Part shown: positions 1 through 36,775 of the stretch, in pieces
Layout of the letters: every line of letters begins with the position of its first letter
Position numbering within the stretch: position 1 is the stretch's first letter
NCBI GenBank assembly: GCA_016209735.1
Contig: JACQVN010000033.1
Span: 1 to 36,775, forward strand
DNA: 36,775 bases
Source: Candidatus Methylomirabilota bacterium
Lineage (GTDB): Bacteria > Methylomirabilota > Methylomirabilia > Methylomirabilales > 2-02-FULL-66-22
Direction: 5' to 3'
Notes under the pieces: model-generated
Databases searched by the model: none
What the model saw: the letters and a program-made list of their open reading frames with translations, nothing else
Told to the model about the DNA's origin: nothing
Translations under genes and position numbers: made by a program

Positions 1-1
1 G

Positions 2-118
2 AATCCCCGCAGCAACCGGGCGGTGGCGGCCCTCTGCGCGGCCCTCACCGCCACCGAGACGTGCTTCCCGGGGACGAAGCTCCGGCTGGTGTATGAGCCC
101 CCGGTGTTGCAATCATGA
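2..118 (+). CDS. C-terminal tail of an unidentified protein (possibly a transposase)
   Basis: An open frame enters from the window edge and ends at TGA 116-118 after 38 residues. The tail contains ALTATETCFPGTKLRLVYE. From memory it resembles the C-termini of some IS-encoded transposases, but I cannot name a family. It is in the same frame as the truncated TctC gene that follows and is separated from it only by the stop codon. No terminal inverted repeat is visible between the two. Identity is uncertain; the open frame itself is plain. Confidence 0.3.
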   Translation, partial: NPRSNRAVAALCAALTATETCFPGTKLRLVYEPPVLQS

Positions 119-940
119 TTGCGCATATCCGGAGCTCTGAACTTGGGCCAGCAATTTATCGTGGACAACCGGGGCGGCGGCAGCACCATCATCGGCACCG
201 AGTTCTTGGCCAAGTCCAAGCCCGATGGCTACACCATCATGTTCATGAACTCGGCCCATGTCACCACCCCGCTCTTGATGACGACTCCCTACGACGCCCT
301 CAAGGACTTCGCTCCGATCACCGCCATCGCCCAGGCACAGTACTTGATGGCGCTCCATCCCTCCGTACCAGCGAATAATTTGCAGGAGTTCATTGCCCTG
401 GCCAAGACCAAGCCGGGACAAATCAGTTTCGCGTCGTCGGGAATGGGAGGACCGGCCCATCTGACGGCGGAGCTGTTCATGATCGCGGCTGGAGTCAAGA
501 TGCGGCATATCCCGTACAAAGGAGGAGGGCCGGCCCTGACCGATCTCCTCGGCGGCCAGGTCCAGGTGGGCTTCAATGTTCCCATAAACTACGCTCCCCA
601 CATCCAAAGCGGCAAGCTCAAGGGCATGGCCATCACCGGCAAGACCCGTTTGCCCAACTTGCGTCAGATGCCCACCTTCGCCGAGGCCGGTCTTCCGAAT
701 TACGACTCGAACGTCTCGTTTGGTGTTCTTGCGCCGGCCGGCACCCCGAAGGACATCATCGACAAACTGTCGGCCGAGATCGCCAAGATCATGGGCGCGC
801 CCGACTTGAGGAAAGCGCTGGTCAAGCAGGGAATGGGCACCTTTACCTCCACCCCTGACGAGTTCGGCGCGCTGTTGAAAGCGGACTCGGACAAGTTTAC
901 CTACGTTATCAGGACCGCCAACATCAAGCTCGAGAAATGA
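119..940 (+). pseudogene. Truncated Bug/TctC-type periplasmic substrate-binding protein
   Basis: The 273 residues match the middle and C-terminal part of the Bug/TctC family (PF03401): LGQQFIVDNRGGG, then the PDGYT segment, and a C-terminal region that pairs with the second lobe. Family members are about 320 residues and begin with a signal peptide and a YPSKPI-like strand. Here homology starts abruptly at about position 135, so the signal peptide and roughly the first 50 residues are missing. The only in-frame start is TTG at 119, directly after the stop codon of an unrelated tail and without a Shine-Dalgarno sequence. Without a signal peptide the product could not serve a TTT transporter. 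I read it as a broken gene produced by recombination or insertion, or as an assembly join. It ends convergently 46 bp from the amidohydrolase gene. Confidence 0.75.
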
Positions 941-986
941 TCGAAGGAGAAGCTGCGCACGCCGTGGACCCGCGGGACATTCCTCG

Positions 987-1736
987 CTATGACTGGACGG
1001 GCAGCCTGAACAGGTTGAGGGCCGTGCGGCTCAGGCAGTCTTCCAGTTGGGCGTCGGTCAGTCCGATGGTCCGGAAGGAGGCCAACTGCGCCGCGGCGTT
1101 GATGGGCGCGTCGGAGGCGAACAGCACCCGCTGCGAGCCGATCTTCGTGACCATCTCCTTCATGCGGACGGTCCCGCACCAGGTGGGCTCGAGGAAGATG
1201 TTCTCGCACAGCTCCGCGGCCATGACGGCCTCGTCGCTGAAGATGTTCGCGCCCGCGTGCGCCAGAATGATGGGCACCTCGGGGAACTGCCTGGCGCGCT
1301 GGATCTGCAGCGCCGGCAGCGAGAAGGGGATGCCCGGCCCGGTGTGCACGATGACCGGCACCTTGAAGTGCCTGGCGACCTCGTACACCTTGGTGGCGAA
1401 CCGCGCCACCGGGTTCACAGGCTGGAGATAGGTGTGCAGCTTGACCGCCACGAAGCCCAGCTTGGTGAAGCAGCGCTCGGCTTCCTGCCAGTACCGCTCG
1501 TCCTCCAGGGCCGGGCTCTCGTCCATGACCCCGAAGACCTTGCCGGGGTACTGCTGCATGAGCCGGGAGATCCGGTCGTGGGCAGCCTTCTGGTCGGGCA
1601 CCGTGTGGGGAATCGGGAGCACCAGGGAGACGTCCACACCCTCCGTCTCGTGCGGGGCCAGGATCTGAGCCTCCGTGAACGCCAGCTCGGTGACCCGGGA
1701 TTCGCCGAGGTGAACGTGCGTGTTGATCACCAGCAT
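987..1736 (-). CDS. Amidohydrolase-2 family metal-dependent hydrolase
   Basis: A 249-residue TIM-barrel hydrolase of the amidohydrolase-2 group (PF04909). These cytoplasmic enzymes hydrolyse or decarboxylate small carboxylic substrates. Visible metal-site features are the N-terminal HVH (NTHVHLGES), a lysine strand (VAVKLHTYLQP), the strand-5 His (VIVHTGPG), the strand-6 His (IILAHAG) and the strand-8 Asp (VLFASDAP). The start at 1736 has a GGAGA Shine-Dalgarno about 5 bp upstream and places the HVH motif at the N-terminus; longer starts add only low-complexity sequence. An amidase remnant lies just upstream on the same strand, so the pair may once have formed an amide or cyclic-imide degradation unit. 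The substrate is unknown. Confidence 0.85.
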   Translation of the reverse strand: MLVINTHVHLGESRVTELAFTEAQILAPHETEGVDVSLVLPIPHTVPDQKAAHDRISRLMQQYPGKVFGVMDESPALEDERYWQEAERCFTKLGFVAVKLHTYLQPVNPVARFATKVYEVARHFKVPVIVHTGPGIPFSLPALQIQRARQFPEVPIILAHAGANIFSDEAVMAAELCENIFLEPTWCGTVRMKEMVTKIGSQRVLFASDAPINAAAQLASFRTIGLTDAQLEDCLSRTALNLFRLPVQS

Positions 1737-1792
1737 CGTCTCTCCTCTCATTCGCGTGCGAAGACCGCCATGATTCGTCGTCCCCCGTCGTC

Positions 1793-2122
1793 TCAACCGG
1801 CCGCGAGCCCTGGTGCCGGAAAGAGGCCCAGCACTGCCTGGCACCAGCGGGCCACGGAGACCAGCCGGCCGTCAGCCGCATGGCCTCCCACCAACTGCAC
1901 GGCAAGCGGCAGGCCGGCCCCGTTCAGCCCGCTGGGCAGGGTGGCCGAAGGCAGCCCCAGCATGGTGAACCCGGCCAGCATCGCGTAGCTCCCGGTGGAA
2001 GCCAGCTTCGGGGCCGCGCCCTGCGCGGTCGGGAGCAGCAGGGCGTCAAAGCGCCGGAAGAGCCCTGCCAAAAGGTATTCGTCCTCTCCGATCTCAGGTC
2101 CGAATCTCACTGGATCCTCCCG
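1793..2122 (-). pseudogene. C-terminal fragment of an amidase-signature enzyme
   Basis: The last ~110 residues of this frame match the C-terminus of the amidase signature family (GatA/AtzF type): FDALLLPTAQGAAPKL, then GLPSATLPSGL and GLPLAVQLVGGHAADGRLVSVA. The amidase core, with the catalytic Lys and Ser-cisSer-Ser triad of the GGSSGG region, is absent. Upstream codons to about 2500 form GC-rich sequence with no amidase similarity and no credible start. The fragment ends 56 bp before the amidohydrolase gene on the same strand. It is a decayed gene and cannot be catalytic. Confidence 0.7.
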
Positions 2123-2547
2123 CGCGCTCCGAGCCCCCAGTTGGCTCGCTCCCCTGCCCCGGGACCTTGGGGGACCCCCGCGATCCGATCGCGGCGGAGT
2201 ATCCGGCGCATCGGCGGCGGCTGTCAAGGGGAAACAAAAGACGCGGAGGTCACGCGTCTCTTGGAGATCTGCATCGAGGTCCACCGATGCGTGACGCCCG
2301 GCGAGAGCACGGATCCCTTCGAAGCGTTTCCGCTTGACACGCACGTCCGGGGCGGGGCATATTCGCCCCGGCGTGGGGGCCGCCGGCCGGGACCGAGGTC
2401 GGGCGGGCTGCCGCCGCCCCGGCGGGGTCGCGGCGAGGCCCGCGGCCGGATCGGCGCGGGCGCCCGAAGAGGAGACCCCCCTCTTCCCGCTTGTCAACCC
2501 GCAGGAAGGCACGTTCCCGTCGACGGTGCTGCCGAGAGGAGTGCTCG
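2123..2547. other. 425-bp intergenic region between the amidase remnant and the cupin gene
   Basis: No gene is supported here. The region holds a 7-bp inverted repeat AGACGCG/CGCGTCT with a 7-bp spacer (2239-2259), which could be an operator or hairpin. It also holds a promoter-like pair (2334-2363) and a GC-rich leader with hairpin GAAGAGG/CCTCTTC (2466-2486). All lie upstream of the plus-strand cupin gene. Part of the left end is probably decayed amidase or flanking sequence. Confidence 0.5.
2334..2363 (+). promoter_or_regulatory. Probable sigma-70 promoter for the cupin gene and perhaps the TTT operon
   Basis: A perfect -35 TTGACA (2334-2339) is followed after 18 bp by CATATT (2358-2363), a 4/6 match to the -10 consensus. 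It lies 185 bp upstream of the cupin ATG, giving a long GC-rich leader with a hairpin at 2466-2486. The inverted repeat at 2239-2259 is about 75 bp upstream and could bind a regulator. Confidence 0.5.
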
Positions 2548-2919
2548 ATGGAATACGTTCGCAAGGTGGATTTCGCGGCCTTCGCGCAGAGCGGGGCCGA
2601 CGAGCGCGTGACCCAGAAGCTGCTGGATCACGCCTCGGGCGCGAAAACCTGCACGATCCATTGCATCAAGACGCCCGCCGCCGGCGGCTCTCCGGCCGGC
2701 ATGCACGTCCACGACGTCGATCAGATCTTCTACATTCTGAGCGGCACGATGAGCATCGAGATCGAGGGCAAGCAGTACGACTGCTCTGCCGGCTCGCTCA
2801 TTATCTTCCCTGCCGGCGTGCGGCACCGCAACTGGAACGCCGGCAACGAGCCCACCGTTCACCTGGCCTTCAATACGCCCCTGCCTGATCCCCAGGTCCC
2901 CTTCGCCAGGTCGGTCTAA
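2548..2919 (+). CDS. Small cupin-2 domain protein
   Basis: A 123-residue single-domain cupin (PF07883). Motif 1 reads GMHVHDVDQIFYILSG and motif 2 reads GSLIIFPAGVRHRNWN, which supply metal ligands His-x-His, Asp/Gln and the distal His. Such proteins are dioxygenases, isomerases or ligand-binding proteins; the substrate cannot be read from sequence. ATG 2548 is preceded by GAGAGGA 7 bp upstream. It is followed at 142 bp by the TctC gene on the same strand. It may therefore be co-transcribed with the transporter operon and act on the imported compound, which is inference. Confidence 0.8.
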   Translation: MEYVRKVDFAAFAQSGADERVTQKLLDHASGAKTCTIHCIKTPAAGGSPAGMHVHDVDQIFYILSGTMSIEIEGKQYDCSAGSLIIFPAGVRHRNWNAGNEPTVHLAFNTPLPDPQVPFARSV

Positions 2920-3061
2920 CCTGGCGGACGGGCGGCCTGCGGAACGGCTCTGCACGAGGGATTTGGCGTGGGGAAATGGTGGCAGCCCGAGACGCTCACG
3001 TATGCTCCCCCGGCGGCATTCTGTCCCCGATTCAATCGATGATCCCACAGGAGAGATGAAA

Positions 3062-4075
3062 ATGATCAAGAGAAACAGTCACTGGGTGTCGCTGGGGCTC
3101 TTCCTTCTCCCGTTGTTGCTTGCACCACAGCAGGCCGTGAGCGCGCAGGACGGCTATCCCAATAAACCCATCCGCCTGATCCTGGGCGTGGCTCCCGGTG
3201 GTGCCATGGAAACGGCCGCCCGGCAATGGATGCCATATCTGGAAAAGGACTTGGGTGTGCCGATCAGACTGGACTCGATCCCCGGCGCCGAAGGGATCAT
3301 CGCCAACAGGACGGCTGCGGCCGCAGAGCCTGACGGGTACACATTCGTGCAAATGCCCCTCAGCTTTCTCCCCGCTCAAACCCTCATTTTCAAGGCCCCC
3401 TATGATTTCAATGCGTTCGAGATCATCTCGAACTACATCACGGACCCCATGGTGATAATGGTCCATAAGGACTCGCAATGGAAGACCCTCAAAGAGCTGA
3501 TCGCGTATGCGAAGTCCAAGCCGGAGGGAACGCTGAACTTCGGGCAGTCCTCCCTGACGGCCCCCGCAGCCTTGGTATTACATGCGCTGGAGGAGGCCGT
3601 GGGCATAAAGCTCAACATCGTTTCCTTCAACGGCGGCGGCCCATCCCGGCTGGCCTTGGCAGGGAGACATACCGACGCCTCCCTCACCGGGTTATTCGCC
3701 AGCGCGAGTATTTCGGAATTCGTCCGGGTGCTCGGGGTGGCGCAAGAGAAGAATCTCTGGGAGAAAGAGAGCAAGAATGCTCCCACCCTCAATAAAGAGC
3801 TGGGGATAACTATCCCCCAGGCCGCCGACACCATTTCGCTGTTTGCGCCTGCAGGCTTCTCCAAGCGATACCCGGAGCGGGCAAAGAAATTCAGCACGGC
3901 TTTCTTTCGCGTATTCGAGAATCCCAGCTACAGAGCGGCCATACAGAAACTTGGAGACGCAGGAAGAGTCTTGCCCCGCACTGCCGAGGAATCCCAGCGA
4001 CTCCTTCTGGCTGACTACGAGCTTTACAAGCAGTATGCGCATTTGTTCAAGGACTACAAGCTCCAAAAGAAGTGA
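3062..4075 (+). CDS. tctC: Bug/TctC-type tripartite tricarboxylate transporter binding protein
   Basis: A 337-residue periplasmic solute-binding protein of the Bug family (PF03401), the receptor of a TTT transporter. It captures a carboxylate and delivers it to TctA/TctB. Residues 1-28 form a signal peptide (KRN, hydrophobic core, cleavage near AVSA/QDG) with no lipobox cysteine. The mature start YPNKPIRLILGVAPGGAMETAARQW is typical, as is the later PDGYTF segment. Two nearby ATGs exist. The one at 3062 is chosen because AGGAGAG ends 6 bp upstream, whereas ATG 3056 is too close. tctB and tctA follow on the same strand. The ligand is unknown; known family ligands include citrate and other di- and tricarboxylates. 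Confidence 0.9.
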   Translation: MIKRNSHWVSLGLFLLPLLLAPQQAVSAQDGYPNKPIRLILGVAPGGAMETAARQWMPYLEKDLGVPIRLDSIPGAEGIIANRTAAAAEPDGYTFVQMPLSFLPAQTLIFKAPYDFNAFEIISNYITDPMVIMVHKDSQWKTLKELIAYAKSKPEGTLNFGQSSLTAPAALVLHALEEAVGIKLNIVSFNGGGPSRLALAGRHTDASLTGLFASASISEFVRVLGVAQEKNLWEKESKNAPTLNKELGITIPQAADTISLFAPAGFSKRYPERAKKFSTAFFRVFENPSYRAAIQKLGDAGRVLPRTAEESQRLLLADYELYKQYAHLFKDYKLQKK

Positions 4076-4305
4076 CTGGTCACGCCAGCAACGACCAGCC
4101 TCAACCCGCCCCACGAGCCTCTCGGGGAGCGCCCTGCTGAAGACCTCGGCGTCGAGCCCTGCGGGATCCTGAACCGCCGACCGCCGCACCGAGGCGCCAG
4201 GCGCCCGAGTTCGAGGCCGCGCTGCGGAGGTCGGCGGGGCGCGGCAGAGCGAACAGGGTGGCGGTCCGCCGGAGCCTCTGTGGCCGGAAAGAAGAGGGGA
4301 AGAGA

Positions 4306-4785
4306 GTGGCCAGAGAAGTCCTCAACTACTTGAAACAGAACGGGTTCTGCATCTTGGCGTTGCTCTTCCTGGTTGCATACTGGCAATCCGCAAAGGACCT
4401 GCCGCTCCGGTCCACGTATTTCCCGCGCCTCATAATGACCTATGTGTTTATTCCTATCCTCCTGTGGAATATCGTCGGGAGCATTGTTGACCTGAGGAAG
4501 CGGCCCGGGAAGGAGGCTCTACCGGAGGGGGCCGAGACGAGCGGATTCGACAGCCATGATATGAAGAAGGTCATCGGGATCGTGCTGACATTCCTCTATA
4601 TTCTCCTCATCTCCCGCCTGGGGTTTTACGTGAGCAGCACGCTGTATTTTCTGTCGTTCATCTTCCTCCTGAACATCCGTAATCATCTCAAGACCGTTCT
4701 GTATATCCTCTTGATGAATGGTTTCATGTACATGGCGTTCGAACGATGGCTGGGCATACAGATTCCCCGCGGGCTCTTGTTTTAG
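4306..4785 (+). CDS. tctB: TctB-family small membrane subunit of a TTT transporter
   Basis: A 159-residue integral membrane protein of the TctB family (PF07331), the small permease subunit that pairs with TctA. Four hydrophobic segments are visible: FCILALLFLVAYW, LIMTYVFIPILLW, VIGIVLTFLYILLI to FYVSSTLYFLSFIFLL, and TVLYILLMNGFMYMAF. A charged loop links the first and second pairs. The start is GTG 4306, with GAGGGG 7 bp upstream; the upstream in-frame stretch is charged and non-hydrophobic. It lies between the TctC and TctA genes in the usual order. The 230 bp before it contains no recognisable gene. Confidence 0.85.
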   Translation: MAREVLNYLKQNGFCILALLFLVAYWQSAKDLPLRSTYFPRLIMTYVFIPILLWNIVGSIVDLRKRPGKEALPEGAETSGFDSHDMKKVIGIVLTFLYILLISRLGFYVSSTLYFLSFIFLLNIRNHLKTVLYILLMNGFMYMAFERWLGIQIPRGLLF

Positions 4786-4855
4786 CCCTCGCGACCCTGC
4801 GCAGCGATGACCGCCATGCTCGGCAGAATCCCGCGACCGCATGAGACGTGATCCC

Positions 4856-4871
4856 CGCAAGCACTCTTGCG
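4856..4871 (+). promoter_or_regulatory. Small hairpin just upstream of the tctA ribosome-binding site
   Basis: CGCAAG-CACT-CTTGCG forms a perfect 6-bp stem with a 4-nt loop. It ends 3 bp before the GGGAGGAG Shine-Dalgarno of tctA (4875-4882). It could stabilise the downstream mRNA or tune tctA translation relative to tctB. There is no T-tract, so it is not a terminator. Confidence 0.35.
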
Positions 4872-4890
4872 CACGGGAGGAGATTCTGGG

Positions 4891-6402
4891 GTGCCCAGTA
4901 CGTTCGATTTCATAAGGATGGGCGCAGGCGTCTTGTTTTCCCTCGAGCCATTTACCATGTTATTGGTGGGGATGCTCGTCGGGCTCGTATTCGGCGCCCT
5001 TCCGGGTTTCAGCTCGGGCAACACGTCAGCGTTGATGCTTCCCCTGACCCTGGGGATGAGTAATGCGGGCGCAATCATTTTCATCTGCGGGATTTATTGC
5101 GGCGCCCAGTACGGCGGCGGAATCCCGTCCATATTGATCGGTGTGCCGGGAACAACCGGAGCCATCGCCACCGTCTTCGACGGATATCCCATGGCTCAGC
5201 AGGGGAAATCCGATCAGGCGCTCGGACTGTCTTTGCAGTCGTCCACCTTCGGGGGGATCGTCGCTTCGGTGATTGCCATTTTTCTGATTCGTCCGATCGC
5301 AGGCATCGCCCTGGCATTCGGTCCCGCCGAAATGGCCCTGCTGGCGGTGGTCGGTCTTGCGATCATTGCCTCCATCGTCGGGGAGAACATCAGAAAGGGC
5401 CTGCTGGCCACCGTGGTGGGGTTGTTGATGGGGACGATGTCTGCGGATCCGGCCCTCGGGCTCTCGCGGCTGAATTTCGGCTTTCTGGAATTATATGACA
5501 GCCTGCCATTGACCCCGATCATCATGGGATTGTTTGCCTTCCCGACTGTGATCGAGTTGATCAACGGGGGCTCCTTTGGCAACAAGAAGGCCCGCGAGGT
5601 CGGGACAAAAGTCATGGAGGGTGTGTGGGCCGGGTGTCGGAGGCCCCTGGCCAATTTGCGTGCGGCCTTGATCGGCCTCTTTGTCGGCATCGTGCCGGGC
5701 GCCGGCATCGATATCGGCTCCTTCATGGCGTATAGCCTGGAGAAATCGTTGAGCAAGTCCCCCGAAACCTTCGGGAAAGGGAATCCGGACGGCGTGGTTG
5801 CGTCCGAGGGGGCAAATAACGGCGTGACCGCCGGAGCGCTGGTCCCGGCGATCTCGCTGGGCGTGCCGGGGGGCACGACCACGGCGGTGATGCTCACTGC
5901 GATGACGCTGCACGGCGTGCAGACGGGCCCGCAGGTGCTCAGGAATTTTCCCGGTGACGCGTATGCGGTGATGCTGGCGTGTCTGGTCTGCTCGATCTTA
6001 ACCTTCCCCATGGGATACCTGTTCAATAAGGTGTCGGTGAAGGTCCTCATGGTGAAGGTGGGCTACCTCATTCCGGGCGTATTCGGTCTGTGCATCATTG
6101 GTTCCTATGCCATCCGCGGGTTCGGAATCGACATGTACCTGTGCTTGATCGCCGGGCTCATTGGAATCGCCATGAAGCTGGGCGATTACCCACTGCCGCC
6201 GCTGATTCTCGGGTTTATCCTCGCGCCAATTGCGGAGCAGAATTTCGTCCGGGCGATCCTGCTGTCCAAGGGGAATCTGGGGATCTTTGTCGCGAGTCCG
6301 ATTTCCAAGGTCATGTGGGCTGTTATTCTCGTCACCTTCCTGTTGCCCATAGTCATACACCTGGTCCGAAGCATCCAGGGTCGTCGCGCGGCGGGTGCAT
6401 AG
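4891..6402 (+). CDS. tctA: TctA-family large membrane subunit of a TTT transporter
   Basis: A 503-residue polytopic membrane protein of the TctA family (PF01970), the main permease subunit, with about 12 hydrophobic segments. Family hallmarks are the repeated Gly/Pro-rich hairpins: ALPGFSSGNTSALMLPLT and GAQYGGGIPSILIGVPGT in the N-terminal half, and GIVPGAGIDIGSFMAYSLE plus SLGVPGGTTTAVML in the C-terminal half. Length is normal (about 500). GTG 4891 is preceded by GGGAGGAG at 8 bp, better than the earlier in-frame TTG. The leuC-like gene follows 28 bp downstream on the same strand, so transport and metabolism look co-transcribed. Confidence 0.92.
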   Translation: MPSTFDFIRMGAGVLFSLEPFTMLLVGMLVGLVFGALPGFSSGNTSALMLPLTLGMSNAGAIIFICGIYCGAQYGGGIPSILIGVPGTTGAIATVFDGYPMAQQGKSDQALGLSLQSSTFGGIVASVIAIFLIRPIAGIALAFGPAEMALLAVVGLAIIASIVGENIRKGLLATVVGLLMGTMSADPALGLSRLNFGFLELYDSLPLTPIIMGLFAFPTVIELINGGSFGNKKAREVGTKVMEGVWAGCRRPLANLRAALIGLFVGIVPGAGIDIGSFMAYSLEKSLSKSPETFGKGNPDGVVASEGANNGVTAGALVPAISLGVPGGTTTAVMLTAMTLHGVQTGPQVLRNFPGDAYAVMLACLVCSILTFPMGYLFNKVSVKVLMVKVGYLIPGVFGLCIIGSYAIRGFGIDMYLCLIAGLIGIAMKLGDYPLPPLILGFILAPIAEQNFVRAILLSKGNLGIFVASPISKVMWAVILVTFLLPIVIHLVRSIQGRRAAGA

Positions 6403-6430
6403 GGGGAAGGGGAATACGGAGGCGGCGCGG

Positions 6431-7684
6431 ATGGGAATGACGATGGCGGAAAAGGTTCTGGAAAGGGCGGGCGGGAAAGCACCCGTGAGGGCAGGGCAGT
6501 ATATTACGGCGAAGCCTGACCTGGTCTTCATGGGCGATGGACTGGCGGATGTCTATACGATTCTGCAAGAGGCGAATGTGGGTTCGATCTGGGATGCGTC
6601 GAAGGTCGTCAGTTTGATGGATCATGCCGTACCCTCCCCGACAATCGGTCTGGCCGAGAAGTACAAGACCATACGGACGGCGGTCCGCGAATTGGGGATT
6701 GCCACCGCCTACGGGGAAAGGGTCGGTATCTGCCATCAGGCGCTCCCGGAAAAGGGGCATGTAATCCCGGGTGAATTCATCCTGGGCCTGGATTCCCACA
6801 GCACGACGCATGGGGCCTTCGGGGCAGCGAGCACTGCGATCGGCTATACCGAGATGGCCTACGTCCTCAAGACGGGCGCTCTCTGGGTGCGCGTTCCGGA
6901 AACGATAAAGTTCAATATCCTCGGAGAGCTTTCCCCCCGCGTCATGTCCAAGGATGTCCTGCTTCACATCGCCGGACGGTATTCGGTTGAGGTCGCCCAA
7001 TACAAGGCGATCGAGTTTACGGGGCCCACCGCCCGGGGGATGAGCGTGGCGGGCAGGATGACCATGAGCAACATGGGTGTCGAGCTTGGCGCCAAGTTCG
7101 CGTTCTTCGAAGCGGATGAAAAGACGCTGGCGTTTCTTCGCCAGAGGACGCAGAGGCCGGTGGGACTGTTCGGGGCCGATGCGGACGCACGCTATGAGAG
7201 CGTCCACGAGGTGGATGTCAGCGCGCTGGAGCCCCAGGTATCGCTCCCGCACAGAGTGGACAATGTGGCCCCGATCAGCGCGATCGGGAATATCAAGATC
7301 GACCAGGCGTTTCTCGGCTCCTGTACGAATGCGCGGACAGAGGACCTGGAAGTGGCAGCCGGTATCCTGGAGGGCAGACACATTCATCGGGACGTCAGAA
7401 TGCTTGTCATACCGGCATCATGGGAAGTCTATACGGAGGCGATGAGAAAGGGCTTGATGGAGATCTTCATCAGGGCGGGAGCCCTGATCGGAACCCCGGG
7501 GTGCGGTCCGTGCTGCGGCACGCATCAGGGGATTCTGGCGGGGGGGGAGCGGTGTATCGGGAGTCACAACCGGAACTTCAAGGGGCGGATGGGGAGCAAC
7601 GATGCCGAAGTCTATCTCGCGTCTCCGGCCACCGTGGCCGCATCTGCCATAGAGGGGTGCATCGCGGACCCGCGTACGTACTGA
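6431..7684 (+). CDS. Aconitase/LeuC-family dehydratase, large subunit
   Basis: A 417-residue [4Fe-4S] hydro-lyase of the LeuC/homoaconitase large-subunit type. Cluster cysteines are visible at 298 (GSCTNA), 358 and 361 (GCGPCCG), and the substrate-loop motif DSHSTTHGAFG lies at 121-131. The length fits the short archaeal-type IPMI/homoaconitase group rather than the ~470-residue enterobacterial LeuC. ATG 6431 has GGAGG 8 bp upstream. It lies directly behind tctA and before a LeuD-type subunit, with no leuA or leuB nearby. I therefore expect a catabolic hydratase or isomerase of an imported 2-hydroxy acid, comparable in concept to 2,3-dimethylmalate dehydratase, and not leucine synthesis. The substrate is inferred only. 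Confidence 0.85.
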   Translation: MGMTMAEKVLERAGGKAPVRAGQYITAKPDLVFMGDGLADVYTILQEANVGSIWDASKVVSLMDHAVPSPTIGLAEKYKTIRTAVRELGIATAYGERVGICHQALPEKGHVIPGEFILGLDSHSTTHGAFGAASTAIGYTEMAYVLKTGALWVRVPETIKFNILGELSPRVMSKDVLLHIAGRYSVEVAQYKAIEFTGPTARGMSVAGRMTMSNMGVELGAKFAFFEADEKTLAFLRQRTQRPVGLFGADADARYESVHEVDVSALEPQVSLPHRVDNVAPISAIGNIKIDQAFLGSCTNARTEDLEVAAGILEGRHIHRDVRMLVIPASWEVYTEAMRKGLMEIFIRAGALIGTPGCGPCCGTHQGILAGGERCIGSHNRNFKGRMGSNDAEVYLASPATVAASAIEGCIADPRTY

Positions 7685-7714
7685 TGCGAAGCGTCTCGGG
7701 AGGAGGCAAGCCAG

Positions 7715-8200
7715 ATGGGTCTTGTCATGGACGGGAGGGTATGGGTTTTCGGAGATCATATCAATACCGACCTCATGTGCCCGGGCGCCTATCAATGGGG
7801 AACCTGGGAAGAGATTCGCCCTCACGTTCTGGAGGCCTGCAACCCCAGATTCCCCAAGGAAGTCGGGCCGGGAGACGTAATAATTGCGGGAAGAAATTTC
7901 GGGTGCGGATCCAGCCGAGAAAAGGCCCCAAAGAATTTGAAGCATCTCGGGATCCGTTGTGTCGTGGCCGAGTCCTTTGGGAGGCTATTCTTTCGCAATT
8001 GCATCGCGATCGGCCTCCCGATCTTACCGTGCGGAAACGTCGCGTCGCGATTTGAAACGGGGGATCGGGCACGCATCGATGTGGAGCAGGCCGTCGTGGA
8101 AAACTGCACGAGGGGTCTGAGGCTCACTGCGGAACCCCTCTCGCGCGAAATGATAGATACCTTGCGGGAGGGTGGGATCATTGCGTTGCTGAGAAAATAA
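7715..8200 (+). CDS. Aconitase/LeuD-family dehydratase, small (swivel) subunit
   Basis: A 161-residue swivel-domain subunit that partners the preceding large subunit. The signature is [11 protein letters not shown] (60-69), with [10 protein letters not shown] at the N-terminus. The substrate-specificity loop is unusual: isopropylmalate and homoaconitate enzymes usually have a YLRx or YLNT motif, but here residues 26-29 read YQWG. In this family that loop contacts the substrate side chain, so a different substrate is likely. ATG 7715 follows GGGAGGAGG by 8 bp. The gene starts 30 bp after the large subunit. Confidence 0.85.
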
Positions 8201-8327
8201 CAGGCGGGCGACGACGGATCGCGGTCGGCACACCTGGGATCAGGCCGCAGGAGCACTTTTGGCGACGAGGATGTATGCGCTTCAGGGCTGAGGCGGTGTT
8301 AGTCACGAAAGGGAAGGAGTGACAGAG

Positions 8328-9224
8328 ATGCGGAGGGTTCCGGAAGGAGTATGCCCCATCCTGGCGACGCCCTTTACGGAGAAGGGTGAAATAGACTTTG
8401 ACAGTCTGGGAAGGTTGACCAGGTGGATCAGTACCACGGGGGCAGTTGCGGTCACGATGTTTGGGATAGGCAGTGAGTATTACAAGCTGTCGGATCAGGA
8501 ACGAAACAGCATGATTGAGTGTGTTCTTGCGGAAGCCAAGGGGAAGATCCCGGTCATTGTCTCCGTCACGAAACACGCTACGGAACTGGCGGTAGAAGAC
8601 GCCCTCTATGCCCAGAAGATGGGGGCGGATATGCTGATGCTGTTGCCCCCGTTCCTGCTCTCGCCCGGCCCGGAGGCGACGACCCACCACATCGAGAGTG
8701 TGTGCCAGGCGGTGGACATCCCGGTGATTGTCCAGTACGCACCCGAGATGACCGGCGTGAAGATTGGGGCCGAGGTGTTCATAGGCTTGGCCAGGAAATA
8801 TCCGCAGATCGCCTATAAGATAGAATGCAAGCCGCCCGGAAAGGTGATAACGGCTATTCGTGAAGGCTCCGGCGGTTCGGTCAAGATTTACGTCGGGAAT
8901 GCGGGTTTTCAACTGATTGAGGGGCTCGCGAGAGGCGCCGTTGGCGTGATGCCGGGATGCTCGATGATAGAAGTCTATGGCAAGATCTATGCCCTGTATG
9001 CGCAAGGCAGAATCGATGAGGCCGTGGCGGTTCACAATGAGTTGCTGCCGCTCCTGAATTGCATGCGACAGTCCGTGGAGGAGCTCATCAAGGGCGAGAA
9101 GATGATTCTGAAGCGGAGAGGGGTGATTGCGTCTGACTATTGCCGGAAACCGACATTTGTGTTCGATGAGGCGTTAGAGAAGGACCTGGATCGGTATTAC
9201 CGGCAAGTCGAGAAATACCTCTGA
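8328..9224 (+). CDS. DapA/NAL-superfamily aldolase of unknown substrate
   Basis: A 298-residue TIM-barrel enzyme of the dihydrodipicolinate synthase/N-acetylneuraminate lyase superfamily (PF00701), which forms a Schiff base with a keto-acid. Lys164 (AYKIE) is the likely Schiff-base lysine. Residues that define true DapA are missing: the GTTGE motif reads GIGSE (46-50), the catalytic-Tyr position aligns with Gln136 (next to Tyr137), and the Arg that binds aspartate semialdehyde aligns with Met141. It is therefore a lyase or hydratase on another keto-acid, not a lysine-pathway enzyme. ATG 8328 has AAGGAG 8 bp upstream. It follows leuD by 127 bp and probably completes the transporter-dehydratase-lyase operon. 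Confidence 0.85.
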   Translation: MRRVPEGVCPILATPFTEKGEIDFDSLGRLTRWISTTGAVAVTMFGIGSEYYKLSDQERNSMIECVLAEAKGKIPVIVSVTKHATELAVEDALYAQKMGADMLMLLPPFLLSPGPEATTHHIESVCQAVDIPVIVQYAPEMTGVKIGAEVFIGLARKYPQIAYKIECKPPGKVITAIREGSGGSVKIYVGNAGFQLIEGLARGAVGVMPGCSMIEVYGKIYALYAQGRIDEAVAVHNELLPLLNCMRQSVEELIKGEKMILKRRGVIASDYCRKPTFVFDEALEKDLDRYYRQVEKYL

Positions 9225-9260
9225 GATGCGGGCGGGTCCTTCGCCGCCGGGGTGGCACGC

Positions 9261-10667
9261 ATGGTGCGGGTGGACGTGGTGGGTCGGGTCGAGCGCGCCC
9301 TGCGGAAATCGGGGGTGCAGCCGGGGGCGCGGCTTCTGGCGGCCACCTCGGGGGGGGTGGACTCCATGGTGCTCCTGGATGTCCTGGCCCGCCTGCGGGA
9401 TGACCTGGGATTCCGCCTGACCGCGGTCCACGTGCACCACGGGCTGCGGGGGAAAGCGTCCGAGCGAGACGCGGCGCTGGTCGAGGCCGAGGCGGCGCGG
9501 CGCGGCGTGCCGTCTCGCGTCATCCGCCTGGACCCGGCGACGCGCCCGCCGGGGGTCTCGGTCCAGGTCTGGGCCCGCGAGGCGCGCTACCGGGCGCTGG
9601 AAGAGACACGGAGGCGGCTTCGCGCCGCTTTCGTGCTCACCGCGCACCAGCAAAACGACCAGGCCGAGACGATCCTGTTGAACCTCTTGCGGGGAACGGG
9701 CCCGCGGGGACTGGCCGGCATCCCGCCGCAGCGCGGGCGGCTCCTCCGGCCGCTCCTCAGGGTGGACCGGGCCGCCATCGCCGCCTATGCCACCCGCCAG
9801 TGCGTCCCCTTTCGGGAGGATGCCTCCAACCGGTCGGAGGCCTATCGGAGGAACCGCATCCGGCGGCGTCTCCTGCCGCTTCTGGCCGCGGAATACAATC
9901 CCCGCATCGTCGAGTCGCTGGCGGATCTGGCGGAGCGCGTGCGGGAGGACGACGCCGCACTGACTGCGGAGGCCGGCCGGCGACTTCGGCGCCTGGTGCG
10001 CTGGGACGGGGCGGACCTCAGCCTCCCGGCGGCGGCCCTCCTGGGCATGCGGCCGGCACTCTCCCGACGCCTGCTCCAGCTCCTCTTCCAGCAACTGGCC
10101 GGTCCGGAGCGCGGACTGACCCGCCGGCACCTGGCGGCGCTCCTCGGATTGGGGAGCGCGCCCGGCCGCGTTCCGCTTCCCGGAGGCCTGGTGGCCCGGC
10201 GGTCCGGCGATTCGATCCTCCTGGGCCCGGCCTCGGCGGCGGTCGAGCACGCGGGGGGCGTGCGGGGCCGGGGGGACGAGCTTGTCGCGCTGCCCGTGGG
10301 GCGATGGATCAGGTGGCCGCTCCTGCCGTGGCGCGTGCGAATCCGGCGTGTCGCGTCGGGCGCCGCGCGCTTGCCGGGCGGCGCAGAGTGGTCGGCCCTG
10401 CTGGATGGGAGGATTCTCCGGCTGCCGCTCGGCCTCCGCCCCTGGCGGCCGGGCGATCGGTTTCACCCCCTGGGGGCTCCGGGGCGGAAGAAGCTCCAGG
10501 ATTTCTTCGTGGATGCCAAGGTTCCGCGGGAGGTGCGCGGCCGGCTTCCCCTCCTCCTCGGCGGTGGGCAGATCGCCTGTGTCGTCGGGCAGCGGGTGGC
10601 CGAGGAGTTCCGCTGGTCCGGTGCGACCGCGGCCGGCCTCATCGAGGTGCGAGGCGTGGAGGAGTGA
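9261..10667 (+). CDS. tilS: tRNA(Ile)-lysidine synthase
   Basis: A 468-residue cytoplasmic PP-loop ATPase that converts C34 of tRNA-Ile(CAU) to lysidine so that it reads AUA. The PP-loop SGGVDS is at 30-35. The family sequence HVHHGLRG and the HQQNDQAETILLNLLRGTG segment follow. The C-terminal TilS domain includes LRPWRPGDRF and GRKKLQDFFVDAKVPREVR. Length is normal. The start is uncertain: ATG 9261 has GGGG about 8 bp upstream, and GTG 9252 would add three residues. It lies only 36 bp after the dapA-like gene, so the catabolic operon may read into this housekeeping cluster. Confidence 0.92.
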   Translation: MVRVDVVGRVERALRKSGVQPGARLLAATSGGVDSMVLLDVLARLRDDLGFRLTAVHVHHGLRGKASERDAALVEAEAARRGVPSRVIRLDPATRPPGVSVQVWAREARYRALEETRRRLRAAFVLTAHQQNDQAETILLNLLRGTGPRGLAGIPPQRGRLLRPLLRVDRAAIAAYATRQCVPFREDASNRSEAYRRNRIRRRLLPLLAAEYNPRIVESLADLAERVREDDAALTAEAGRRLRRLVRWDGADLSLPAAALLGMRPALSRRLLQLLFQQLAGPERGLTRRHLAALLGLGSAPGRVPLPGGLVARRSGDSILLGPASAAVEHAGGVRGRGDELVALPVGRWIRWPLLPWRVRIRRVASGAARLPGGAEWSALLDGRILRLPLGLRPWRPGDRFHPLGAPGRKKLQDFFVDAKVPREVRGRLPLLLGGGQIACVVGQRVAEEFRWSGATAAGLIEVRGVEE

Positions 10668-10668
10668 G

Positions 10669-11199
10669 ATGCCCCATCGCCTGGGATCCGTCTTGATTCC
10701 CGTCCCCAAGATCCGGGACCGGGTCGAGGAGTTGGCCGCCGCAGTCTCCCGGGACTACGCCGGCAAGGATCTCCTCTTGATCTGCGTCCTGAAGGGGGCG
10801 GCGATCTTCTGGGCCGACCTCTCTCGGGCATTGACCATCCCGTGCCAGAGCGATTTCGTGGCCATGGAGAGCTATAGCGGCGCCACGCTGCCCCTGGCCG
10901 AGCCTCGCTTCACCAAGGCTGCCGGGGTCTCCCTGGAGGGGCGAGACGTGCTCCTCATCGAGGACATCGTCGACACGGGTCACACCGTCACCCACCTGAA
11001 AAAGAGCCTCCAGGCCCAGGCGCCGCGGAGCCTCGCCCTCTGCGGCCTCCTGGACAAGGCCGAGCGGCGCCAGGTCGAGGTCCCCATCGAGTATTGCGGG
11101 TTCGTGATCCCCAACGTCTTCGTGGTGGGCTACGGACTGGACTACGCGCAGCAGTATCGCCATCTCCCTTACATCGCGCGGGTCGAAGAGGTCGGTTGA
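10669..11199 (+). CDS. hpt: Hypoxanthine phosphoribosyltransferase
   Basis: A 176-residue purine-salvage enzyme that makes IMP or GMP from hypoxanthine or guanine and PRPP. The PRPP-binding motif [12 protein letters not shown] is at 95-106. The loop-I motif [13 protein letters not shown] and the flexible-loop SYSG match the family, as does the C-terminal [18 protein letters not shown]. The ATG is one base after the tilS stop, with GGAGGAG inside the tilS end 4 bp upstream, so translation is probably coupled. The tilS-hpt-ftsH order is common in bacteria. Confidence 0.95.
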
Positions 11200-11314
11200 T
11201 TCCCCCCTCGCGCCGTGGATGCCGGGGACGCCGGGGTCCGACCCGGGGCGCCGCGCAAGGGAGGATGCCCGGCAGCCGCTCCGGGGGGGAGTTCCAACAT
11301 TCCGGCGTTGCCTA

Positions 11315-11343
11315 TTGTCTTTACCCCGGTGTCGTGATACAAA
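11315..11343 (+). promoter_or_regulatory. Possible promoter upstream of ftsH
   Basis: TTGTCT (11315-11320) and TACAAA (11338-11343) are 17 bp apart, each a 4/6 match to sigma-70 consensus. They lie in the 194-bp hpt-ftsH gap about 50 bp before the ftsH GTG. A second -10-like TACAAT lies at 11358-11363. The local base composition is AT-richer than the surroundings, which supports a promoter here. Confidence 0.4.
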
Positions 11344-11393
11344 ACGTCAGAAATCCATACAATAGGATATTTGCGGGCGTAAGGAGTTTGCGT

Positions 11394-13211
<1,818 letters not shown>

Positions 13212-13551
13212 GCCGGACTCTGCGCAAAGCCATCGCGAACAGTCGCGGGAATGACCGAACCCCAGGTGGCCGATGGATCCGGGCAATTCTCGGTCGGCGA
13301 GGGGAGGAGCGGATCTCCGCGCTCCCGGCCTCCGGGAAGCGCACCGACGTGAGCTCGCCATGCGCTGGAGGGTCGCACACACTGGGCTGCATTCCGGCTG
13401 CTGCCCGCGCCACCTCACCGGGCGGACCGCCTTCCGAGCCTGCGGGCGCGCCGTGCCGCCGTCTCGGGCGGGGCGGACGCCGCTGCCCGGGGCTCTCGTC
13501 GGGACGAGCGACCGGGCCGCGGCTCCGACCGGCTGCCGGGAGATGTAGCCG
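13212..13551. other. 340-bp gap between ftsH and cdaA
   Basis: I see no gene, no folP remnant and no tandem-repeat array here; the open frames are GC-driven. In Geobacter-type clusters, folP (dihydropteroate synthase) usually occupies this place. The sequence is GC-rich to the end and there is no obvious Shine-Dalgarno before the cdaA ATG. Confidence 0.5.
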
Positions 13552-14373
13552 ATGGTCAGCCTCCTGCAGCAATTCCGCTGGATCGACGCCCTCGACATCC
13601 TCATCGTCGCCTTCGCCATTTACCAGATCATCCTGGCACTACGCGGCACGCGCGCCTTCCAGATGATCCTGGGCCTGGCCCTCCTGTACCTGGCCTCCTG
13701 GGTCTCGCTGCGCGTCGGCCTCATCACCGTGAACTGGGCCCTCTCCAACCTGCTGGCGGTCTGGCTCCTGCTGCTCATCATCCTCTTCCAGCCGGAGCTG
13801 CGCAGGGCCCTGGCCAGCATGGGGCGGCGGGGGAGCCTCGTGCGAGCCTTTTTCCGCTATCAGGAGGCGCACATGATCGACGAGGTCGTGCGCGCGACGG
13901 GCAACCTGGCGGCGAAGAAGATCGGGGCCATCATCGTCCTCGAGCGCAACTCCCGGCTCACCGACACGGTGGACGCGGGGACGACGGTGGACGCCGTGAT
14001 CTCCCGCCGGCTGCTGGAATCGATCTTCTACCCGTATTCTCCGCTGCACGACGGGGCCGTGATCGTGGGTGGGGACCGGATCGCGGCGGCGGGCTGCTTC
14101 CTGCCCCTCAGCATCAATCCCGACCTGCCCCGGGACCTGGGGACGCGCCACCGGGCGGCGGTGGGGATCACCGAGGAGAGCGACGCCCTGGCCATCGTGG
14201 TGTCGGAGGAGACGGGGGCGATCTCGCTGGTCGCGGGCGGAGAGATCCGCAGCAATCTGACCACGGGCGAACTCCGGACGCAGTTGAGCATCCTCCTGGG
14301 GCCGCGGCTCAAGAAGGCGCCGGGGGGTGCCGCGGCTTCGAACTCCCGCGTGGTGCCCGGTCGCCCGGACTGA
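13552..14373 (+). CDS. cdaA: Diadenylate cyclase CdaA
   Basis: A 273-residue membrane protein that makes c-di-AMP from two ATP. Three hydrophobic segments (about 12-30, 36-55 and 60-80) precede a cytoplasmic DisA_N domain (PF02457). Catalytic motifs are DGA at 167-169 (SPLHDGAVIVGG) and RHR at 199-201 (LGTRHRAAVG). The cdaA-cdaR-glmM order is the classical c-di-AMP control unit: CdaR and GlmM bind and modulate CdaA. No phosphodiesterase for c-di-AMP is in the window. The upstream Shine-Dalgarno is weak (GGGAGATGTAGCCG). Confidence 0.95.
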   Translation: MVSLLQQFRWIDALDILIVAFAIYQIILALRGTRAFQMILGLALLYLASWVSLRVGLITVNWALSNLLAVWLLLLIILFQPELRRALASMGRRGSLVRAFFRYQEAHMIDEVVRATGNLAAKKIGAIIVLERNSRLTDTVDAGTTVDAVISRRLLESIFYPYSPLHDGAVIVGGDRIAAAGCFLPLSINPDLPRDLGTRHRAAVGITEESDALAIVVSEETGAISLVAGGEIRSNLTTGELRTQLSILLGPRLKKAPGGAAASNSRVVPGRPD

Positions 14374-14399
14374 CCCACGGGGGGGGACAGGACCCAGCC

Positions 14400-15044
14400 A
14401 TGCGGCGGTGGGCGCTGAACAATCTGGAGCTGAAGCTCCTCTCGGTATTCCTGGCGGTCCTGCTCTGGGCGGTGGTCCTGGGGGAGCAGAAGATCGAGGT
14501 GTCCGTCGGCTTGCCCTTGGAGCTGAAGATTCCGGCCGATCTGGTCCCGGTCAGCAGCGTGCCGGAGTCATTGGAGGTGACCCTGCGCGGGCCGCGCACC
14601 CTGGTCAGGTCGGCCGTGCCCCACGAGGTCGCCTTGCTGGAGCTTCTCCCCGCCTTGCGGGAGGGGGAGAACCTCCTCCCCGTCAATCCCGAAATCGTGC
14701 GGGTCCCGCGGGGGATCGTGGTGGTGAATGTCGTGCCGTCGCGGCTGCGCGTCGTCCTGGAGCGGCTGGTGGAACAGGAGATCGACGTGACGCCGCGGAT
14801 CGAGGGTGCGCCCCTCCAGGGGTACCTGGTGCGGCAGGTGACCCCGGTTCCGCCGCGGGTCACCCTCGTGGGTCCTGCCAGCGAGTTCAAGAAATTGCGC
14901 CGGCTCCACACGCTGCCCGTGAATGTGCAGGGCCGCAGCGATTCCTTCACGGCCCGGGTGCAGGTGGAGCCCCCCGGCGGCCAGATCCGGCTCCGGGAGG
15001 GCTCCGTGGACGTGCGAGTAGACATCGGTCCGGCGAAGTCCTGA
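14400..15044 (+). CDS. cdaR: YbbR-domain protein, CdaA regulator
   Basis: A 214-residue protein with an N-terminal membrane anchor (LKLLSVFLAVLLWAVVL, about 11-27) and an extracytoplasmic part with two YbbR repeats (PF07949), at roughly 35-110 and 120-205. In Bacillus and Listeria, CdaR regulates the adjacent diadenylate cyclase. It is shorter than the ~300-480 residue Firmicute proteins but fits the two-repeat form seen in Deltaproteobacteria. It starts 26 bp after cdaA behind a run of G residues. Confidence 0.88.
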   Translation: MRRWALNNLELKLLSVFLAVLLWAVVLGEQKIEVSVGLPLELKIPADLVPVSSVPESLEVTLRGPRTLVRSAVPHEVALLELLPALREGENLLPVNPEIVRVPRGIVVVNVVPSRLRVVLERLVEQEIDVTPRIEGAPLQGYLVRQVTPVPPRVTLVGPASEFKKLRRLHTLPVNVQGRSDSFTARVQVEPPGGQIRLREGSVDVRVDIGPAKS

Positions 15045-15121
15045 CCGCCGGCCCGGAGCGTCCCGTCGCGACACGCGGGGCGGTGCGACGAGGGCGGCCG
15101 GCGGCAGGCAACGGGGAGAAC

Positions 15122-16474
15122 ATGGGCCGTCTGTTCGGAACGGATGGGGTCCGGGGGGTGGCCAACCAGGAGCCGATGACCCCCGAGACGGTGGTCAGAC
15201 TCGGGCGAGCGCTGGCCTACCTGGTCCGCACCCCCGGCGAGCGGCGCAGCATCCTCATCGGCAAGGATACCCGCATCACGGGGTACATGCTGGAGACGGC
15301 GCTGACGGCGGGGATCACCTCCATGGGAGTGGATGTCCTCCTGGCCGGCCCCCTGCCCACGCCGGGGATCGCCTTCCTCACCCGGAGCCTGCGGGCGGAT
15401 GCGGGCGTGGTGATCTCCGCCTCGCACAATCCCTCCGAGGACAACGGCATCAAGTTCTTCTCCGGCGCCGGCCTCAAGCTGCCGGATTCCAGCGAGGCGC
15501 AGATCGAGGAGATGCTCTACTCCGGGGCTATCGACCAGGTGCGTCCGGGGGCGAACGAGATCGGCAAGGCGTTTCGCGTCGAGGGGGCGACCGGCCGCTA
15601 CGTGGAGTTCGTGAAGGCCTCCTTTCCGCGCGGCCTCGGCCTGCGCGGCCTGAAGGTGGTGGTGGACTGCGCCCACGGCGCCACGTACAAGGTGAGCCCG
15701 GTGGTGCTGCGCGAGCTGGGAGCCGATGTCCTGGCCATGAACGTGGCCCCCGACGGCCTCAACATCAACGACGGCTGCGGCTCGCTCCACCCCGAGGAGT
15801 TGCAGCGGACGGTGGTGGCCGAGGGGGCGCATGTCGGCTTCGCGCACGACGGGGACGGCGATCGCGTGATTTTCGTGGACGAACAGGGCGCGCTGGTGGA
15901 CGGGGACCAGGTCCTGTGCATGTGCGCCGCCGACATGCAGGGAAGCGGCCGGCTGGCCCGAAGCACAGTGGTGGCCACGGTCATGAGCAATATCGGCTTG
16001 GAGCAGGCGCTCAAGGAGCGCGGCATCGCCCTCGTCCGCACGCCGGTGGGGGATCGCTACGTTCTGGAGGCGATGCTCGCGGGAGGCTTCACGCTGGGCG
16101 GCGAGCAGTCCGGGCACATCATTTTCTCCGAGCACAATTCCACGGGCGACGGGGCGGTCACCGCCCTGCAGGTTCTGGCGGTCATGCAGCGCTCCCGCCG
16201 GCGACTCTCGGAGCTGGCGGCGGGCATGCGCCGCTACCCCCAGGTCCTGCAGAACGTGCGGGTGCAACGCCGGGAGGAGCTTCAGGGCCTGCCCGCGGTG
16301 CAGGAGGCGATTCGCGCGGTCGAGGCGCGCCTGGCGGGCACGGGGCGGGTGCTGGTCCGCTTCTCCGGGACAGAGCCGCTCGTGCGGGTCATGCTGGAGG
16401 GCCCCGACGAGGGCACGATCCGGGCCGGGGCGGCACAGATCGCGGATGCGGTCCGGGCCAGCCTGGCGGAATGA
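15122..16474 (+). CDS. glmM: Phosphoglucosamine mutase
   Basis: A 450-residue enzyme that converts glucosamine-6-phosphate to glucosamine-1-phosphate for peptidoglycan and lipopolysaccharide precursors. The phosphoserine loop ISASHNP (98-104) has the active Ser at 101. The metal loop DGDGDR is at 242-247, the sugar loop GEQSGH at 326-331 and the phosphate loop RFSGTEP at 412-418. The N-terminus FGTDGVRG is typical. ATG 15122 follows GGGGAG. The stop codon TGA (16472-16474) is also the first part of a 7-bp repeat array that fills the gap to the next gene. Confidence 0.97.
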   Translation: MGRLFGTDGVRGVANQEPMTPETVVRLGRALAYLVRTPGERRSILIGKDTRITGYMLETALTAGITSMGVDVLLAGPLPTPGIAFLTRSLRADAGVVISASHNPSEDNGIKFFSGAGLKLPDSSEAQIEEMLYSGAIDQVRPGANEIGKAFRVEGATGRYVEFVKASFPRGLGLRGLKVVVDCAHGATYKVSPVVLRELGADVLAMNVAPDGLNINDGCGSLHPEELQRTVVAEGAHVGFAHDGDGDRVIFVDEQGALVDGDQVLCMCAADMQGSGRLARSTVVATVMSNIGLEQALKERGIALVRTPVGDRYVLEAMLAGGFTLGGEQSGHIIFSEHNSTGDGAVTALQVLAVMQRSRRRLSELAAGMRRYPQVLQNVRVQRREELQGLPAVQEAIRAVEARLAGTGRVLVRFSGTEPLVRVMLEGPDEGTIRAGAAQIADAVRASLAE

Positions 16475-16548
16475 ACGTTGAACGTTTAACGTTGAACGTG
16501 CAAACCCCCGAACGCTCGAACGTTCGAACCCCCGAAGTCTCGAACCGC
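16472..16548. repeat. Heptad (ACGTTGA) plus octad (CGAACNNT) tandem array
   Basis: From the glmM stop codon TGA, units ACGTTGA, ACGTTTA, ACGTTGA and ACGTGCA follow at exact 7-bp spacing (16475-16502). Five units starting CGAA follow at exact 8-bp spacing: CGAACGCT, CGAACGTT, CGAACCCC, CGAAGTCT, CGAACCGC (16509-16548). The array fills almost the whole gap up to the Shine-Dalgarno of the PdxJ-like gene. Confidence 0.85.
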
Positions 16549-16560
16549 CGGGAGGCACAC

Positions 16561-17289
16561 ATGCCGCGGCTCTTTACAGAGTTGGACCATCTGGGCCTCC
16601 TGCGTCAGGCGGGAGGCGGGCGAGATCCCGACCCTGCCCATGTCGCCATCCTGGCGGAGCTGGCCGGCGCGGGGGGGATCAGCGTGCCCTGCACCCGCGG
16701 CGGCTCCGGCGTGCAGGAGCGGGACCTCCGCGTCATGCGGGAAGTCGTCCACACCGTCTTCGCCCTCTGCATTCCCCCCCAGGACGACCTGGTCAAGCTG
16801 GCCCTGACCCTGCGTCCGGATCTGGTGACCCTCATCCCCGAGCCGCGGGAGCCCTATGAGCCCGAGCGCGGCCTGGACATAGAGGATCGCCGATCCGAGC
16901 TGGCGGGCTGCATCGACGCCCTGAAGGGGGGGAAGATCCCGGTGGTCCTGCTGGTGGATCCCTCGCCGCTGCAGATCAAGGCGGCGCAGCGTACGGGCGC
17001 CGGGGGCGTCCGGCTGCACACCGGCCGCTTCTGCTGGGCGGCGGACCAGGGGGCGCGGGCCGCGGAGTACGAGGCGCTGCTGAACGCCGCCAAGGTCGCC
17101 CTGCGCCTGGGGCTCCCCGTGCACGCGGGCGGCGGGATCGGCTACCAGACCGTCGGCGCCATCGCCCAGATTCCGGAGATCGATACCGTCGTCGTGGGAC
17201 ATAGCTTCTTGGCTCGCGCCATGCTCGTGGGGGTCGCAGAAGCGGTGGGCGAGCTCCTGCGATTGATGCGGGAAGGGGCGGCCCGATGA
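16561..17289 (+). CDS. PdxJ-like protein lacking PNP synthase catalytic residues
   Basis: A 242-residue TIM barrel that aligns end to end with pyridoxine 5'-phosphate synthase PdxJ. Conserved parts are LDHLGLLRQAGGGRDPDP, the PDLVTLIPE strand, HTG and a phosphate-site GH (213-214). The catalytic positions of the E. coli enzyme are changed: His45 is Pro43, Glu72 is Cys70, Glu153 is Arg151, His193 is Gly191, and Asn of the NIDH motif is Glu7. The frame is intact, with GGGAGG upstream, and overlaps acpS by 4 bp (ATGA), as pdxJ does in relatives. I infer a folded protein without normal PdxJ activity, or one with a new activity on a related phosphorylated substrate. Confidence 0.85.
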   Translation: MPRLFTELDHLGLLRQAGGGRDPDPAHVAILAELAGAGGISVPCTRGGSGVQERDLRVMREVVHTVFALCIPPQDDLVKLALTLRPDLVTLIPEPREPYEPERGLDIEDRRSELAGCIDALKGGKIPVVLLVDPSPLQIKAAQRTGAGGVRLHTGRFCWAADQGARAAEYEALLNAAKVALRLGLPVHAGGGIGYQTVGAIAQIPEIDTVVVGHSFLARAMLVGVAEAVGELLRLMREGAAR

Positions 17290-17663
17290 TTCTGGGGCTG
17301 GGGACGGATCTCGTGGCCATTTCCCGCCTGGAAGCCATCCTGACGAGGCATCGGGATCGCTTCCTGGAACGGGTTTTCACGCTCGCAGAGCGGGAGGACT
17401 GCCTCGACCGCGCGCGACCGGCTTCTCATCTGGCTGCCCGCCTGGCGGCCAAGGAGGCCGCCATGAAGGCGCTGGGGACGGGGTGGGGGCAGGGAGTCCG
17501 CTGGCAGGACATCGAGGTGCGTTCGACGGGCCGGCGGCCACCCTCGCTCCGGCTGTCCGGCGCCGCCCGGCAGGAGGCCGAGCGCCAGGGGGTCCGCCAG
17601 GCACTGGTGAGCCTGTCGCACGACGGCGACTACGCCATGGCGGTGGTCGTGGCCACGGACTGA
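17286..17663 (+). CDS. acpS: Holo-[acyl-carrier-protein] synthase
   Basis: A 125-residue 4'-phosphopantetheinyl transferase that activates ACP from CoA. The N-terminal GLGTDLV gives the Mg-binding Asp8, and RLAAKEAAMKALG gives Glu57. The C-terminal SLSHDGDYAMAVVV is typical. The ATG overlaps the stop codon of the preceding gene (ATGA), implying coupled translation. Length is normal. Confidence 0.95.
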   Translation: MILGLGTDLVAISRLEAILTRHRDRFLERVFTLAEREDCLDRARPASHLAARLAAKEAAMKALGTGWGQGVRWQDIEVRSTGRRPPSLRLSGAARQEAERQGVRQALVSLSHDGDYAMAVVVATD

Positions 17664-17698
17664 CGACTGCATTGGTCATTTCTTGGGGGGCGATTCCT

Positions 17699-19285
17699 GT
17701 GGTTCCCGTCGTCAGCGCATCGCAGATGCAGTGCCTGGACCGACGGGCGGTGGCGGAGTGCGGCATTCCTTCGCTCCTCCTCATGGAGAATGCCGGGGCG
17801 GAGACGACCCGCGAGCTGTTGGCGGCCTTCCCGGCGCTGCCTGCGCCGCGTGTGGTCATCCTCTCCGGCCGCGGGAACAACGGGGGCGACGGCTTCGTGG
17901 TGGCCCGCCGGCTGCTGGCACGGGGCAGCTCGCTCCAGACCTTCCTGCTGGCCCGCAGGGAAGACGTGCAGGGGGACGCCCGGGTCAACCTGGAGATCCT
18001 GGAGCGGATGGGAGCAGCCCCCCTCGCGGTGTCGGCGGCGGAGCTGCCGCTGGTGCGGGACGCCATCGGTTCGGCGGATATCGTCGTGGACGCCCTGCTG
18101 GGGACGGGAGCGCGCGGACCCGCCCGCGATCTCGCCGCCGAGGCCATCGGCCTGGTGAATCGGGCCGGCCGTCCCGTGGTGGCGGTGGACATCCCCTCCG
18201 GTCTGGAGGCGGACTCGCCGGAACTGCCGGGCCCGGCAGTCCGGGCCGACCTCACGGTTACCTTTGCCCTGCCGAAACCGTGCCTCCTGGTCTATCCGGC
18301 CGCGGCCATGGCGGGCCGAGTGAGGGTGGCGGATATCGGCATCCCCCGATCGCTCCTGGCGGGGGCCGGCATCCGGCTTCATCTCCTGGAGGCGGCGGAT
18401 GTCCGTCCGGCCTTCCCTCCCCGCGATCCGTGGGCGCACAAGGGGACGTTCGGCCACGTGCTGGTGCTGGCCGGCTCTCTCGGCAAGACGGGCGCCGCGG
18501 CGCTGTGCGGACAGGCGGCCCAGCGCTCCGGCGCCGGGCTCGTCACCGTGGGGGCGCCGGCGAGCCTCAACGACATCCTGGAGGTGAAGCTCACGGAGGT
18601 CATGACAGAGCCACTCCCCGAGACCGAGGCCCGGACCCTGGCCCTGGAGGGCATGGATCGCATCCTGCGGTTGGCCGAGGGGAAGGCCGCCGTGGCCATC
18701 GGACCCGGCGTGGGCACCCATCCCTCCACGCAGGAGCTGGTGCGCCGGCTGGTGGCGAGCCTGCCGCTTCCTCTCGTCCTGGATGCGGATGGCCTCACCG
18801 CCTTCGCCGGACAGCCCGACCTCTTGTCGCGGGCCGCCGGGCCCGTCATCCTCACCCCGCATCCCGGAGAGCTGTCCCGGTTGCTGTCGGTCAAACGCGA
18901 GGAGATCATCCGGAGGCGGCTCACCCTGGTGCCGGAAGTGGCCGGCCGCCTCCAGGCCACACTGCTCCTCAAGACGGCCCGCAGTCTCGTCGCCGACCCG
19001 GACGGCCAGGCGTTCCTGGTGCCCACGGGAAATCCCGGCCTGGCCTGCGGTGGGACGGGGGATGTCCTCACCGGCCTGATCGCCGGGCTGGCGGCCCAGG
19101 GCTGCCCCCCGGGCTTGGCCGCCCGCGCGGGCGCGGTCGTGCACGGGCTGGCGGGCGATCTGGCCGCGGGGCAACTGGGTGCGGAGGCGATGATCGCCTC
19201 GGACGTATTGACGGCCCTGTCCGAGGCCATCCGGCAGGTGAAGGAAGCGGAGAGCGGAGAGTCGGGAGTCAAGAGGGGGGTGTGA
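17699..19285 (+). CDS. nnr: Bifunctional NAD(P)HX epimerase/dehydratase
   Basis: A 528-residue fusion that repairs hydrated NAD(P)H. The N-terminal YjeF_N epimerase has GRGNNGGDGFVVARRL at about 58-73 and AVDIPSG. The C-terminal ADP-dependent dehydratase has HKGTFGHVLVLAGS, DADGLTAF, TPHPGELSRLL and the nucleotide loop CGGTGDVLTG. The GTG start at 17699 lies 8 bp after GGGGGG. The gene follows acpS as in Geobacter-type clusters. Its C-terminus ends in low-complexity codons just before an intergenic repeat array. Confidence 0.95.
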   Translation: MVPVVSASQMQCLDRRAVAECGIPSLLLMENAGAETTRELLAAFPALPAPRVVILSGRGNNGGDGFVVARRLLARGSSLQTFLLARREDVQGDARVNLEILERMGAAPLAVSAAELPLVRDAIGSADIVVDALLGTGARGPARDLAAEAIGLVNRAGRPVVAVDIPSGLEADSPELPGPAVRADLTVTFALPKPCLLVYPAAAMAGRVRVADIGIPRSLLAGAGIRLHLLEAADVRPAFPPRDPWAHKGTFGHVLVLAGSLGKTGAAALCGQAAQRSGAGLVTVGAPASLNDILEVKLTEVMTEPLPETEARTLALEGMDRILRLAEGKAAVAIGPGVGTHPSTQELVRRLVASLPLPLVLDADGLTAFAGQPDLLSRAAGPVILTPHPGELSRLLSVKREEIIRRRLTLVPEVAGRLQATLLLKTARSLVADPDGQAFLVPTGNPGLACGGTGDVLTGLIAGLAAQGCPPGLAARAGAVVHGLAGDLAAGQLGAEAMIASDVLTALSEAIRQVKEAESGESGVKRGV

Positions 19286-19319
19286 TTGACAGTGCTGTGG
19301 TTCGAGGTGCGGACGTGAA

Positions 19320-19424
19320 ACGTTGAACGCTGAACGTTATACGTTAAACGTCATCCAGGTACCGTCGTACTGCCGTACCGCCGCACAGCCGTACGGTATT
19401 TGTACTCCCGAACCCTCGAACCTG
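19320..19424. repeat. Heptad (ACGTTGA) plus octad (TACTGCCG, CGAACCCT) array
   Basis: Five units at exact 7-bp spacing (ACGTTGA, ACGCTGA, ACGTTAT, ACGTTAA, ACGTCAT; 19320-19354) are followed by five at exact 8-bp spacing (TACCGTCG, TACTGCCG, TACCGCCG, CACAGCCG, TACGGTAT; 19360-19399). CGAACCCT and CGAACCTG follow (19409-19424). The array fills the nnr-tsaE gap and leaves tsaE with a poor Shine-Dalgarno. Confidence 0.85.
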
Positions 19425-19442
19425 AAAACTGGGATTCATTCC

Positions 19443-19973
19443 ATGACCGTCCTGAACCTTGCCGACTGCGCCTTTTTGTGGGAGTCCTCCTGCCCCGAGG
19501 AAACGGTGCGGATGGGGGAAGAGCTGGGCCGCCTGCTGTGCCCGGGCGACGTCGTGGCGCTCTGCGGGGATCTGGGGAGCGGGAAGACCGTTTTGACCCG
19601 CGGAATCGCCCAGGGGCTGGGCTGCCCGGGGCAGGAGGTGCATAGCCCCAGCTTTACCTTGGTCAACGAGTACCAAGGCGGACGGGACGGGCAACGGCCG
19701 CTGCGGCTCGCCCACGTGGACCTCTACCGGATCCAGTCCGAGACCGAGGTGCCGGGCCTGGGGTGGGACGAGTACGTGTCCGACCCCTACGTGACGGTGG
19801 TGGAATGGGCCGAGCGGGCGCCCAGCTTTCTGCCGCGGGACGTCCTCCGCATCACGTTGACGGCGCCGGATGCCGCGCGCCGGCTCCTGTCTGTCCAGTC
19901 CACGGGACCGCGTTCGGAGCGACTCGCGCGCGAGTGGCTGGGACGGGCCGGCCGCCCTGCCACCCTGGGCTGA
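19443..19973 (+). CDS. tsaE: tRNA t6A biosynthesis ATPase TsaE
   Basis: A 176-residue P-loop ATPase that works with TsaB and TsaD in threonylcarbamoyl-adenosine (t6A37) formation on ANN-decoding tRNAs. The Walker A motif GDLGSGKT is at 42-49. The family segments HSPSFTLVNEYQ, HVDLYRI and VVEWAER follow. ATG 19443 is chosen for the normal N-terminal length; upstream in-frame codons are repeat array. The Shine-Dalgarno is weak (GGGA at about 9 bp). tsaB is also in the window, at 24966-25709. Confidence 0.92.
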   Translation: MTVLNLADCAFLWESSCPEETVRMGEELGRLLCPGDVVALCGDLGSGKTVLTRGIAQGLGCPGQEVHSPSFTLVNEYQGGRDGQRPLRLAHVDLYRIQSETEVPGLGWDEYVSDPYVTVVEWAERAPSFLPRDVLRITLTAPDAARRLLSVQSTGPRSERLAREWLGRAGRPATLG

Positions 19974-20095
19974 CGGCCCGGGAGGCCGCGTCCGCGGTTT
20001 CGCTTGCTGGCCGGGATGGGATTGGGTATCTTTGCGGCAGGATGGGCGTGGCGGCTTTCATCGGTGGACGGTAACGGGCAGACGAGGTGAAGATC

Positions 20096-20920
20096 ATGAC
20101 TATCGTGGCGATATCCCGGGAGATGGGGAGCGGCGGCTACGAGATCGCCGCCGCGGTGGCGAAGGCTCTCAACTTCGAGTACGTGGACCGGGAGATCCTC
20201 ATGCATGCGGCCCGGGTCCACGAGGTCCCGGAGGAAAAGATCGTGGACGTGGCCGATCGGCACCTCTCCTTGTGGGAGCGGTTCGACGAGGAGAAGCGCC
20301 GGTACCTTATCTTCATCGAGGCGGCCTACTATGCCTTTGCGGAGAAGGGCAACGTGGTGACGGCCGGCCGCGGGGGACCCTTCTTCCTGCGGGGGGTCTC
20401 CCATGCCCTGCGCGTGCGCATCACCGCCCCTGTGGATATTCGGGTGCGGCGGGTCATGGAGCGGGAGAAGCTGGATCAGCGGACGGCCACGGCCAAGGTG
20501 CGAGGCTACGACAAGGAGATGGCCGCACGCATCGACTACCTCTTCGGCCTGAATTGGCGCAACCCCGACCATTTCGATCTGGTCCTCAACACCGGCGGGG
20601 ATATGTGGGACTTCTATACCGATCTCATCGTCGCCGCGGTGCGCCATCCCCGCTTCCAGGTCACGCCCGAGTCGCTCCAGCGGGTGAAGGGCCTGAGCCT
20701 GGCAGCCCAGGTGCGCGCCGCCATCGCGCGGGATCCGGTGACCAAGAACATCAACGTCGAGGTGTCGGTGGAAGGCGGACACGTTGCCCTGAAGGGGGTG
20801 GTGTTCAGTCCGTCCATGATGGACTCCGCCGCGGCGGTCGCCAAGAAAGTCCCTGGCGTGAGCGACGTCTCCTGCGAGGCCGTGGAGATCCCCCGCGTCT
20901 ATCCCGGACCGATCATGTAA
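20096..20920 (+). CDS. Cytidylate kinase-like protein fused to a BON domain
   Basis: A 274-residue protein. Residues 1 to about 195 match the cytidylate-kinase-like family (PF13189): AISREMGSGGYEIA as P-loop, FEYVDREIL, TAGRGGPFFL, and a basic RVRRVMEREKLD segment. Residues about 210-270 form a BON domain (PF04972): VRAAIARDPVTKNINVEVSVEGGHVALKGVV and a KVPGVSDVSCEAVEI end. BON domains bind lipids or small ligands and usually sit in secreted or channel proteins; no signal peptide is present here. The natural substrate is unknown. ATG 20096 has GAGGTG 7 bp upstream; GTG 20087 is an alternative. The gene lies between tsaE and an octad repeat region. Confidence 0.82.
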   Translation: MTIVAISREMGSGGYEIAAAVAKALNFEYVDREILMHAARVHEVPEEKIVDVADRHLSLWERFDEEKRRYLIFIEAAYYAFAEKGNVVTAGRGGPFFLRGVSHALRVRITAPVDIRVRRVMEREKLDQRTATAKVRGYDKEMAARIDYLFGLNWRNPDHFDLVLNTGGDMWDFYTDLIVAAVRHPRFQVTPESLQRVKGLSLAAQVRAAIARDPVTKNINVEVSVEGGHVALKGVVFSPSMMDSAAAVAKKVPGVSDVSCEAVEIPRVYPGPIM

Positions 20921-20943
20921 GCAAAGGCAGTTCGCGGGTACGG

Positions 20944-20975
20944 GAGTTCGAAGGTTCGAGGGTTCAGAGGCTCGA
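20944..20975. repeat. Octad array (AGGTTCGA family)
   Basis: Four units at exact 8-bp spacing: GAGTTCGA, AGGTTCGA, GGGTTCAG, AGGCTCGA. This is the reverse-complement orientation of the CGAACCCT family found at 16509 and 19409. It starts 24 bp after the kinase-BON stop codon. Confidence 0.75.
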
Positions 20976-21070
20976 CGGAACTGTGATGCTGCAACCCGGC
21001 GGGTCGGCGAAACGGTTGACCCTCCGTCTACTTGGAATTCATGCCTCGCCGGACTCACTCGCCACTGTTC

Positions 21071-21134
21071 TTTCGAACCATCAAACTCGCGATCCCCTGA
21101 ACTCTCGAGCGCGCGATCTTTCGAACCCTCGACC
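21071..21134. repeat. Octad array (NNTCGAAC family), eight units
   Basis: Eight consecutive 8-bp units: TTTCGAAC, CATCAAAC, TCGCGATC, CCCTGAAC, TCTCGAGC, GCGCGATC, TTTCGAAC, CCTCGACC. All share an NNTCGANC frame. The array ends just before the Shine-Dalgarno of the following MFS gene. The stretch from 20921 to 21162 holds only these two arrays and no gene. Confidence 0.75.
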
Positions 21135-21162
21135 CGACCTCTCCGTCACCCGGGAGGCTTGC

Positions 21163-22347
21163 CTGACCAGCACCCGCATTCTCGCCGCCTATTACTTCTG
21201 GTATTTCGCAGCCGTGGGTGTCCTGGAGCCCTTTCTCGCCCCCTGGTGGCGGCAGGTCGGCTTCACCTCGGCGGAGATCGGCGCGCTCAATGCCATCATG
21301 CCGGGCGTGGCCTGCGTCGCGCCATTTCTCTGGACGGCTTACGCCGACGCCACCCGGCAGGGGGACCGGATCTTCCGCCTCAACTCCTGGCTCTGTGCCC
21401 TGACGGCCCTTCTCCTGCCCCTTCTCACCTGGATGCCTGCCGTGGCCGCCGCCATGGTCGTCTTCGCCGCGGTCCGAGCCCCCTTGATCCCGCTGGCCAA
21501 TGCCATGGCCTTTCAGGCGCTTGGCGGGCATCGGCAGGGCTATGCGCGAATCCGCCTGTGGGGGACGGCCGGCTACATCCTGACCGCCGTTCTGGCGGGG
21601 AGCCTGGTGGACCGGACGGGCCTGCGGCTCGCCCTGGCCGGCGCCGGTCTGACCCTGGCCGTCTGCGGATTGCTCGCCTGGTGCGGGCGGTCCGAGGAGC
21701 GCCTGACCCTTCCGCCCGTGAGCCTCCACGACGTTCTGGAGAGCCTCAAGAATCGGCAGCTCCTCCTGGTGGTCGTGGCAGCCGGCCTGGCCTGGCTGAG
21801 CTACGGGCCGTATGCCACGTTCTACACCATCCACCTGGACCGGCTGGGTTTCTCCCGGAGCTTCGCCGGGCTGGCCTGGGCCGCCGCCGCCTCGAGCGAG
21901 CTGGCCGTGATGCTCCTGTGGCCGAGACTCGCCCCGTGGCTCTCGCCGCAGAATCGCCTGCTCATCGGGCTGGCGGCCAGCCCGGTGCGTTGGCTCCTCG
22001 CGGCCATGGCCACGGAGGCGCCGCTCCTCCTCGCCACGCAGGGCATCCACGCGCTCAGCTTCGGCGCGTTCTACCTGGCCGCGGTCGAGCGGGTGGATGC
22101 CCTGGCGCAGCCCGGCCTCCGCGCCACGGCGCAGGGGGTCTTCGCTGCGGTGACCTTCGGCCTCGGGGGGCTCCTGGGAAACCTGGCCGGAGGCCTCACC
22201 TACGAGCGGCTCGGCATGCGGCGGATCTACCTCCTGATGGCCGGCATCTCGGCGCTGGCCACGGCCCTGTACTGGGCGGGCACTGGTTTTTGCGCTGGGC
22301 ACGCAAAAACCAAAATTGACAGGACTGATCGAAAGCACCGCGAATAG
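21163..22347 (+). CDS. MFS transporter of the LacY/HcaT-like (PPP) type
   Basis: A 394-residue, 12-helix transporter of the MFS_1-like family (PF12832; HcaT/YcaD type). The N-terminal YYFWYFAAVGVLEPFLAPWW and ADATRQGDRIFR loop are characteristic. No ATG, GTG or TTG fits the N-terminus. CTG 21163 lies 6 bp after CGGGAGG at the right distance, so a CTG start is the best reading; ATG 20985 would add about 60 residues encoded by repeats. The last ~20 codons, after the final helix (LYWAG), run through a palindromic repeat (22284-22312). The native end was therefore probably overwritten by that insertion. The substrate is unknown. Confidence 0.82.
   Translation: MTSTRILAAYYFWYFAAVGVLEPFLAPWWRQVGFTSAEIGALNAIMPGVACVAPFLWTAYADATRQGDRIFRLNSWLCALTALLLPLLTWMPAVAAAMVVFAAVRAPLIPLANAMAFQALGGHRQGYARIRLWGTAGYILTAVLAGSLVDRTGLRLALAGAGLTLAVCGLLAWCGRSEERLTLPPVSLHDVLESLKNRQLLLVVVAAGLAWLSYGPYATFYTIHLDRLGFSRSFAGLAWAAAASSELAVMLLWPRLAPWLSPQNRLLIGLAASPVRWLLAAMATEAPLLLATQGIHALSFGAFYLAAVERVDALAQPGLRATAQGVFAAVTFGLGGLLGNLAGGLTYERLGMRRIYLLMAGISALATALYWAGTGFCAGHAKTKIDRTDRKHRE
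22284..22312. repeat. Dispersed palindrome, copy 1 (TGGTTTTTGCG stem)
   Basis: TGGTTTTTGCG and CGCAAAAACCA form a perfect 11-bp stem with a 7-nt loop. A second copy lies at 26659-26687 in the opposite orientation. The similarity extends about 10 bp beyond the stem: the flank TTGACAGG here corresponds to CCTTTCAG there when reverse-complemented. This copy lies inside the 3' end of the MFS coding region. Confidence 0.8.
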
Positions 22348-22394
22348 AATTCCTTTCACCACCGCGGGCGTAAGTCGGACGTCGGTGCGAGATT

Positions 22395-22416
22395 AGGTGT
22401 CCGTGCGCGGACACCT
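22395..22416 (+). promoter_or_regulatory. Hairpin adjoining the Shine-Dalgarno of the second MFS gene
   Basis: AGGTGTCCG-TGCG-CGGACACCT forms a perfect 9-bp stem with a 4-nt loop. It ends directly before the G-rich Shine-Dalgarno (GGGGGGA, 22417-22423) and 13 bp before the ATG. It could act as an operator or as a translation-control hairpin. It has no T-tract, so it is not a terminator. Confidence 0.45.
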
Positions 22417-22429
22417 GGGGGGACGCGCG

Positions 22430-23656
22430 ATGAAGACGCCGCGGGCGATCCTGCTCTTCCTGCTGGGCATCAATCTGCTGAACTACATCGACCGGCAGGT
22501 CATCTTCGCCGTCTTCCCGCCCATCAAGGCGGAGTTTTCCCTGTCGGACATCCGGCTGGGTCTATTGGCCTCGGCCTTCATGTGGGTCTATCTCAGCACC
22601 GCCCCGATCTTTGGACTCCTGGCGGATCGCTGGTCGCGGCCCCGGCTCATGGCGGTCGGGGTGGCCCTCTGGAGCCTCGCCACCGCGCTCTCGGGGGTCG
22701 TCCGGGGCTATTCCGGGCTGCTTTTCGCCCGCGCCGTGGTGGGTGTGGGGGAGGCGAGCTACGGGTCGGTGGCGCCGGCCCTGCTGAGCGATGCCTTTCC
22801 GCCGGCCAGGCGCGGCTTCGCGCTGGCCATGTTTTCGATGGCCATTCCGGTGGGGAGCGCCCTGGGGTATCTCCTGGGCGGTCTCCTGGAGGGGGCCTTC
22901 GGCTGGCGGACCGCCTTCTTCCTGGTGGGAGTCCCCGGCCTCCTCCTGGCCTCGTGGCTGGGGCGAATGCCGGATCTGCCCCGCGGGGGGATTGATGCCG
23001 CCGCTGCCTCCGGAAGAGACGCACGCCCCCCCCGGGTCGGCGACTATTTCCGCCTCCTCAGGACGCCCAGCTTTCTCCTCAACTGTCTGGCCATGACCGC
23101 CATGACCTTTGCCGTAGGGGGGCTGGCCGCCTGGGTGCCGACCTACCTCACCCGGGTTCGCGGCATGGCCCTGGATCAGGCCAATCTGCTCTTCGGGCTC
23201 CTCACGCTGGTCAGCGGGGTCGGCGGGACGGTCCTCGGAGGCTGGATGGGGGATCGGCTGCTCCCCCGGCTGCCGACCGCCTATTTCCTCGTGTCCGGCA
23301 TCGGCCTCCTCTTCAGCGTCCCTGCCGCCGCGGCGGTGATTCTCCTGCCGGATCTTCGGTGGGTCCTCTTCGCGATCTTTGTGGCCGAGTTCTGCATCTT
23401 CTTGAACACCGGCCCGCTCAACGCCATCATCGCCAACGTGAGCCGCCCGGAGGTCCGCTCCGGCGCCTACGCCGCCAACATCTTCGTCATCCACGCCCTG
23501 GGCGATGCCATCTCGCCCGCCATCATCGGCGCCGTCTCGGATCGGGCGGGACTGGCGACGGCGTTCTGGATCGCGCCCGGCGCGCTGGGATTGGCGGCCG
23601 CCTTCTGCCTCTGGGGGATGTGGCACCTCACGCGGGACGCCGCGGCGGCACAGTGA
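22430..23656 (+). CDS. Spinster-like MFS transporter
   Basis: A 408-residue, 12-helix MFS protein related to spinster-type (Spns) and other anion or lipid exporters. The first helix carries INLLNYIDRQVIFAVFPPIKAEF, the signature start of that group. The A-motif loop GLLADRWSRPRLM lies between helices 2 and 3, and RAVVGVGEASYGSVAPALL is helix 4. ATG 22430 is preceded by GGGGGG and a hairpin. A second MFS gene of a different family lies directly upstream. The substrate is unknown. The stop codon is the first repeat element of an ACGTTGA array. Confidence 0.85.
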   Translation: MKTPRAILLFLLGINLLNYIDRQVIFAVFPPIKAEFSLSDIRLGLLASAFMWVYLSTAPIFGLLADRWSRPRLMAVGVALWSLATALSGVVRGYSGLLFARAVVGVGEASYGSVAPALLSDAFPPARRGFALAMFSMAIPVGSALGYLLGGLLEGAFGWRTAFFLVGVPGLLLASWLGRMPDLPRGGIDAAAASGRDARPPRVGDYFRLLRTPSFLLNCLAMTAMTFAVGGLAAWVPTYLTRVRGMALDQANLLFGLLTLVSGVGGTVLGGWMGDRLLPRLPTAYFLVSGIGLLFSVPAAAAVILLPDLRWVLFAIFVAEFCIFLNTGPLNAIIANVSRPEVRSGAYAANIFVIHALGDAISPAIIGAVSDRAGLATAFWIAPGALGLAAAFCLWGMWHLTRDAAAAQ

Positions 23657-23720
23657 ACGTTGAACGTTGAACGTTAAACGTGGAACGTTGCCCCCGTACT
23701 GCCGTACCGCCGTACTGCCG
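23654..23720. repeat. Heptad (ACGTTGA) plus octad (TACTGCCG) array
   Basis: The transporter stop codon TGA is followed by ACGTTGA, ACGTTGA, ACGTTAA, ACGTGGA, ACGTTGC at exact 7-bp spacing (23657-23691). TACTGCCG, TACCGCCG, TACTGCCG follow at exact 8-bp spacing (23697-23720). TGA recurs at 23654, 23661 and 23668, giving stops in all three frames. The array separates two convergent genes. Confidence 0.88.
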
Positions 23721-23732
23721 TGCCGATTCTTC

Positions 23733-24761
23733 CTACGGCGTGAGCACCACCTTCCCGAAGACGGCCCGCTCCTCCAGCAGGCGATGGCCGGCAGCACACT
23801 CCGCGAGGGGGAGGACGCGGTCCACCACGGCGTGCAAGGCGCCCCGCGCCACGTGGCCGACGACCTCCAGCATCTCCGCCTTGGTCCCCAAGTGAGCGCC
23901 CAGGATGGCGATGTTCCGCGAGAAGAGGTAGCGGATGTCCACGGACGTCTCGTAGCCCGCGGTGGCCCCGCAGGTGACCAGCCGTCCGCCCGGTGCGATG
24001 TTCGGCAGCAGCGCCCCCCAGGTCGTCCCGCCCACGTGCTCGAAGACCACGTCCACGCCCCGCCGCTCCGTAAGGCGCCGGACCTCCTGCGCCAGCCCCT
24101 GGGCGGTGTGGTCGATGCCGGCTTCCGCCCCCAGGTCGCGGGCCCGCGCCAGCTTCTCCTGCGAGCCCGCCACGGCGATCACCCGCGCGCCGACCAGACG
24201 GCCGATCTGGATCGCCGCCGTCCCCACGCCGCTCCCTGCGCCCATCACCAGGAGTCGCTCGCCCGCCTGGAGGCGTCCCAGGCGGATCAGCATGTGCCAA
24301 GCGGTGAGGAAAGTCACGGGAATGGCCGCGGCCTCCGCGAAGTCCATTTCCGGCGGCAGGACGATGCAGTTGACCTCGGGGACGGCCAGGAACTCCGCGC
24401 AGCCCCCGTCCAGAGTGTAGCCGCCGACCATCTGGAAGTCGCGGCAGAGGTTGTCGTCGCCCCTGAGGCAGGCGGCGCACTGCCCGCAGGAGATTCCGGG
24501 GGAAACCAGGACGCGCTGCCCGGCCCGGATGCGGGCGCAGCGCGAACCCACGGCCGCGACCAGGCCGGCGACGTCGCAGCCGCCGATCTTGGGCAGGGAC
24601 ACCTTCATTCCCGGCAGCCCCTTCCGCAGCCAGACGTCCAGGTGGTTGAGGGCGACGGCCCTGACCTGCAGAAGCACCTCCGCATCCCCCGGGGCCGGAT
24701 CCGGCGCCTCCTCGTAGCGGAGGACCTCGGGGCCGCCGTGCTGGTGGAAACGAACCGCCAT
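23733..24761 (-). CDS. Zinc-type alcohol dehydrogenase/quinone oxidoreductase family protein
   Basis: A 342-residue MDR-superfamily NAD(P)H oxidoreductase. Four structural-zinc cysteines are at 92, 95, 98 and 106 (CGQCAACLRGDDNLC). The Rossmann motif GAGSGVGTAAIQIGR binds the nucleotide. The usual catalytic-zinc Cys and His of alcohol dehydrogenases are not present: the CHTD-like site reads NHLD, and the GHE site reads GCD. The enzyme may therefore work without a catalytic zinc, as quinone oxidoreductases do. The second of two adjacent ATGs is chosen (GGGAGG at 7 bp). It is divergent from tsaB and convergent with the upstream transporter. The substrate is unknown. Confidence 0.85.
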   Translation of the reverse strand: MAVRFHQHGGPEVLRYEEAPDPAPGDAEVLLQVRAVALNHLDVWLRKGLPGMKVSLPKIGGCDVAGLVAAVGSRCARIRAGQRVLVSPGISCGQCAACLRGDDNLCRDFQMVGGYTLDGGCAEFLAVPEVNCIVLPPEMDFAEAAAIPVTFLTAWHMLIRLGRLQAGERLLVMGAGSGVGTAAIQIGRLVGARVIAVAGSQEKLARARDLGAEAGIDHTAQGLAQEVRRLTERRGVDVVFEHVGGTTWGALLPNIAPGGRLVTCGATAGYETSVDIRYLFSRNIAILGAHLGTKAEMLEVVGHVARGALHAVVDRVLPLAECAAGHRLLEERAVFGKVVLTP

Positions 24762-24916
24762 CATGGGGCCTCCCTGGGTCGTCCCCCGGCCGCCGCGACG
24801 GTCTGCCGCGGCTCGCGGGCGACGAGGCAATGCTACCCGGCGAGACCCGGGCCTATCAAGCGCAAATCGCAGCGGGCCGCCACGCGGCCGGATCGAATCT
24901 TGAGGCGAGCCTCGGC

Positions 24917-24945
24917 TTGCGCCGCCCTTGTGCACGGGCTATACT
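24917..24945 (+). promoter_or_regulatory. Sigma-70 promoter of tsaB-rimI-Trm112-like
   Basis: TTGCGC (24917-24922), a 17-bp spacer and TATACT (24940-24945, 5/6) lie 20 bp before the tsaB GTG. The start of transcription would fall about 12 bp before the GTG, leaving a very short leader that holds the GGAGGGG Shine-Dalgarno. The -35 hexamer is the same as in the proposed gltX promoter. Confidence 0.6.
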
Positions 24946-24965
24946 GCCGCGACCGGAGGGGCTGC

Positions 24966-25709
24966 GTGCTGGTCCTGGGAATCGAGACGTCCACAACCCA
25001 CGGAGGGGTGGCCCTGGTGAGCGGGGCCGGGCTGATCTCCGAGTACACCCTGAATGTGGAGGTGACCCACTCGGAGCGCGTGCTGCCGGCCATCGAGCGG
25101 ATGCTGCTGGATGCCGGGGTCACGCTGGCGGCCCTGGACGGGCTGGCGGTGAGTATCGGGCCGGGCTCGTTCACCGGGCTGCGCATCGGGCTGAGCACGG
25201 CCAAGGGGCTGGCCTACGCCACCGGATTGCCCGTGGCGGCGGTCCCCACGCTGGAGGCCATGGCCTGGGTCTTGCCGGGGGCGCGGCTGCCGCTCTGCCC
25301 GGTCCTGGACGCCCGGAAGCAGGAGGTCTACGCGGCGATCTTCCGGCACGGCCCCGACGGGCTTGTCCGCCTGATGGAGGACGCCGCGCTCGCTCCCGAA
25401 GCGCTCGCGGCCCGCATCCAGACGGCGACCCTCTTCCTGGGCGATGCCCTGGAGACCTACGGCGAACTCTTCCGCCGGCTGCTCGGCGACCGGTTCCAGC
25501 TTCCCCCGCTGGCCCAGCGCGGGGCCCGCGCCGCCTGCGTGGCCGAGCTGGGCCGGCAGCGGCTCCTCCGCGGCGAGCGGGAGTCCATCGCCGACCTCGT
25601 GCCGCGCTATCTCCGGGCCTCGGAAGCGGAGCTGCGCCGGCAGGGGGCCAGCCCGCCGCGCCGGGGACGCGCCTCGGCGAGCCCCGAGGGCCCTGGAGGA
25701 GGAGCGTGA
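24966..25709 (+). CDS. tsaB: tRNA t6A biosynthesis protein TsaB
   Basis: A 247-residue inactive-ATPase partner of TsaD in t6A synthesis (ASKHA fold). Family motifs are LGIETSTTHGGVAL at the start and SIGPGSFTGLRIGLSTAKGLA at about 62-82. PVLDARKQEVYAAIF follows. GTG 24966 has GGAGGGG 4 bp upstream. It overlaps rimI by 4 bp (GTGA), the usual tsaB-rimI pairing. The last ~20 residues are low-complexity and Arg/Pro-rich. Confidence 0.93.
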   Translation: MLVLGIETSTTHGGVALVSGAGLISEYTLNVEVTHSERVLPAIERMLLDAGVTLAALDGLAVSIGPGSFTGLRIGLSTAKGLAYATGLPVAAVPTLEAMAWVLPGARLPLCPVLDARKQEVYAAIFRHGPDGLVRLMEDAALAPEALAARIQTATLFLGDALETYGELFRRLLGDRFQLPPLAQRGARAACVAELGRQRLLRGERESIADLVPRYLRASEAELRRQGASPPRRGRASASPEGPGGGA

Positions 25710-26191
25710 CAGCCGCTTCCGGGGCGGCGGGGGAACCCGCCATCGGGCCCATCCGCCCCGAGGAGATCGCGGCGGTGGCGGCCATCGAGGCGCTCTCGTT
25801 CTCCCTCCCCTGGACCGAGGAGATGTTCGCGCAGGAGCTGGCCAGGCCCGAGGTATCCACGGTCCTGGTGGCGCGGGTGGAGGACCGGGGCGGAGAAGCC
25901 CTCATCGTCGGCTACATCTGCGTCTGGGTGGTGGAGGACGAGCTGCACATCAACAACCTGGCGGTGGATCCCCGTTGGCGCCGCCGCCGCGTCGCCCACT
26001 CGCTTCTGGCGGCGGCGCTGGAACACGGACGCCGGCGCGGGGCGGAGCGGGCGGTTCTGGAGGTGCGGGCGTCGAATGTGCCTGCCCTGCGCCTGTATGG
26101 GCGGTGCGGATTCGAGCCGGTCGGCCTCCGTCGGCGGTACTACTCGCACCCGGTGGAAGACGCGGTGATCATGGCGTTGGAGGGGATCTGA
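25706..26191 (+). CDS. rimI: RimI-type N-acetyltransferase
   Basis: A 161-residue GNAT enzyme that acetylates the N-terminus of ribosomal protein S18 or other proteins. IEALSFSLPWTEEMFAQEL, the INNLAVDPRWR strand and EVRASNVPALRLYGRCGFEPVGLRRRYY are family hallmarks. The acetyl-CoA loop reads RRRRVAHSLL; the glycine usually found before the V/I-A step (as in RRRGIA) is replaced by Arg, a mild oddity. Translation starts at a GTG that overlaps the tsaB stop, with GGAGGAG just upstream. Confidence 0.9.
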   Translation: MTAASGAAGEPAIGPIRPEEIAAVAAIEALSFSLPWTEEMFAQELARPEVSTVLVARVEDRGGEALIVGYICVWVVEDELHINNLAVDPRWRRRRVAHSLLAAALEHGRRRGAERAVLEVRASNVPALRLYGRCGFEPVGLRRRYYSHPVEDAVIMALEGI

Positions 26192-26227
26192 CGCCGTGCC
26201 GTCTCTGACCGGGGAGGGAGGACTCTC

Positions 26228-26410
26228 ATGATCGACAAAGAGTTGCTGGAGATTCTGGCGTGCCCGAAGTGCAAGACGGCGGTCCGGCTGGACGAGGCCG
26301 CCGAGCGGATCATCTGCACCTCGCCCACCTGCGGTCTCAGGTATCCGATCCGCGACGGCATCCCCGTGATGCTGATCGACGAGGCGGACCCCCCGTCGAA
26401 AAGCGGGTAG
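26228..26410 (+). CDS. Trm112/YcaR-like small zinc-ribbon protein
   Basis: A 60-residue Trm112 family protein (PF03966). Cysteines at 12 and 15 (ACPKCK) and at 30 and 35 (CTSPTC) form a probable zinc site. The YPIRDGIPVMLIDEA end is the standard ending of the family. Eukaryotic and archaeal Trm112 activate methyltransferases; the bacterial role is not settled. ATG 26228 follows GGGAGGGAGG. It is the last gene of the tsaB-rimI unit, 36 bp after rimI. Confidence 0.9.
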   Translation: MIDKELLEILACPKCKTAVRLDEAAERIICTSPTCGLRYPIRDGIPVMLIDEADPPSKSG

Positions 26411-26445
26411 CGTCCACCGAAGAGACTCGCGTCCGGTTACTTTCT

Positions 26446-26472
26446 CGCAAAGATCGCCAAGGACGCAAAGAG
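26446..26472. repeat. Nonamer repeat of the CGCAAAGAT/CGCCAAGGA family
   Basis: Three units at exact 9-bp spacing: CGCAAAGAT, CGCCAAGGA, CGCAAAGAG. Related words occur at 27817-27859, 27985-28005, 29875-29880, 30033-30078 and 33580-33620, several in reverse orientation. The rest of the 290-bp gap from 26411 to 26700 holds no gene apart from the palindrome at 26659. Confidence 0.65.
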
Positions 26473-26658
26473 AAGCGCGGCAGTATTTTTTTGCACGGCG
26501 TCGACCAGTCCCATCAGGTGAACGCGCCATGCGGGGTTTGACACTCGAGATTCAGGTCTCCTGCGGTCGCACGTAAGCATCGGGGTCACCTCGTTTCGGG
26601 GTTGGTCATTGTCTACTCCCGATCAATCCCATAGGGGTTCCCCGAAGCCTTTCAGGTT

Positions 26659-26687
26659 TGGTTTTTGCGCGCCCAGCGCAAAAACCA
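26659..26687. repeat. Dispersed palindrome, copy 2, at the ribosome-binding site
   Basis: TGGTTTTTGCGC and GCGCAAAAACCA form a perfect 12-bp stem with a 5-nt loop. The 3' arm ends on the first base of the AGGAGGGAG Shine-Dalgarno of the next gene (26687-26695), so the folded form could limit ribosome access. It is related to copy 1 at 22284-22312. Confidence 0.8.
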
Positions 26688-26700
26688 GGAGGGAGACTCA

Positions 26701-27792
26701 ATGCCGATGCCGCACCGCGCCCTCATCACGGCGGGTGGGCGGGGCACGCGGTTACGCCCGCTCACCCATACGAACAACAAGCACCTCATCCCCATCGCCA
26801 ACAAGCCCATGATCCACTTCGCCCTGGAGGCCGTGGCGGCCGCCGGCATCCGGGAGGCGGGCATCGTCATCAATCCCGACACCGGCGAAGAGATTCGCCG
26901 GGCCCTGGGGGACGGCGCGGCCTGGGGGCTTCAGCTCACCTACGTCATGCAAGAGGCCCCCCTGGGGCTGGCCCACGTCGTCCGCTGCGCGGAGAGTTTC
27001 CTGAAGCAGGAGCCCTTTGTCTTCTACCTGGGCGACAATGTGGTGGTGGGGGGGATCCGGCAGTTTCTGGAACGCTTCCAGGCTCGCGGGGACCAGTGCC
27101 ACCTGGTCCTGGCACGGGTCAAGGATCCGCAGCGCTTCGGCGTGGCGGAGATCGCCGGCGATCGGGTCGCCTCTGTGGTGGAGAAGCCGAAGATGCCCAA
27201 GAGCCAGTTCGCGGTCACCGGCATCTACGTCTACGATAGTCCGATCTTCGAGGCGGTCCACGCCATCGTGCCCAGCGCCCGGGGCGAGCTGGAGATCTCC
27301 GACGCCCATCAGTACCTCCTCGATCGCGGCTACCGGGTCGGCTTCTCGGAAATCACCGGCTGGTGGAAGGACACCGGGAAGCCCGAGGATCTCCTGGAGG
27401 CGAACCGGGTGGCCTTGGAGCAGCTCCTGGACGGGACCGGCCCCGTCGTGCAGGGCAGCGTGGATGAGGAGAGCGACGTGGCCGGGAAGGTGCTGGTGGA
27501 GGCGGGGGCGCGCATCCTGGCCAGTCAGGTACGGGGGCCGGCCATCATCGGCGCCGACGCGGTGATCGAGCGGAGCTACGTCGGGCCGTTCACCGCCATT
27601 GGGGCCCGCTGCCATCTCCGAGACAGCGAGCTGGAGTACAGCATCCTGTTCGAGGACACCGCCATCCTGGAGGCGGACGTGCGCATCGAGCGGAGCCTGC
27701 TGGGCCGCGAGGTGATCATCCGCCGCTGCAGCGGCCGCCCGAAGACCCAGAAGTTCATCCTGGGAGACCAGAGCATCGTCGAGCTGTGCTGA
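26701..27792 (+). CDS. Glucose-1-phosphate thymidylyltransferase, long (StrD/RmlA-like) type
   Basis: A 363-residue nucleotidyltransferase that makes dTDP-glucose (or a related NDP-sugar) from sugar-1-phosphate. The NTP loop AGGRGTRLRPLT is at 11-22. FYLGDNVV carries the metal Asp, and VEKPKMPKSQFAVTGIYVY is typical. Residues from about 245 form a left-handed beta-helix (hexapeptide-like RGPAIIGADAVIERSYVG), which marks the long StrD-like class rather than the ~290-residue RmlA. ATG 26701 follows AGGAGGGAG. It is followed by an RmlD-like reductase and an NDP-sugar SDR on the same strand. rmlB and rmlC are not in the window. Confidence 0.9.
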   Translation: MPMPHRALITAGGRGTRLRPLTHTNNKHLIPIANKPMIHFALEAVAAAGIREAGIVINPDTGEEIRRALGDGAAWGLQLTYVMQEAPLGLAHVVRCAESFLKQEPFVFYLGDNVVVGGIRQFLERFQARGDQCHLVLARVKDPQRFGVAEIAGDRVASVVEKPKMPKSQFAVTGIYVYDSPIFEAVHAIVPSARGELEISDAHQYLLDRGYRVGFSEITGWWKDTGKPEDLLEANRVALEQLLDGTGPVVQGSVDEESDVAGKVLVEAGARILASQVRGPAIIGADAVIERSYVGPFTAIGARCHLRDSELEYSILFEDTAILEADVRIERSLLGREVIIRRCSGRPKTQKFILGDQSIVELC

Positions 27793-27814
27793 AATCGGGG
27801 AACAAAGACGCTGA

Positions 27815-28010
27815 ACCGCCAAGGAGCCCGGGGTCCGTTCAACCGCCAAGACGCCAAGGGGAACGGAGGCGCCACCTAGAGGCTGAGGTTACAGAGGGAG
27901 AACAAGATCCACAGTCAGATTCGAGCCCCAGTCTCTCCGGGCCCGTGAATAGGTTTTTGGCACCATTGGTGGACCCGCTTCTCGGTGGCGACTTGGCGGT
28001 TAGACGGAGC
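27815..28010. repeat. Gap with inverted pair of CGCCAAG repeats
   Basis: AACCGCCAAGGAG (27815 on) and AACCGCCAAGACGCCAAGG (27841-27859) at the left are answered by GGTGGCGACTTGGCGGTTAG (27986-28005) at the right, in reverse orientation. The ~125 bp between them is not coding. The arms could pair over a long range or bound a small mobile element. The whole gap 27793-28048 has no gene. Confidence 0.55.
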
Positions 28011-28048
28011 CCGGCCGTCCTGACGGTAGAGGGTTGCAGGAGCGACGT

Positions 28049-28897
28049 ATGCGCGTGGTGGTCACGGGGGCGAAGGGGCAGCTCGGCCACGACCTGGTGC
28101 CGGCCTGCCGGCGGCTGGGCGAGGTGGTAGGCCTGGATCTGCCGGAGTGGGACCTCACCCGGCCGGAGGGGGCGGACCGGTTGGCGGCGCTCCGGCCGGA
28201 TTGGGTGATCCACGCCGCCGCGGCCACGGACGTGGATCGCTGCGAGCGGGAGCCGGCCTGGGCCATGGCCATCAATGCCGAAGGAACGTCGCGCGTGGCC
28301 GGGGTCTGCCGGCGGACCGGCGCCGGGCTCCTCTACATCAGCACGGACTACGTCTTCGACGGGACCAGGGGGACTCCGTACCTGGAAGACGATTCTCCGT
28401 CCGCCCGGTCGGCGTACGGCCGCTCCAAGCTGGAAGGGGAGCGATTCGTTCAAGGAACGGCGCCGCGCTGGGCGATCGCCCGCAGCGCCTGGCTCTACGG
28501 CACACACGGGAAGAACTTCGTCAAGACCATCCTCCACAAGGCCCGCGGCGGCGAGCGGCTCAGGGTGGTGGACGATCAGGTCGGCTCGCCGACCTACGCG
28601 GCGGACCTGGCCGGGGCGCTGGTCAGGCTGCTGGAGCGGCGCCTCACCGGCGTCTTCCACCTGACGAACAGCGGCGCCTGCTCCTGGTTCGAGTTCACCC
28701 GGGAGATCCTGCGCCAGGGCGGGATGGCCGGGGTGAGCCTCGAACCCATCACCAGCGGGCAGTTGAACCGGCCGGCGCCGCGACCGGCCTACTCGGTCCT
28801 GGCCAACCGGGCCTGGCAGGCTGCGGGCGAATCGCCCCTCCGGTTCTGGACCGAGGCGCTGGGGGATATGCTGCGCTCCCTGGAAGCGGCCGCATGA
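28049..28897 (+). CDS. rmlD: dTDP-4-dehydrorhamnose reductase-like protein
   Basis: A 282-residue extended SDR enzyme that reduces dTDP-4-keto-rhamnose to dTDP-rhamnose. The nucleotide motif GAKGQLGHDL starts at residue 7. ISTDYVFDGTRGTPYLEDD is the RmlD hallmark, and the catalytic pair is Tyr123 and Lys127 (YGRSK). The C-terminal ending RPAYSVLANRAW is typical. ATG 28049 has AGGAG 6 bp upstream. Its stop overlaps the next ATG (ATGA), so the two sugar enzymes are translationally coupled. Confidence 0.92.
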   Translation: MRVVVTGAKGQLGHDLVPACRRLGEVVGLDLPEWDLTRPEGADRLAALRPDWVIHAAAATDVDRCEREPAWAMAINAEGTSRVAGVCRRTGAGLLYISTDYVFDGTRGTPYLEDDSPSARSAYGRSKLEGERFVQGTAPRWAIARSAWLYGTHGKNFVKTILHKARGGERLRVVDDQVGSPTYAADLAGALVRLLERRLTGVFHLTNSGACSWFEFTREILRQGGMAGVSLEPITSGQLNRPAPRPAYSVLANRAWQAAGESPLRFWTEALGDMLRSLEAAA

Positions 28898-29928
28898 GGC
28901 GGGCGTTCGTCACCGGCATCGCCGGGTTCGCCGGCTCCCATCTGGCGGAGCGCCTGCTGGCCGGGGGGGCGGAAGTCTGGGGCCTCGTGGTGAAAGCCGG
29001 GGAAACCGCCAACCTGGCGACCTGCAGGTCGGGTCCCGCGGCTGCCCGGATCCATCTCGTGCCGGGGGATCTGTGCGACGGCCCGGCCCTGGCCGGGATC
29101 CTGCGGGAGGCCTGCCCGGATGAGATCTACCATCTGGCCGCGGCCTCCTCGGTCCGGCAGTCGCTGGAGCGGCCCGCCGAGACCTTCCGGGTGAATGTGC
29201 TGGGGACCCGGGCGCTCCTGGAGGCGGTCCGGGAGACGGGCGGCCATCCCCGGATTCTCTTCGTCGGCTCGGCGGAAGCCTACGGGGAATCGGCCGCTGC
29301 ACCCAGCCCCCTCCGGGAGGAGGATCCCCTCCTGCCGGTCTCCCCGTACGGGAGCAGCAAGGCGGCGGGCGAGATCCTCGCCGGCCGATACGTGCGGGAG
29401 TTCGGCCTGGACATCGTGCGGGTCCGCCCCTTTCCCCACACCGGCCCCCGGCATGCGCCCGTCTTCGTCTACCCGGATCTGGCTCGCCAACTGGTGGAGA
29501 TCGAGACGGGGCGGCGTCCGGCCAGGCTGGAGGTGGGCAATCTCGGCATCCGGCGCGATCTCAGCGACGTGAGGGAGATGATGGAGGGGTACGTGCTGGC
29601 CCTGGCCCGGGGGGAGACAGGCGCCGTCTACAACCTCTGCTCGGGTCGCGTCGTCTCCCTGCGGGACGTGCTGGACATCATGATGGCGCTCGTGGGAATT
29701 CGCGTGGAGATCGCCTCGACTCCCGATCGGCTGCGCCCCCACGATCTCCCGGTTCTGGCCGGGTCGAATCGGGCCTTTCATCAGCGCACCGGCTGGCAGC
29801 CCACGCGCCCCCTGGAATCCACGCTGCGGGATCTCCTCGACTCCTGCCGGGCGCGCCGTGAAGAGAACACGGCGCGCCAAGGAAAAGCCGACAAGAGAAG
29901 ACCAATCCGCCTTTGGCGGAATCAATGA
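28894..29928 (+). CDS. NDP-sugar dehydratase/reductase (GDP-mannose 4,6-dehydratase-like SDR)
   Basis: A 344-residue extended SDR. The Rossmann motif TGIAGFAGSHL is at 7-17. GDLCD, IYHLAAASSVRQS and the catalytic Tyr152/Lys156 (YGSSK) resemble GDP-mannose 4,6-dehydratase and GDP-6-deoxy-lyxo-hexulose reductase (Rmd). RVRPFPHTGPRH and NLGIRRDLSDVREM fit the same group. It may make GDP-rhamnose or a related deoxy-sugar. The last ~25 residues after LLDSC are encoded by the CGCCAAGG-type repeat and look like an extension past the original end. Confidence 0.85.
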   Translation: MRRAFVTGIAGFAGSHLAERLLAGGAEVWGLVVKAGETANLATCRSGPAAARIHLVPGDLCDGPALAGILREACPDEIYHLAAASSVRQSLERPAETFRVNVLGTRALLEAVRETGGHPRILFVGSAEAYGESAAAPSPLREEDPLLPVSPYGSSKAAGEILAGRYVREFGLDIVRVRPFPHTGPRHAPVFVYPDLARQLVEIETGRRPARLEVGNLGIRRDLSDVREMMEGYVLALARGETGAVYNLCSGRVVSLRDVLDIMMALVGIRVEIASTPDRLRPHDLPVLAGSNRAFHQRTGWQPTRPLESTLRDLLDSCRARREENTARQGKADKRRPIRLWRNQ

Positions 29929-30078
29929 GGCCGTTGACCGGTTTCAATTGTCGGTCTTGCCTTCTCTACAGCCCGGATATTTGGGCAGTTGGTCGTTCGT
30001 CTTGTATCGAATCCCCGGTGACGTCTCGCCTTGGCGTGCATGGCGGATCCGCTGTTCGGTGGCGTCTTGGCGGTTCAA
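29872..30078. repeat. CGCCAAGG-type repeat remnants, inverted, in the SDR-ugpC gap
   Basis: GCGCGCCAAGGA (29872-29883) lies inside the end of the SDR gene. TCGCCTTGGCG (30029-30039) and TTCGGTGGCGTCTTGGCGG (30055-30073) lie in the gap in reverse orientation. The latter 19 bp recur exactly near 33601-33619. No gene is visible between 29929 and 30153. Confidence 0.55.
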
Positions 30079-30091
30079 GCGGCCCCGATCG

Positions 30092-30130
30092 AAAAAACCC
30101 GACGGCCGCCAGGGGCGACTGTCGGGTTCG
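30092..30130 (-). terminator. Rho-independent terminator of the ugpC-like gene
   Basis: On the minus strand, AACCCGAC (30128-30121) pairs with GTCGGGTT (30103-30096), with an inner CGCC/GGCG stem in the loop, followed by a run of T to 30092. It lies 24 bp after the stop codon of the ABC ATPase gene, in the right orientation. Confidence 0.8.
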
Positions 30131-30153
30131 AGAGCCGAAGGACCAATCGGCGA

Positions 30154-31251
<1,098 letters not shown>

Positions 31252-31387
31252 GATGCCTCCATGGAGTGCGGTCCGCACACGGCGGGCCGCACGATGGGAC
31301 GCCTCGCGATCCCACCCGGGCCAACGTTCGTTCGAAACGCTTTGGAGCGCGGGGCGCACAAAACGGGGCCCGAGAATTACCGGGCGC

Positions 31388-31417
31388 ATTCTATGTAAGG
31401 TCGGCTTCGGAAGGCAA
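31388..31417 (-). promoter_or_regulatory. Sigma-70 promoter of ugpC
   Basis: On the minus strand, TTGCCT (31417-31412), an 18-bp spacer and TAGAAT (31393-31388, 5/6). Transcription would begin near 31381, leaving a leader of about 130 nt before the ATG at 31251. Confidence 0.55.
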
Positions 31418-31474
31418 GGGAAATCTCACAGCACCGGAGGAAGGGTGGTGCTCCCGGTTCGAGGTGCGGGGATC

Positions 31475-31732
31475 AGGGACCAGGGACCAGGGACCAGGGG
31501 TCGAGGGTTTAGGAGCACGAGTACAGCACGGCTGTACGGCGGCACGGCGGTTCGCCAGTTCGGCGGTGCAGGAACGGGTTCGGGAGTTCGAAGGTTCGGC
31601 GGTACGGCAGTACGATGGCACGACCGTATCTGGGTGACGTTGAACGTTTAACGTTTCACGTTCGCCGCCCCCGGCCCCTGCCCCCTGATCCCTGACCCCT
31701 GCCGCCCCCATTCCGCAATCCGCATTTCGCAA
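31475..31732. repeat. Large composite field of 7- and 8-bp tandem repeats, five families
   Basis: In order: AGGGACC x3 plus AGGGGTC (7 bp; 31475-31502); GGCTGTAC, GGCGGCAC, GGCGGTTC, GCCAGTTC, GGCGGTGC (8 bp; 31530-31569); GGTTCGGG, AGTTCGAA, GGTTCGGC, GGTACGGC, AGTACGAT, GGCACGAC (8 bp; 31577-31624); ACGTTGA, ACGTTTA, ACGTTTC, ACGTTCG (7 bp; 31637-31664); CCCTGCC, CCCTGAT, CCCTGAC, CCCTGCC (7 bp; 31676-31703); CATTCCGC, AATCCGCA, TTTCGCAA (8 bp; 31709-31732). Within each block the spacing is exact. Confidence 0.88.
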
Positions 31733-31761
31733 TCGGCCGCACCGCGTGCGACCGAAATCCC

Positions 31762-31790
31762 TTGCGCCACCTCGGCGAGTGCGCCACAAT
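31762..31790 (+). promoter_or_regulatory. Probable promoter of gltX
   Basis: TTGCGC (31762-31767), a 17-bp spacer and CACAAT (31785-31790, 4/6), about 80 bp before the gltX ATG. It resembles the tsaB promoter in its -35 hexamer and lies just downstream of the repeat field. Confidence 0.45.
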
Positions 31791-31868
31791 ACGGTCCCTC
31801 GCGCGCTCCGACGCCGGGCCCCGGCGTCCGGACGCGACCAAATCAGGCGAGCCAGTAGGAGTCGTGGC

Positions 31869-33323
31869 ATGCATGCGCCGCTTCCCGGCAGCGTCCGGGT
31901 TCGTTTTGCTCCGAGCCCGACCGGCTACCTCCATGTGGGCGGGGTTCGGACCGCCCTCTACAACTGGCTGTACGCCCGCGCGCAAGGCGGGGTCTTCATC
32001 CTGCGGATCGAGGACACGGATGTGGAGCGCTCCACGGCGGCGGCCGTGCGGGCGATCCTGGACGGCCTGCGGTGGCTGGACCTGGGCTGGGACGAGGGGC
32101 CGGAGGCCGGGGGCCCCGCCGGGCCATACCGGCAGCTCGAGCGCGAGGCCCACTATCGCGAGCACACGGCGCGGCTGGTGCGGGACGGGAAAGCCTACCC
32201 CTGCACCTGCACGGCTGAGGAGCTGGCGGCCCGCCGGGAGGCCGCCCGGGCGGCCAAGCGGTCCGTCCGCCATCTCTGCCCTTGCCGCGAGACGGGACCT
32301 GTGGCCGGCCGGCGGGCGGCCATCCGCTTCCAGGTCTCGGACGCGGGGGCGGTGGCCTGGGACGACCTGATCCAGGGCCGCATCGAGGTGGTCCGGGCGG
32401 AGATCGACGACTTCATCATCGTCCGCTCCGACGAACGCGAGACGCCGGTTTACAACTTCGCGGCGGTCGTGGACGACGCCATGATGGGGATCACCCACGT
32501 GATCCGCGGGGCGGACCATATCCCCAACACCCCGCGCCAGATCCTCTTGTACGAGGCCCTGGGCTATCGGCTTCCGGCCTTCGGTCACATTCCGCTGGTC
32601 CTGGGGACGGATCGGGAGAAGCTCAGCAAGCGCCACGGGGATGTGGCGCTGCATGAGTACCAGGCCAAGGGGTATCTGCCCGAGGCCTTGGTGAACTACC
32701 TGGTCCGCCTGGGCTGGGCGCACGGGGATCAGGAGCTGTTCAGCCGCGAGGAGCTGGTGCGGGTATTCCGCCTGGAGAAGGTCGGCGCCGCCCCCGGGGT
32801 GTTCGACCACGCGAAACTGGATTGGCTGAACGGCGTCTACATCCGGCAGGCGCCCCCGGGGCGGCTGGCCGAGCTCCTGACGCCCTTCTGGGAGCCGGCG
32901 GGGATCGGCCGTGAGCTGGTCGAACGGCGGGGCCAGGCCTGGCTGCTCCAGGCCATCCCTCTGTTCGTGGAGCGGAGCAAGACGCTCCGCGAGATGGCCG
33001 GCGCCATGCGCTTCCTCTTCCAGGCGCCGGCGGCGTGGGAGCCGAAGGCGGCGGCCAAGTACCTCACGCCGGCCCACCGGGGGCACCTGCGGGCCGCCCG
33101 CCAGGCGCTGGCCGGCGCGGTCGAGTTCTCGGCGGAGGCGCTGGAGGCGCTGGTGCGGGCCCTGGTGGAGGGGCGGGGCCACAAGCTGGTGGAGTATGCC
33201 CAGCCGATCCGGGTGGCCATGACGGGCAGCGCGGCGAGCCCGCCGCTCTTCCCGATCCTGAGCCTGCTGGGCCGGGACGAGGTGCTGCGACGGATCGATC
33301 GCCTGCTGGAGGAGGGGAATTAG
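31869..33323 (+). CDS. gltX: Glutamyl-tRNA synthetase
   Basis: A 484-residue class I aminoacyl-tRNA synthetase that charges tRNA-Glu, and tRNA-Gln too if the cell uses the GatCAB route. The HIGH-type motif PSPTGYLHVG is at 15-24 and the KMSKS-type KLSKR at 251-255. Cysteines 112, 114, 137 and 139 form a CxC-x22-CxC zinc site typical of many bacterial GluRS. The C-terminal anticodon-binding helical domain is complete. ATG 31869 has AGGAG 8 bp upstream. tRNA-Gln and tRNA-Glu genes lie 1.8 kb downstream on the same strand. Sequence alone does not show whether it is discriminating. Confidence 0.97.
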   Translation: MHAPLPGSVRVRFAPSPTGYLHVGGVRTALYNWLYARAQGGVFILRIEDTDVERSTAAAVRAILDGLRWLDLGWDEGPEAGGPAGPYRQLEREAHYREHTARLVRDGKAYPCTCTAEELAARREAARAAKRSVRHLCPCRETGPVAGRRAAIRFQVSDAGAVAWDDLIQGRIEVVRAEIDDFIIVRSDERETPVYNFAAVVDDAMMGITHVIRGADHIPNTPRQILLYEALGYRLPAFGHIPLVLGTDREKLSKRHGDVALHEYQAKGYLPEALVNYLVRLGWAHGDQELFSREELVRVFRLEKVGAAPGVFDHAKLDWLNGVYIRQAPPGRLAELLTPFWEPAGIGRELVERRGQAWLLQAIPLFVERSKTLREMAGAMRFLFQAPAAWEPKAAAKYLTPAHRGHLRAARQALAGAVEFSAEALEALVRALVEGRGHKLVEYAQPIRVAMTGSAASPPLFPILSLLGRDEVLRRIDRLLEEGN

Positions 33324-33381
33324 TCCCAATACTGTTCACATAGGGTCGGACACTGGCGGTCCGCCTCCCGCGGATTCGAGC

Positions 33382-33463
33382 AAATCCCCCCGTCCCCCCC
33401 CCTTTGCCAAAGGGGGGCGAGGCCTGCCTGCGCCAAACGAAGCGCGGCAGGCAGGGGGGATTT
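33382..33463. repeat. 82-bp MITE-like element folding as a three-way junction
   Basis: Perfect 10-bp terminal inverted repeats AAATCCCCCC (33382-33391) and GGGGGGATTT (33454-33463) enclose two hairpins. The first is CCCCCCTTT-GCC-AAAGGGGGG (33397-33417). The second is GCCTGCC (33422-33428) with GGCAGGC (33446-33452), extended by GCGC/GCGC around an 8-nt loop. Elements with AAATCCCCC ends are, from memory, common between genes in Deltaproteobacteria and related groups. There is no coding capacity. Confidence 0.8.
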
Positions 33464-33678
33464 CATCCGGCTGACGTGTCAAGTAAACAGCATTGGAATT
33501 AGCCCGGGCTTTTGACGATTTGCTCGTGAGCTGGCTGGGTTCGATCTTCGGCGTTTCGGGTCCCAGCAGAAGACTTCTGGCGCGCTTGGCGGTCTACGCG
33601 TTTCGGTGGCGTCTTGGCGGAGAAAACGAACTCCCCTGTGCCTTGTCGGTGAGTTCATTGCCGGGCTCGTGATCGCCA

Positions 33679-33706
33679 TGGTCCATCGTCCATGGTCCGT
33701 GGTCAG
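33679..33706. repeat. Heptad array (TGGTCCA family)
   Basis: TGGTCCA, TCGTCCA, TGGTCCG, TGGTCAG at exact 7-bp spacing. This is the reverse complement of the TGGACCA family at 34817-34851. Confidence 0.75.
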
Positions 33707-33728
33707 CAGTCCTGTGCAGGAGGTTGCA

Positions 33729-34229
33729 GTGGCAACGGAGCGATTGGTTGAGCGGTTGAAGGAGCGGCTGGCGGAGTTCGAGCGGGAGTTCCGCGTGGAC
33801 ATCCCGGAGCGCATCCGCCAGGCACGAGAATTGGGGGATCTCAGGGAGAGCGGCGAGTACGAGACGGCCAAGGACCGACAGGGGTTTCTGAACGCCCAGA
33901 TCGGTCACCTGCAGCGCCGGATCGCGGAGCTGTCCAGCATCGATCTCTTCCGTGTGCCAAAGGATCGGGTCGCCTTCGGTGCCACGGTCCACCTGGAAGA
34001 CGAGGAGACCGGGGAGGAGAAGGTCTACCGCCTGGTCGCCTCCGAGGAGGTCGACGCGGCCAAGGGGTGGATCTCCACCGCCTCGCCGGTGGGCCAGGCC
34101 CTGCTGAGCAAGCGGGACGGGGACAGCGTCGTCATCCGGACGCCGGGGGGCACCCGCCGCTATATCATCAGCAAGCTGGTCACCTTGCACGATGTCCTGG
34201 AACACGAGACGGAGGGCTTGAATGGATAG
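33729..34229 (+). CDS. GreA/GreB-family transcript cleavage factor
   Basis: A 166-residue Gre factor. The N-terminal coiled coil reaches into the RNA polymerase secondary channel and its acidic tip stimulates cleavage of backtracked RNA. The tip GDLRESGEYETAKDRQ carries Asp37 and Glu40, matching Asp41 and Glu44 of E. coli GreA. The C-terminal FKBP-like domain has LEDEETGEEKVYRLV, STASPVGQALLSKRDGD and the R-R-Y-I-I-S-K end. GTG 33729 has AGGAGG 5 bp upstream. It overlaps the HD gene by 8 bp. Length is normal for GreA (~158). Confidence 0.93.
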   Translation: MATERLVERLKERLAEFEREFRVDIPERIRQARELGDLRESGEYETAKDRQGFLNAQIGHLQRRIAELSSIDLFRVPKDRVAFGATVHLEDEETGEEKVYRLVASEEVDAAKGWISTASPVGQALLSKRDGDSVVIRTPGGTRRYIISKLVTLHDVLEHETEGLNG

Positions 34230-34788
34230 GGCGGCTGCCTGGGAGCTTCTGACAGAATACACGAAGAACGAGAGCTTGCTCAAGCACGCCTTGGCGCTGG
34301 AAGCGGCCATGCGGGCCTACGCCCCCAAGTACGGCGGCGACCCGGAGGAGTGGGGCGTCGTCGGGCTGATCCACGACTTCGACTACGAGCAGTGCCCCAG
34401 CGCCGAGGCCGGCCACCCCTTCAAGGGGGCCGAGGTGCTTCGCCAGAAGGGCTATCCCGAGTACCTGGTGAAGGCGGTGCTCTCGCACGCCGACTATTCC
34501 GGGGTGCCGCGCGAGTCGCCCATGGAGAAAGTGCTCTTCGCCTGCGACGAGCTGTGCGGCTTCATCACGGCGGCCGCCCTGGTCCGGCCGACCAAGAGCG
34601 TGCTGGACCTGGAGGCCACCTCCGTGCGCAAGCGGATGAAGGACAAGGCCTTCGCCCGGCAGGTGAAGCGCGAGGATATCCTGAAGGGGGCGCAGGAGCT
34701 GGGGGTGGAGCTGAACGAGCACATTGCCTTCGTCATCCAGGCCATGCGGGGCGTGGCGGACGCCCTGGGACTCCGCGGCACGCTTTGA
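34222..34788 (+). CDS. HD-domain hydrolase of unknown substrate
   Basis: A 188-residue HD-fold protein of the predicted metal-dependent phosphohydrolase type. Visible ligands are His22 (LLKHALALEAAM), His51-Asp52 (LIHDFDYEQ), and His65 (AEAGHPFKGAEVLRQKG). A later LSHADYSGVP supplies a further His/Asp pair. The ATG lies inside the end of the greA-like gene with GGAGGG 6 bp upstream, so expression is coupled. Relatives are annotated as phosphohydrolases but the substrate is not known. Confidence 0.82.
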   Translation: MDRAAAWELLTEYTKNESLLKHALALEAAMRAYAPKYGGDPEEWGVVGLIHDFDYEQCPSAEAGHPFKGAEVLRQKGYPEYLVKAVLSHADYSGVPRESPMEKVLFACDELCGFITAAALVRPTKSVLDLEATSVRKRMKDKAFARQVKREDILKGAQELGVELNEHIAFVIQAMRGVADALGLRGTL

Positions 34789-34798
34789 GGACGGCAGA

Positions 34799-35016
34799 GG
34801 CGCAGAGCATAGACGATGGACCATGGACCCTGGACCCTGGACCATGGACTACCGACGCCTGCAGAGGAGCGAGGGAGCCGAGGAGCACAGGAGCAGAGGA
34901 GAGGGAGAGCCGGGGAGGAGGGGGGGGACAGGCCAGAGGGCACAGGGCACAGGGGGCAGGGGGCAGGGGCGCAGAGCATAGACGATGGACGTGGAACGTC
35001 GAACGTTAAACGTTCC
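34799..35016. repeat. Composite field of 7- and 8-bp tandem repeats before the tRNA genes
   Basis: TGGACCA, TGGACCC, TGGACCC, TGGACCA, TGGACTA (7 bp; 34817-34851); GAGGAGCG, AGGGAGCC, GAGGAGCA, CAGGAGCA, GAGGAGAG, GGAGAGCC (8 bp; 34864-34911); ACAGGCC, AGAGGGC, ACAGGGC, ACAGGGG, GCAGGGG, GCAGGGG (7 bp; 34928-34969); ACGTGGA, ACGTCGA, ACGTTAA, ACGTTCC (7 bp; 34989-35016). An exact 23-bp direct repeat (34799-34821 and 34968-34990) brackets most of the field. The gap 34789-35151 has no gene. Confidence 0.88.
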
Positions 35017-35043
35017 TTCCGTCCCCTCGAACCGTCTTTGCCC

Positions 35044-35072
35044 TTGACTTTTTCGGGCGATTCGCCGATACT
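35044..35072 (+). promoter_or_regulatory. Strong sigma-70 promoter of the tRNA pair
   Basis: TTGACT (35044-35049, 5/6), a 17-bp spacer and GATACT (35067-35072, 4/6), about 80 bp before tRNA-Gln. It is the best promoter match in the window and fits a stable-RNA operon. Confidence 0.7.
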
Positions 35073-35151
35073 TTGTCGGTCCAAAGGCGGCCCCTTTGGA
35101 CATTCCCATTTGTGCCCGAAACGCCCCTACCGCGACGGGTGCAACACGCAC

Positions 35152-35225
35152 TGCGGGGTCGTCTAACGGTAGGACAGCAGACTCTGGATCTGCCTATTGG
35201 GGTTCGAATCCCTGCCCCGCAGCCA
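35152..35225 (+). tRNA. tRNA-Gln (anticodon CTG)
   Basis: A 74-nt cloverleaf with encoded CCA. The acceptor stem TGCGGGG pairs with CCCCGCA, and the discriminator is G. The anticodon stem GCAGA/TCTGC holds the loop CTCTGGA with CTG at 35184-35186, which reads CAG. The T-arm has GGTTCGAATCC. It shares promoter and terminator with the following tRNA-Glu. Confidence 0.95.
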
Positions 35226-35242
35226 ACAAGAGAATACGGCTT

Positions 35243-35320
35243 GGCCCTATCGTCTAGCCCGGCCTAGGACGCGGCCCTCTCAAGGCTGAAACCCGGGTTC
35301 GAATCCCGGTAGGGCCACCA
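35243..35320 (+). tRNA. tRNA-Glu (anticodon CTC)
   Basis: A 78-nt cloverleaf with encoded CCA. The acceptor stem GGCCCTA pairs with TAGGGCC, and the discriminator is A. The anticodon stem CGGCC/GGCTG holds the loop with CTC at 35279-35281, which reads GAG. It lies 17 bp after tRNA-Gln. Both tRNAs carry C34 and so read only G-ending codons. Confidence 0.95.
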
Positions 35321-35322
35321 AG

Positions 35323-35360
35323 CAAAAACGCGAGGTTACCTCAACCTCGCGTTTTTGTTT
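35323..35360 (+). terminator. Rho-independent terminator of the tRNA operon
   Basis: A perfect 15-bp stem (35323-35337 with 35343-35357; core ACGCGAGGTT/AACCTCGCGT) with the 5-nt loop ACCTC. The 3' arm ends in a T-tract. It starts 3 bp after the tRNA-Glu CCA end. The matching A-run on the left makes it potentially bidirectional, which could also end the PIN gene transcript from the right. Confidence 0.93.
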
Positions 35361-35434
35361 CAAGAACACGATTGCACGATTGAAATTTGTGGCGATGGGG
35401 GGCCCTCGTTTCAGACGGCCGGGGGCCACTCTCC

Positions 35435-35839
35435 TCATAAGGCTGCCAGGAACTCCGCCACGGTTTGTATGATGATGGAACAGGCCATATCGGGCCGGTT
35501 CATGAGCGGCCCAAAGTGTTGCAGATCGCCGGTGAGGAAGTGGGTGGCGCAGCAGCTCACCGCGACCTGGAAGACGACGGCATCCTTGGCTGCGAGGCCA
35601 TCGGAGAACGGGCTGGAAAGGTCCGCTGTGTCTGGAGTGATCCGGTCGAGCAGGCCCGTAAGGAGCGGGAGGGAGTCGGGATACTTGGCGGCGAGATTCC
35701 GCTCGGCTTCCTCGCAGGCGGCATCGCTGGTGAAGAGCGAAAAATGGCCCGCCGCGCCCAGCTCGATGACGAACGCCGCCTTTCCCCGAGGGTTGTGGGC
35801 GGCGGTGAAGAGTACATTGGTGTCGAGAAAGACGCGCAT
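35435..35839 (-). CDS. Orphan PIN-domain protein (PIN_3 type)
   Basis: A 134-residue PIN-domain ribonuclease-like protein (PF13470 type), the toxin fold of VapBC-like modules. Visible acidic sites are Asp6 (VFLDTNVL), a central E (ACEEAERNL), Asp in LAAKDAVVFQVA and Asp in FLTGDLQHF. ATG 35839 is chosen; GTG 35842 is the only other close start. No antitoxin gene is seen upstream or downstream on its strand, and the upstream space is under 160 bp before the helicase gene. It could be a stand-alone PIN protein or a remnant. It lies directly beyond the tRNA operon. Confidence 0.82.
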   Translation of the reverse strand: MRVFLDTNVLFTAAHNPRGKAAFVIELGAAGHFSLFTSDAACEEAERNLAAKYPDSLPLLTGLLDRITPDTADLSSPFSDGLAAKDAVVFQVAVSCCATHFLTGDLQHFGPLMNRPDMACSIIIQTVAEFLAAL

Positions 35840-35873
35840 CACTCCAGTCCAGTTGCCCTGCCGGGAGGTTTGT

Positions 35874-35992
35874 GATAAAAGCGAATCACCAAGAAGGGTG
35901 CCCTCGATCGCTGGAGATTGTTATTGTGCTGATCCAGAGGGAACCGTATCTCTCAAGAGCGCCGATTCTCGCCTGAGGATCGGCGTTTTTTT
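35874..35992 (+). ncRNA. Candidate small RNA or leader with terminator
   Basis: An extended -10-like TGTGATAAA (35871-35879) is followed by AGCGA (35880-) that pairs with TCGCT around an inner CACC/GGTG hairpin. A rho-independent terminator follows: CGCCGATTCT-CGCCTG-AGGATCGGCG and seven T (35960-35992). No plus-strand protein gene lies between the tRNA terminator and this one, so the terminator belongs to a short RNA or to an attenuated leader of the helicase gene. Its -35 is weak; only the terminator is firm. Confidence 0.4.
35960..35992 (+). terminator. Rho-independent terminator upstream of the helicase gene
   Basis: CGCCGATTCT (35960-35969) pairs with AGGATCGGCG (35976-35985), with a 6-nt loop and a run of seven T (35986-35992). 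The first ATG of the helicase frame is only 4 bp further on. Confidence 0.75.
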
Positions 35993-35996
35993 CGAC

Positions 35997-36775
35997 ATGC
36001 AGACCGAAGGGAAGGCGGTGTCTGAGGCCGTGTCGTTCGAGCCCGACCAGATCCTGATCGGCCGCCTCTTCAGCGAACCCATGCGGATCGAGACGATCCG
36101 CCAGGCCGGCACCGACACCTGGGTCTTCGGTCTTGTGGGCCTCCGGACCGAGCAGTTCCGGCGAGTCACCCTCACCTCCGCTGACATCGCCACCCTCCAG
36201 GTGCAGACCACGGTCGCCACTTTCACCGGCGACGGCGCCTTGCTGCACCTGGGTCTCCAGGCGTACGCCCTCGGCATCGCCTACGAATTCGATCCCTACT
36301 TCGGCCTCTCCATCTCGCGGGTGGACCCGCTCCCACACCAGCTCGAAGCCGTCTACGACTACCTCTTGAAGCTCGCCCGGGTCCGGTTTCTGCTTGCCGA
36401 TGACGCCGGGGCCGGCAAGACCATCATGGCGGGGCTCCTCCTCCGGGAGCTGGAACTCCGCGGCCTGGCCGAGCGCATCCTGATCGTCTGCCCGGCCAAC
36501 CTTTCCTTCCAGTGGCAGCGCGAGCTGAAGGAGAAGTTTGGCGCCCTGTTCCTCGTCCTCAAGGGGCAAGACATCAAGGAGCAGTTCGGGGTCAACCAGT
36601 GGCTGGAGCAGAGGCGGGTCATCACCTCCCTCGACCTCGCCAAGCGCCAGGACATCCTCCCCGGCCTCCGGCAGGTGCACTGGGACCTCGTGATCGTGGA
36701 CGAGGCCCACCGCATGTCGGCCGCCGACGAGTCGCACAAGAGCCTCCGCTACCGCCTGGGGGAGCTGCTCCGGGA
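35997..36775 (+). CDS. SNF2/DEAD-type helicase, N-terminal part (defence-island type)
   Basis: The frame is open from ATG 35997 to the window edge (259 codons, no stop). It encodes the N-terminus of a superfamily 2 helicase of the SNF2/RapA-like kind. After a ~110-residue N-terminal region, motifs are LPHQLEAVYDYLL (112-124), Walker A DDAGAGKTIMAG (135-146), motif Ia IVCPANLSFQWQ and motif II DEAH (235-238). The DDAGAGKT form is, from memory, typical of helicases in defence islands (DrmD-like or those near DUF1156/DUF499 genes). The start is unsure: ATG 35997 has no Shine-Dalgarno and abuts a terminator; GTG 36018 or 36030 are alternatives. Confidence 0.8.
   Translation, partial: MQTEGKAVSEAVSFEPDQILIGRLFSEPMRIETIRQAGTDTWVFGLVGLRTEQFRRVTLTSADIATLQVQTTVATFTGDGALLHLGLQAYALGIAYEFDPYFGLSISRVDPLPHQLEAVYDYLLKLARVRFLLADDAGAGKTIMAGLLLRELELRGLAERILIVCPANLSFQWQRELKEKFGALFLVLKGQDIKEQFGVNQWLEQRRVITSLDLAKRQDILPGLRQVHWDLVIVDEAHRMSAADESHKSLRYRLGELLR

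Follow-up and report, generated by a model that had tools for sequence, protein, structure and literature searches.

Tandem arrays of 7- and 8-base words between divergent ugpC-like and gltX genes, and in other intergenic gaps, of a Candidatus Methylomirabilota genome

The preference of bacterial intergenic repeats for a 7-base unit has so far been noted without a tested mechanism. Over-representation of heptamers, together with a proposal invoking polymerase contact, is reported in PMC4692102 and PMC4679880, a subset of repeat units of 6-9 bases is highly enriched in prokaryotic phyla (PMC12699852), and a Calothrix STRR is among the examples cited in PMC4692102. Genome-wide intergenic heptamer arrays have been described as GGGNATC in Xanthomonas and GGGGA(C/T)T in Nostoc and, like the arrays reported here, have a degenerate position, are scarcer between divergent genes and differ in length among relatives (Rehm et al., 2015, PMC4692102). 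TAACTGA repeats resemble those reported here in being intergenic heptamers, mixed in some genomes with other heptamers, with shorter repeat-free gaps in relatives and suspected horizontal spread (MacGregor, 2015, PMC4679880). REPINs, associated with RAYTs, share with the present elements a dispersed intergenic distribution, hairpins formed from inverted pairs and related transposases (Bertels and Rainey, 2011, PMC3116915).

Here, we describe a field of such arrays at 31469-31734 of a 36,775-nucleotide stretch (the window), which is contig C19 of a Methylomirabilota MAG (G000; 1.69 Mb, 62 contigs, 68.7% complete). Features of the window are collected in Table 1. The sequences nearest to its gltX come from two MAGs, at 79% (Candidatus Methylomirabilota, Lac Pavin) and 73%. 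A plasmid search with the field gave no match, and the known RNA families across the window are two tRNAs only, tRNA-Gln (ctg) and tRNA-Glu (ctc) at 35152-35320, which adjoin the second multi-family field.

Table 1. Arrays and flanking genes in the window, with the basis of each assignment.
Feature	Position	Strand	Basis or remark
Flanking gene, UgpC-type ABC transporter ATPase	30154-31251	-	NF008653, 501.9 bits against a cut-off of 432
7-mer array GGGACCA, 4.4 copies	31469-31499	+	TRF; left arm of the outer inverted pair
Composite block, octamers to AACGTT	31524-31663	-	BLASTN of the gap; matches many other loci in the same genome
8-mer array, GTACGGCG/GTTCGGCG superfamily	31526-31570	+	Sequence and lag-8 coverage; TRF 31526-31550 (GCACGGCG, 8)
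8-mer array GTTCGNNG passing into GTACGNNG, register unchanged	31578-31627	+	Sequence; TRF 31593-31614 (GGTACGGC, 8)
7-mer array AACGTTN, a palindromic hexamer plus one free base	31637-31662	.	TRF (consensus ACGTTTA, 7)
7-mer array CCCTGAC	31667-31703	-	TRF (consensus GCCCCCT, 7); inverted partner of 31469-31499
7-mer array TCCGCAA (ATTCCGC/AATCCGC/ATTTCGC)	31712-31734	+	TRF
Flanking gene gltX, glutamate--tRNA ligase	31869-33323	+	TIGR00464, 494.7 bits against a cut-off of 289.95
AACGTTN and CGAACNNN arrays, starting at a stop codon	16472-16545	+	TRF
AACGTTN array, CATCCAG linker, GTACCGCC octamers	19313-19394	+	TRF
GTTCGAAG octamers	20936-20971	+	Ends read from the sequence
AACGTTN array, then CCGTACTG octamers	23654-23725	+	TRF
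CCATGGT heptamers	33672-33704	+	TRF
Second multi-family field: CATGGAC (7), GCAGAGGA (8), GGGCACA (7), CAGGGGG (7)	34808-34974	+	TRF

An earlier note on this DNA had claimed six blocks of 7- or 8-bp period at 31475-31732, and TRF does resolve six arrays there. By lag analysis of 31460-31740, runs of period 7 cover 149 and runs of period 8 cover 86 of the 281 bases; shuffles average about 1 base, and none of 500 reaches either value. Lag 6 holds 20 bases over the same interval, and lags 4, 5 and 9-13 are empty. The six arrays do not represent six different words, as had been thought: AGGGACC and CCCTGAC belong to a single family and differ in orientation, the arms at 31466-31500 and 31668-31702 forming an inverted pair of 35 nt (80% complementary), the GTTCG and GTAC octamers, taken as separate words, are variants within one octamer superfamily, and the CATTCCGC block, listed with an 8-bp period, has a period of 7. 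The hairpin of the field itself is moderately unusual (DNA z -1.7, equalled by 6 of 100 shuffles; RNA z -1.9). Profile matches to both flanking genes agree with the claimed divergent gap, and the recurrence of the same words in at least six further gaps of the window is borne out near 16.5, 19.3, 20.9, 23.7, 33.7 and 34.8 kb.

That 7- and 8-base periods are a general feature of the genome, as the earlier note proposed, is supported across 352 kb of G000, where these periods stand clear of the others: TRF gives 72 rows of period 7, 34 of period 8 and 2 of periods 4-6 together (shuffles 0-2), and an independent lag detector gives 68 runs of period 7 and 23 of period 8 (shuffles 0.3 and 0). The heptamer arrays are dispersed over many loci; 53 of the 68 lag-7 runs are non-coding, as are 57 of the 72 period-7 TRF rows with a simple gene caller, so the claim that arrays lie always between genes holds for most and fails for the remainder. 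The pattern AACGTTBAACGTT occurs 30 times forward and 28 times in reverse in the genome (reversed control pattern, 0 and 1). Period-7 arrays per Mb number 205 in G000, 135 in G001 and 125 in G020, against 0 in G006 (51 kb sampled), 4 in a sample of more distant families (mainly f7) and 15 in other phyla (855 kb of loci), and loci of Acidobacteria and Chloroflexi also bear 7/8-base arrays; the density is thus lineage-specific and the kind of array wider. Runs of three AACGTT units were found in 9 of the 95 searched genomes of the phylum, all nine from one order. A scan of viral contigs for four AACGTT units returned 6 stretches. Two nine-base families, CACGAAGNN and CGCCAAGNN, were seen at L131:19096-19120 and L117:5486-5512, CACGAAGNN also as an inverted pair, and AGGGTTT/AGGGTAT heptamers, like plant telomere repeats, at L166:4692-4724 and L169:12803-12821 (family f6).

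The words are shared among loci to a degree that argues against growth of each array from a local random seed, as had been suggested. The 169 period-7 arrays fall into 38 word families (63.6 for random intergenic seeds) and the 80 period-8 arrays into 27 (59.5); the largest 7-mer family has 27 arrays (null mean 12.4, maximum 19) and the largest 8-mer family 18 (null 4.1, maximum 7). Judged from sequence comparison, the vocabulary is limited and reused across loci, not built afresh at each site. In BLASTN of the field gap, the composite at 31524-31663 aligns over 60-135 bases to other loci (L214, 75% over 135 bp; L215, 83% over 72; L216, 78% over 87; L217, 75% over 105; L118, 84% over 61; and others). 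Linkers of AACGTT-GTAC blocks are alike at several loci (CCAGGTACC / CTAGGTACC; also CATCCAGGTACC, CAGCTAGGTACC and CAGGCCAGGTACC); the linkers of the field, with arrays masked, gave no match elsewhere, being too short to match. G-quadruplex repeats, which call for at least three consecutive Gs in each unit of the main words, were considered and rejected, as the consensus of four of the commonest words (AACGTTN, GGACNAT, GTACCGCC and CGAACCNC) contains no such run.

Many arrays are arms of inverted pairs, a feature absent from the earlier note. The genomes sampled from the genus provide 212 pairs of neighbouring arrays; the members are inverted relatives in 72 of these pairs and direct relatives in another 37 (random partners, 9 and 11). 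Example hairpins, selected beforehand as inverted pairs, have z from -2.9 to -4.5 for octamers and from -1.3 to -4.0 for others. Arrays with no inverted partner also occur, and some arrays directly adjoin stop codons. A palindrome type, GGCACCCACGCCACGG...CCGTGGGTCCC, lies beside or inside octamer hairpins (L301:9966-10239, and a G003 gap in L323 matching L310:13837). Positions 26488-26695 of the window hold a piece of another dispersed intergenic element of about 200-250 bp, which ends ahead of a gene start and includes GGTTTTTGCGC...GCGCAAAAACC; its other copies are roughly 75-89% identical and lie in both orientations (e.g. L132, L133, L214, L229 and L230). Two genes, at L226:4554-5588 and L317:18560-19591, are of the REP-associated tyrosine transposase (Y1_Tnp) type, have a long C-terminal part and do not adjoin arrays.

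In relatives, the gap orthologous to that between the ugpC-like gene and gltX holds no array in G002, G003, G004 or G005 and one short CCCCTGA run only in G001, so the field was gained in G000 or lost in all five, and by this comparison a gain would be simpler. Changing words are seen at other orthologous gaps: the two genes that enclose AACGTTN plus CGAAC words at 16474-16561 of the window have between them GAGAGCY in G005, GAGAGCC in G001 and words of the ACAGGG and CGAAAT types in G003, and the G005 ortholog of the gap at 20936-20971 holds a GTCAGCG heptamer run instead of GTTCGAAG octamers. Across distant species a test for hot-spot gaps showed no association, the presence of arrays being uncorrelated (5 gaps with arrays in both, 15 and 10 in one only, 26 in neither; p = 1).

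About a dozen gaps were compared between the sisters G002 and G003, fragmented MAGs with flanks mostly 93-98% identical. One AACGTT array is unchanged and little or no change is seen elsewhere too, arrays differ in length by whole units (24 bases, 3x8; 98 bases, 14x7), an ACCAATG hairpin is nested within an octamer hairpin in one sister only, and in three gaps other sequence replaces the array; constancy between strains, raised in the earlier note, therefore holds for that AACGTT array and not for others. The clearest rewritten gap has GTTCGNNN octamers with CGAAC partners in G002 and TTCGNNN heptamers with CGAA partners in G003, that is, an octamer hairpin versus a heptamer hairpin at one site. 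Both G001 and G004 can be aligned with the G003 form through this gap, which suggests that the change happened in G002. Local hypermutation near arrays was rejected, as coding flanks in G002/G003 have diverged to a similar extent whether or not an array is present (with vs without: first 30 bases, 0.099 vs 0.075; next, 0.059 vs 0.066). A 51-base element in L327 (G003; query 1859-1909) recurs at dozens of loci across G001, G002 and G004, mostly at 84-93% identity.

Replication slippage alone, with each array grown from a local seed and the replicative polymerase slipping preferentially by 7-8 bases (a proposal of Mrazek et al., 2007, cited in PMC4692102 and PMC4679880), would fit the preference for periods 7 and 8, the over-representation of heptamers in many bacteria (PMC4692102, PMC4679880), the whole-unit changes in G002/G003 and the decay of unit similarity with distance in an array, mismatches between 7-mers rising from 2.32 for units at distance 2 to 3.38 for those at 8 (scored at unit distances of at least 2, adjacent units being left out because the detector selects for their likeness). 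We nevertheless consider it unlikely: it was already weakened by a vocabulary common to loci beyond the random-seed null, and composite blocks that recur at other loci, inverted pairing of neighbours and sisters that differ in word and period of both arms together also count against it. The slippage suggested in the earlier note thus accounts for the whole-unit changes and the decay, but not for shared words, composites or rewritten arms, and its other suggestion, templated copying, is unlikely for a reverse transcriptase, with no RVT_1 match in G000, G001 (array-rich), G003 or G004 (completeness 69% for G000, 93% for G001 and G003). Selection of a constant core for protein binding would match the conservation of 84-100% at the core positions of AACGTT units, whose seventh base is free (79 units, 21 arrays), the similar fixed and free positions of GGACNAT and the role proposed for TAACTGA by MacGregor (PMC4679880), but the contrast between core and free base is somewhat inflated because selection was scored with the free position omitted, which favours diversity there; since the words are unrelated and number in the dozens, and the sisters differ in their words at one gap, arrays as binding sites are very improbable.

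If the hairpins were terminator-like structures of 3' ends, folding would be maintained by selection and the words would be arbitrary, in line with the share of G000 gaps that carry arrays, which is 45% for convergent, 30% for tandem and 21% for divergent ones (a contrast based on 40 and 42 gaps, and weakened by these numbers), with the arrays that abut stop codons and with one gap that kept its hairpin though its word changed; the field itself, however, lies in a divergent gap and some arrays miss an inverted partner, so that this explanation appears distinctly unlikely. Quite improbable, too, is a REPIN-like mobile element whose movement depends on RAYTs (REP-associated tyrosine transposases), despite dispersed intergenic hairpins, an excess of inverted pairs (72/212 vs 9/212), between 3 and 13 Y1 transposase matches in each of the seven genomes and two Y1 genes of G000 that score 61.4 and 63.2 with the REP-associated transposase model, short of its cut-off of 80. 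A REP was present beside each RAYT examined (PMC3116915), whereas the stretches around two of the three Y1 genes of G000 hold no 7/8-mer array, and the arms here are tandem arrays of many words, not a single palindrome family.

The reading that we prefer, and to which we give about an even chance, is that the field consists of several dispersed intergenic elements stacked together, prone to form hairpins with 7/8-base arrays as arms and subject to unit slippage and overwriting. Blocks would spread among gaps by recombination or conversion between copies, or by small mobile-element activity; slipped-strand events would gain or lose whole units, perhaps since 7-8-base loops evade mismatch repair; arrays would survive outside genes, oftener at 3' ends, where hairpins may be tolerated or useful; and newer elements would overwrite older ones in place, whereby words would change. 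At 31469-31734, several such elements would have piled up between two divergent promoters. Dispersal, slippage and overwriting together would explain the shared words, composites, rewritten arms, whole-unit changes and similarity decay; as to movement of the elements, the analysis found neither a transposition intermediate nor target-site duplications nor defined ends. The modest fold of the field's own hairpin, its masked linkers that match nothing, the small number of gaps compared in two fragmented sister MAGs and the uncorrelated presence of arrays in distant species also weigh against this reading. A bolder possibility, which we hold to be rather doubtful, is an as yet undescribed process that rewrites intergenic hairpins as wholes, both arms acquiring another 7/8-base word at once and the gap retaining a hairpin, in which case a periodic hairpin, not a fixed sequence, would be what replicates. 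In closely related species pairs of the genus, arrays of corresponding gaps are variously unchanged, lengthened or rewritten, and slippage, recombination and mobility can thus be separated by comparison or long reads. Arrays also inflate gaps and can hide promoters and small elements from annotation.

Earlier papers already describe heptamer arrays, mixed arrays and empty sites, and the present arrays extend a known, unexplained repeat class, the heptamer SSR/STRR, with which they share an over-represented 7-base unit, mostly non-coding position, many loci and unit numbers that vary among relatives. The STRR of cyanobacteria, attributed to Mazel and colleagues (1990), reportedly comprise several tandem heptamer families per genome, as here; unlike here, we know of no octamers, composites or hairpin arms among them. 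The small dispersed repeats of Nostoc, attributed to Elhai and colleagues (2008), are said to be embedded in tandem heptamers, a likeness by description. The open-access literature yielded no description of both arms being rewritten with a change of period at one site. REPIN arms belong to a single conserved palindrome family that has copies next to its RAYT (PMC3116915), whereas the arms here are tandem arrays, with no RAYT neighbourhood found for two genes of G000. The heptamers of Xanthomonas and Nostoc are of one G-rich, G-quadruplex-capable word type per genome (PMC4692102), and those here comprise dozens of words, mostly not of the G-quadruplex type, with 8-mers in addition and many arrays as hairpin arms. 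TAACTGA is one word, with near-word arrays rare and positions mostly just upstream of start codons (PMC4679880), in contrast to the many words, and their rewriting at one site, described here.
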